37,973 nt of DNA, taken from the NCBI GenBank assembly GCA_026988015.1, contig JALSMA010000064.1:1-37973 (forward strand), read 5' to 3'. The translations under genes and the position numbers were made by a program. The notes beneath the pieces were generated by a model. That model made no database searches, was not told where the DNA came from, and was given only the letters and a program-made list of their open reading frames with translations. This document shows, piece after piece, positions 1 to 37,973 of the stretch. Numbering within the stretch: position 1 is the stretch's first letter; each line of letters opens with the position of its first letter. This DNA is from Desulfobulbaceae bacterium (lineage in GTDB: Bacteria; Desulfobacterota; Desulfobulbia; Desulfobulbales; Desulfocapsaceae).

Positions 1-76
1 AGTTTCCAATATAGTGGGTAGAACGATATTCAATCCCTTTCAAACCAAAAGCATGATACAATATAGACGTGGACAT
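1..76 (-). mobile_element. ISL3-family-like transposase, N-terminal fragment at window edge
   Basis: Reading leftward from an ATG at 76-74 gives 25 codons that run off the window: MSTSILYHAFGLKG, then IEYRSTHYIGN. I recognise this as the usual opening of DDE transposases of the ISL3 (IS204/IS1001/IS1096/IS1165) family. This is memory of the family, not a search. A good Shine-Dalgarno (GGAGG, 89-85) lies 8 bases before the ATG. The gene body is outside the window, so I cannot tell whether the element is intact. The IS end should lie somewhere to the right of 76; an ATTGTTTG/CAAACAAT hairpin (94-118) occupies the leader. Confidence 0.6.
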
Positions 77-93
77 GGCAGAGACCTCCATAA

Positions 94-118
94 ATTGTTT
101 GCTTTGACAACAAACAAT
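94..118. repeat. Inverted repeat (8-bp arms) upstream of transposase
   Basis: ATTGTTTG (94-101) and CAAACAAT (111-118) are perfect inverted arms around a 9-base loop, just upstream of the transposase ribosome binding site. They could be part of the IS end, an operator or an mRNA leader hairpin. The sequence alone does not decide. Confidence 0.4.
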
Positions 119-590
119 CTGTCTCTTACCATGTCCTTTGGTAATTATTTTTTACCATGAAATTCTACTCAGGTACTCATTTGCCGGATGAACCAAAAGA
201 AATCCTGGTTACAACTGGCCGTGTTCGCCTTGGCCTGCAAATGATTTTAAGCAATGTTCGTATTCGAGACTGGTGAAACTCAAAGTGCCGAATATTCCGG
301 TCTCCAATTGAGTTTAATCCTCCACCAGACTATGAAAATATGGTGAAAATCCATAGTGGCTTTATGTCAAAGAACAATTTAACGGAAATTCATCCGCCTC
401 CATCATGATGATGGATTGCTGCTTGAAACTCTAAACTTCAATTTAAATAATATACCCAAGTGCAAATATAAAAATCACAATCAGGTATGTCTCAATAAAT
501 CATGATGCGTCACCTCTATTGCTAACGGATCCAGGTGTCTACATGGGAAGAGGAGCTGCTTGTTGCAGTAATCGTCTTGCTGCGCTGGTA
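119..590. other. Non-coding stretch next to the IS edge
   Basis: I see no convincing gene here. A 39-codon ORF (157-276) has no ribosome binding site and resembles nothing I know. The octamer TTACCATG occurs twice in direct orientation (126-133, 152-159) with GGTAA (140-144) between, giving alternative small hairpins. The stretch probably contains the outer end of the IS and the 3' flank of the helicase gene, which ends at 591. Confidence 0.4.
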
Positions 591-1895
591 TTATTGTCCC
601 TTTTTACCTAGACCAAAGATGTTGCTGGTTTTTTTAGGGTTGGTTCTTTTCTTTGTTATGGCTGGGGCTCGTTTTTGCTGGTTCCCTGAACGACGTGGTC
701 CTGCCTTTTTACGTGGTTTCTGGGTGGGCTTCCGGGAGCGGCCTGTTTTTTTCTGTGGCTCTTCTCCTGATTCCTCCATTGCAAAACCTTCAACGCTGAT
801 CCGTTTTATAGTTTTACCCTGTAAGCGTTCGATGGCTTTGACCATCACCTGATCATCATAGCACATGAAACTTATGGCGCGGCCACTTCGTTCTGCACGT
901 CCTGTACGGCCAATCCTGTGGGTGTAAGCTTCTGCGGTTGAAGGCAGGTCAAAGTTTATAACCTGTGCAACTCGCGAGACATCAATCCCCCTAGCGGCAA
1001 TATCTGTTGCCACCAGAACGCTGAACTTCCCATCCCGAAAGCCATTCATGGCATTCTGACGCTGGTTCTGAGACATATTTCCCTGGAGAGCTGTGGCGGA
1101 TATCTTGACCTTATCCAGTTTTTTGGCAAGGTTTTTTGCTCCATATTTTGTGCGGGTAAAGACCAGAGTTGAGCCTTCAACTGGTTCTGTTTTCAAGAGA
1201 TGGAGGAGGAGTGCTGATTTCTGTCTTTTTGAAACCGGGTAAACTGCCTGGGTGATGAGATCCAGGGGCTGCTCCAGTTTGATGCTGATTTCCTTCGGGT
1301 TGGTCAGGGTTTCGTCTGCTAGTTTACGAATGTCAGCAGGCATTGTTGCTGAAAAGAGTAGGGTCTGCCGCTGGCGAGGCAGGTGTTTGAGGATGCGGCG
1401 AATATCCGGGAAAAATCCCATGTCAAACATCTGGTCAGCCTCGTCGAGTACTAGAGTTTCCACTTTGTCCAGCTTCAGGTCGTGGTTGTTCAAATGGTCA
1501 AGGAGGCGGCCCGGGCAGGCAACAAGAATTTCAATGCCGCGCCTGAATGCTTCAAATTGCGGATTTTTTCCCACTCCACCATATACTGCAATACTGCGCA
1601 GGCCTGTTTTTACAGAGAGTTCCTGAAAGCTGCGATGGATCTGTTCCGCCAGTTCTCTAGTCGGGGCAATGACCAGTGCACGAACCTTCCCCTTGGGTCC
1701 TTTCGCCAGGCGCTGAATCAGCGGGAGGGCAAAGGCTGCAGTCTTTCCGGTACCAGTCTGGGCAAGACCTAAAATATCATGTCCTTCAATGACCTCAGGG
1801 ATGGCCTTTTCCTGAATTGGGGTAGGGTGTTCATACCCGCAGTCACTTATGTTGCTGTTGATCTGCTCGATGAACTGGAATTGTTTAAAACTCAT
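591..1895 (-). CDS. rhlE: DEAD-box ATP-dependent RNA helicase, RhlE-like
   Basis: This ATP-dependent RNA helicase would remodel structured RNA in the cytoplasm (ribosome assembly, RNA decay or cold adaptation in the family). All core motifs are visible: an aromatic plus Q-motif near residues 8-28, AQTGTGKT at 45-52, PTRELAEQI near 79-86, DEAD at 151-154, SAT at 182-184, ATDIAARGID, and HRIGRTGR near 325-332. The last ~75 residues are a Lys/Arg-rich low-complexity tail, typical of RhlE-type proteins that use it to bind RNA. I start it at 1895 (MSFKQF) rather than at the ATG 21 bases upstream, because AAGGAG at 1906-1901 sits 5 bases before it. 434 residues. Monocistronic as far as visible. Family is certain; the exact subgroup (RhlE rather than DbpA or SrmB) is inferred from the overall layout. 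Confidence 0.93.
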   Translation of the reverse strand: MSFKQFQFIEQINSNISDCGYEHPTPIQEKAIPEVIEGHDILGLAQTGTGKTAAFALPLIQRLAKGPKGKVRALVIAPTRELAEQIHRSFQELSVKTGLRSIAVYGGVGKNPQFEAFRRGIEILVACPGRLLDHLNNHDLKLDKVETLVLDEADQMFDMGFFPDIRRILKHLPRQRQTLLFSATMPADIRKLADETLTNPKEISIKLEQPLDLITQAVYPVSKRQKSALLLHLLKTEPVEGSTLVFTRTKYGAKNLAKKLDKVKISATALQGNMSQNQRQNAMNGFRDGKFSVLVATDIAARGIDVSRVAQVINFDLPSTAEAYTHRIGRTGRAERSGRAISFMCYDDQVMVKAIERLQGKTIKRISVEGFAMEESGEEPQKKTGRSRKPTQKPRKKAGPRRSGNQQKRAPAITKKRTNPKKTSNIFGLGKKGQ

Positions 1896-2039
1896 GGGAA
1901 CTCCTTGGTCTTTCAATATTCTTAGCTGCGAAAATGTGAGAACCTATCAGGAATTGCCACTCGCTACCACTCTTTTCTCAGAAACAGGGTGTAAAAAAGG
2001 TTCAGAGCGGTGAAAACAGGTGAAGATGGAAAGGTGTAT

Positions 2040-2087
2040 CGGGCAGGAAATCATCCAGTAAGAGGAGCCGTTTGGTCTTCCTGCCCG
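2040..2087. terminator. Hairpin downstream of the 70-aa exported protein gene
   Basis: CGGGCAGGAA (2040-2049) and TTCCTGCCCG (2078-2087) form a perfect 10-bp stem around a 28-base loop, nine bases beyond the stop of the minus-strand gene at 2096. No T tract follows on the minus strand, so it may be a 3'-protecting or factor-dependent structure rather than a classical intrinsic terminator. Confidence 0.4.
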
Positions 2088-2095
2088 GTGGCTTG

Positions 2096-2308
2096 TCAGC
2101 AACCTTCTATCGCTGCAGCCTTAGCTCTTGCCACTCTCACTTTTACCTCTGCTCCTTCGGAAAGGGTTTCAGCTTTTTCTCCACAGTCCATGGTTACGAT
2201 ATCATCATCAACTTTTACAACAGTACATTTTAAGGTTGCTGCCTGGATTGCCACCGTTGTAGTTACAGTAAAAAGTAAAATTGCCAGCATGGTTGTCATC
2301 TTTCTCAT
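2096..2308 (-). CDS. Small exported protein, unknown function
   Basis: 70 residues. Residues 1-23 look like a Sec signal peptide (MRKMTTMLAILLFTVTTTVA, cleavage near IQA-A). The mature ~47 residues contain two Cys in the beta-type segment KCTVVKVDDDIVTMDCG plus a final Cys, and then an EGAEVKVRV stretch. The alternating pattern suggests a small beta barrel or OB-like fold exported to the periplasm. Ribosome binding site GGAGGA lies 7 bases before the ATG, which supports a real gene. It stands alone, divergent from the XRE regulator. I do not recognise a specific family; small periplasmic proteins of this type occur in Desulfobacterota near metal or redox genes, but nothing here proves that link. 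Confidence 0.7.
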   Translation of the reverse strand: MRKMTTMLAILLFTVTTTVAIQAATLKCTVVKVDDDIVTMDCGEKAETLSEGAEVKVRVARAKAAAIEGC

Positions 2309-2601
2309 TTAGTATTCCTCCACATAGGGTTCTTGTCTCGGGCACTGCGCCCCATCCTTTATCTTCAATGTAGATCTGAAATGAAAAAGAAAAAAGCCGA
2401 TATCGGGTGATGTCGGGTGTGGATACCTTTTAAAACCTGTAATAACAGTATGATGCTGTCTCGTGTTAGATGGTGGAATCGGTTTTGTTTGTTGAAAATT
2501 GGGTTGTAAATAGTTCAAGAAGGCGTACTATAGTCACAATTCTAGACCTCTTTTTATTGATCGTGAGAGTCAAGCAGAAAAATCTTGTATCAATCAAACA
2601 C
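2309..2601. other. Divergent intergenic region
   Basis: About 290 bases between the small exported protein (leftward) and the XRE regulator (rightward) must hold both promoters. I see no strong sigma-70 pair and no clear operator. An in-frame ATG at 2470 extends the regulator ORF by 44 codons, but that extension lacks a ribosome binding site and does not look like protein. Confidence 0.35.
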
Positions 2602-3528
2602 ATGTCAGATAAGAAATCAGTGAAATCCGGGATAGCCATGGTCTGTATCAGTGGCTCTGAAGTCCGTCATCTCCGTGAACAGCAGAACCTGACTCAGCTT
2701 TATCTTGCAACCGCAGTTGGAGTGACCACAGAGACCATATCCCGCTGGGAGAGGCAGGGCTCTCCAACAGTGAAAGAAGAGAATGGTGTTAAACTGGCCG
2801 AAGTACTCGGTGTTTCCCTTGAGCAAATCCTTTTTTCTGAAGATGCTGGTGCCGTAGCGGAAAAAATAGTGGAACCGGAGGCGGAAACAGCAATCCGGCC
2901 GGCAAGAATTGTAGCAATGGCGCTGGTTGCATTCATTGTCCTGCTCAGTGTGACTGCCTTTTTCTTTGTCGGGTATCAGAGTGTGGACACTTTTCAATTC
3001 TCTGCCCGTAGGGTTATGCCCACTCACACCGTGTCAACCCTTCCATTTCCTGTGGTGGTGACAGTTGCTTTTGTATCTGAAAAAGAGTCCTCACTCCTGC
3101 TCAAAGAAGAATTACCTCCAGGGTGCAACGTATTACGGAGTGTGCCACCAGCTACACTCCTTGATCGTGAATCCTTGAAGTGGATAGATAAGAAGGGGCA
3201 TGGCCTGAAAAAATTTGCTTATCTGGCCAGTTGCAGTTCTCAGGGAAAGAATCAGGAAACACAAACGTTCATCGGATCATTGCTTGTGCGGCAGGAAAGT
3301 CATAGAGAAATCATAGTGGACGGGCCAGATCGTCTGAAGCTGCTTGAGTACCACTGGGCAGACAGTGATATGGATAATGTCATTGATGATGAGGAACTAC
3401 TTGCCGTCTATGATGACTTTGGAAGCGTTGAGGGATTAGGTGTTGATGTGGAAGAGGTGGAACGTATCTGGATGGGTTCCGGATACAGGTGGAAGCCTCA
3501 AGAGCATATGTTTGAGATTATTCCCTGA
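2602..3528 (+). CDS. Membrane-anchored XRE-family regulator with periplasmic EF-hand/dockerin-like end
   Basis: 308 residues from the ATG at 2602. Residues ~16-70 are a Cro/XRE helix-turn-helix (VRHLREQQNLTQLYLATAVG, then VTTETISRWE). Residues ~101-125 are a single transmembrane helix. The remainder (~130-308) should be periplasmic. It has a beta-rich part (LPPGCNVLRSVPP, SLKWIDKKGH) and then a canonical 12-residue EF-hand loop at 254-265 with acidic residues at positions 1, 3, 5, 9 and 12. The final segment (VEEVERIWMGSGYRW) resembles the second half of the dockerin-like modules I know from secreted proteins of related bacteria. Known: one-component membrane HTH proteins sense envelope signals. 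Inferred: this one senses calcium or an envelope ligand and controls its downstream partner. Start is uncertain; 2638 (MVCISG) is also possible. No strong SD at either. Confidence 0.75.
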   Translation: MSDKKSVKSGIAMVCISGSEVRHLREQQNLTQLYLATAVGVTTETISRWERQGSPTVKEENGVKLAEVLGVSLEQILFSEDAGAVAEKIVEPEAETAIRPARIVAMALVAFIVLLSVTAFFFVGYQSVDTFQFSARRVMPTHTVSTLPFPVVVTVAFVSEKESSLLLKEELPPGCNVLRSVPPATLLDRESLKWIDKKGHGLKKFAYLASCSSQGKNQETQTFIGSLLVRQESHREIIVDGPDRLKLLEYHWADSDMDNVIDDEELLAVYDDFGSVEGLGVDVEEVERIWMGSGYRWKPQEHMFEIIP

Positions 3529-3553
3529 AATCTATCAGGGCAGGAACAGACAA

Positions 3554-3952
3554 ATGAAAAACAAAAGAAAATTCAGACAGATTGTTGTTCTGTTACTGGT
3601 AGTGCTGCTGGGATGTGCCGCAGAAGTTCACGCCGAAGGAGTGAGTGCAGCATATCTTGAAAACAGTGGCGATAGAACAATTCTTGAGCTGCAGGTCACG
3701 GATCCTCCTCCCACGTCAATCATCGTGAACCAAATTATCCCTGCTGGCGTGGTAATAAAAAGTGCCAGTCCCGGATATACTAAGTTTTCCGCGGGAAAAA
3801 ATGTGGTGAAGTGGTTGCTTAAACATCCCCGGCCGGGAGTTTTGTGGATTGTTCTGGTTTATGAAGGTACTCTGCCAGGAAAGGGAGCTACTGCAATTAT
3901 TCGTTGCAAGAGTCCAAGTGACGGGACTTTGATGACCATTGAGTTGCGGTAG
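3554..3952 (+). CDS. Small exported protein, partner of the membrane XRE regulator
   Basis: 132 residues from an ATG at 3554, 25 bases after the regulator stop, so probably co-transcribed. Residues 1-25 are a signal peptide ending in a lipobox-like LLGCAAEVHAEG: either lipidated at Cys20 or cleaved after HAE. The mature domain (LQVTDPPPTSIIVNQIIPAG, VIKSASPGYTKF, NVVKWLLKHP) matches the layout of the first periplasmic half of the upstream regulator (an IP/LPxG turn, an SxxP turn, then V/LKWL/I), suggesting the two proteins share a fold and may interact. The ORF could be opened further upstream, inside the regulator gene, but that part is an out-of-frame shadow. Its stop is one base from the stop of the convergent PilZ gene. 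Confidence 0.72.
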   Translation: MKNKRKFRQIVVLLLVVLLGCAAEVHAEGVSAAYLENSGDRTILELQVTDPPPTSIIVNQIIPAGVVIKSASPGYTKFSAGKNVVKWLLKHPRPGVLWIVLVYEGTLPGKGATAIIRCKSPSDGTLMTIELR

Positions 3953-3953
3953 G

Positions 3954-4304
3954 CTACTTGAGGAGCAGCTCCAGGCAGTCTTCGAAATTTCTGTCTTTCA
4001 GGCCGTTAAATTCATAAAACTCCAGCCCCATTCCCTTGGGTTTACGAAACCGCTGAGTCCAACGGACAACGGCCTGTGCCTGGATGGACACCCTCTCCCC
4101 TGTACTATCTAAGAACGTAAAATCCAGTGATACAATGCTGCCTTTGGGCATCAGGTGCTCGGTGGCTAGGAACATGCCACTGAGGCCGCAGTCCTCAGCC
4201 ACACCCTGGAAATATTCTTCTGTTTCCTTGTCCGCCGGTTGTTTGCTGTATCGAACACGGACATTACTTGCAACCCGTTTGAATTTACGTTTTTCTTCAA
4301 ACAT
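3954..4304 (-). CDS. PilZ domain protein (c-di-GMP receptor type)
   Basis: 116 residues, a single PilZ domain. The N-terminal RKFKRV matches the RxxxR c-di-GMP arm, and DCGLSGMFL around residues 38-46 matches the (D/N)xSxxG motif; both sit at normal PilZ spacing. The C-terminal half (VVRWTQRFRKPKGMGLEFYE) is the usual barrel end. Known: PilZ proteins bind c-di-GMP and alter motility, exopolysaccharide or transcription through a partner. The partner is not evident here. GGAG lies 6 bases before the ATG. The gene converges on the exported-protein gene with one base between stops. Confidence 0.88.
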   Translation of the reverse strand: MFEEKRKFKRVASNVRVRYSKQPADKETEEYFQGVAEDCGLSGMFLATEHLMPKGSIVSLDFTFLDSTGERVSIQAQAVVRWTQRFRKPKGMGLEFYEFNGLKDRNFEDCLELLLK

Positions 4305-4361
4305 TCATCTCTCCGACTCAATCAGGGTAACTAGAAAATCTAGATTTTGGTTAAAGGTAAA

Positions 4362-4518
4362 CATGGTTACTACTAAAGCCTAGGTAACAACAAATTGCCA
4401 TTGTATGAGACTACTCCAGTGGGTGGTAACTGCAGGAAAAAATCACGTTTTATTTCGCCAACGGGAGTGGGCTCCTGTACCCAATATCAGTAAAAGCTGA
4501 GCTTCGGTGGTAATCAGG
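4362..4518. repeat. ~157-bp MITE-like element with nested REP palindromes, copy 1
   Basis: This copy aligns along its whole length with 21526-21680. The left end reads CATGGTTACTACTAAAGCC; the right end, read inward on the other strand, is CCTGATTACCACCGAAGCTC. The flanks AAGGTAAA (4354-4361) and AATGTATA (4519-4526) agree at 6 of 8 bases, compatible with an old 8-bp target duplication. The inner right palindrome is well kept (4457-4479 region); the left arm is degraded. It lies between the pilZ gene and the cytochrome peroxidase promoter and encodes no protein. Confidence 0.75.
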
Positions 4519-4626
4519 AATGTATAAAAGTCTCCTTAATTTCTCTCATTTCACTCCACATTTGTCAACCACTATGCTGTAAAGTTGGAAATAAACTTGA
4601 CAAACCTGACTGGTAAAGTAGGTTGA

Positions 4627-4660
4627 TTGACAACCAATCGGGAATAATAATTATTTATAT
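4627..4660 (+). promoter_or_regulatory. Candidate promoter region of the cytochrome c peroxidase gene
   Basis: A TTGACA hexamer lies at 4627-4632 and an AT-rich stretch (AATAATAATTATTTATATTA) at 4643-4662, with possible -10 boxes TAATTA or TATTTA at non-ideal spacing (15 or 19). A second TTGACA is at 4597-4602. TTGATTGACAACCAA (4623-4637) is a partial match to the FNR/CRP-type TTGAT-N4-ATCAA operator, which would suit an oxygen-responsive peroxidase. That is inference. Confidence 0.35.
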
Positions 4661-4678
4661 TAAGCTGGAGAAAAAGAA

Positions 4679-5713
4679 ATGAAAAAGAAGCTTGCAGGTT
4701 TAGCGCTGATTACTGTTTTTTCGGGAAGTGCCTATGCTGGAAATGCTATTATGGATGAGGCTCAGGGCGTGTTTGAGCCTATTCCCCATGAGGCTCCGGC
4801 CATAGAGGGCAATTCGGCTACTCCTGTAAAAGTGGAGCTTGGAAAAATGCTCTATTTTGAGCCGCGTCTCTCGAAAAGTGGCCTGGTAAGTTGTAACTTC
4901 TGTCATAATGTTGGTATGGGAGGGGATGATTTCCAGGAGACTTCCACCGGACATGGTTGGCAGAGGGGACCGCGTAATGCGCCCACTGTCCTGAATTCCG
5001 TATATAATATAGCGCAGTTCTGGGATGGTCGAGCTAAAGACCTGAAGGAGCAGGCCAAAGGGCCGATTCAGGCATCGGTTGAGATGAATAATACTCCAGA
5101 AGGAGCAGTGAAGACTCTGAAAAGTATGCCGGGGTATGTAGAGATTTTTGGAAAGGCATTCCCTGACGACAAGGATCCGGTAACCTTTGACAATATGGCG
5201 GCTGCCATCGAGGTTTTTGAGGCTACTCTGGTTACTCCTGATTCCCGTTTTGACAAGTTTCTGCGCGGTAACGCCGCAGCCCTCAACGATAAAGAGCAGA
5301 AAGGGTTAGCTGCATTTATGGAGAAGGGTTGTGCGGATTGCCATGGTGGTTTGAATATGGGAGGTGAAGACTATTTTGCCTTCGGTGTGGTGGATCGGCC
5401 TGCCGACGATATCATGCAGGGGGACAAAGGTAGAATGACGGTTACTGCCGAGGCCAGTGATGAATATGTTTTTAAGGCACCTACCCTGCGCAATGTGGAG
5501 CTCACCCCTCCATATTTCCATTCCGGTAAGGTCTGGTCGCTTGCTGATGCGGTAAAGCTCATGGGAACAGCCCAGTTGGGAACAGAACTTACTGCAGACG
5601 AAGAATCTCTGATCGTGAGTTTTCTCAAGGCAACCACCGGTAAGCAGCCGGAGGTCGTGTATCCAATTTTGCCGGCATCCACAGACGAGACTCCGAAACC
5701 TATTCTTGACTGA
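4679..5713 (+). CDS. ccpA: Di-heme cytochrome c peroxidase
   Basis: Periplasmic enzyme that reduces hydrogen peroxide to water with electrons from c-type cytochromes. 344 residues, normal for the family. Residues 1-20 are a signal peptide (cleavage SAYA-G). Two c-heme motifs are present: CNFCH at 72-76 (low-potential, peroxidatic heme) and CADCH at 218-222 (electron-entry heme). Other family signatures are LGKMLYFEPRLSKSG, GPRNAPTVLN, FWDGRAKDLKEQAKGP, and APTLRNVELTPPYFHSG. GGAG lies 8 bases before the ATG. Monocistronic, ending in a strong bidirectional terminator. MauG-type proteins share the fold, but the motif set fits CcpA better. It suggests defence against peroxide in an organism that meets oxygen at times. 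Confidence 0.93.
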   Translation: MKKKLAGLALITVFSGSAYAGNAIMDEAQGVFEPIPHEAPAIEGNSATPVKVELGKMLYFEPRLSKSGLVSCNFCHNVGMGGDDFQETSTGHGWQRGPRNAPTVLNSVYNIAQFWDGRAKDLKEQAKGPIQASVEMNNTPEGAVKTLKSMPGYVEIFGKAFPDDKDPVTFDNMAAAIEVFEATLVTPDSRFDKFLRGNAAALNDKEQKGLAAFMEKGCADCHGGLNMGGEDYFAFGVVDRPADDIMQGDKGRMTVTAEASDEYVFKAPTLRNVELTPPYFHSGKVWSLADAVKLMGTAQLGTELTADEESLIVSFLKATTGKQPEVVYPILPASTDETPKPILD

Positions 5714-5730
5714 GTGGAAGAACAGACAGC

Positions 5731-5770
5731 AAAAAGGGGTTCCAACCATCGTGGTTGAAACCCCTTTTTT
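5731..5770. terminator. Bidirectional intrinsic terminator
   Basis: AAAAAGGGGTTCCAACCA, a TCG loop, then TGGTTGAAACCCCTTTTTTT form a long stem with one mismatch, an A tract on one side and a T tract on the other. It serves the plus-strand peroxidase gene and, on the minus strand, tRNA-Lys, which ends 7 bases away. Confidence 0.9.
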
Positions 5771-5776
5771 TATATA

Positions 5777-5852
5777 TGGTGGGCCGTCCCGGGGTCGAAC
5801 CGGGGACCTGCTGATTAAGAGTCAGATGCTCTGCCAATTGAGCTAACGGCCC
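5777..5852 (-). tRNA. tRNA-Lys (anticodon CUU)
   Basis: The minus strand folds into a full cloverleaf: acceptor GGGCCGT/ACGGCCC, D arm AGCTCAATTGGCAGAGC, anticodon loop CTCTTAA (anticodon CTT, reading AAG), T loop GTTCGAC in a CCCCG/CGGGG stem, and an encoded CCA (5777-5779). The 27-43 pair is a T-C mismatch, otherwise it is regular. Confidence 0.95.
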
Positions 5853-5963
5853 GCTGTTTTGAAAATGAAAAAACGGTGGTCAACTATTAGCACACGATAT
5901 CACATCCGTCAAGCACCGGAGAAGTTATGGATGTATATTCCTTGTATAAAGGTCTGTACCAGT

Positions 5964-6179
5964 CTAGAGATGAGCAAGTTTTTCCCCACTCATATTTGAA
6001 AAATTCTCACATTCACGCTTGATTATAAAGGGACAGGCCTCTTTCATGAACCACTTCTTTTCAGGACACCAGAACCTGTCTTTAAAAGGCTCGTTGCATC
6101 CCTTTTTAGTCAAAAGTTTCCGTTTTTTTGTTCCGTATCTGACATCCCTGTCCTGTACAGAAAATTTCCATATAGTCAT
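5964..6179 (-). CDS. Small four-cysteine protein, unknown function
   Basis: 71 residues with a strong ribosome binding site (GAGGAGG, 6 bases before the ATG), which argues for a real gene. It has no signal peptide or membrane segment. It is basic and aromatic, with four Cys at 28, 38, 49 and 57, two of them in CP pairs (FWCPEKKWF, EACPF). The spacing C-x9-C-x10-C-x7-C could bind a metal. I have an impression of similar short proteins in Desulfobulbaceae but no named family. It stands alone between tRNA-Lys and the carboxyltransferase gene. Confidence 0.65.
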   Translation of the reverse strand: MTIWKFSVQDRDVRYGTKKRKLLTKKGCNEPFKDRFWCPEKKWFMKEACPFIIKRECENFSNMSGEKLAHL

Positions 6180-6304
6180 GCTGCACCTCCTCAGTTCGTT
6201 GAGAAATGGGGTGTGAACAACTTATGGACTGTATCGGCTGGAAAGAAGGGAAAGTTTAGGTGTGCCTTAGAAAATGATCGAAGGAGTGGAGAATACAGGA
6301 CACT

Positions 6305-6334
6305 CAGTCATCAGGCCTGAGAACCTGATGACTG
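6305..6334 (-). terminator. Strong hairpin downstream of the carboxyltransferase gene
   Basis: CAGTCATCAGG (6305-6315) and CCTGATGACTG (6324-6334) form a perfect 11-bp stem with an 8-base loop, 15 bases past the stop at 6350. No T tract follows on the minus strand, so this is more likely a 3'-end stabiliser or factor-dependent stop than a textbook intrinsic terminator. Confidence 0.5.
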
Positions 6335-6349
6335 TGTCTGTATGGACTA

Positions 6350-8623
6350 TCAGCGGTAATAGAGGTTGTGGCTTCCCATGGTCATCAGTGACTTATGGAG
6401 ATTACGGCGAAAGTCACGACGATCCCATATTCCCTGAATGTGACCTCGTTTCAGGGCATTTCTGGCAGAATGATAGTCGGGCGGGATGTCAGTTCCAGTA
6501 GTCTCCCGGATAACCCGGATTCCCGCAAATCCTACTCTGCTAGAGCGGATGGCGAACTGATAGGGTGAACAGCCAAGAAAACTTGCCACAGGTCCGGCAT
6601 AGGAGTTGTTGTCATAGACCACGATGTAGAGTCCACCTGCATCGATATATTCCCGTACTGCCATGGTACACTTTGGCATCTGGGTAACTCCCAGAGTTCC
6701 TTCCTGGATTCTGATACCACCAGTGGTATGAACGTAGGAGAGCAGGGGTCGTTTTTTTCGGGTTGCAAGTTCACAGGCCTGAACGAATTTTTCGCCTTCA
6801 GCAGATCCTACAGTTCCACTGCGGAAATCCTGGTAGAGCATGGAAACCACGATTTTGATATCCATCACATTGGCGGTAAAAGTCATGTTACCGGAGTTGC
6901 GACCTGTCTTCTCCTTTGAATCATTAAGGCGCGCATCAAACCCAGTGTATCCCAGAGGATTTCCAGAGATGATGTCTGTTGCGAAGAAGAAGATGGAGTT
7001 TGGGTCAAATATATTGTGCAGATACCACTTGTATTCCATGGGGAAATGGTGGCCGCAGCTTTCGCACACTCCGGCAAATTCACCAAAGAGATCGGGGACC
7101 CAGAGATCTTTACACCCATGGGTGTGGCTGTTGGGACAGGTTATGGTTTTATCTTCGTTGGCACGGGGACTGGTGTAAATGTCTGTCAGCTCAAGGGGAT
7201 CCTGTACCAGCTGGGGTGTCTGCGGCACACTCTGGTTGTGAGTGATACGCAGGGGAGGAGTTTTGGGGCCATCATCTTTGGCAAAAAAGTCCTTCACCGT
7301 GTTTAATGGGGTGGAGAGGCGTTTGAGTATGACTGAACCCTCGCCTGAGACTTCCCGGAGGATTTTTTTGACTTGTTTATGGGAGTTTTTCAGAACATCA
7401 TAGCGCAGATTATAGTAAACCTTTTCACTCTTCTCCTGAAACTGTTTGACGATTGTTTCAGTGGGGTCGGGATGGCCGCCAAAGCCGATCATGCCAATTT
7501 CGCGGTATTTTTTGGAGCGCAGCACAAGAAGTCTCCGCTGCTCATCCGGATTAAGGTCCCAGGGGATGTCAACAGCCAGATCCTTTCGCTCTGTTTTCTG
7601 CTTTCTGCGTTTGTTTTCCCAGTCACGGAACGCTTTGAAACTTTTGGTGCTGAGAACAACTTTATCGGTCGCCCGTGTGATTTCTGCACGAATCTGAGCA
7701 AAGAAGGCAAAGTCATCGTGACGTGCACCCAGCTGTGGTTCCTTCACGATGGCATCTATGGTTCCCATGGAGCGATTATCTCTGGCAGTCAATTTGAGGC
7801 GTTCGGCGCACACCTCTATCAGTTCCTTGGGTACCTTTTCCCCTTCCCTGATCCTGCCTTCAATGGCGGCGGCACCTTCAGGGGAGATAACAGAGTAGTA
7901 GCCATGGGAGCACATTAGGCGGAAATCAGAGAGTCCAATAGCCTCAGCACCACCAGATCCACCTTCTGAGATAAGAGAAACCAGCGGTACCCGCAGTTTT
8001 GTCATGGTGTAGATATTGCGTGCAATCTGCTGGGCGGCTCCCGGGTATTCCTCGATGGGAAAAGAACCGGGAGTGAAGATGTAAAAATGGATGGGGATGC
8101 CTTCTGTTTCAGCAACTTTCATGTACCGAAGGGCCTTTTCATTTCCTTCGGGCTTGCAGGAACCACCGTTCCGGAATTCTTCACCGTGTCCTGTTTCCTG
8201 GCCAATTACCATGACGGTTGCGGTGTAGGGTTTGTTTTTGATTTTGCGGACGATGGTTGCCTTGGCACAGACCATGGCCGGGTCTATGTTGGCCTCGTCC
8301 TGTCCACCAAGCTCGGTGTAGTCTTCGTACACATTTTCAAGGATATCTTTAAGGCTGAAGCGTTCTATGGTCCGTACAATACGCACCCGTTCCATGGGGG
8401 TGAGCTGCTCTTCGGCACGTTCCTCAAGGAAGGAGATGGAGTCGTTGAGTTTGCGGATTTCAGAGGCAAATTGCTCCTCATGGTATTCGTAAGGATTCTG
8501 CTTGAGCTTGGTGCAGGTTTCCTGGAATCCAAAGAGGTTCCCCCAGTTTGTGAAGTCTTTAATTTGTATCAGGTAATTGATGCGTTCTTCAATTTTCTGA
8601 AGCGCTTTGAGTAATTCATTCAT
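6350..8623 (-). CDS. accAD: Single-chain acetyl-CoA carboxylase carboxyltransferase (AccA-AccD fusion)
   Basis: Transfers the carboxyl group from carboxybiotin to acetyl-CoA to make malonyl-CoA for fatty acid synthesis. 757 residues. The N-terminal half is alpha (AccA)-like: IGQETGHGEEF near 140-150, ALRYMKVAE, SEGGSGGAEAIG at 219-230 and YYSVISPEGAAAI. A ~130-residue linker follows. The C-terminal ~260 residues are beta (AccD)-like: zinc Cys at 496, 504, 520 and 523, TTGGIRIQEG at 633-642, GFAGIRVI at 698-705. The zinc knuckle is CX7CX15CX2C; E. coli AccD has CX2CX15CX2C. Order is alpha then beta, the reverse of eukaryotic ACC. The biotin carboxylase gene lies 152 bases upstream on the same strand. 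Substrate could be another acyl-CoA, since fused carboxyltransferases vary, but alpha/beta homology favours acetyl-CoA. Confidence 0.85.
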   Translation of the reverse strand: MNELLKALQKIEERINYLIQIKDFTNWGNLFGFQETCTKLKQNPYEYHEEQFASEIRKLNDSISFLEERAEEQLTPMERVRIVRTIERFSLKDILENVYEDYTELGGQDEANIDPAMVCAKATIVRKIKNKPYTATVMVIGQETGHGEEFRNGGSCKPEGNEKALRYMKVAETEGIPIHFYIFTPGSFPIEEYPGAAQQIARNIYTMTKLRVPLVSLISEGGSGGAEAIGLSDFRLMCSHGYYSVISPEGAAAIEGRIREGEKVPKELIEVCAERLKLTARDNRSMGTIDAIVKEPQLGARHDDFAFFAQIRAEITRATDKVVLSTKSFKAFRDWENKRRKQKTERKDLAVDIPWDLNPDEQRRLLVLRSKKYREIGMIGFGGHPDPTETIVKQFQEKSEKVYYNLRYDVLKNSHKQVKKILREVSGEGSVILKRLSTPLNTVKDFFAKDDGPKTPPLRITHNQSVPQTPQLVQDPLELTDIYTSPRANEDKTITCPNSHTHGCKDLWVPDLFGEFAGVCESCGHHFPMEYKWYLHNIFDPNSIFFFATDIISGNPLGYTGFDARLNDSKEKTGRNSGNMTFTANVMDIKIVVSMLYQDFRSGTVGSAEGEKFVQACELATRKKRPLLSYVHTTGGIRIQEGTLGVTQMPKCTMAVREYIDAGGLYIVVYDNNSYAGPVASFLGCSPYQFAIRSSRVGFAGIRVIRETTGTDIPPDYHSARNALKRGHIQGIWDRRDFRRNLHKSLMTMGSHNLYYR

Positions 8624-8775
8624 ATGGTGATGTCCCGCAACGTTTTTTTAGTGCCTTACTCAATAAAAACTGTAATAAAAAACAAGAAACTGTGAGAGCT
8701 TTTTGAAATCAGAAGTTCAGAGTTACCAGCAAGGCATTAATCCAGCGACTCTAAAAAGTTCTCCGACTTGTCGGG

Positions 8776-10179
8776 TTAGAAGGTCAACAGCCGGTTCAGG
8801 TTTTGTTTTAAATAGTCAAGGTTGGTGGTGATGGAGCCGCCCTGGGAATCTTCCCCCTTTATCCGTACTTCATCAATAAAGCTGGCTGCTCGTTCTTTGG
8901 CCTCATCCATTGTTTCGCCCCAGACCAGTGCCAGTGCAAGGTTGGGATCATATTCACTCGGGATGGTGTAGGGTCTGTCAAAGGGTACATGGGTGTAAAC
9001 AGCGGACCATTCATGCTTAGGAAAGGTGAATTCGGTGATGGTTCCAATCCATGGCGCAAAGCCGCGTCTGGTATCTTCCGCCACTATCCGCAGCTCAATG
9101 GATGCCCCTTTGAACTCAACACTGTTCTGTTTGTAGCCAATCTTCTCGCCCAGTGCCAAGCGGATCTGTTCGCGGATCAGGTTGGGATGTTTGCCGTCAA
9201 GATAACTGATACGGGCAGAGACATCATTTTCCACCTGAATTCTGGTATTCACCTCAAGGAGATACGGCTGGCCCGAGCGAGAAACAATCCATTCCCAGGT
9301 TCCAACATTGTCATAGCGCACATGGGCGGCAAGTTTGAGTGAATACTCAACGATCATGTCAAGTACTTTTTTTTCGTCAAAATCGTAGTCAAAACAGGAG
9401 GAGTGGAAGCCAGGTGCCGCCTCAACCCGTTTCTGCCGTCCCGTCGACTGGATGGTGCAGTTTCTGGAACTGAAGTGGATGCGTTCACCGTGGCGGGAGC
9501 AGAGGAGCTGTACCTCAAGGTGGTTGTAGTCGGTGAGACATTGTTCAATGAGTACCCCACCGTCACCGAACTGTCGTTTGGCATAGCTTTGAACCTGGCG
9601 ATAAATCCTGCGAAACTCTGCGATTTCAGTGACTTCTTCAATTCCCATTCCACCGCCACCTGCGGCGGCCTTGATGAGAATTGAGGGGTGTTCGATATTC
9701 TGAAGCTTCTGACTCTCCAGGAGATGCTGAGCGATTTCTTCTGCCTCCATCTCGTTATAGATGGGACTGTCAGTTCCGGGGATGGTGGGAATGTTCAGCT
9801 GATTGGCAACCTTTTTGGTGTTGATCTTGTCGCCGAGGTTTTTGATAACTTCCCAGTTCGGGCCGATGAATATGAGTGAGTGATCACGAATGGTGGCACG
9901 TCTGGCAAAACGAAAATCCTCAGAGAAGAACCCGTACCCGGGATGGATTGCGGTACAGTCAGTGTGGGTGGCCACAGCGAAGAGATCATTGGGCTCTGTG
10001 TAGCTGGTGATGCGCCATGCATTCTGATCTGGTCCACTGGTGATGTTGCGGCGAACATGCTCTGAGTCCTGGTCAGCATCAGTGTAGACGACTACATAAT
10101 CAAGATCTAGATCTATGCAGGCTTCCATGATGCGGATGGCGATTTCGCCCCTGTTTGCAATAAGAACCTTTCCGTCCAA
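8776..10179 (-). CDS. accC: Biotin carboxylase, divergent AccC type
   Basis: ATP-dependent carboxylation of the biotin on BCCP, the first half-reaction of acetyl-CoA carboxylase. 467 residues, the stand-alone AccC size, with no biotinyl domain. Visible: KVLIANRGEIAIRI at the N terminus, HPGYGFFSE, the ATP-grasp glycine loop KAAAGGGGMGIEE, and EVNTRIQVEND (the catalytic NxRxQVE set is kept). Odd: the usual CSxQRRHQKxxE is CTIQSTGRQKRVE, with one inserted residue and no His at the position of E. coli His236, and QVEHPVTE has become QVENDVSA. I start at TTG 10179: GAGGA lies 5 bases before it and the N terminus then matches AccC length exactly. A TTG four codons upstream overlaps that SD. No BCCP or ligase gene is in the window. 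Confidence 0.85.
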   Translation of the reverse strand: MDGKVLIANRGEIAIRIMEACIDLDLDYVVVYTDADQDSEHVRRNITSGPDQNAWRITSYTEPNDLFAVATHTDCTAIHPGYGFFSEDFRFARRATIRDHSLIFIGPNWEVIKNLGDKINTKKVANQLNIPTIPGTDSPIYNEMEAEEIAQHLLESQKLQNIEHPSILIKAAAGGGGMGIEEVTEIAEFRRIYRQVQSYAKRQFGDGGVLIEQCLTDYNHLEVQLLCSRHGERIHFSSRNCTIQSTGRQKRVEAAPGFHSSCFDYDFDEKKVLDMIVEYSLKLAAHVRYDNVGTWEWIVSRSGQPYLLEVNTRIQVENDVSARISYLDGKHPNLIREQIRLALGEKIGYKQNSVEFKGASIELRIVAEDTRRGFAPWIGTITEFTFPKHEWSAVYTHVPFDRPYTIPSEYDPNLALALVWGETMDEAKERAASFIDEVRIKGEDSQGGSITTNLDYLKQNLNRLLTF

Positions 10180-10201
10180 TTTAATCCTCAATACTTTTGT
10201 T

Positions 10202-10230
10202 ATAATATGTAATGTGGTCGATTAATTCGA
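10202..10230 (-). promoter_or_regulatory. Candidate promoter and operator of the acc genes
   Basis: On the minus strand TATTAT (10207-10202) is a fair -10 box, giving a start near 10195 and a ~16-base leader. The -35 position, 17 bases upstream, falls in TCGAATTAATCGA (10230-10218), a near-perfect palindrome (TCGA arms). GGTCG/CGACC (10216-10220, 10236-10240) adds a wider inverted repeat. A repressor bound here would cover the -35 box. Assignment is by eye. Confidence 0.4.
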
Positions 10231-10649
10231 TATGGCGACCTATTTTTGGCAACATTAACGATTAGTGCTACTATAGTCACAGGTTACCATTTAGAAAAGA
10301 AAAAAGGTAAGCAGCGGGTGCTCTGGCGGATCTGCAGGATTGTCTCTCTCCGGAAAGATTTGTGGCCTGAAAAATAAATTTATTGTAGTATTGGTTAGTT
10401 AGTTCTTGTCCATAAATGACTTTTTTCCCTCTAATCCTTCGTCGCTGTGTAAATTTTAGCTTTGAAATATCAACTGTATGTACCCCTCGTCAGGGTATTT
10501 CCCACCGGGCATCTGCTGTGAAACTTTTCCTGTGGCCTTGATTGAGAGAAAAAATCTCATTAACTAGTGGACGGACAACGGTCAGCTTATGTGGCCCTGG
10601 TTCTGTCCATTGCTCAACTTCAAACGAAAGTGTTTTATTATAGACTGCC
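10231..10649. other. Intergenic region between divergent acc and corC genes
   Basis: About 420 bases with no convincing gene. A leftward 85-codon ORF crossing into corC has no family features and no SD. AT-rich stretches occur at 10360-10400 and 10430-10470. No clear hairpin terminator or tRNA is seen. It presumably carries the corC promoter. Confidence 0.35.
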
Positions 10650-11531
10650 ATGACAAAAGAAAAAACTGACTCCGTCTCTGCAACAAGAAAATCATTCTTG
10701 TCCAGACTCGTTGCTCTGCTGCCCTTTGCTCGTTCGCCCGAGACCACTGAGGATCTCGAGCAAGAGATACAGGAACTCCTGGAGGAAGGTGAAGAACAGG
10801 GGCTGATATCTGAGCTTGAAGAGCGGATGATTAACTCGATTTTCGATTTTCATGACACCCTTGTCGGGGAGGTGATGACACCCTCCACTGAGATTGTCAG
10901 TGCCGAGCTGACCGTTGAGATGGATGATCTGGTGGATCTGGTGATTGAAAAGGGGTTTACCCGAATTCCTATATATGAGGAGAACGCGGATAATATTGTT
11001 GGGATTATCCATGCCAAGGATCTGCTGTATCTCTGTGCCCGTGCCACTGAAGACAAAGGGCTTGCTGACTACTTGAATCTGCCCCTGATTATTTCTGAAG
11101 AAAAACCCATCGTTGATCTGTTGCGGATTTTCCAGAAGCAGAAGATACACATGGCGGTGGTGGCCGACGAGTTTGGAGCGGTGCGTGGTCTGGTCACCCT
11201 GGAAGATATTCTTGAAGAGATCGTCGGTGAGATAGATGATGAGTACGATGTGGACAGAACGTTGTTGCAGGAGGTTGATGGTGACACTGTTCAGGTGAAG
11301 GCTCAGGCGGATATTGAGGTGATTGAAGAGTATTTCGGGGTGGAAATGGATCCCGGGAATTATGAATCGATCGGTGGTTTTGTTATCTTTCTGCTGGGTC
11401 GCCTTGCTGTGGTGGGTGACAGTGTTGACTCCAAAGGCCTGCGTTTTACTGTACTCAGCGCTTCGAAAAGGCAGATTGATCTACTGCGTGTCTCACGGCT
11501 GCCAGTAACTGAACAGGATACAGAACAATGA
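10650..11531 (+). CDS. corC: CorC/HlyC-type CBS-pair protein
   Basis: 293 residues in the cytosolic CorC layout: an acidic helical lead (20-60), two CBS domains (~65-190; VGEVMTPSTEIVSAE, GFTRIPIYEENADNIVGI, IHAKDLLYL, MAVVADEFGAVRGLVTLEDI) and the C-terminal CorC_HlyC (TerC-like FAD-binding) module (~205-285). The family is linked to magnesium/cobalt efflux or its control; the membrane DUF21 part is absent. It overlaps lnt by four bases (ATGA), an order (ybeX-lnt) conserved in many proteobacteria. Odd: no Shine-Dalgarno is visible before the ATG, and a TATTAT box ends only ~12 bases upstream, so the message may be nearly leaderless. Confidence 0.92.
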   Translation: MTKEKTDSVSATRKSFLSRLVALLPFARSPETTEDLEQEIQELLEEGEEQGLISELEERMINSIFDFHDTLVGEVMTPSTEIVSAELTVEMDDLVDLVIEKGFTRIPIYEENADNIVGIIHAKDLLYLCARATEDKGLADYLNLPLIISEEKPIVDLLRIFQKQKIHMAVVADEFGAVRGLVTLEDILEEIVGEIDDEYDVDRTLLQEVDGDTVQVKAQADIEVIEEYFGVEMDPGNYESIGGFVIFLLGRLAVVGDSVDSKGLRFTVLSASKRQIDLLRVSRLPVTEQDTEQ

Positions 11532-13087
11532 GACGGGCTTCGTCTTTTCGCTCAGTGCTTCTTGTGAGCGGGCTGACCGTGGGGCTGCTCTGGCTGGCTA
11601 TGTTTTATGGTGGTGGGCTCTGGCCTCTGCTTGCCGTGGCCTGTGTACCGTTCTTTATCTATATATACAGGGCAGATCGAAAATATGCGCTGTCCTGTGG
11701 TCTGCTCACCGGCCTTGGCCATTTCCTGCTGCAACTCTACTGGATTGTCTTTGTCCTTGGTCAATATGGTGGCCTACCCCTTTTTCTGTCGGTGCCGGCG
11801 CTGGTGTTGCTGGCACTTTATATGGCAGGATATTTTCTGCTTTTCGTACTCATTTCCCGTCTTTTTATTCGTTGTTTTTCACAGAATGTCTCTCTGCTAC
11901 TGCTGCCGATGCTATGGGCAGGGCTTGATCACCTCCGCTCGTTTCTCTTTTCCGGTTTTCCCTGGATGGATATAGGGTATGGTCTTGCGGAGCACCCTCT
12001 GCTGTACCAGTCGGCAGATATCTGGGGGATCGGTGGGATCACCTTTCTTGTAATTCTGCTGAATACTTTTTTTGCCCTCTGTCTGGAAAAAGGCATGAAC
12101 TGGAGTAGAAGAGTTAAACTTGCTGTCCCGGTGTGCCTTATCCTTCTGGCTACTGGATTATATTCGGGATGGCGCTGGCAGAATATGGAAAGCAGGGTGA
12201 GCAGCGCAGAGTTCATCGGTGTAGGCATTGTTCAGGGTAATGTGGATCAGGGGCAGAAGTGGAGTGCCGCCCGACTTGGCAGGACGGTTGAAGATTATAC
12301 GCAACAGAGCAGAAAAGTGATGGTGGCCCAAAGTGGCTTGCGTCCCGATCTACTGGTGTGGCCTGAGACTTCCATGCCGTTTGTTCCAGTGGAGCACCCA
12401 TTTTTGGCACCAATTGAAAAGATGTTGCAGGCTGAACAGGTGATGCTGCTTGCAGGAGCGCCCTGGGTGGAAGAAGATGGCCGGGCGTCTGAGAAGCCGC
12501 GTTATTTCAACTCCGCTGTTTTGTTTGACCAAAATGGTGTGGTGGTCGATCGTACATCCAAGAGTCACCTGGTGCCCTTTGGTGAGTATGTGCCTTTGAA
12601 AAAATACCTGCCTTTTATCGCACCCCTTGTGGAGGCAGTAGGAGATTTCAGTCGGGGTGAGATTCGTAATCCTCCCGCTTGTAAGACAGCACGGATTGGG
12701 GTATTAATCTGCTTCGAATCCATCTTTGGTAATATTTCCAGGAAATGGGTGAATGCCGGAGCGAATCTGCTGGTTAATATTACCAATGATGCCTGGTATG
12801 GTAATTCAGTGGCCCCGTACCAGACTCTGGCCATGACCAGGTTACGGGCTGTCGAAACGAGGCGCAGCGTTGTTCGTTCTGCAAATACCGGGTTTTCGTG
12901 TTTTATCGATCCGTTGGGTCGTGTGCTGACGCTGTCTCCTCTGTTTAAAAACTGGGAAGCGGCAGAACGGATTGTGCTTATGGAGGAACGCACTGTTTAT
13001 GTACGTGGCGGCTATCTTTTCGGGACAGCCTGCTTGCTGCTAAGCGCTCTTGCTTTACTTGTCAGTGGAATTTTGAGGAAGTCCTGA
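11528..13087 (+). CDS. lnt: Apolipoprotein N-acyltransferase
   Basis: Inner-membrane enzyme that adds the third acyl chain to the N-terminal Cys of lipoproteins. 519 residues, normal size. The first ~215 residues hold about six to seven hydrophobic helices; the rest is a periplasmic nitrilase domain plus a final transmembrane helix (~495-515). The catalytic triad is visible: Glu280 (VWPETSMPF), Lys345 (SKSHLVPFGEYVP), Cys395 (ICFESIF). Also typical is NITNDAWYGNS. It overlaps corC by 4 bp, so translation is coupled. The lipoprotein gene at 29959 would be a substrate. Confidence 0.95.
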   Translation: MRRASSFRSVLLVSGLTVGLLWLAMFYGGGLWPLLAVACVPFFIYIYRADRKYALSCGLLTGLGHFLLQLYWIVFVLGQYGGLPLFLSVPALVLLALYMAGYFLLFVLISRLFIRCFSQNVSLLLLPMLWAGLDHLRSFLFSGFPWMDIGYGLAEHPLLYQSADIWGIGGITFLVILLNTFFALCLEKGMNWSRRVKLAVPVCLILLATGLYSGWRWQNMESRVSSAEFIGVGIVQGNVDQGQKWSAARLGRTVEDYTQQSRKVMVAQSGLRPDLLVWPETSMPFVPVEHPFLAPIEKMLQAEQVMLLAGAPWVEEDGRASEKPRYFNSAVLFDQNGVVVDRTSKSHLVPFGEYVPLKKYLPFIAPLVEAVGDFSRGEIRNPPACKTARIGVLICFESIFGNISRKWVNAGANLLVNITNDAWYGNSVAPYQTLAMTRLRAVETRRSVVRSANTGFSCFIDPLGRVLTLSPLFKNWEAAERIVLMEERTVYVRGGYLFGTACLLLSALALLVSGILRKS

Positions 13088-13106
13088 ATCCGTGAGCTGA
13101 TTCAGG
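13083..13106 (+). repeat. Intercistronic hairpin between lnt and prfB
   Basis: CCTGAATC (13083-13090) and GATTCAGG (13099-13106) form a perfect 8-bp stem spanning the lnt stop. No T tract follows, so it looks like an RNA-stability or partial-stop element rather than a strong terminator. Confidence 0.45.
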
Positions 13107-13139
13107 GGAAAAGAAATAATATTTTGTGGAGTAATTATC

Positions 13140-14250
13140 ATGTCAACAGAAACAGGAGCTGCAGTCTCGAAACAGAAGTTGCAGGATCTTAAAGGTCGAA
13201 TGCTGGCCTTGAAGGAGCATCTTTGACTTAGCTCGATTAAAAGATGATCTTGAGAACCTGGAACAGCAGACGTTGATGCCGGGATTCTGGGATGATGCTG
13301 ATACCGCAAAGCGGGTACAGAAAGAACTGGGAAAGCTTCAGGATGCTATTAAGGGATGGGAGCGTGCCTGGGATGAGGTGGAAGAGGCCGAACTGTTACT
13401 GGAAATGGCCGCCGAAGAGGGTGACAGTGACACGGAAAATGAAGTGGCAGCTTCTCTTCCGGCCATGGAAGGACGACTGGATGTGGCAGAGCTTGAGTGT
13501 ATGTTTTCTGGTGAACATGATGCTTCTAATGTGATCATGTCTATCCATGCCGGAGCCGGTGGAACAGAGGCCCAGGATTGGGTGGGGATTCTGTTGCGTA
13601 TGTATCTGCGCTGGGCAGAGGGCAGGGGGTTCAGGGCTGATATTCTGGATATTCTTCCCGGTGATGAGGCTGGAACCAAGAGTGTTACCTTTATCATCAA
13701 AGGGCGTTTTGCCTATGGGTATATGCGTTCCGAACTGGGGATACATCGCCTTGTGCGGATTTCTCCCTTTGATGCCAGTGGCAGACGTCATACCTCCTTT
13801 GCATCGGTCATGGTCATGCCCGAGCTTGAGGACAACATAGATGTTGAGATAGACGAAAAGGACCTGCGTATAGACACATATCGGGCCAGTGGTTCTGGTG
13901 GGCAGCATGTAAATAAAACCGATTCCGCCATCAGGATTACCCATATTCCCACAGGAGTAGTGGTGCAGTGTCAGAATGAGCGCTCCCAGCATCGTAACAA
14001 GGATATGGCTATGAAGATGCTGGCCGCTAGGCTCTATGAGCTGGAAAAAGAGAAACAGGCAGCGCAGCAGGAAGGGCTCAGTGGTGATAAAAAAGATATT
14101 TCCTGGGGCAGTCAAATTCGTTCTTATGTGCTGCAGCCTTATCGGATGATCAAAGACCATCGCACAGAGGTTGAAATGGGAAATGTTGATGCGGTGCTTG
14201 ATGGTGAACTAGATCAGTTTATCAAGGCCTACCTGCTGTGGGCTAAATAG
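13140..14250 (+). CDS. prfB: Peptide chain release factor 2 with programmed +1 frameshift
   Basis: Releases finished peptides at UGA and UAA. The gene starts at ATG 13140 (GGAG 8 bases upstream), reads 28 codons to CTT TGA C at 13221-13227, and continues in the +1 frame from 13225 to the TAG at 14248: 369 residues, normal for RF2. The frameshift site is the classic RF2 autoregulatory signal: AAGGAG, a CAT codon, then CTT TGA C. When RF2 is scarce, ribosomes pause at UGA and slip. The SPF stop-recognition tripeptide is at ~208-210 and the catalytic GGQ at ~253-255. It must not be read as a broken gene. Lies 53 bases after lnt. Confidence 0.97.
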
Positions 14251-14263
14251 GATGGGCTGAATC

Positions 14264-15463
14264 TTGTCTTCCTGTGCAAAATGCGGCGCCTGTGCTACAG
14301 TTTGTCCTGTTTATCGGAGCAGCGGCCGTGAGGCACACACTGCGCGTGGTAAACTCCATCTCCTTGAAGCTCTGGGATTAGAAAAGAGCAGTGCAACTTT
14401 TGTCGATATCTTTTCAGCGTGTCTTCTCTGCGGTGCGTGTGCCGCTGTCTGTCCGAGACAGATTGATATCGGGCGGGAACTTGTTGCTGCAAGACAGAGT
14501 TTTTCCACACTGAGTGGCCCCCATTCATACGAAAAATATCTGGCCCGTAAACTACTCGAGCATCCGGGAAGTCTGGCGGGTCTTCGTCTTTTAGGGAAAG
14601 CCTGCAGCAAAGTGCTGGAAGGACGACTACCGGAAAAATCTGGGCTCAGATTGCGGTTGGCGATGTTCCGGGGAGATATCACAGAACCTTCTGCTGCTGA
14701 AAAAAAATCGAGAACCACTACTGGAGGAAAGGCGCTCACTTGGTTTCCTGGCTGTTCTGCGCGCTATCTTTTCCCGGAAATTCTTTCTTCCTGCAAAGCA
14801 CTCTTTAAGCAGAACTCCCTGGCTCTGCACTTTCCTAAATCTCTGGCCTGCTGTGGTCTGGCTCATTGGGCGGCAGGGGATGTTGCTGCTGCCAGAAAAT
14901 GTGGCCGGAAAAACATTGAGGTGCTGGAAAGGACGGAGGGGCCTGTCCTCGTCTCCTGCGGCTCTTGTTATGACCAGCTGAAAAAGTATCCAGAACTCTT
15001 TGAAGATGACAAGTTATGGCAGAAACGGGCCCGGGAAATTGCTTCGCGAGTGGTTGAGCTCAGTGCATTTCTGGAAGAGACAAGTGTTGTAAAGACTGTT
15101 TTGGCAAGCGGTGCCGGGAGAATTTTAAGAGTGTTTTATCACGACCCCTGTCATCTGCGCCATGGATCTGTCCTGGTTGATATGGCGCGGCAGCAGCTGC
15201 AAAAAAATGGAAACATTGAAATTGTGGAACTGCCTGACGGACCAAGATGCTGTGGTCAGGGGGGGCTTTTCCATGTGGCACATCCTGAGATATCAGCCGG
15301 TATCAGGGATCGTCTGGTGGTTGATGTTCTGGCATTGCAGCCCGATGTCGTAACCACAACCTGTTCGGGTTGTCTTATGCAGTGGCAGCAGGGACTGGTG
15401 GCGGCAGGCAGTGATGTGAAAGTGTTGCACCTTGCACAGCTGCTTGAAGAGATTGCGGCGTAA
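14264..15463 (+). CDS. Fe-S oxidoreductase subunit, GlcF/HdrD-like
   Basis: 399 residues. Two ferredoxin-type [4Fe-4S] motifs, CAKCGACATVCP (4-15) and CLLCGACAAVCP (~54-65), are followed by two CCG (DUF3400-type) domains: SLACCGLAHW with VLVSCGSCYDQL, then HDPCHLRHG, GPRCCGQGGL and TTCSGCLMQW. This is the layout of GlcF (glycolate oxidase Fe-S subunit), LldE/LutA and HdrD relatives, electron-transfer subunits that work with an FAD dehydrogenase. No GlcD/GlcE-like gene is nearby, so the substrate is unknown. The start must be TTG 14264, since a TGA lies in frame at 14258; AGGA is upstream. The N terminus is unusually short, with the first cluster Cys at residue 4. Probably co-transcribed with prfB (13-base gap). 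Confidence 0.85.
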   Translation: MSSCAKCGACATVCPVYRSSGREAHTARGKLHLLEALGLEKSSATFVDIFSACLLCGACAAVCPRQIDIGRELVAARQSFSTLSGPHSYEKYLARKLLEHPGSLAGLRLLGKACSKVLEGRLPEKSGLRLRLAMFRGDITEPSAAEKKSRTTTGGKALTWFPGCSARYLFPEILSSCKALFKQNSLALHFPKSLACCGLAHWAAGDVAAARKCGRKNIEVLERTEGPVLVSCGSCYDQLKKYPELFEDDKLWQKRAREIASRVVELSAFLEETSVVKTVLASGAGRILRVFYHDPCHLRHGSVLVDMARQQLQKNGNIEIVELPDGPRCCGQGGLFHVAHPEISAGIRDRLVVDVLALQPDVVTTTCSGCLMQWQQGLVAAGSDVKVLHLAQLLEEIAA

Positions 15464-15677
15464 CTGCCCACGGGGTTAGTAACCATATATTGTTATAACC
15501 TGTGAACAGTTACATCAAGATTGCCAGAGGAACTGTATCGATGACTTTAAAAGAGAGCAGGATACGTAGCGGATTCAGGTTAAACCTTGCACAGTGGACA
15601 TACTCTGTGTAAAAAATAGAAAATCATTATAAAGTCCATAGATTTGGAAATTTATTCACGATATTCTGGTAAATGTC

Positions 15678-16772
15678 ATGGCATACACTCCGGTTGTGGG
15701 GAAATCGATCCGGCGGCAGCTGGAGGACAGAGAGGAGGAGATTCTTTCCCCCTACGCCTGTTTGAATAAGAATACAGCAGGACGAATGCGGCGTGAAAAA
15801 GGTGATGACTGCGATATTCGTATGCCCTTTGAACGAGATCGTGATCGTATTACCCACTCAAAAACATTTCGGCGTCTGAAACATAAGACCCAGGTTTTTC
15901 TGGCACCAGCCGGTGATCATTATCGTACCCGCCTCACCCATGTCCTGGAAGTGTCGCAGATCGCAAGGACCATGGCGGCAGCACTTTGCCTGAATGGACC
16001 CTTGACTGAAGCCATTGCTCTTGGCCATGATCTGGGACACACGCCTTTTGGTCATGCTGGAGAAGCTACCTTGAATGAACTGCATCCCGGAGGGTTTCGC
16101 CACTATGTGCATAGTCTGCGCGTGGTTGATTTTCTGGAGAATAATCGACGTGGTCTGAACCTCACCTTTGAGGTACGCAATGGTATTATTAAACATTCCA
16201 AGGGGCGTAATGATATCTTCCCGGAAGACGAAAAGGAGCTTCCGGTTACCCTGGAAGGCCAGGTGGTGCGGGTGGCTGATATTATAGCCTATGTGAATCA
16301 TGATATGGATGATGCGCTCCGTGCCGGTATTCTGGCCGAGAGTGATCTACCCGCTGATATCCGGGCGGTGGTCGGAGAGAGGCACTCCAGGAGGACCGGA
16401 GCAATGGTGCGAGACCTCATCATTGAGACACTGGCTGCCGCTGACGGTAGGTTGCATATCAGTAAAAAGATGTTACGGGCCATCACTGATCTCAGGATGT
16501 TCCTCTATGAAAATGTGTATCGCTATCATCTGGTGCATAACGAGTTTGTAAAGGCCCAGCGGATCATCTATGATCTCTACAGTTATTTTATGGAGAATGG
16601 CTTGGGGCGGTTTGAAGGGAGCACATGGAAGGTTTCCGGGGCTGGTTCCTGGGAAAATGAGCGTTGTGCCCATCGTCGTGTCTGCGATTTTATTGCTGGT
16701 ATGACAGACAGATATGCCATGCGCATCTATGAGCAGATTTTTTTGCCAAAACCCTGGAATGCGCGATTATAG
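15678..16772 (+). CDS. dgt: Deoxyguanosinetriphosphate triphosphohydrolase-like HD protein
   Basis: Family members split dNTPs to nucleoside plus triphosphate and balance dNTP pools. 364 residues. HD-domain metal ligands are visible: RLTHVLEV (His88), GHDLGHTPFGHAGE (HD at 117-118), and VVRVADIIAYVNHD (Asp201). The N terminus shows the family pattern ILSPYACLNKNTAGR, FERDRDRITHSKTFRRLKHK, TQVF and GDHYRTR. The length is that of the shorter dGTPase-like class rather than E. coli Dgt (~500). No strong SD is seen before the ATG. An ATG 5 bases upstream in another frame is not used. Stands between the Fe-S protein and valS, same strand. Confidence 0.9.
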   Translation: MAYTPVVGKSIRRQLEDREEEILSPYACLNKNTAGRMRREKGDDCDIRMPFERDRDRITHSKTFRRLKHKTQVFLAPAGDHYRTRLTHVLEVSQIARTMAAALCLNGPLTEAIALGHDLGHTPFGHAGEATLNELHPGGFRHYVHSLRVVDFLENNRRGLNLTFEVRNGIIKHSKGRNDIFPEDEKELPVTLEGQVVRVADIIAYVNHDMDDALRAGILAESDLPADIRAVVGERHSRRTGAMVRDLIIETLAAADGRLHISKKMLRAITDLRMFLYENVYRYHLVHNEFVKAQRIIYDLYSYFMENGLGRFEGSTWKVSGAGSWENERCAHRRVCDFIAGMTDRYAMRIYEQIFLPKPWNARL

Positions 16773-16860
16773 GTTGTGGGCGTTTCGGGGACGGTCATCT
16801 GAATAATAAAAAAGAAACACCAAAAGATAAAAAAAAATTAACAGCAGTTTTAGAAGAAAT

Positions 16861-19524
16861 ATGAATGATAAGAAAAATCTTTCCAAGAGTTACCAGTTTG
16901 ACAATGTAGAGGAAAAATGGCTTGAGCGCTGGGACGAAGCAGGCTCTTTCCAGGCGAAAATGGAGGAGGGGAAACAATCTTTTTCAGTGGTTATTCCTCC
17001 TCCGAATGTTACCGGTGTTCTCCACGTTGGCCATGCTCTGAACAATACAATGCAGGATGTCCTAGTACGGTATCACCGGATGTGTGGTGATAATACCCTC
17101 TGGGTGCCTGGGACGGACCATGCTGGAATTGCAACCCAGAATGTGGTGGAACGGCAACTCGCAACAGAGGGGAAGGGGCGTCATGATCTTGGTCGCGAGG
17201 CCTTTGTCGAGCGGGTCTGGGATTGGCGGAAAGAGAAGGGCGGAACCATTATCAACCAGCTCAAACGCATGGGCGCCTCCTGTGACTGGGAACGGGAACG
17301 TTTTACTATGGATGAAGGGTTATCCTCTGCCGTTCGTGAGGCCTTTGTCGATCTCTATGAAGCGGGTCTGATCTACAAGGGGGATTATATCGTCAACTGG
17401 TGTCCACGTTGTCATACTGCGCTTGCAGATGATGAAGTGGAGCATAAAGACAAAAACGGCAAACTCTATCATATCCGTTACCCTTTTGCCGATGGCTCCG
17501 GGTATGTGGTTGTTGCCACCACTCGGCCTGAAACCATGCTTGGTGATACCGGTGTTGCTGTTCACCCTGATGATGAACGCTATTCGCATCTGGCCGATGT
17601 GGGGATCCTGCTGCCTTTGACAGACAGAACCATCCCTGTGGTTTTTGATCACCATGTTCAGAAAGACTTTGGGACAGGTGCCCTCAAGGTAACGCCTGCC
17701 CATGATCGTGACGACTATGAGATAGGGATGCGCCATTCCCTGCCCATTATGAAGGTGATGGATGATCATGGAGTGATGAATGACAAGGCTGGGAAGTATG
17801 AGGGGTTGGAACGTTTTGATTGTCGTAAGAAGATTGTTGAAGACCTGAAAACTCAGGGGTTTCTTGAGGAAATAGAGGACTATGATCACGCAGTCGGGCA
17901 GTGTTATCGCTGTGCCACGGTTGTGGAACCCACCACCTCGCTGCAGTGGTTCGTTTCCGTGAAGCCTCTGGCCGAGAAGGCGGTGGCAGCAGTTCGTGAC
18001 GGTCGTATTAATCTTTATCCTAAGACTTGGTACAATACCTTCTACTCCTGGATGGATAATATCCGAGATTGGTGTATTTCCCGGCAGATCTGGTGGGGAC
18101 ATCGGATTCCTGCCTGGACCTGCAAGGATTGCGGTAAGTTAATGGTGGAATCCACGGATCCCGACAAGTGTGCAAAATGCGGTTCTGCGGCACTTGAGCA
18201 GGAAACTGACGTGCTGGACACTTGGTTTTCGTCGGCCTTATGGCCCTTCTCCACTATGGGCTGGCCTGAAAACACCAGAGAGCTTGAGACCTTTTATCCA
18301 ACTTCGGTACTGATCACTTCTTTTGATATTCTTTTTTTCTGGGTGGCCAGGATGATGATGTTCGGTCTCCATTTTATGGATGGTGAAGTGCCGTTCAAGG
18401 ATGTGTACCTCCACGCTCTGGTGCGTGACAAACATGGTAAGAAGATGTCCAAATCAACAGGAAATGTTATTGATCCGCTGGTTATTATGGAGCAGTACGG
18501 AACTGATGCCATGCGTTTCACCCTCACCGCTTTTGCTGCACAGGGGCGTGAAATAAAACTTGATGAGGATCGTATTGAGGGCTATCGGTTTTTTATTAAC
18601 AAACTCTGGAATGCAGCACGGTTTGCCATGATGCATGTGGAGGAGTGTGATGCTTCCATCACGGATGTGGTAAATGATCCTGGAAGATTGCCTTTGATTC
18701 ACCGCTGGGTTCTCAGCAGGACAGACAGGGCCACGGCTGATGTGCGTCGTGCCCTTGATGAGTACCGTTTCAATGATGCGGCTTCTGTTATTTATCAGTT
18801 TGTATGGCATGAGTTCTGTGACTGGTATCTCGAGTGGATAAAGGCGGATCTTTTCAGCAAGGATACAGTGCTTCAGGCACAGGCGCGGGGGGTGCTTCTT
18901 AATGTGCTGGAAACAATTTTAAAGCTTATTCACCCCATTACTCCCTTTGTCAGTGAAGAAATATGGAGTGTACTGCCGGGAGAGCGGGCCATGCTGGTGA
19001 CCAGTGAATTCCCTGATGTTCGTGGCTGGCAGGATGCTGAGGTTGAGAGCCAGGTGGAACTCCTCATAGGGGTGATAACCGGATTTAGAAATATCAGATC
19101 CGAGGCTGATGTACATCCTTCGGCAAAAATTGAGGCCTTCCTTCTTTGTAGTGATACTGAAAAAACTGCACTGGTTGAGAGGTATGCAGCAGCAATTTCC
19201 GCCATAACCCGCCTTGAGTCACTCACTGTTGCGGCGGAGGGGGCTAAACCCGATGATGCGGGAACCTATATTTATCAGGATATGGAAATGTATGTTCCTC
19301 TAAAAGGGCTAGTAGACGTGGAGAAGGAGCGGGATAAGCTTGAACGTGAACGGAACAGGATTGAAAAGTCCCTGAAGCAGATTGGCGGTAAACTCGGCAA
19401 TGAAAAATTTCTGGCGAATGCACCTCCTGAAATTGTGAAAAAAGAGAAGGGGAAACAAGCAGAACTTGAGGCAAAACTAGCCAAAGTAGCTGAAGCAGAA
19501 AAGAGGCTTGCAGAAATTGGATAG
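16861..19524 (+). CDS. valS: Valyl-tRNA synthetase
   Basis: Charges tRNA-Val. 887 residues, normal size. Class I signatures: HVGH at 55-58 (PPPNVTGVLHVGHALN) and KMSKS near residue 527. The editing (CP1) domain contains TTRPETMLGDTGVAVHP. A zinc-ribbon segment (CKDCGKLMVES, CAKCGSAALEQ) lies at ~420-445, before DVLDTWFSSALWPFSTMGWP. The C-terminal ~65 residues are the expected antiparallel coiled-coil arm (VDVEKERDKLERERNRIEK). SD is weak (AGAAGAA). The stop overlaps the nadC reading frame. I saw no T-box in the short AT-rich leader. Confidence 0.97.
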   Translation: MNDKKNLSKSYQFDNVEEKWLERWDEAGSFQAKMEEGKQSFSVVIPPPNVTGVLHVGHALNNTMQDVLVRYHRMCGDNTLWVPGTDHAGIATQNVVERQLATEGKGRHDLGREAFVERVWDWRKEKGGTIINQLKRMGASCDWERERFTMDEGLSSAVREAFVDLYEAGLIYKGDYIVNWCPRCHTALADDEVEHKDKNGKLYHIRYPFADGSGYVVVATTRPETMLGDTGVAVHPDDERYSHLADVGILLPLTDRTIPVVFDHHVQKDFGTGALKVTPAHDRDDYEIGMRHSLPIMKVMDDHGVMNDKAGKYEGLERFDCRKKIVEDLKTQGFLEEIEDYDHAVGQCYRCATVVEPTTSLQWFVSVKPLAEKAVAAVRDGRINLYPKTWYNTFYSWMDNIRDWCISRQIWWGHRIPAWTCKDCGKLMVESTDPDKCAKCGSAALEQETDVLDTWFSSALWPFSTMGWPENTRELETFYPTSVLITSFDILFFWVARMMMFGLHFMDGEVPFKDVYLHALVRDKHGKKMSKSTGNVIDPLVIMEQYGTDAMRFTLTAFAAQGREIKLDEDRIEGYRFFINKLWNAARFAMMHVEECDASITDVVNDPGRLPLIHRWVLSRTDRATADVRRALDEYRFNDAASVIYQFVWHEFCDWYLEWIKADLFSKDTVLQAQARGVLLNVLETILKLIHPITPFVSEEIWSVLPGERAMLVTSEFPDVRGWQDAEVESQVELLIGVITGFRNIRSEADVHPSAKIEAFLLCSDTEKTALVERYAAAISAITRLESLTVAAEGAKPDDAGTYIYQDMEMYVPLKGLVDVEKERDKLERERNRIEKSLKQIGGKLGNEKFLANAPPEIVKKEKGKQAELEAKLAKVAEAEKRLAEIG

Positions 19525-20356
19525 GGATCTGTTACAGAGTCAGTTGCGTTCTTTCTTAAGGGAAGATATCGGCAATGGTGACATAACCAGTGAGCCGCTC
19601 TTTGGGGCGGGTCAACAGGGAATGGCCAGGTTGGTTGCCAGAGAATCATTTGTGGTTGCAGGTGCTGCAAGTGTCGCGGCTGAAGTGTTTCGTCTGCAAT
19701 CCTCTGAAATTCAATGCCGTGCAGCACGTGCTGATGGTGTCAAAGTTGAAAAAGGTGATGTGCTGCTGCATGTAAGTGGGCCGGTGGTGGAATTATTAAA
19801 GGCTGAGCGGGTTGCCCTGAATCTCCTGCAACGGCTTTCAGGGATTGCCACCATTACTGCTGCCTTTGTCGCAGAGGCAGCATCTTGGTCAGCACGCATC
19901 ACCGATACTCGTAAGACCACGCCGGGAATGCGAATGCTCGAGAAATATGCAGTACGCGCCGGGGGTGGTTTTAATCATCGATTTAACCTCAGCGATGGGG
20001 TGCTTATCAAAGATAATCATATAGCTGCCTGTGGTTCTCTTTCCGGGGCTGTTCGGCTACTGCGCGATAGAATCCCGCACACTATCAGGATCGAAGTGGA
20101 AACCGACACCCTGGAGCAGGTGCGTGAAAGTCTGGAGTGTGGTGCCGATATTATCATGCTGGATAATATGGATATTGAGACCATGGAAAAGGCGGTATCA
20201 ATGGTCGCTGGAGATGCCCTCACTGAGGCCTCCGGTGGGGTGAGTCTTGAGACTGTGGCAGCAATCGCCGCAACCGGTGTTGATATCATTTCAGTGGGAG
20301 CGCTGACCCATTCGACCCCCGCTTGTGATATCGGTATGGATTGGCAGAGCCCCTGA
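19517..20356 (+). CDS. nadC: Nicotinate-nucleotide pyrophosphorylase (quinolinate phosphoribosyltransferase)
   Basis: Converts quinolinate plus PRPP to nicotinate mononucleotide and CO2 in de novo NAD synthesis. About 279 residues. Visible signatures: LREDIGNGDITSE, VALNLLQRLSGIAT, TDTRKTTPGMRMLEKYAV, RAGGGFNHRFNLSDGVLIKD, NHI, IRIEVET, IIMLDNM, and EASGGV. There is no ATG. TTG 19517 has AGAGG 10 bases upstream; TTG 19508 is the other choice but too near that SD. Either start overlaps the valS end by 8-17 bases, so the two are probably translationally coupled. nadA and nadB are not in the window. Confidence 0.93.
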   Translation: MDRDLLQSQLRSFLREDIGNGDITSEPLFGAGQQGMARLVARESFVVAGAASVAAEVFRLQSSEIQCRAARADGVKVEKGDVLLHVSGPVVELLKAERVALNLLQRLSGIATITAAFVAEAASWSARITDTRKTTPGMRMLEKYAVRAGGGFNHRFNLSDGVLIKDNHIAACGSLSGAVRLLRDRIPHTIRIEVETDTLEQVRESLECGADIIMLDNMDIETMEKAVSMVAGDALTEASGGVSLETVAAIAATGVDIISVGALTHSTPACDIGMDWQSP

Positions 20357-20624
20357 ATTCATGATAACCTTGGGAACTCTGTTGGTAATAGATTTGATTT
20401 GTCATTGTAAGAGTTGAAAAATTCAAATCCCCCAAAACCTGTAGTTTCCTGGTGGTCTCCGTTGTTGATGTCTTCTTCTTTTGCTCTAATATCTTTGATA
20501 TGGTTAGGTTATGTCTGCTTTTTCGTGCAGATCACTCTGTACAGTTGTCAAATTTTCATGTATTCAAAAGAGATGGGAATAGTCCCTTTGTTGTCGGCAA
20601 CAGCCTTGTATGATAGAAAATTTC
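20357..20624. other. Intergenic stretch after nadC
   Basis: No convincing gene. A plus-strand 79-codon ORF from TTG 20414 contains a hydrophobic run, but its start has no usable SD and it overlaps the next promoter. GATTTGA (20391) and TCAAATC (20423) could pair but have no T tract. Confidence 0.4.
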
Positions 20625-20654
20625 TTGATTCTTTGGGGGGAAATGTGCCATAAT
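20625..20654 (+). promoter_or_regulatory. Sigma-70-type promoter of the acidic zinc-ribbon gene
   Basis: TTGATT (20625-20630), an 18-base spacer, and CATAAT (20649-20654) with a TG one base upstream (extended -10). This places transcription start near 20661, ~68 bases before the ATG at 20729. Confidence 0.6.
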
Positions 20655-20728
20655 GGAAAGGTATAGTAGTTAAAAATTTGTCTCCATGTGGGAAAAGTTA
20701 AATAATAATCCAGTAAAGGTGTCAAAAT

Positions 20729-21508
20729 ATGCGTTGCCCAAAATGTGGTTATATCTCATTTGATCATATGGAATCGTGTCGAAAGTGTAAGAAGGATATC
20801 TCAGGCACTGCAGACGTTGAAGGTACAACTTACCACGCCTCGGCGCCTTCGTTTCTCCGGGTTCCCGAGAAGAATACTGCTGATCCTGTTGAAGAAAATA
20901 TGTCAGCACTGCAATCCAATGATGAGATTGAGGGTGAGTTTGAGTTCTCTGACCCTGATTTGGATATCCTGGTTGATGACGATGAGAATGGGGCAACCAT
21001 TACTTTTGGTGAGGCGGATATTGATAACGGCGATTTTCTGCTTGAGCCGGAGGATGAGTCTGACGAAGATGGCACCTTTGAGTTCGAACTCGATGATGAT
21101 ACGGATTCCTCAGACGATGTGGAGAGTATTGCTGCTCCGCTGAATGTCCCGGATGAGTTGTCTGATATATCAGATCTTGCGCCACCTGAAGAGGGGGATG
21201 GTCCCATCGCCTCTGTCTCCAGTGACATGAGTCTCTCCTTGGATGACGAAACGAGCCTTGATGAAGAGCTCGACCTTGATGGACTTGATCTTGATCTGGG
21301 TCTTGGTGGTGATAAAAAGGTTGCTGACAGTGACATGTCACTCTCCCTTGATGATATAGATCTGTCGCCGGGTGATCTTCTTGAAGAGACCAGTGAACTA
21401 GACAGTATGAGCCTGGATCTCAGCTTGGATGAGATTGAAGCGGCTCCTGCATCTGAGGATAAAAAATCTTCCGGAAGCCTTGATGGCATATCCCTTTCTC
21501 TTGATTGA
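20729..21508 (+). CDS. Zinc-ribbon protein with long acidic repetitive tail
   Basis: 259 residues. The N terminus is a zinc ribbon (MRCPKCGYISFDHMESCRKC: Cys 3, 6, 17, 20). From about residue 65 to the end the protein is a very acidic, Ser/Leu/Asp-rich, probably disordered chain. It contains recurring short units: MSLSLDDETSLDEELDLDGL, MSLSLDDIDLSPGDLLEE, MSLDLSLDEIE, and a final SLDGISLSLD. No membrane segment or signal is present. SD AAGGTG lies 8 bases before the ATG. Not a named family to me. A zinc ribbon plus an acidic tail with amphipathic LSLDD motifs could be a nucleic-acid or protein-binding scaffold; that is speculation. Confidence 0.8.
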   Translation: MRCPKCGYISFDHMESCRKCKKDISGTADVEGTTYHASAPSFLRVPEKNTADPVEENMSALQSNDEIEGEFEFSDPDLDILVDDDENGATITFGEADIDNGDFLLEPEDESDEDGTFEFELDDDTDSSDDVESIAAPLNVPDELSDISDLAPPEEGDGPIASVSSDMSLSLDDETSLDEELDLDGLDLDLGLGGDKKVADSDMSLSLDDIDLSPGDLLEETSELDSMSLDLSLDEIEAAPASEDKKSSGSLDGISLSLD

Positions 21509-21525
21509 TGGGTATCATAAGAAAA

Positions 21526-21680
21526 CATGGTTACCACTAAAGCTCAGGTAACAACAAATTGTCATTGTAGGAGCCCACTCCCGTGGGTGATAACTGCTAG
21601 AAAATCTGGTGATTTTTTGCCCACGGGAGTGGGCTCCTACATCCAATAGCGGTAAAAGCAGAGCTTCGGTGGTAATCAGG
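21526..21680. repeat. 155-bp MITE-like element with nested REP pair, copy 2 (best preserved)
   Basis: Flanked by a perfect 8-bp direct repeat TAAGAAAA (21518-21525 and 21681-21688). The termini CATGGTTACCACTAAAGCTC and, inward on the other strand, CCTGATTACCACCGAAGCTC match at 16 of 20 bases. Inside, 21567-21587 and 21620-21640 are a perfect 21-bp inverted pair. Each arm begins GTAG and holds its own small hairpin CCCAC-TCCC-GTGGG, the hallmark of GTAG-type REP sequences. No protein is encoded. It lies between the zinc-ribbon gene and tRNA-Phe. Confidence 0.85.
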
Positions 21681-21737
21681 TAAGAAAATCAGTTGACACC
21701 GGCCCAAATGTTCAGTAAATAACAGCGCACAGAAGGT

Positions 21738-21813
<76 letters not shown>

Positions 21814-21820
21814 ACAATTT

Positions 21821-21860
21821 AAGGCATTTAGCTCATTTATGGGTTAAATGCTTTTTTTTT
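21821..21860 (+). terminator. Intrinsic terminator of tRNA-Phe
   Basis: AAGGCATTTA (21821-21830) pairs with TTAAATGCTTT (21844-21854), followed by an uninterrupted T tract (21852-21860), eight bases after the tRNA CCA end. Confidence 0.85.
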
Positions 21861-22235
21861 GTTTTATCAGTAGTATTTCCCCTTCTTTGATTTTCGTACT
21901 TTTTTTTAAAAAGTACAGTGAAATCAATACCTGTGCCAGTGATGTGGCTAATGTGATCGGCAGAATGGATGACAGATTTAACATCTGTTTCCCCTGTCTG
22001 TCTCCTGGTCACAGGGTATGGAAAAAGAAAGCTGCCGTGTCCGAACCATTGAATCATCCCCCTCTCCATTCGTCTCATTCTCCTTACCGTCTTCAAATGC
22101 ATAATTAACAAAATTCTAATATATGGCTGGTAGGTATGCGTCATGGTTGGAAACGAAGAACTCTACTTCATCTTTTATTCGTGACTGGAAGTAGATCTAA
22201 TGTAGAAAAAAAATCAAACAGGAGAGGAAAGAGGA
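21861..22235. other. Intergenic region upstream of the PhoX-like gene
   Basis: No gene I can support. A leftward 103-codon ORF (21833-22144) has no SD and overlaps the tRNA terminator. I looked for a Pho box (CTGTCAT repeats) upstream of the phosphatase-like gene and did not find one. Confidence 0.4.
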
Positions 22236-24038
22236 ATGAAATTTTTTTTTTGTTGTACCATGATAAGCCTTGTTACCGCAGGAATCCTTGCAGGATCTGC
22301 CGACCAGGTGGATGCGGGACAGAAGGATTCTCCGGAACCCATTGAATTTAAAAGCGTTGCTTTTCCGACAAGCGCTATGGACAAGCGTAGTATCCTCGCC
22401 AGTGATGAAGTAACTGTTGATGGAAAGACTCAGGCGATTGGCTACAATACAATCCTCCGCAGTGGGGATACAATAGGAAGTGATGTTTTTGGGCTCCTAG
22501 TGGATGAAAACGGTAAGCCCGTACTTAACAAAGATGGTTCCAGACACATATCCAACGATAATGATTTCAGTTCTCTCTTGCCGATTGGCAACAAACTGTT
22601 CATGGTCTCCCACTTTGAAAGTCGCCCGGGAGCCATGTATCTCACAGAACTCGAACAGAACAAGGCAGATGGAAAGCTGGAGGCAGTAAGCACTAAAAGC
22701 ATAGATTTTTCTTCCTTTGGCGGTTTGTGGGTTCCCTGTGCCGGGAGTGTAACTCCCTGGGGCACACATCTTGGCAGTGAAGAATATCCTACCAATGCCA
22801 GGGTAATGGAACAAGCCAGCTCAATGGATGAAATCGAAGATTATGATAAACCCATGGCACGTTATTTTAACCTTGATCCGTATGCAAAATCCACGACGGT
22901 GGATGATTTCCGGGGTGTGTTTAAAGCGTATAGGTATGGTTATCCCGTTGAAGTGACTGTGTCGGCAGATGGTAATGCAAGTGTCCAGAAACACTTTGCC
23001 ATGGGGCGGGTGGCTGTGGAACTTGCTTATGTTATGCCAGATAACCGTACGGCCTATATTTCCGACGATGGGACCAATGTCGGTTTTTTCATGTTTGTGG
23101 CAGATCGTGCTAAAGATCTTTCTAGCGGAACCCTGTATGGCGCAAAGTGGAACCAGATACACGATGCACATGGAGGATATGCCGAACTTGATTGGGTAAA
23201 CCTGGGCCATGCCGACGATGATACCATTCAGAAAGCGATAGAAGGTGGAACTGCATTTTCCGATATTTTTAAGGTTTCCACCCCGAAAGATGACGGCAGT
23301 TGCGAGCAGGGATTTACATCCATAAGAACCACTACCGGCCATGAATGTCTCCAGGTACAACCTGGCATGGAAAGCATCGCTTCGCGGCTCGAGACTAGAC
23401 GCTATGCCGCCATGAAGGGCGCCACAACGGAATTCCGGAAAGAGGAAGGGATTACCTATGACGAGGACAATCGCAAACTATACGTGGCCATGAGCCAGGT
23501 AGCTAAAGGAATGGAAGATGGTGGCAAGCATGACAAAGGTGGGCCTAATCACATTCGTCTTCCCAAAAACAAGTGTGGTGTTGTTTATGGTCTGGATATT
23601 CGCCCTGATGTCACCATCGGCAGTGATTTTGTTGCGGCGAATATGTATGGAGTTGTTGCCGGTACTATGCACAAATACCCTAGGGACGGAGATTTCGCAG
23701 ATAATAGCTGTGATGTCAATGCAATTGCCAACCCTGATAATATCACTTACATGACTGGTCACGACACTTTGATCATTGGGGAGGACACAGGTTCCGGACA
23801 CCAGAATGATGCCATCTGGGCCTTCAAGACCAAAACCGGAAAACTTACGCGGATTCAGACCACCCCGTATGGATCTGAGACCACATCACCCTATTTCTAT
23901 CCCGATATTAACGGATATGCCTATCTTATGAGTGTTGTGCAGCATCCATATGGCGAATCAGACGGTGACAAACTTCGTGATTCAGCTGCGGCAAAGGCCT
24001 ACACCGGATACATCGGCCCCTTACCAGCCATGAACTAG
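22236..24038 (+). CDS. PhoX-family (DUF839) exported phosphatase-like protein
   Basis: 600 residues. The N terminus (MKFFFCCTMISLVTAGILAG) is a Sec-type signal, cleaved near residues 27-28 (VDA-G). The rest matches the DUF839/PhoX beta-propeller family: LRSGDTIGSDVFGLLVDENG, SHFESRPGAMYLTELEQN, FGGLWVPCAGSVTPWGTHL, GSEEYPTNAR, YGYPVEVTV, MGRVAVELAYVMPDNRTAYI, FFMFVADRA, YDEDNRKLYVAMSQ. Known PhoX enzymes are Ca/Fe-dependent phosphatases exported by Tat. This one has no twin-arginine, and an in-frame stop just upstream excludes an earlier start. SD GAGG sits close to the ATG. Phosphatase activity is therefore inferred from family only. The cytochrome-propeller gene follows after 108 bases on the same strand. 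Confidence 0.85.
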   Translation: MKFFFCCTMISLVTAGILAGSADQVDAGQKDSPEPIEFKSVAFPTSAMDKRSILASDEVTVDGKTQAIGYNTILRSGDTIGSDVFGLLVDENGKPVLNKDGSRHISNDNDFSSLLPIGNKLFMVSHFESRPGAMYLTELEQNKADGKLEAVSTKSIDFSSFGGLWVPCAGSVTPWGTHLGSEEYPTNARVMEQASSMDEIEDYDKPMARYFNLDPYAKSTTVDDFRGVFKAYRYGYPVEVTVSADGNASVQKHFAMGRVAVELAYVMPDNRTAYISDDGTNVGFFMFVADRAKDLSSGTLYGAKWNQIHDAHGGYAELDWVNLGHADDDTIQKAIEGGTAFSDIFKVSTPKDDGSCEQGFTSIRTTTGHECLQVQPGMESIASRLETRRYAAMKGATTEFRKEEGITYDEDNRKLYVAMSQVAKGMEDGGKHDKGGPNHIRLPKNKCGVVYGLDIRPDVTIGSDFVAANMYGVVAGTMHKYPRDGDFADNSCDVNAIANPDNITYMTGHDTLIIGEDTGSGHQNDAIWAFKTKTGKLTRIQTTPYGSETTSPYFYPDINGYAYLMSVVQHPYGESDGDKLRDSAAAKAYTGYIGPLPAMN

Positions 24039-24065
24039 GCTGACTGAGGAAAGTCACTTTTACCT

Positions 24066-24091
24066 GTGGCGCTGCGTTTCTGCAGCGTCAC
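24066..24091 (+). repeat. Hairpin between phoX-like and cytochrome genes
   Basis: GTGGCGCTGC (24066-24075) and GCAGCGTCAC (24082-24091) pair with one mismatch around a 6-base loop. The following sequence is only moderately T-rich, so it may attenuate rather than stop transcription into the cytochrome gene. Confidence 0.45.
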
Positions 24092-24146
24092 ACCCCATCT
24101 TTACAGGACTTTTTACTCAACACCAACACTCTCGAGGTGCCGATTC

Positions 24147-27100
24147 ATGACTACACGGAAATATCTGCTGGCTATTCTTATCTGTATTCTGTCAGCGCAG
24201 CTAGGCAACAGTAACGAAATACCTCGAGTTACCCTGAAAAGAACAATTATCACCAATGAGACTGCCTATATTCCATCACAGTGTTATGTAAAAACAAAGA
24301 GCAGCGACCTAGGGAAGCGCATCTTTAATCCTTGTTATGTGTGCCATACCCGATCACCTGAACCAAATTATGTTAACGATCAAGTGCTGCAGCGTGCCTA
24401 TTCTTTCCCGGAAGCTGCCCTGAAGAATCCCTGGCACAATTTGTTTGAAGACCGTACAGAGCGAATTGGCGATATCAGTGATCAGGAAATTGATATTTAT
24501 ATAGCGAAAAATAATTACCTGGACAGCAATGGGGATATTCTTCTGCAAAAACGGCTCAATAACCTTCCATCTTCTTGGGATTACAACAGTAATGGGGTAT
24601 GGGATGGCTATACGCCAGACTGCTGGTTTAATTTTGATAACCAAGGGTTTGACCGCAGTCCGGAGGACAGCTATTCAGGATGGAGAGTTTTTGCATATTA
24701 CCCATTCCCCGGAACCTTCTGGCCGACAAACGGATCCACCGATGACGTTATGATCCGGCTTCCTGAGAATTTTCGTACCAACGAACGGGGCGAATTTGAC
24801 CTGGGTATCTATCGAATCAATCTGGCCATTGTTGAGGCAGTAGTGAGCAAGAAAACCATCAGCATAGAGCCGACTGATGAAAGACAATTTGGCGTAGATC
24901 TCAACAAAGATGGCGAACTGGCCATCACCGATCAAATAGTTTATGGATGGGACCCAAGAAATAACATCAATATGTCCTATGTGGGGCGCGCAAAAGTTGA
25001 CCTGCAACAGGGACTGGTTCACTTGGCGGCAGGACTATTTCCTGTGGGTACGGAATTCCTTAACAGTGTCCGATATGTCGATTTTAAATCAGATGGTGAA
25101 ACAACGCTCTCTCCACGAATGAAAGAGTTGCGTTATATGAAAAAGCGCACATGGCGAACATATTCAGACCTTGAGGAGGCAGCACTCAATGAGGTCAAGG
25201 AAAAAAACGATTTCCCTGACCGTACCCGTCAACTTCTTGGTGACCTGGAACATGGGATCAACAATAATACAGGCTGGCTGTTGCAGGGGTTTGTTGAAGA
25301 CAGCTCCGGCAACCTGCGGCCCCAGAGTTTTGAGGAGACAGCGTATTGTATTGGCTGCCATGGTGGTACAGGTGTAACTACAGACTCTACATACTCTTTT
25401 ACAAGGAAGGTAGACAGCAGTCACTTCCAGGCCGGATGGTTCCACTGGACTCAGCGGGGGATGAAGGGGCTGAACGAACCGAAGATACATATCAGAGATG
25501 CCGGTGTCTATTACGAATACAGCTACTATCTGATGTATAACGGATCCGGCAGCGAATTCCGTCACAATCCAGAGGTGGAACAGCAGTTTTTTCATCCTGA
25601 TGGAACTGTGAAAAAAGAGAAGATAGACCAGCTCCATGATGACATATCGATTCTTCTTAGTCCTTCCAGGGATCGTGCCAGATTGTTCAACAAGGCATAT
25701 CGTACAATAGTCATCGATCAGGATTTTATCGATGGCCGGGATGTAAATGTGATCGGGATGTCCAGAGTTTATAAAAGTGTTGAACAGGATCTCACTACAG
25801 GAGTCAAAAAAGCAACATCCATTAATGATTTTGGTTCAAGATTTGGTTCCCATGTCAATACAGCTAAGCAAAACTCTTTCCACAAAGATGGAATTACAGA
25901 AAAAAGTCAGCAGCAGAAACTAAAAATAAACCGCATTAGCGGCAAGGGAATGAAGGGCCCCAACGGCCGGAAATATGAGGTCGACTGGCAGGGTATAATC
26001 CATAAAAGCAATTACAGCCAAGGAATATCGGGTGTGCATTTTACCTTCCCGTCTCGTATTACTTTGCCGACACGATTTATCGTACCACCCGGAAAAAATC
26101 GTGCCTGCTACACATGCCATAGACTGGATTATCCGGGAACTCAGAGCCCGGAGCACCTGAGCAACATAATTGACCCCGTTGATAACCAGGCTGAACTTAC
26201 CGCAAACATGACCCGATTAACTGACAACCCCGGGCGAGATTTGAATGGTAAGTGGAGTCCAGATAGAAGCAGGATTGTCTATGTCTCTAATCGTAGTGGT
26301 GATGACCAACTCTGGATGATGAGCAGTGATGGCTCAAACAAGCGCCAACTGACGTCGGGACCAGCTACTGCTGCCTGGCCTCAGTGGAGTTTTGACGGAA
26401 AAACAGTGGTATACCTGTCATTCAATCAAAAAAGTGACACCTACTCCATTGAATGTATCGATATAAACTCCGGTAAGCAGGAAAGCATCATTCACAGTAA
26501 CAGCCCTATGGCGAGACCAGGATTTCATCCCGATGGGTCTGCCATAGTTTATGCAGCACAAATAGACTCTAATTGGGATATCTGGTTGATAGAAAGGGGT
26601 ACCGCCAGGAAATACAGGTTAACCAGCGATCCGCAGATGGAAACAAATCCCCTATGGAGACCCGATGGTAAGGCTCTGGCATATAAGGTGGCGCCCAGCG
26701 GAGAATACCCCTTGACCGAAGAGTACTTCATGACTTTTGAGAATGGATATGGCAGTCCGGAAATATATGCCTGGAGCGGCCCACAGTCAGTTCAAATGAG
26801 TGATTGGAGTCCTGATGGAAAAAAGATTACATACACCGCTGAGATAATAAGCGACAGCTACGGTAAAGATCGGGTGACGTATGCCGCAATGGTTTCTGAG
26901 GTATATTTCGAAAATAACCTGGCAGTAATGAAGAACATAAAAGTCTTATCAAAAGGGATGACATTGGGCGACCGTGGTCCGGTATTTTCATCAGATGGAA
27001 GTGCAATTGCCTTCTGGGCGTGGGACACTTCGGCAAATGCCACTCTTTGGCTTTACAATGTTTCCAGTGATAGCACTGTTAGATTGACCAGTGACGGAAA

Positions 27101-27233
27101 TGATATGTACCCGCAATGGGGAGGCCCTGATGGGAAACGACTGCTGTTTTCATCTACCAGAGCTGGAAACAGTGATGTGACGGTATTGTTATTAGCCCCT
27201 CATTGCCTCAATTCAATGACACATATTCCTTGA
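24147..27233 (+). CDS. Exported tri-heme cytochrome c fused to a TolB/PD40 beta-propeller
   Basis: 1028 residues from ATG 24147 (GAGGTG 7 bases upstream; a GTG-started extension upstream is not credible). A signal peptide spans residues 1-~22. Three c-heme sites are widely spaced: CYVCH near 63-67, CIGCH near 400-404 and CYTCH near 653-657. Between the first two are Ca-binding-like segments (NNYLDSNGDI, DLNKDGELAI). After residue ~700 come repeated PD40 blades of the TolB type: GKWSPDRSRIVYVSNRSGDD, WPQWSFDGKTVVYLS, ARPGFHPDGSAIVYAA, NPLWRPDGKALAYK, MSDWSPDGKKITYTA, RGPVFSSDGSAIAFWA, YPQWGGPDGKRLLFSS. Probably a periplasmic or surface redox protein. Hydrazine-synthase alpha-type proteins also combine a propeller with hemes, but in a different order; that link is speculative. 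Confidence 0.85.
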   Translation: MTTRKYLLAILICILSAQLGNSNEIPRVTLKRTIITNETAYIPSQCYVKTKSSDLGKRIFNPCYVCHTRSPEPNYVNDQVLQRAYSFPEAALKNPWHNLFEDRTERIGDISDQEIDIYIAKNNYLDSNGDILLQKRLNNLPSSWDYNSNGVWDGYTPDCWFNFDNQGFDRSPEDSYSGWRVFAYYPFPGTFWPTNGSTDDVMIRLPENFRTNERGEFDLGIYRINLAIVEAVVSKKTISIEPTDERQFGVDLNKDGELAITDQIVYGWDPRNNINMSYVGRAKVDLQQGLVHLAAGLFPVGTEFLNSVRYVDFKSDGETTLSPRMKELRYMKKRTWRTYSDLEEAALNEVKEKNDFPDRTRQLLGDLEHGINNNTGWLLQGFVEDSSGNLRPQSFEETAYCIGCHGGTGVTTDSTYSFTRKVDSSHFQAGWFHWTQRGMKGLNEPKIHIRDAGVYYEYSYYLMYNGSGSEFRHNPEVEQQFFHPDGTVKKEKIDQLHDDISILLSPSRDRARLFNKAYRTIVIDQDFIDGRDVNVIGMSRVYKSVEQDLTTGVKKATSINDFGSRFGSHVNTAKQNSFHKDGITEKSQQQKLKINRISGKGMKGPNGRKYEVDWQGIIHKSNYSQGISGVHFTFPSRITLPTRFIVPPGKNRACYTCHRLDYPGTQSPEHLSNIIDPVDNQAELTANMTRLTDNPGRDLNGKWSPDRSRIVYVSNRSGDDQLWMMSSDGSNKRQLTSGPATAAWPQWSFDGKTVVYLSFNQKSDTYSIECIDINSGKQESIIHSNSPMARPGFHPDGSAIVYAAQIDSNWDIWLIERGTARKYRLTSDPQMETNPLWRPDGKALAYKVAPSGEYPLTEEYFMTFENGYGSPEIYAWSGPQSVQMSDWSPDGKKITYTAEIISDSYGKDRVTYAAMVSEVYFENNLAVMKNIKVLSKGMTLGDRGPVFSSDGSAIAFWAWDTSANATLWLYNVSSDSTVRLTSDGNDMYPQWGGPDGKRLLFSSTRAGNSDVTVLLLAPHCLNSMTHIP

Positions 27234-27464
27234 AATAGCTGTTCATTTCCCCCTGAAGGAGCTGGGCGTACACATGAATTCGCTATAATTCATTTATTGC
27301 AGCAGTTGAGTCCAGGATTGAAAAGGTACATTCTGCCCCCTGTATCAATGTTATGTAATTAAGAGGGGTCTTGTACAGTTAAGTACTTCGGGTACCTTTT
27401 TTATGTTTCTGAATTGGCGTAAATAATGTATTGTTATACGCGTCAGGATAGTTTTGCGATGGTC
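27234..27464. other. Intergenic region and presumed long leader of the CARDB gene
   Basis: No gene seen. GTAC-rich repeats (GTACAGTTAAGTACTTCGGGTACC, split at 27373-27396) precede a T6 run and could be a weak terminator for the cytochrome gene. GCGTA (27417-27421) pairs with TACGC (27437-27441), and GCGA (27456-27459) with TCGC (27463-27466); both lie just before the strong hairpin at 27465. Confidence 0.4.
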
Positions 27465-27511
27465 GCAGGAGGTTCAGTCACATCATCTGTGAGAAGCCTG
27501 CTTTTTTTTTT
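27465..27511 (+). terminator. Terminator-like hairpin 18 bases before the CARDB protein start (attenuator candidate)
   Basis: An outer stem GCAGG/CCTGC (27465-27469, 27497-27501) encloses TCACA-TCATC-TGTGA (27477-27491) and is followed by an unbroken T10 run (27502-27511). Only 18 bases, mostly the SD, separate the T tract from the ATG at 27530, so no promoter fits between. Transcripts of the next gene must cross this element. The GCGA/TCGC stem (27456-27466) shares two bases with the terminator stem, so the two structures may exclude each other. Confidence 0.65.
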
Positions 27512-27529
27512 GGGGGAAAAGGTGAAGAA

Positions 27530-29284
27530 ATGTTTCTGAGATATTTTTATTTATCGCTAGTTCTCTCGGCAGTATTGAACCTTTACAGCAGCAATGCTTT
27601 TGCAACTGACAGGACGTTCCAGCCAATTCCAACTTCCCCCCCTCCTATTACAAAAAAACCTATTATTAAAACACCTGCGACTAAAACTTCCCGTGGAGTG
27701 CAACCAGTTACTATGTCATCAAAAGCGACTGGTCAGCCGGGGTTTTGCTGTAAAGACGGTGATATAACCAGGGCTACGGAAAGTAGTTGTAGAATGAGAG
27801 GAGGTTTGTTTTTCTTGAGTGAAGGGGCTGCAGAAATCCGCTGTGCTCAGAATCACGGCTATTGCTGCAAAAATAGCAAAATAACTCAGGCAACAACAGA
27901 TATCTGTAAAAAGGATGGTGGCATTTTTTACCATTTACTGCAAAATGCCAAAAAGTACTGCAGAGGCTATTGTAATTATGATAAGAAAACCCAGCGAATG
28001 ACCCGTAGACAATGCCAGCGAGTCAAAGGTGAATTTTTTGAAACTTCTGTTCTGGCCCGGAAGAATCTTATTAAGGTGAAACAACAGAGCGTTGTTCAAA
28101 AAAGTTCTTTTTCCAGACCAGGCAGGCAGCTGCGGAATGCGTTGCCGGATCTGGTGGTGAAGTCTGTTTCCTGGTCATCCAATCCAGTTGAAGGACAACT
28201 GCTTGGACATACTTCCATTCTCAATATTACGGTTAATAATAAAGGACCTGGATCTGCAAGCCCGAGCAAGTTGCACATTGGTTGCAAATCGCTCACAGGG
28301 ACCAACTGTCCAAGCTCCCTAGTAGGGGAAATTGATGTGCCAGGGCTGATTACCGGGGAGTCAATGTCATTTGCGTGGCCATCTCCAACAGACCAAAAAT
28401 GGCTTGAAGGCACCTATCGGATGACCTTCACGGCAGATTATCAATTCAATATGGTTGCTGAATCCAATGAGAATAATAATACAAAGATTTTGACTTTTAC
28501 AGTTCCATCTAGCATGGAACTTCTTAAAAAACTTCAAGTTAAGCCTGTTAGTAACTTGAAAATAATGGCTGATATGGACCTCGAAGTTGTTTCGATTACG
28601 ATTTCAAACAACAATCCTTTTCCCCAAGAAGAAGTGACTGTAACTGCTATTGTTCAAAATACAGGCAAGTTAAAAACGCCAAGCGTCTATTCAAAATTTA
28701 CGTTCTGGAATACAAATGGTGGAGGCCCGGGAAGCACTTTCTACACAGTCTCCCCCTCTGTTCCATCTCTGTTTCCCGGACAAACATTTAAACTGGAAAC
28801 AACCACAACGCTGATTACTCTTGCCGGGCATGTAGGAGTTGTAGCAGAGATCGACCCTCAGAATTATCTCGAAGAATTAAATGAGAATAATAATAAGAAG
28901 ACACTTTATTTTGATGTGATATGTAAAAGTGAGCTTGCCTCTTATGACTATACAAAGCCGAAACCTGCAAATATACAAGGTTTAGCTAAGATAGGAGAGG
29001 ATTTTCAGCTGGATGTTTGGGTTTACAATAATGGTGGGTGTGCTTCAGAGCCCGCTGTTTTAGCAATCCAGGGAGTCGGGGTGAGCCTCGTTACATATAC
29101 TATCCCGGCAATTTCTAGAAACAGTAAAGTGAAAATCCCAGTAACCCTTAGATGGGAAACAAGCGGAATAAAAGATTGTGAGATTATAGTAGATTACACA
29201 GATGTCAATAGTGAGTCGATTGAAAATAATAATCGGATGCCATTGATCGTGACTGTTGTTGGTGACTGGCCGAATACTGAATAA
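27530..29284 (+). CDS. Exported protein with Cys-rich triple repeat and three CARDB domains
   Basis: 584 residues. A signal peptide spans 1-25 (NAFA-T). A Pro/Thr-rich linker (30-65) follows. Next come three related ~35-residue units: GFCCKDGDITRATESSCRMR at 71-105, GYCCKNSKITQATTDICKKD at 110-144, and a shorter GYCNYDKKTQRMTRRQCQ at 146-170. The pattern is G(F/Y)CC...T....C...GG.F(F/Y)...C. The rest is three CARDB-type Ig-like domains (~207-330, ~352-462, ~465-575), each ending in a NENNN or SIENNN Asn-rich signature before the last strand. CARDB domains are extracellular adhesion modules. SD-like GGGGGAAAAGGTGAAG precedes the ATG. Probably cell-surface or secreted; the Cys units may be disulfide-bonded. 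Neighbours suggest an envelope role. Confidence 0.82.
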   Translation: MFLRYFYLSLVLSAVLNLYSSNAFATDRTFQPIPTSPPPITKKPIIKTPATKTSRGVQPVTMSSKATGQPGFCCKDGDITRATESSCRMRGGLFFLSEGAAEIRCAQNHGYCCKNSKITQATTDICKKDGGIFYHLLQNAKKYCRGYCNYDKKTQRMTRRQCQRVKGEFFETSVLARKNLIKVKQQSVVQKSSFSRPGRQLRNALPDLVVKSVSWSSNPVEGQLLGHTSILNITVNNKGPGSASPSKLHIGCKSLTGTNCPSSLVGEIDVPGLITGESMSFAWPSPTDQKWLEGTYRMTFTADYQFNMVAESNENNNTKILTFTVPSSMELLKKLQVKPVSNLKIMADMDLEVVSITISNNNPFPQEEVTVTAIVQNTGKLKTPSVYSKFTFWNTNGGGPGSTFYTVSPSVPSLFPGQTFKLETTTTLITLAGHVGVVAEIDPQNYLEELNENNNKKTLYFDVICKSELASYDYTKPKPANIQGLAKIGEDFQLDVWVYNNGGCASEPAVLAIQGVGVSLVTYTIPAISRNSKVKIPVTLRWETSGIKDCEIIVDYTDVNSESIENNNRMPLIVTVVGDWPNTE

Positions 29285-29441
29285 AACTCAAAAAAGAAAA
29301 ACAGTCATATTTCCCCCACCCAAAGAACTCTCCTGACTTGGAAGGCATAAGGGGATGCGTTGTCTTTGCAGCGGACGAGCTTCTGGGTAGCGGGTTTAAG
29401 TCCAGTATATTCCTTGTTGCGGTAAGTAACAGGGCGTGATG

Positions 29442-29774
29442 TCATTTACATGATTGTTTTATTGCATCGTTTACTCCCGCACTCCACCAGAAAGATATCG
29501 GTGGTCTGTCACCCTCACTGTTTACGCCAAAAACAATGAAATCTTCTTTTCTACTGATGACGAGGAAATGATCAGATCCTTTGCTTGTCAGTGATGGGCC
29601 GTTTCTACGTTGAAGTTCGGAGCAGGAGGGGAGGTATTCCTCAGTGCGGATTTGAAATTGTCTTTCCCTTGTATCTACCGTAACTGTTTGCTTCTGCTTC
29701 TGGGTAAGGGCGTATGAGTATCCTGCAATTATTCCAATGAAAAGAACAAGGAAATAAAGGATAATTTTTTTCAT
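29442..29774 (-). CDS. Small membrane-anchored or exported protein
   Basis: 110 residues. Residues 1-23 are hydrophobic (KKIILYFLVLFIGIIAGYSY), an N-terminal anchor or uncleaved signal. The rest (~24-110) is a polar domain with two Cys (SCSEL and the final SCK) that could form a disulfide. AAGG lies 8 bases before the ATG. It is divergent from the lipoprotein gene and converges on the CARDB gene. Not a recognised family. Confidence 0.65.
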   Translation of the reverse strand: MKKIILYFLVLFIGIIAGYSYALTQKQKQTVTVDTRERQFQIRTEEYLPSCSELQRRNGPSLTSKGSDHFLVISRKEDFIVFGVNSEGDRPPISFWWSAGVNDAIKQSCK

Positions 29775-29958
29775 TTGGATGACCTTTTTATGTCTTTGTT
29801 TTTGCGTTTTACTGTCCTGTTCAGGAAAAATACTGCTATTGTTTTTTTTTCAAATACTAACAGTATACATGATAGAATATTTTTGTTGTAGTCAGATTCT
29901 GTTCTCTTGGCCCGGGCTGAGAGGGTGTTTTGAGAAATATTCAGGAAAAGGAAGAAGT

Positions 29959-30900
29959 ATGCGACTCCCAATTCTCTTTGTCTGTTTTTTATGTTTTCTG
30001 GTCATCGGCTGTGACTCATCAGGTAGCAACGAACCGACAAGTCTTAATAGCCCTGCCATGAGTGAAAAGGTGGATCCCGTAAGTATGGCGCCCGTTGATC
30101 CGACAGATACCTTTCGGGTCACAGCAGGTACGCTTCAGGCAACCATTAAACTGAGTAATGCACCTGCGGATACAACGGTATCAGCGCTGTTTTACTATGG
30201 GGAAAATGAGAAGAGGGAGATTGCCAGGGATGCGATAGTCACAAATGGCAGCGGTTATTTGAGTTTTTCCCTTAATCCTCCAGAGAGCGGCTGGCCGCTG
30301 GGAAGGTATCAGGTGGAATTTTACCTTGGCAAAGAGCTGAAAGAAACGCTCTCTTTTTATATAAAAGATACATTGCCGGGGACGGCTAAACCTCCTGCAA
30401 TACCTGCTGTACAGGATTCACCTGGCTACAGGATGTTTGAGGATAAACAGTTCGGTTTTCGCTTTGAGCTCCCTGATACCTGGAATTTCAAGGTGATTGG
30501 TAAAAACAGTGACTACCTGTTCCAGGGCCCTCAGGAAGTCGATGAAGGAAAAATTGTAGTCATTGTCCAGATGATTGACACACGATTACCTCCCAAGTCT
30601 ACACTGGATGATGAAATGGAAAATCAGATCAATATGATCAGCCAGAGAGATGGCGCACAAATTGTAAAAAAGAGTGTCTTCCAGGTTGCAGGAAAGAGTG
30701 CCCCTTTTTTTCTCGCAACATATCCTGCCAACAACCGGCAGGATGAGCGTGTTGCATGGGGGCACACGCAACTGGGACTGCAGAACGGTCCGATTATTCT
30801 GTTGATCAGTTATGCCGCACCAAGAGATGTTTACCAAAGCAAGGTTGATCTTTTCCAGCATATGATGGACAGTTTTCGCCTGAGCCCACCTGAGGTCTGA
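29959..30900 (+). CDS. Predicted lipoprotein with PsbP/DUF1795-like C-terminal domain
   Basis: 313 residues from ATG 29959 (AAGGA 6 bases upstream). The ORF can be opened 60 codons earlier, but that extension is Cys/Phe-rich and non-protein-like. Residues 1-17 are a lipoprotein signal with the lipobox LVIGC (Cys18), so it should be a substrate of the Lnt encoded at 11528. Residues ~45-140 form a beta-sandwich-like domain (FRVTAGTLQATIKLSN to LSFYIKD). Residues ~155-310 (YRMFEDKQFGFRFELPDTWN to FQHMMDSFRLSPPEV) have the start and end pattern of the PsbP/Mog1-like fold. Function unknown. Ends in a terminator shared with the convergent gene. Confidence 0.8.
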   Translation: MRLPILFVCFLCFLVIGCDSSGSNEPTSLNSPAMSEKVDPVSMAPVDPTDTFRVTAGTLQATIKLSNAPADTTVSALFYYGENEKREIARDAIVTNGSGYLSFSLNPPESGWPLGRYQVEFYLGKELKETLSFYIKDTLPGTAKPPAIPAVQDSPGYRMFEDKQFGFRFELPDTWNFKVIGKNSDYLFQGPQEVDEGKIVVIVQMIDTRLPPKSTLDDEMENQINMISQRDGAQIVKKSVFQVAGKSAPFFLATYPANNRQDERVAWGHTQLGLQNGPIILLISYAAPRDVYQSKVDLFQHMMDSFRLSPPEV

Positions 30901-30952
30901 TATAGCTCTGCCATAACGTACTTCTCTGGTGTTGAAGGAGGGGTGTTAGTTG

Positions 30953-31017
30953 ATAATACTTGTTGGAGCGCACATGTTGCGATTATGTGTGAGTATTATT
31001 TCTGTTTTGTTTTTTTG
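30953..31017 (+). terminator. Terminator after the lipoprotein gene
   Basis: ATAATACT (30953-30960) pairs with AGTATTAT (30992-30999), with an inner CACAT/ATGTG stem, and is followed by a T-rich run (31000-31016). It overlaps the final codons of the convergent coiled-coil gene. Confidence 0.6.
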
Positions 31018-33677
31018 AAGGGTAGAATACTGTAGGTAACCTTTCCGTTAAAATTTCCTCCCAAAAAAACTACCCGATCGTCGTCATCGTAATCACTCTT
31101 TCTGGAACGTTTTATATGCCCAGAATATATTTGTGCTTTTGCTACAATATCCCCAGTATCATCGGGCCATATGTGCTCGACTGAAATATGTTTCTGTCTC
31201 TTGCCGGGATGAATGAAAAGGGCTAAAAGTTCTGAAGATAACTTTTGGTTTAAATTAACAGATATAGCGCCCGCACCGGTACCGGATAGTTCACACCTGA
31301 GAAATCCACCTTGAGTAATGGTAAAAAGTGTTTTTGCCTTTTCCTTAGTTTGCAAAAATTCACGGATGCCGGAATGTGGAACCATTGTGTCAAACTCTGC
31401 CAGCCGAAATGAAAAATTATATGTTTTTACCGGTTGTGCAGGTATGAATGGGATTTCAATAGTGATTCTTTCTGGTGGTTGCGTCATCGTATCATTTTTT
31501 AACTCGAAGGTTTTTTCAGAGTATTGGATGTCTGGACCGGTTAGGCTTAATTTATATGTTCCAACTGGGATGTTTGCATAGAACTTATTGTTTCTTTCTG
31601 ACACCTTAATCGTTGTTTTTGTATTGGTTTTAATTAATTTTGCCTGGTGTTTTTTTGTTAGAGGCAGGTCAAGTTCAGGATTGGTTGGGAGGAAATATAC
31701 ACGCTGTTTCTTTTGTCTCGAATGATTGCTGTCATATTTTTTGGCTTTTGCGTTCGAAGATTTAGCGGTACTATCTTTTAAGTTCAGTAAATTATTGAGT
31801 CCTCCTTGTGCTGTTGTCAAATTGGTATCAAGTGTTTTGCACAGGTCATCAATATCAGGTTGAAAAAATATTGCCGCCTGAACAACGGTAGTAACATCCG
31901 GTGGACTTTCATCTGATGTGGTGATGGATTTTCGCCAGCTCCTGAATGTAAAAGTCATTGTGTTCTGGCCTTCACCAAGTTTTCCCAACGAGTAGTCATC
32001 TATCTTATATTGCACCACGTCTCTAAAGGCGATTTCCAGGTCAGTTTTAGTCTTTGGGTCGCCATTCCGGTAATAATAGGAGAGTAAACGTTTGGATTGT
32101 GCCAGGAGGGTGTCCTGTTCAGTTTTGAGATCTTTGGCCTTTTTGATCAGATCATTATGTTCCTGTAACAGTTTTCTGCCCTGTTGATAGAGTTGGCTGG
32201 AGAGCTGTGAATCTTCTGCCATAAGCTGGTTCTGCTTCTGTGCGCCCTCCAGGATTTCTCCTCCTTCAAGCAGAGGCGAGATGGCGTTCTGGATTTCCTC
32301 GCACTCAGCTTTACGGGCAGAGAGCATGGCCACCATCTGTTTCAACTCTTCAACGGTGCGATTGAGGTTTTCTGGATTGTCACCCGCTGTATGGTGGTGT
32401 GTACGTGTTGCGTTGGCGAGTTTTATTGTTGTGGCAGTTGCCAGCAGTACTTTTTTAGAATCAGTTTTTAAGGCATTGATACGGCTGGCATCCATAAAAG
32501 GTTTTGCCTTCTCAGCTGCCTTGAGCAATGCGTCACTACTTGTGAGATTTTGTTCGGATGCAACTAAACGACTAAACACTGTAATATATTGTTTGTTGAG
32601 ATCTGCGAAGTGTTTTCTCAGGTCTGAAGATTTCTTCTGCAGTGTCTTGAACTCGGACTCCTTGTCTTTGACTTGAGAGAAGAGTTTTTTTAACTTGGCA
32701 ACAGCTTCCTGTCCCTGACGTTTCTGCTCACCCTTGTTCTCGGCAATAATCCGGTTTGATTGCAGAGTATCGTAAACAACCCCTATGGAGGACTCCGTTA
32801 ACTCGTAGACATTCAGTGCATCACTGGCCAAAGGGATACACTTGGCCCCCTGGTAGGCACCCACCAGCCATCCTTTTTTTTGTCCTTCCTTGTAGGCGCC
32901 GACAATACCGCTCAATCCGGAAAGGTTCATGGCTGCATTCTTCAGATACAGGCCGGTGTCAAATCGTGTTGTTTTGGTTTTGGTATCATAGTAGTAGGCG
33001 TTTTGTCCCGCATCCCACAGTGAGAGGACACGACCAACAATCCCCCCTGTTTTTTGGACTTTTTTATACCTGCCATGGCTTGCAACTATTTTGCTGTTGC
33101 TGCTTCTGGCTTTGGCGAGGGCCCTTTCGTTTGCACTGTGCTTATTCAGCTTCGCCAGAGCCTGATTCTCAATATACTGCTTTCCTGATTTGCTATGTGC
33201 AACGGGAGAATTGGAGGTGTTCCCTGTGGCTATCAGTTTGTTGGATCGTGTTGGATTTGTTTTGGCAGCAGTTAAAACTTTACGCACCTTTTTGATATTC
33301 TGTTTATTTTGGCTGCTTCCGCTCTGCAATTTTTTAATGTATTGCTTGTTTCTGTCCAGTTTTCCTTTAACAAGATTTTTTGTTAATGCGTCCAGATGCA
33401 TTGTGTCGCTGAAGGCATCTGTGCTCTTGCCGGAGAGCAGGCTTTTGAGGTTGTAATCCTTCACTTGTGCCTTAAAAGCCTCGCTTTTACTGACGATAAG
33501 AGTTGTATTGTCATTCTGGATGTTTTCGTGATTTTTGAGGTCTTCTTGTATTAATCCGGGCTTTGCTGGAGTAGCAGATACGGTCCCGGGAAGGAATCCT
33601 GAAACCAGAAGAAGAGCCAGTGCAATACTCAAAGAGATGCAAACATAAGACGGTTTTTTATGCTGGTGAAACGTCAT
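30996..33677 (-). CDS. Large exported coiled-coil protein, unknown function
   Basis: 893 residues. A signal peptide spans 1-~35 (SGFLPGTVSA-T). Residues ~40-200 are basic and helical. A Gly-rich hydrophobic segment (~215-300; NLSGLSGIVGAYKEGQKKGW, LVGAYQGAKCIPLA) resembles glycine-zipper pore or membrane-inserting stretches. Residues ~310-560 are long coiled coil (AEKKLFSQVKDKE-type heptads, EELKQMVAMLSARKAECEE). Residues ~650-730 look like a PEGA/carboxypeptidase-type beta domain (KFYANIPVGTYKLSLTGPDI), and the C-terminal ~130 form another beta domain. Its start overlaps the TPR gene stop by 4 bp (ATGA), so the two are coupled. The layout suggests an envelope-spanning or surface assembly partner of the TPR protein. 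No family name is offered. Confidence 0.8.
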   Translation of the reverse strand: MTFHQHKKPSYVCISLSIALALLLVSGFLPGTVSATPAKPGLIQEDLKNHENIQNDNTTLIVSKSEAFKAQVKDYNLKSLLSGKSTDAFSDTMHLDALTKNLVKGKLDRNKQYIKKLQSGSSQNKQNIKKVRKVLTAAKTNPTRSNKLIATGNTSNSPVAHSKSGKQYIENQALAKLNKHSANERALAKARSSNSKIVASHGRYKKVQKTGGIVGRVLSLWDAGQNAYYYDTKTKTTRFDTGLYLKNAAMNLSGLSGIVGAYKEGQKKGWLVGAYQGAKCIPLASDALNVYELTESSIGVVYDTLQSNRIIAENKGEQKRQGQEAVAKLKKLFSQVKDKESEFKTLQKKSSDLRKHFADLNKQYITVFSRLVASEQNLTSSDALLKAAEKAKPFMDASRINALKTDSKKVLLATATTIKLANATRTHHHTAGDNPENLNRTVEELKQMVAMLSARKAECEEIQNAISPLLEGGEILEGAQKQNQLMAEDSQLSSQLYQQGRKLLQEHNDLIKKAKDLKTEQDTLLAQSKRLLSYYYRNGDPKTKTDLEIAFRDVVQYKIDDYSLGKLGEGQNTMTFTFRSWRKSITTSDESPPDVTTVVQAAIFFQPDIDDLCKTLDTNLTTAQGGLNNLLNLKDSTAKSSNAKAKKYDSNHSRQKKQRVYFLPTNPELDLPLTKKHQAKLIKTNTKTTIKVSERNNKFYANIPVGTYKLSLTGPDIQYSEKTFELKNDTMTQPPERITIEIPFIPAQPVKTYNFSFRLAEFDTMVPHSGIREFLQTKEKAKTLFTITQGGFLRCELSGTGAGAISVNLNQKLSSELLALFIHPGKRQKHISVEHIWPDDTGDIVAKAQIYSGHIKRSRKSDYDDDDRVVFLGGNFNGKVTYSILPFKKTKQK

Positions 33678-34906
33678 CTGGCACCTCCCAGAATCCTGTT
33701 TTTGACTTTTTCAACATAGGCGTGCAAAACACTATCGAGGTTTTTGTCGGCCAGGAGGCTGAAGGCAGTTGACAGTGCCGCATCTGTTTCTCCCTGCGCA
33801 TCCTGCAGGATAGCAATAGTTAACCCCAGAACTGGATCGTTGCCACGTTTCTGTATATTCTTGCGGATAAGTGCAATTGCAGAAGTTTCTTTTTGTGCGG
33901 AAAAAGCCACAAAGCTCATCTGTATAGCAGCCGCTCTACGTTTATCAACTGGACAGAACGTCATGCGTTGCTCCGCAAGGGCGAAGGCTACTTCAACGTT
34001 GCCCAACTGATGATAGGCTTCCACCAATCGTGCCAGGAGGGGATCTTCTGCAAACGATTCGAACACGGATTCATACAGGTCAATGGCCAGTGCTGTTAAG
34101 CTTGGCGAATTCACCTCCATGTAGGCATCTGCCAGATCAACGGTAATTCCTTTGTTGTCAGGCAGGCCAACGGTTGCCTTTTCAAGGTAGTCTATGGCAC
34201 TGAAAAGTTTGTCACGGTTTTTTTCCACAACAGCCTCGGCAAACAGGTTTGCACCACGGTCATGCCATTGCAGAGCATTCTCAGTCATGTATCTGCCGCG
34301 GAGCTCTTGCTCTTCTTCTGTCTTCTGTTGAATAGAATTTGCTAACCAGTCTGCACGGGCTGTTACTTTATGAACGTCTGCGGCACCTGGTGCCAGGGTG
34401 CAATATTTTCTATACGCCAGAACCGCCTGATCCGGCACACCCTGTTTTTCCAGCAGAATACCAAGATTTTTATAGGTGAGCGCATAGTGTTCATTGCTTT
34501 CCAGAGCTCGAATATACGCCTGTAACGCATCATCGAACCTGTTGAGCTTTCGCATGACCAGGCCGAGATTGTTTAGAGTAACAAAATTGGTCGGGTCTTT
34601 CTCGAGGGAACGGGCAAGGGTAATACGTGCTTCCTCCAGTTTTCCCTCTTTTGCCAGCTTGGTTCCCTGCTTTTGTAATTCAAGGGCCGTCAATGCTGCC
34701 TGCTGTGCCAATGGAGCAGCATTTTTATCTAGTGGCAGAAGGAAAGGGGAATCACCAGCTGTCGGAGCAGGAGGGGAGCTTTCCACTGTTTCCGAAGGAA
34801 GAGAAAAGGGCGATGTTTGACTGCTGGCAGGGAGAGCCTGAATGGAAAGTAAGGTGTAAAAGAGTAGTATCCAGCCAAGTGAAGGGGCAAGTCGTGGGAG
34901 CGGCAT
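33674..34906 (-). CDS. Exported TPR-repeat protein
   Basis: 410 residues. A signal peptide spans 1-~28 (LSIQALPASS-Q). A Pro/Ser-rich linker (30-60) follows. TPR motifs are clearest at ~75-175: GKLEEARITLARSLEKDPTN, LNNLGLVMRKLNRFDDALQA, TYKNLGILLEKQGVPDQAVL, each with the usual GLG/NLG and A..Y positions. Helical repeats continue to ~400 (ADAYMEVNSPSLTALAIDLY, VEAYHQLGNVEVAFALAEQR). Periplasmic TPR proteins usually scaffold complexes. It overlaps the downstream coiled-coil gene by 4 bp, and its start overlaps the stop of the broken gene upstream, so the three look like one operon. Confidence 0.85.
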   Translation of the reverse strand: MPLPRLAPSLGWILLFYTLLSIQALPASSQTSPFSLPSETVESSPPAPTAGDSPFLLPLDKNAAPLAQQAALTALELQKQGTKLAKEGKLEEARITLARSLEKDPTNFVTLNNLGLVMRKLNRFDDALQAYIRALESNEHYALTYKNLGILLEKQGVPDQAVLAYRKYCTLAPGAADVHKVTARADWLANSIQQKTEEEQELRGRYMTENALQWHDRGANLFAEAVVEKNRDKLFSAIDYLEKATVGLPDNKGITVDLADAYMEVNSPSLTALAIDLYESVFESFAEDPLLARLVEAYHQLGNVEVAFALAEQRMTFCPVDKRRAAAIQMSFVAFSAQKETSAIALIRKNIQKRGNDPVLGLTIAILQDAQGETDAALSTAFSLLADKNLDSVLHAYVEKVKNRILGGAR

Positions 34907-35236
34907 CAGCGTTCCTTCCTTTTTTTACGGGACAGCAGCTTTTTCATGTCTTTTTTAGTTACCAGATCCTTTTCCGAATTATACACATCATCCAGTAATG
35001 CTTCGGCTGGCATATCTTTTCCATGTGTATAGGTGTATTTTTTTACACCGTAACGGAATATCCCTACTTTTCGTAAAATGAGCAGTAACTTGCTGAATAC
35101 CATTCTCATAGAGTTGTTTGCTGGTGTTTGTCAGATTAAAAGTATTCTCAGTATCTATGTAATCATAGGTGAGTTGCATTGAGCAGCTTTTTTTTGGAAA
35201 ATATGTAGTATCTCGAGTTTTATATTGAAGTTCCAC
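34906..35236 (-). pseudogene. Frameshifted gene upstream of the TPR protein
   Basis: Two frames must be joined to give one sensible protein. The 5' frame (from GTG 35236) reads MELQYKTRDTTYFPKK, then MQLTYDYIDTENTFNLTNTS, KQLYENGIQQVTAHFTK. The 3' frame reads VGIFRYGVKKYTYTHGKDMP, AEALLDDVYNSEKDLVTKKD, to a stop overlapping the TPR start (ATGA). The switch fits one extra A in the AAAA run near 35068-35076 (ACG AAA GTA would be the intact reading). It may be a true mutation, a sequencing slip or programmed slippage. A second homopolymer (T8 on the plus strand near 35188) and the lack of a signal peptide hint that the 5' end is also altered. Family unknown. Confidence 0.6.
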
Positions 35237-35301
35237 GAGTTATGCAGAAAATAATCGCGAGGCCGTTACGAATTCAGAGTGAGGGCTTGAGTCTGTTTAA
35301 C

Positions 35302-36279
35302 TTATTGTTTCTTGACAGACTCCGCCAAAACAAAACCAACTTGATTCTGGTAGATTACTTTATACCAGTCACCATTTTGTGAAAGGATCTGCAGTACCGT
35401 GTCAGCAGGAATTTTTGCAAGTATATCAGCATAAAGATTATCCGCCGACTGGAGATATGTCAGCCCAACAGCTTTTATATAGGAAGGTACATTTTCTTCC
35501 GCAAATTCTTCTGAAATCTCCATGTCTGTTATCGCAGTGGCAGGATTTTGTTGTATCTGTTCGGGACTGGTGCGTAACCCAAGGGCAGCCAGGGTTGCAC
35601 TGTCCATACGACCTGTAATCAACAACTGATGATCTTTCTGGTATTTTTTAAGGGCAGTTCGTGTATTTCTTCCCATCAAGCCATCTGCCTTCCCCGGGTT
35701 GTACCCTTGCTGAAGCAACACCTTCTGTACTGATTTTAACTGCGCATTGTAACGTCTCTTTACCCCGGAAATTATACCTCTGTATTCCCTTGCTGGCGGC
35801 TTCCAGCTTTTCAAATAGCAATAAGAGTCAGAAGTGGTGTAGTCAAAGGCCTGGCAACGTGAATCCCGCATACACAGGTTGGAGCATTGTTGAGCATTTT
35901 TTACCCTGAAACTGCTGTAATCACCGCCGGGGCGCTGTGTGTCCTGTCTGATATGTATCTCTGTATCAGTTGTGTCCACAGTGGTTTTTTTTGAAAGATC
36001 CGGCCGCTTAAAACCGGAAACTACACCGACGTAATGTCTTGCCGGATAGACTCTGCTTTTCAGCCAGCAAGAGTTGTCACTGTCATAAAAATCGAATGCT
36101 CCACACCGTTGGGATTTTTCACATTGTTGAGCGCAGTCTTCAGCACTTGCTGCTCTGAAATGAGTATAATCACCACCTGGCCGCTGCGAGTTGTATTCAA
36201 GGTCAATAGCTTTGTGTTCTTCTGCAGAGGCAGTTGATGTGAACAGGGTGAGTAGTAGTATTATTACAAATGCTTGCAT
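35302..36279 (-). CDS. Exported protein with two PAN/Apple domains, a peptidoglycan-binding domain and an SH3b domain
   Basis: 325 residues. A signal peptide spans 1-19 (STASA-E). Two ~75-residue PAN/Apple-like repeats follow (~26-95 and ~105-177). They share RPGGDY(T/S)xFR, CxxxCxxxxxCxAFD(F/Y), the second half CWLKSRVYPARHY / CYLKSWKPPAREY, and a GxxSGxKR end. Then comes a PG_binding_1 domain (~180-235; VQKVLLQQGYNPGKADGLMG, NTRTALKKYQKDH) and a bacterial SH3 domain (~262-322; VLQILSQNGDWYKVIYQNQV). PAN modules bind protein or carbohydrate; the other two bind cell wall. Probably anchors an extracytoplasmic partner to peptidoglycan. It precedes the broken gene and TPR/coiled-coil genes on the same strand. 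Confidence 0.88.
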   Translation of the reverse strand: MQAFVIILLLTLFTSTASAEEHKAIDLEYNSQRPGGDYTHFRAASAEDCAQQCEKSQRCGAFDFYDSDNSCWLKSRVYPARHYVGVVSGFKRPDLSKKTTVDTTDTEIHIRQDTQRPGGDYSSFRVKNAQQCSNLCMRDSRCQAFDYTTSDSYCYLKSWKPPAREYRGIISGVKRRYNAQLKSVQKVLLQQGYNPGKADGLMGRNTRTALKKYQKDHQLLITGRMDSATLAALGLRTSPEQIQQNPATAITDMEISEEFAEENVPSYIKAVGLTYLQSADNLYADILAKIPADTVLQILSQNGDWYKVIYQNQVGFVLAESVKKQ

Positions 36280-36592
36280 TGTATGCTCACTTTTGGCAAC
36301 ATTGTCGAATGGATGTCCTCACATCTGCTGAAAAAGTTTTAGATAGTTGAATTATGATATATTTTGGATTGGAAATCAATATGTCGATTGCAGATTAATG
36401 GTAAAAAACATTTCTGAACAGCTGGCGATCCATGGTATCATGAGTGGCGTACTGGCTGTTTCTCGAATCCGTAACGGATCCGTTGTTGTTTTTTTGATAA
36501 CGTATTGAAATGAAGGTGTGAAATTTTGCAATCAGGTGTGGTTGGAAAAAGTACTCGCCTCTCTCCTAGAGGGGTTGTGAAACAGCGAACTG
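36280..36592. other. Divergent intergenic region
   Basis: No gene seen. AACGGATCCGTT (36473-36484) is a perfect 12-bp palindrome; the overlapping ATCCG-TAA-CGGAT stem is followed by a T-rich run (36487-36497) and could be a small terminator. CCTCT/AGAGG (36558-36572) forms another hairpin before the glycerophosphodiesterase-like gene. The AT-rich part at 36340-36400 likely holds the leftward promoter of the PAN-domain gene. Confidence 0.35.
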
Positions 36593-37318
36593 GTGAAGAT
36601 TTTGTCTGAACCAGTCTGGATAAGTCACCGGGGAGTTTCTCATAAATTTGATGAAAACAGTTATGCGGCGTTTCAGGCTGCCTGCGATGCTGGTTTCTCT
36701 TGGCTGGAAACTGATCTGCACTGCACCCGAGACAATCATATCGTTCTCAGTCACGATGAGGAACTGGGCAAGGTGTCACTGGCCACGGGGAATATTTCTG
36801 CGTGGACACGGGTGGATCTGGAGCAGATCCGGTTGAAAAGAGGTGGAGAGTTTTTATTTCTCGATGACTTTATGGCAGAGTTCAGCCGGCAACACTGGGT
36901 GTTTGACATTAAGCCGAGTACAGCAGAGCAAACCATGGTAGTTATCGGGAGACTGTTGAGAAAAAATCCGGATTTGATCCGAAAGATAATCTTTCTCTTC
37001 TGGGATGAGTTGGTACAGAAAGCCTTTTTGGATGAATTCCCCGAAGCTGTCTGCTTTCCAAGGGAAGCGGAGTGTTATCGGGCTGGTATCACCGCCTTTC
37101 TCGGAATGGCCTTTCTGGGGAATATCCGCAAAGAGAAGATTTATTCCGTGATGCCCTGCGAGTATGGTTTGAAACTGCTCTCTGAACGGGTGGTACGGTG
37201 TTTTCACAAGCGGGGTGCCAAGGTGCTGGGATATCTCCCGGTAGATCAACGGCAGGTTCGGTTGTGTCTCGATGCCGGGGTCGATTATATTCTCAGCAAT
37301 GATCTCCCTGTGAGGTGA
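36593..37318 (+). CDS. Glycerophosphodiester phosphodiesterase family protein
   Basis: Family members hydrolyse glycerophosphodiesters to glycerol-3-phosphate and an alcohol. 241 residues. The N terminus shows the GDPD catalytic signature: WISHRGVSHKFDENSYAAF (HRG plus EN) and, after WLETDLHCTRDNHIVLSHDE, the E-x-D metal pair and the second catalytic His. FDIKP matches the family's third acidic site (usually xEIK; here Asp replaces Glu). The C terminus VRLCLDAGVDYILSNDLP matches the family's GVDGIITDxP end. No signal peptide, so cytoplasmic. Start GTG 36593 or TTG 36602; a TGA 15 bases upstream bounds the frame and no clear SD exists. Confidence 0.85.
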   Translation: MKILSEPVWISHRGVSHKFDENSYAAFQAACDAGFSWLETDLHCTRDNHIVLSHDEELGKVSLATGNISAWTRVDLEQIRLKRGGEFLFLDDFMAEFSRQHWVFDIKPSTAEQTMVVIGRLLRKNPDLIRKIIFLFWDELVQKAFLDEFPEAVCFPREAECYRAGITAFLGMAFLGNIRKEKIYSVMPCEYGLKLLSERVVRCFHKRGAKVLGYLPVDQRQVRLCLDAGVDYILSNDLPVR

Positions 37319-37461
37319 TCTGGCAGGAAGGTGTGTCGCAATTAAAGCAAAATGTAGCCCACTGGTACTTCCAGAAGGGTGCAGCGACGGAGCAGGAGAA
37401 GAATTTTTATAATGCCCTTAATCTGCGACGCAAAACAATCACGGAGTCATTCCGGACCTAG
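37315..37461 (+). CDS. Possible 48-residue ORF overlapping the phosphodiesterase stop
   Basis: A GTG at 37315 overlaps the upstream stop (GTGA) and opens 48 codons: MIWQEGVSQLKQNVAHWYFQ, KGAATEQEKNFYNALNLRRK, TITESFRT. The composition looks protein-like (helical, charged), and the GTGA overlap would permit translational coupling. It could equally be the relic of a longer C-terminal extension. Its stop meets the stop of a convergent ORF in a shared CTAG. Confidence 0.35.
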   Translation: MIWQEGVSQLKQNVAHWYFQKGAATEQEKNFYNALNLRRKTITESFRT

Positions 37462-37622
37462 ACAGTGTCTCGGGTTCTATTGCCAAATACCAGATAGCCC
37501 CTGCCGTATGCCTTGACATAGTCCCTTCCATCTGTTTCTTTTTTATAGAAATTGATCTCAAAAATGGTGTTGGCCAGTTTCTCCGTGTTGTTTTCCATCT
37601 TCAGGGAAAGAGGGGGGCTCAC
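37458..37622 (-). pseudogene. Short protein-like ORF, possible gene remnant
   Basis: 54 codons from GTG 37622, or fewer from the internal ATG: MENNTEKLANTIFEINFYKK, ETDGRDYVKAYGRGYLVFGN, RTRDTV. It reads like the C-terminal end of a real protein, but a stop lies two codons upstream and there is no SD, so I treat it as a possible fragment. Family unknown. Confidence 0.3.
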
Positions 37623-37914
37623 AGTCTATCAAGGGGTTTTTCTGGAAAGCTTTTTAGAGTTGTTGGGTAAGCACCTTAGTGGTAATTCCAAATTCCTGTT
37701 TTAAAGAAGCTTTCACGGGTTCTTGTTTTTTTTATTTCAGTTTATTTGGTGTAAGGCACTAATGGCACTACCTGCAAGGTTCCAGTGGTTACAAGAGCTC
37801 TGCACCTCGGTTTAGAGAAAAGTATCACTACTGAGCGAACCCTAGTTAGATTGTCCTCAAAAAGTCACAACCAACTGTTATTGTAGAGTAAAGACTTTAA
37901 AAAGGTAGTACTAT
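37623..37914. other. Non-coding right-end stretch
   Basis: Nothing supported: no ORF of note, no tRNA, no strong hairpin. A weak AAAAGG lies before the ATG at 37915. Confidence 0.35.
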
Positions 37915-37973
37915 ATGCAAGCATACAGAGCAATACTCAACAAAAGGCATGCACATGATACGTTACAAAAGTA
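37915..37973 (+). CDS. Possible start of a gene cut by the window edge
   Basis: ATG 37915 opens MQAYRAILNKRHAHDTLQK and runs to the end without a stop. A weak SD-like AAAAGG is about 8-10 bases upstream. Too short to identify; listed only because the sequence is open and protein-like. Confidence 0.25.
   Translation, partial: MQAYRAILNKRHAHDTLQK

Follow-up and report, generated by a model that had tools for sequence, protein, structure and literature searches.

A tri-heme cytochrome-propeller fusion from a Desulfobulbaceae bacterium and its PhoX-like gene partner

The question raised by this locus is what a long, apparently exported chain carrying three heme attachment sites and a C-terminal propeller does, and whether it works together with the propeller-type protein encoded upstream of it. 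The window, a stretch of 37,973 nucleotides that was analysed as a whole, contains the fusion gene at 24147..27233 (features lie on the + strand unless stated otherwise). Its enclosing ORF spans 24066..27233, with ATG 24147 as the likely start and a Shine-Dalgarno-like GAGGTG (24134..24139) 5' of this codon.

Architecture of the fusion protein

The encoded protein of 1,028 amino acids begins with a hydrophobic stretch, MTTRKYLLAILICILSAQLGNS, that resembles an export signal. Its CxxCH motifs lie at residues 63, 401, and 654, spaced by 338 and 253 residues: heme 1 at C63-Y-V-C-H67 (24333..24347), heme 2 at C401-I-G-C-H405 (25347..25361), inside the P460-like domain discussed below, and heme 3 at C654-Y-T-C-H658 (26106..26120). 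The 5 closest full-length homologues (L003-L007) likewise contain 3 CxxCH each. Heme 3 sits in a linker of residues 559-677 (25821..26177) that is modelled at low confidence and occurs in the 13 fusions only. The linker is followed by a TolB/PD40-type beta-propeller (26178..27212), where Pfam PD40 matches 6 stretches (E 2.6e-31). Length, number and spacing of hemes, and propeller repeats are as originally described. The best PDB relative is TolB both by sequence (7mx5, 4.1e-21) and by fold (Foldseek 7.9e-16), and the full-chain Foldseek matches, to TolB-like, S9-peptidase, and similar propellers, are uninformative on the heme part. The C-terminal propeller resembles the PD40 propeller that TolB contributes to the Tol-Pal system, with the difference that here it is joined to a tri-heme cytochrome.

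This joining is seen only in Desulfobacterota, the only group in which the third heme and the TolB-like propeller are found; the propeller is present at 0 of 38 gamma-proteobacterial loci. In other bacteria the counterpart of residues 1 to ~540 of the fusion stands alone as a diheme protein. The core unit is a diheme P460/c'-beta-like module with a PhoX-superfamily partner, and heme 3 and the PD40 propeller are a Desulfobacterota-only add-on. The heme-plus-PD40 plan that had been proposed for this protein is accordingly present here, but it does not describe the core unit, since most of the family lacks the propeller. Searches of Pfam, NCBIfam, and PDB returned nothing above cut-off for the diheme module, in keeping with the earlier remark that the supposed complex had no familiar name, and one of the cytochrome's relatives is annotated as a "hypothetical protein." In the N-terminal part, Cys46 precedes the heme 1 site and is conserved in 66 of the 66 aligned rows with a letter at that position; for heme 1, neither a His nor a Met could be named as a conserved distal ligand.

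A PhoX-like gene accompanies the cytochrome

The upstream gene (22236..24038) encodes a 600-amino-acid protein that matches the Pfam PhoX model (PF05787) at 9e-22 and 78.3 bits, well over the cut-off of 24, and the PhoX structure 4amf at 6e-8 by sequence and 8.3e-21 by profile. Its N terminus appears signal-like, without a twin arginine. The original description of the preceding gene as exported and PhoX-like agrees with these results.

Across three bacterial phyla, the cytochrome is almost always found beside a PhoX relative. A PhoX-like gene was located at 20 of 24 loci from genome contigs (19 by tblastn and that of L026 by Pfam) and in all 8 further regions from Desulfobacterota, the phylum of the window. 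In the evenly sampled order of Teredinibacter waterburyi, a PhoX-superfamily gene lies near each of the 36 non-fragment cytochrome loci, 30 of them with what we call type-1 partners and 6 with divergent type-2 PhoX-family neighbours; two more loci in this order consist of cytochrome fragments only and are not among the 36. Conservation of the gene pair had been named as a test of the original prediction, and in each of the 62 tabulated pairs the two genes share a strand. Both gene orders occur (PhoX first in 46, cytochrome first in 16), and the spacing between matched stretches is below 650 bp in 59 of the 62. The reverse count is similar: 32 of 36 strong PhoX-like places fall in cytochrome-holding genomes, which make up 36 of 293 genomes overall, and four genomes have a PhoX-like protein without the cytochrome. 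Among the exceptions, L013/G578 encodes the cytochrome but nothing that matches PF05787, and L021/G576 has its PhoX-like gene on a different contig from the cytochrome.

For 53 pairs, the distance matrices of cytochrome and PhoX-like protein show a correlation of 0.88, a value uncorrected for shared ancestry, against a maximum of 0.12 in 500 permutations. The cytochromes whose partner is of type 2 group in a single clade (support 100/100). No third conserved gene was found among 24 clustered loci and 14 neighbours, a scan that covered L055-L062 and L098-L133 only for their PhoX-family neighbours. Chemoreceptor genes occur near three loci, given here as a bare count.

Within the groups sampled, the cytochrome is present in 4 of 395 genomes of the phylum and 9 of 193 genomes of the order (source genome counted), in 36 of 293 genomes of the order of T. 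waterburyi, and in 1 of 289 genomes of the class of Cereibacter johrii, where the single carrier is the genome at the centre of the sample; the last 2 groups were picked because each holds a member. A literature search at the level of titles and abstracts, with few subscription journals covered, returned no description of the cytochrome-PhoX pair. A DUF839 protein, a possible member of the PhoX-like partner family, has been seen in the secretome of Teredinibacter turnerae (PMC12055684).

The partners differ from PhoX alkaline phosphatase (PF05787; Pseudomonas fluorescens 4amf/3zwu) in specific ways. We take the PhoX metal-site residues to be Cys179, Glu273, Glu387, and Arg385. Cys168 of the PhoX-like protein (22737..22739), an invariant column in a 20-row alignment, aligns by profile with C179 of P. 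fluorescens PhoX, presumably an iron-binding cysteine. The Cys and 2 Glu at these metal-site places are kept in the aligned type-1 partners, and the place of Arg385 is held by a near-invariant Lys. The export signals differ as well: the twin-Arg pattern is absent in 58 of 59 PhoX-like proteins of cytochrome-bearing genomes but present in all 4 whose genomes lack the cytochrome. The set of 59 leaves out the PhoX-like proteins of the fusion locus, L026, and L129 and includes those of L063-L065, which are not shown to be adjacent to a cytochrome, the true N terminus being missing from L064. A lipobox pattern is matched by many of the gamma-proteobacterial partners, a few of which also carry collagen-like repeats, and these features too distinguish the cytochrome-tied partners from PhoX. 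Both the twin-Arg and lipobox counts are simple pattern matches, in which at least two lipobox calls, those for L012 and L059, look doubtful and that of L125 seems to have been missed.

The domain around heme 2

The domain that holds heme 2 (residues about 152-425, 24600..25421) is probably related to cytochromes P460 and c'-beta, here with insertions. Similarity to the P460 superfamily exceeds shuffled controls, though it is weak in each single test. All 25 family members scanned match Pfam P460 (PF16694) at E ≤ 1, below threshold, with a best value of 1.8e-4; the fusion protein itself matches at 0.024 and 15.5 bits, under the 27-bit cut-off. In HHalign the family scores 40.1 against P460 (probability 63%), compared with a mean of 15.4 and a maximum of 24.9 for 100 shuffles, where the P460 side comprised 18 P460-type proteins from 30 loci after a motif filter removed the other 12. 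With 67 rows the probability is 56%, and with CxxCH masked the score falls to 28.3 (probability 8%), a small margin over the shuffle maximum of 25.4. In the fold comparison, all 16 rows shown by VIA-align are P460/c'-beta, the best of them covering 134 of 143 residues of 6hiu, with Z only up to 4.5. According to the notes of that program, a best Z of 7-8 is typical even of models that match nothing clearly, and a Z under 8 is no proof alone. The best Foldseek match to P460 is weak (E 0.28), and P460 was not found by the PDB profile search, which leaves sub-threshold Pfam, fold search, and HHalign as the sources of this signal.

The second half of the diheme module shares with the P460/c'-beta proteins (NeP460 2je3, McP460 6hiu, McCP-beta 6hih) an order of an FP-x-G-T/S strand, an M-x-K strand, a GW strand, the CxxCH, and a D...F/Y-S...R end. 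The matched structures are single-heme chains of about 135-160 residues, whereas the domain span here is longer by roughly 130-150 residues, follows an extra N-terminal heme, and is encoded with a PhoX-superfamily gene partner. The cross-linking lysine positions of cytochromes P460 (Lys70 in NeP460) are given in Table 2 of PMC11928373, and by HHalign mapping Asn306 (25062..25064) falls at the place of Lys70/Lys78. Among 67 rows this column holds His in 61, Gln in 3, Asn in 2, and Lys in only 1. With Asn in this protein and mostly His in its relatives, the family is therefore no P460 proper. The family signature RMKELRYMKK (25116..25145) contains Glu327, present in 67 of 67 rows, and Arg329, present in 66 of 67. 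Arg329 aligns with the proton-accepting carboxylate of P460 (the Glu96/Asp102 place), although the invariant Glu is only two positions N-terminal to it and the alignment could be off.

A possible two-protein redox unit and its alternatives

We propose that both genes encode one exported redox unit, periplasmic or on the cell surface, composed of the PhoX-like propeller and the cytochrome, and we give this reading a probability of about 0.4. A metal site of the PhoX type, Fe/Ca-like, would bind a substrate in the PhoX-like propeller, and the cytochrome would dock on this propeller and exchange electrons with it via 2 hemes, heme 1 acting as a relay and heme 2 lying in a P460/c'-beta-type pocket whose putatively open distal side could take a small ligand. 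In Desulfobacterota, the tethered heme 3 and TolB-type propeller may lengthen the relay and may tie it to a further partner in the periplasm or outer membrane. A periplasmic redox complex had been part of the original prediction; the pair is indeed conserved and a redox unit is plausible, but its make-up is revised to a diheme P460/c'-beta-like cytochrome with a PhoX-superfamily protein. More tentative is the wider proposal that PhoX-type metal propellers have become redox enzyme subunits, Sec-exported and wired to a giant diheme cytochrome of the P460 superfamily whose pocket is lined by His, Asn, or Gln and is free of the lysine cross-link. This would amount to a new heme plus Fe/Ca enzyme class, to which sulfur bacteria have added a third heme and a docking propeller. 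Any redox-active Fe-Cys site common to the partners is hypothetical, as the type-2 partner appears to be without the aligned cysteine and PhoX iron is described as redox-inactive (PMC4223295).

MauG is a diheme maturase that acts on a dedicated protein partner, and the cytochrome might analogously modify the PhoX-like protein, or load it, with the help of peroxide at heme 2. The PhoX-like protein would be exported unfolded via Sec and therefore have to be finished in the periplasm. Pairing with one partner superfamily across phyla, the split in twin-Arg patterns between cytochrome partners and the four solitary PhoX-like proteins, and the fact that no further redox gene was seen to recur next to the pair at the loci covered all suit this explanation, as does the peroxide-dependent, self-formed Lys cross-link of cytochromes P460 (PMC11928373). 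The likeness to MauG and di-heme cytochrome c peroxidase would be functional only, as the cytochrome has no Pfam CCP_MauG match, and no candidate modified residue was found. Desulfocapsa-like hosts are moreover anaerobes, in which peroxide chemistry is less natural, and we consider a maturase rather unlikely. An unlikely reading also makes heme 2 the sole active site, an enzyme or sink for small ligands such as NH2OH, NO, peroxide, or CO, and gives the PhoX-like propeller the part of a scaffold or anchor. The P460-type similarity and the polar pocket candidates Glu327 and Arg329 speak for such a role, and lipobox and collagen-like features would suit an anchor; type-1 partners, however, keep metal-site residues that a mere scaffold would not need, and oxidation of NH2OH is not to be expected of a family with His, Asn, or Gln at the Lys place (66 of 67 rows) and Arg aligned with the carboxylate.

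It is doubtful that the PhoX-like protein works as a regular phosphatase of the PhoX type, which the cytochrome would tune by sensing redox state or a gas, or with which it would only be co-regulated. The PhoX match above the curated cut-off and the retained Cys and Glu favour a phosphatase, but the Lys at the presumed Arg385 place and the missing twin-Arg pattern do not, nor is there an excess of Pho boxes in the window (7 matches with ≤3 mismatches to the box consensus, against a shuffle mean of 4.0, with as many in 13 of 100 shuffles). Least probable by far is a hydrazine-synthase-like enzyme, the likeness to hydrazine synthase (HZS) alpha drawn originally. Both chains would be periplasmic and combine at least 2 c-type hemes with a propeller, and the PD40 part, and only that part, weakly matches the HZS beta subunit (E 0.022). 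A PDB profile search with the full-length alignment nevertheless found no HZS alpha chain at E ≤ 10, most of the family is without a propeller, and the domain order differs, the propeller coming first in HZS alpha according to PMC12758564. The same paper reports distant HZS-alpha homologues in Desulfobacterota; our comparison concerns the solved HZS alpha chain only.

Homology can lead to members of this PhoX branch being annotated as "alkaline phosphatase PhoX." Such annotations, and phosphorus-cycle inferences drawn from them, would be wrong for the branch if its proteins depend on a heme partner of their own. The redox unit, if real, would also expand the P460/c'-beta superfamily from single-heme chains to large multi-heme chains and provide a natural test of the abilities of a P460 pocket that has lost its lysine. 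The difference in export signal that tracks the cytochrome partner offers a lead, open to testing, on the way metal is loaded into the site.

As for the surroundings of the pair, the nearest upstream Pho-box match lies 0.9 kb before 22236 on the - strand. A terminator-like stem-loop (21821..21854; 15 pairs including 4 G-C, followed by a T run) stands upstream of the pair, and the window as a whole has 11 terminator-like sites against a shuffle mean of 5.7.

The cytochrome and its PhoX-like neighbour

The cytochrome gene (24147-27233, + strand) opens with an ATG preceded by GAGGTG at 24134-24139 and encodes a 1,028-residue chain whose N terminus is signal-like and which has CxxCH sites at residues 63, 401, and 654 (hemes 1 to 3) and six PD40 stretches, bearing out the original prediction of an exported chain of about 1,030 residues with three such sites and at least six PD40 blades. 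A PhoX-like gene (22236-24038, +; Pfam PhoX 9e-22) comes first, with 108 bases between the two. By consensus matches only, no + strand terminator candidate falls between them, and a terminator-like long stem lies 5' of the pair at 21821-21854. These products are the only PhoX-family match and the only copy of the heme module in the window's genome; a second match to the whole cytochrome covers the propeller alone (residues 688-905, 27% identity).

Patterns from the cytochrome, scanned against 84,980 species represented by a single genome apiece, recovered 24 related loci, and a PhoX-like gene adjoins the cytochrome in 20 of them (19 by tblastn, L026 by Pfam). At L018 and L023 the cytochrome sits at a contig end, and the genome has its PhoX-like gene close to the end of a different contig; at L021 too it is on a different contig, and the L013 genome gave no PF05787 match. 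The neighbour is also present in all 8 regions added from the window's phylum (L055-L062). A wider sample, drawn evenly from the gammaproteobacterial order of Teredinibacter waterburyi, which was picked for holding a member, contained the cytochrome in 36 of 293 genomes. The 38 loci taken from 34 of these (the remaining two being the genomes of L017 and L018) comprise 30 with a type-1 partner, like the window's, within the stretch taken, 6 with a divergent type-2 PhoX-family neighbour (Pfam PhoX 2e-11 to 1e-16), and two with cytochrome fragments only (L134 and L135). The gene pair that the original prediction had proposed to survey is conserved, with a PhoX-family neighbour in all 36 of these loci that hold more than a cytochrome fragment.

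Both genes share a strand in all 62 pairs compared, with PhoX first in 46 and the cytochrome first in 16; the gap between matched stretches is under 650 bases in 59 and 2-3.3 kb in three. A type-1 profile found 36 strong places in the 293 genomes (E 1.3e-81 or better; one such gene has a second piece at 7e-45), separated from matches at 1e-21 and weaker, which are presumably ordinary PhoX. Genomes with the cytochrome hold 32 of the 36 and genomes lacking it hold four. On a Pseudoalteromonas plasmid, the pair is annotated as "alkaline phosphatase PhoX" and "hypothetical protein".

A diheme module with and without a propeller

The whole chain with three CxxCH sites occurs in 5 of the 24 loci (L003-L007), from Desulfocapsa-like and related MAGs. 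At the other 19, in Gammaproteobacteria, Alphaproteobacteria, and Myxococcota, the alignment runs only to residues 547-608, and the proteins are free-standing, about 550-640 residues long (that of L023 ends at a contig edge), with two CxxCH. Genomes of the window's phylum added seven full-length fusions and a single divergent locus without the fusion. None of the 38 gammaproteobacterial loci gave a propeller match, and all 35 aligned cytochromes of that order have exactly two CxxCH. Because of these free-standing relatives and the lack of a propeller in the 38 loci, the diheme module (the first ~540 residues) appears to be the basic unit, to which heme 3 and the TolB-type propeller were apparently added, an extension seen only in Desulfobacterota. 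One clade of the maximum-likelihood tree holds 12 of the 13 fusions; that of L056 stands apart (98/87) beside a non-fused row, possibly through a second fusion, loss, or transfer.

A divergent subfamily (L062 2846-5128 and L133 2412-4379; 27-29% identity to the window's cytochrome) has CQYCH and CVGCH sites, an extended C terminus, and an adjoining PhoX-like gene. EFAHP and VKEIRYM stretches and an upstream Cys are also kept in both.

A probable P460-type domain and its heme pocket

We consider it probable (about 0.8) that the diheme module holds a P460-type domain homologous to P460/c'-beta proteins. No Pfam or NCBIfam family exceeds its cut-off in the module, and a PDB profile search with it did not list P460 among its matches. 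Cytochrome_P460 nevertheless matches at E<=1 in all 25 aligned members (best 1.8e-4), the window's match (0.024) lying at the second heme and immediately ahead of it. A model from 32 aligned sequences (mean pLDDT 85.9, pTM 0.89) gave no significant Foldseek match: a proteasome chain led the list at 0.24, and P460 or c'-beta structures took ranks 2, 3, 4, 6, 7, 9, 12, and 15, also without significance. When Foldseek's 954 best chains were realigned, 19 had a Z of 2 or more, and all 16 rows shown were P460 or c'-beta. The best, 6hiu (3.4 A, 134 of 143 residues, model 111-403), has a Z of 4.5, which is low by itself, as the tool's notes give a best Z of typically 7-8 for models without a clear match. 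Profile comparison, an independent test, points the same way as the fold search: against 18 genome-derived proteins of P460/c'-beta type, HHalign gave 40.1 (probability 63%, E 7e-5 for a single comparison) versus a maximum of 24.9 for 100 column-shuffled controls, 28.3 versus a maximum of 25.4 with both heme motifs masked, and 38.9 (probability 56%) with 67 rows.

A 2025 superfamily review (PMC11928373) gives as key P460 pocket positions the cross-linking Lys70, whose place is Phe61 in McCP-beta, and the proton-accepting carboxylate Glu96, whose place is Gly82. In the window's cytochrome these align with Asn306 (among 67 rows, His 61, Gln 3, Asn 2, and Lys 1) and Arg329 (Arg in 66 of 67); Glu327, two residues ahead, is kept in 67 of 67. 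With Asn here, and mostly His in the family, at the place of the cross-linking lysine, the module cannot be counted as a P460 proper; it may resemble the "halfway house" proteins described in that review. The fold suggests that the distal side of heme 2 would be open. For heme 1, the alignment leaves no conserved His or Met as second ligand, and Cys46, present in all 66 rows with a letter there, is the best candidate.

A hydrazine synthase, of whose alpha subunit the heme-plus-propeller plan had reminded the original prediction, is not supported: a PDB profile search at E<=10 listed no HZS alpha chain, and the domain order differs. The pair is built from two known superfamilies plus the propeller fusion, seen only in Desulfobacterota.

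The PhoX-like partner and how the pair may work

An alignment with P. fluorescens PhoX (4amf) shows that type-1 partners retain a Cys and two Glu which, at an index offset of four, correspond to its presumed metal-site residues C179, E273, and E387; the place of R385, presumably also in the metal site, holds Lys. The six type-2 partners apparently lack the aligned cysteine and keep the VSHEG, GRPED, and PDN stretches; their cytochromes form one clade (100/100). A phosphatase function for the partner is putative.

PhoX is exported by Tat, which is speculated to let iron load in the cytoplasm (PMC4223295). The N terminus of the window's partner, MKFFFCCTMISLVTAGILAGSADQVDAG, lacks a twin Arg. 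Among 59 PhoX-like proteins from cytochrome-bearing genomes (excluding those of the window, L026, and L129, and including L063-L065, whose adjacency is not established), the twin-Arg pattern occurs in one (L008, which also matches the lipobox) and the lipobox pattern in 40. The twin-Arg pattern occurs in 4 of 4 from genomes without the cytochrome, of which three N termini are near-identical, leaving few independent cases. At L136-L138, the solitary Tat-type gene adjoins a similar 490-533-aa membrane-protein-like ORF in 3 of 3, possibly a transporter. In many gammaproteobacterial partners and in the Polyangia ones (L016, L017, L026, L065, L107-L115, and others), GxxGxx stretches resembling collagen come after the lipobox (for L026, Pfam Collagen 2.8e-8), an arrangement that suggests a stalk at the cell surface.

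The pair is best explained by two proteins meeting in the periplasm or at the cell surface, because it is kept in both orders, its members diverge together, and the Tat signal found in relatives of the hydrolase-like half is missing from that half. Most likely the PhoX-like half would hold a substrate and the cytochrome would carry electrons, with heme 2 as the putative exposed, ligand-binding heme. A role for the cytochrome as a MauG-like maturase would fit the export difference nearly as well as this division into substrate and electron partners.

Other genes near the pair

A di-heme cytochrome c peroxidase/MauG gene (4679-5713, +) lies about 16.5 kb from the pair, and Archangium has a related CCP_MauG gene 1.6 kb beyond the cytochrome (L008 9401-10534). 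Methyl-accepting chemotaxis receptor genes adjoin the pair in three distant genomes, a Desulfocapsa (L006 1744-3834), a Cereibacter (L009 2381-4048), and a gammaproteobacterium (L025 9571-11598), for which the general abundance of such genes may account. Within the window, 20729-21508 (+) encodes a zinc-ribbon-like CPKCGY start and then a tail that is very acidic and repetitive, including MSLSLDD repeats. The product of 27530-29284 (+) is a CARDB-domain protein that carries, close to the N terminus, three repeats rich in cysteine (GFCCKDGDITRAT, GYCCKNSKITQAT, and GYCNYDKKTQRMT). An 893-residue ORF (30996-33677, −), which has no Pfam match at 1e-4, is overlapped at its start by four bases of a TPR-protein ORF (33674-34906, −).
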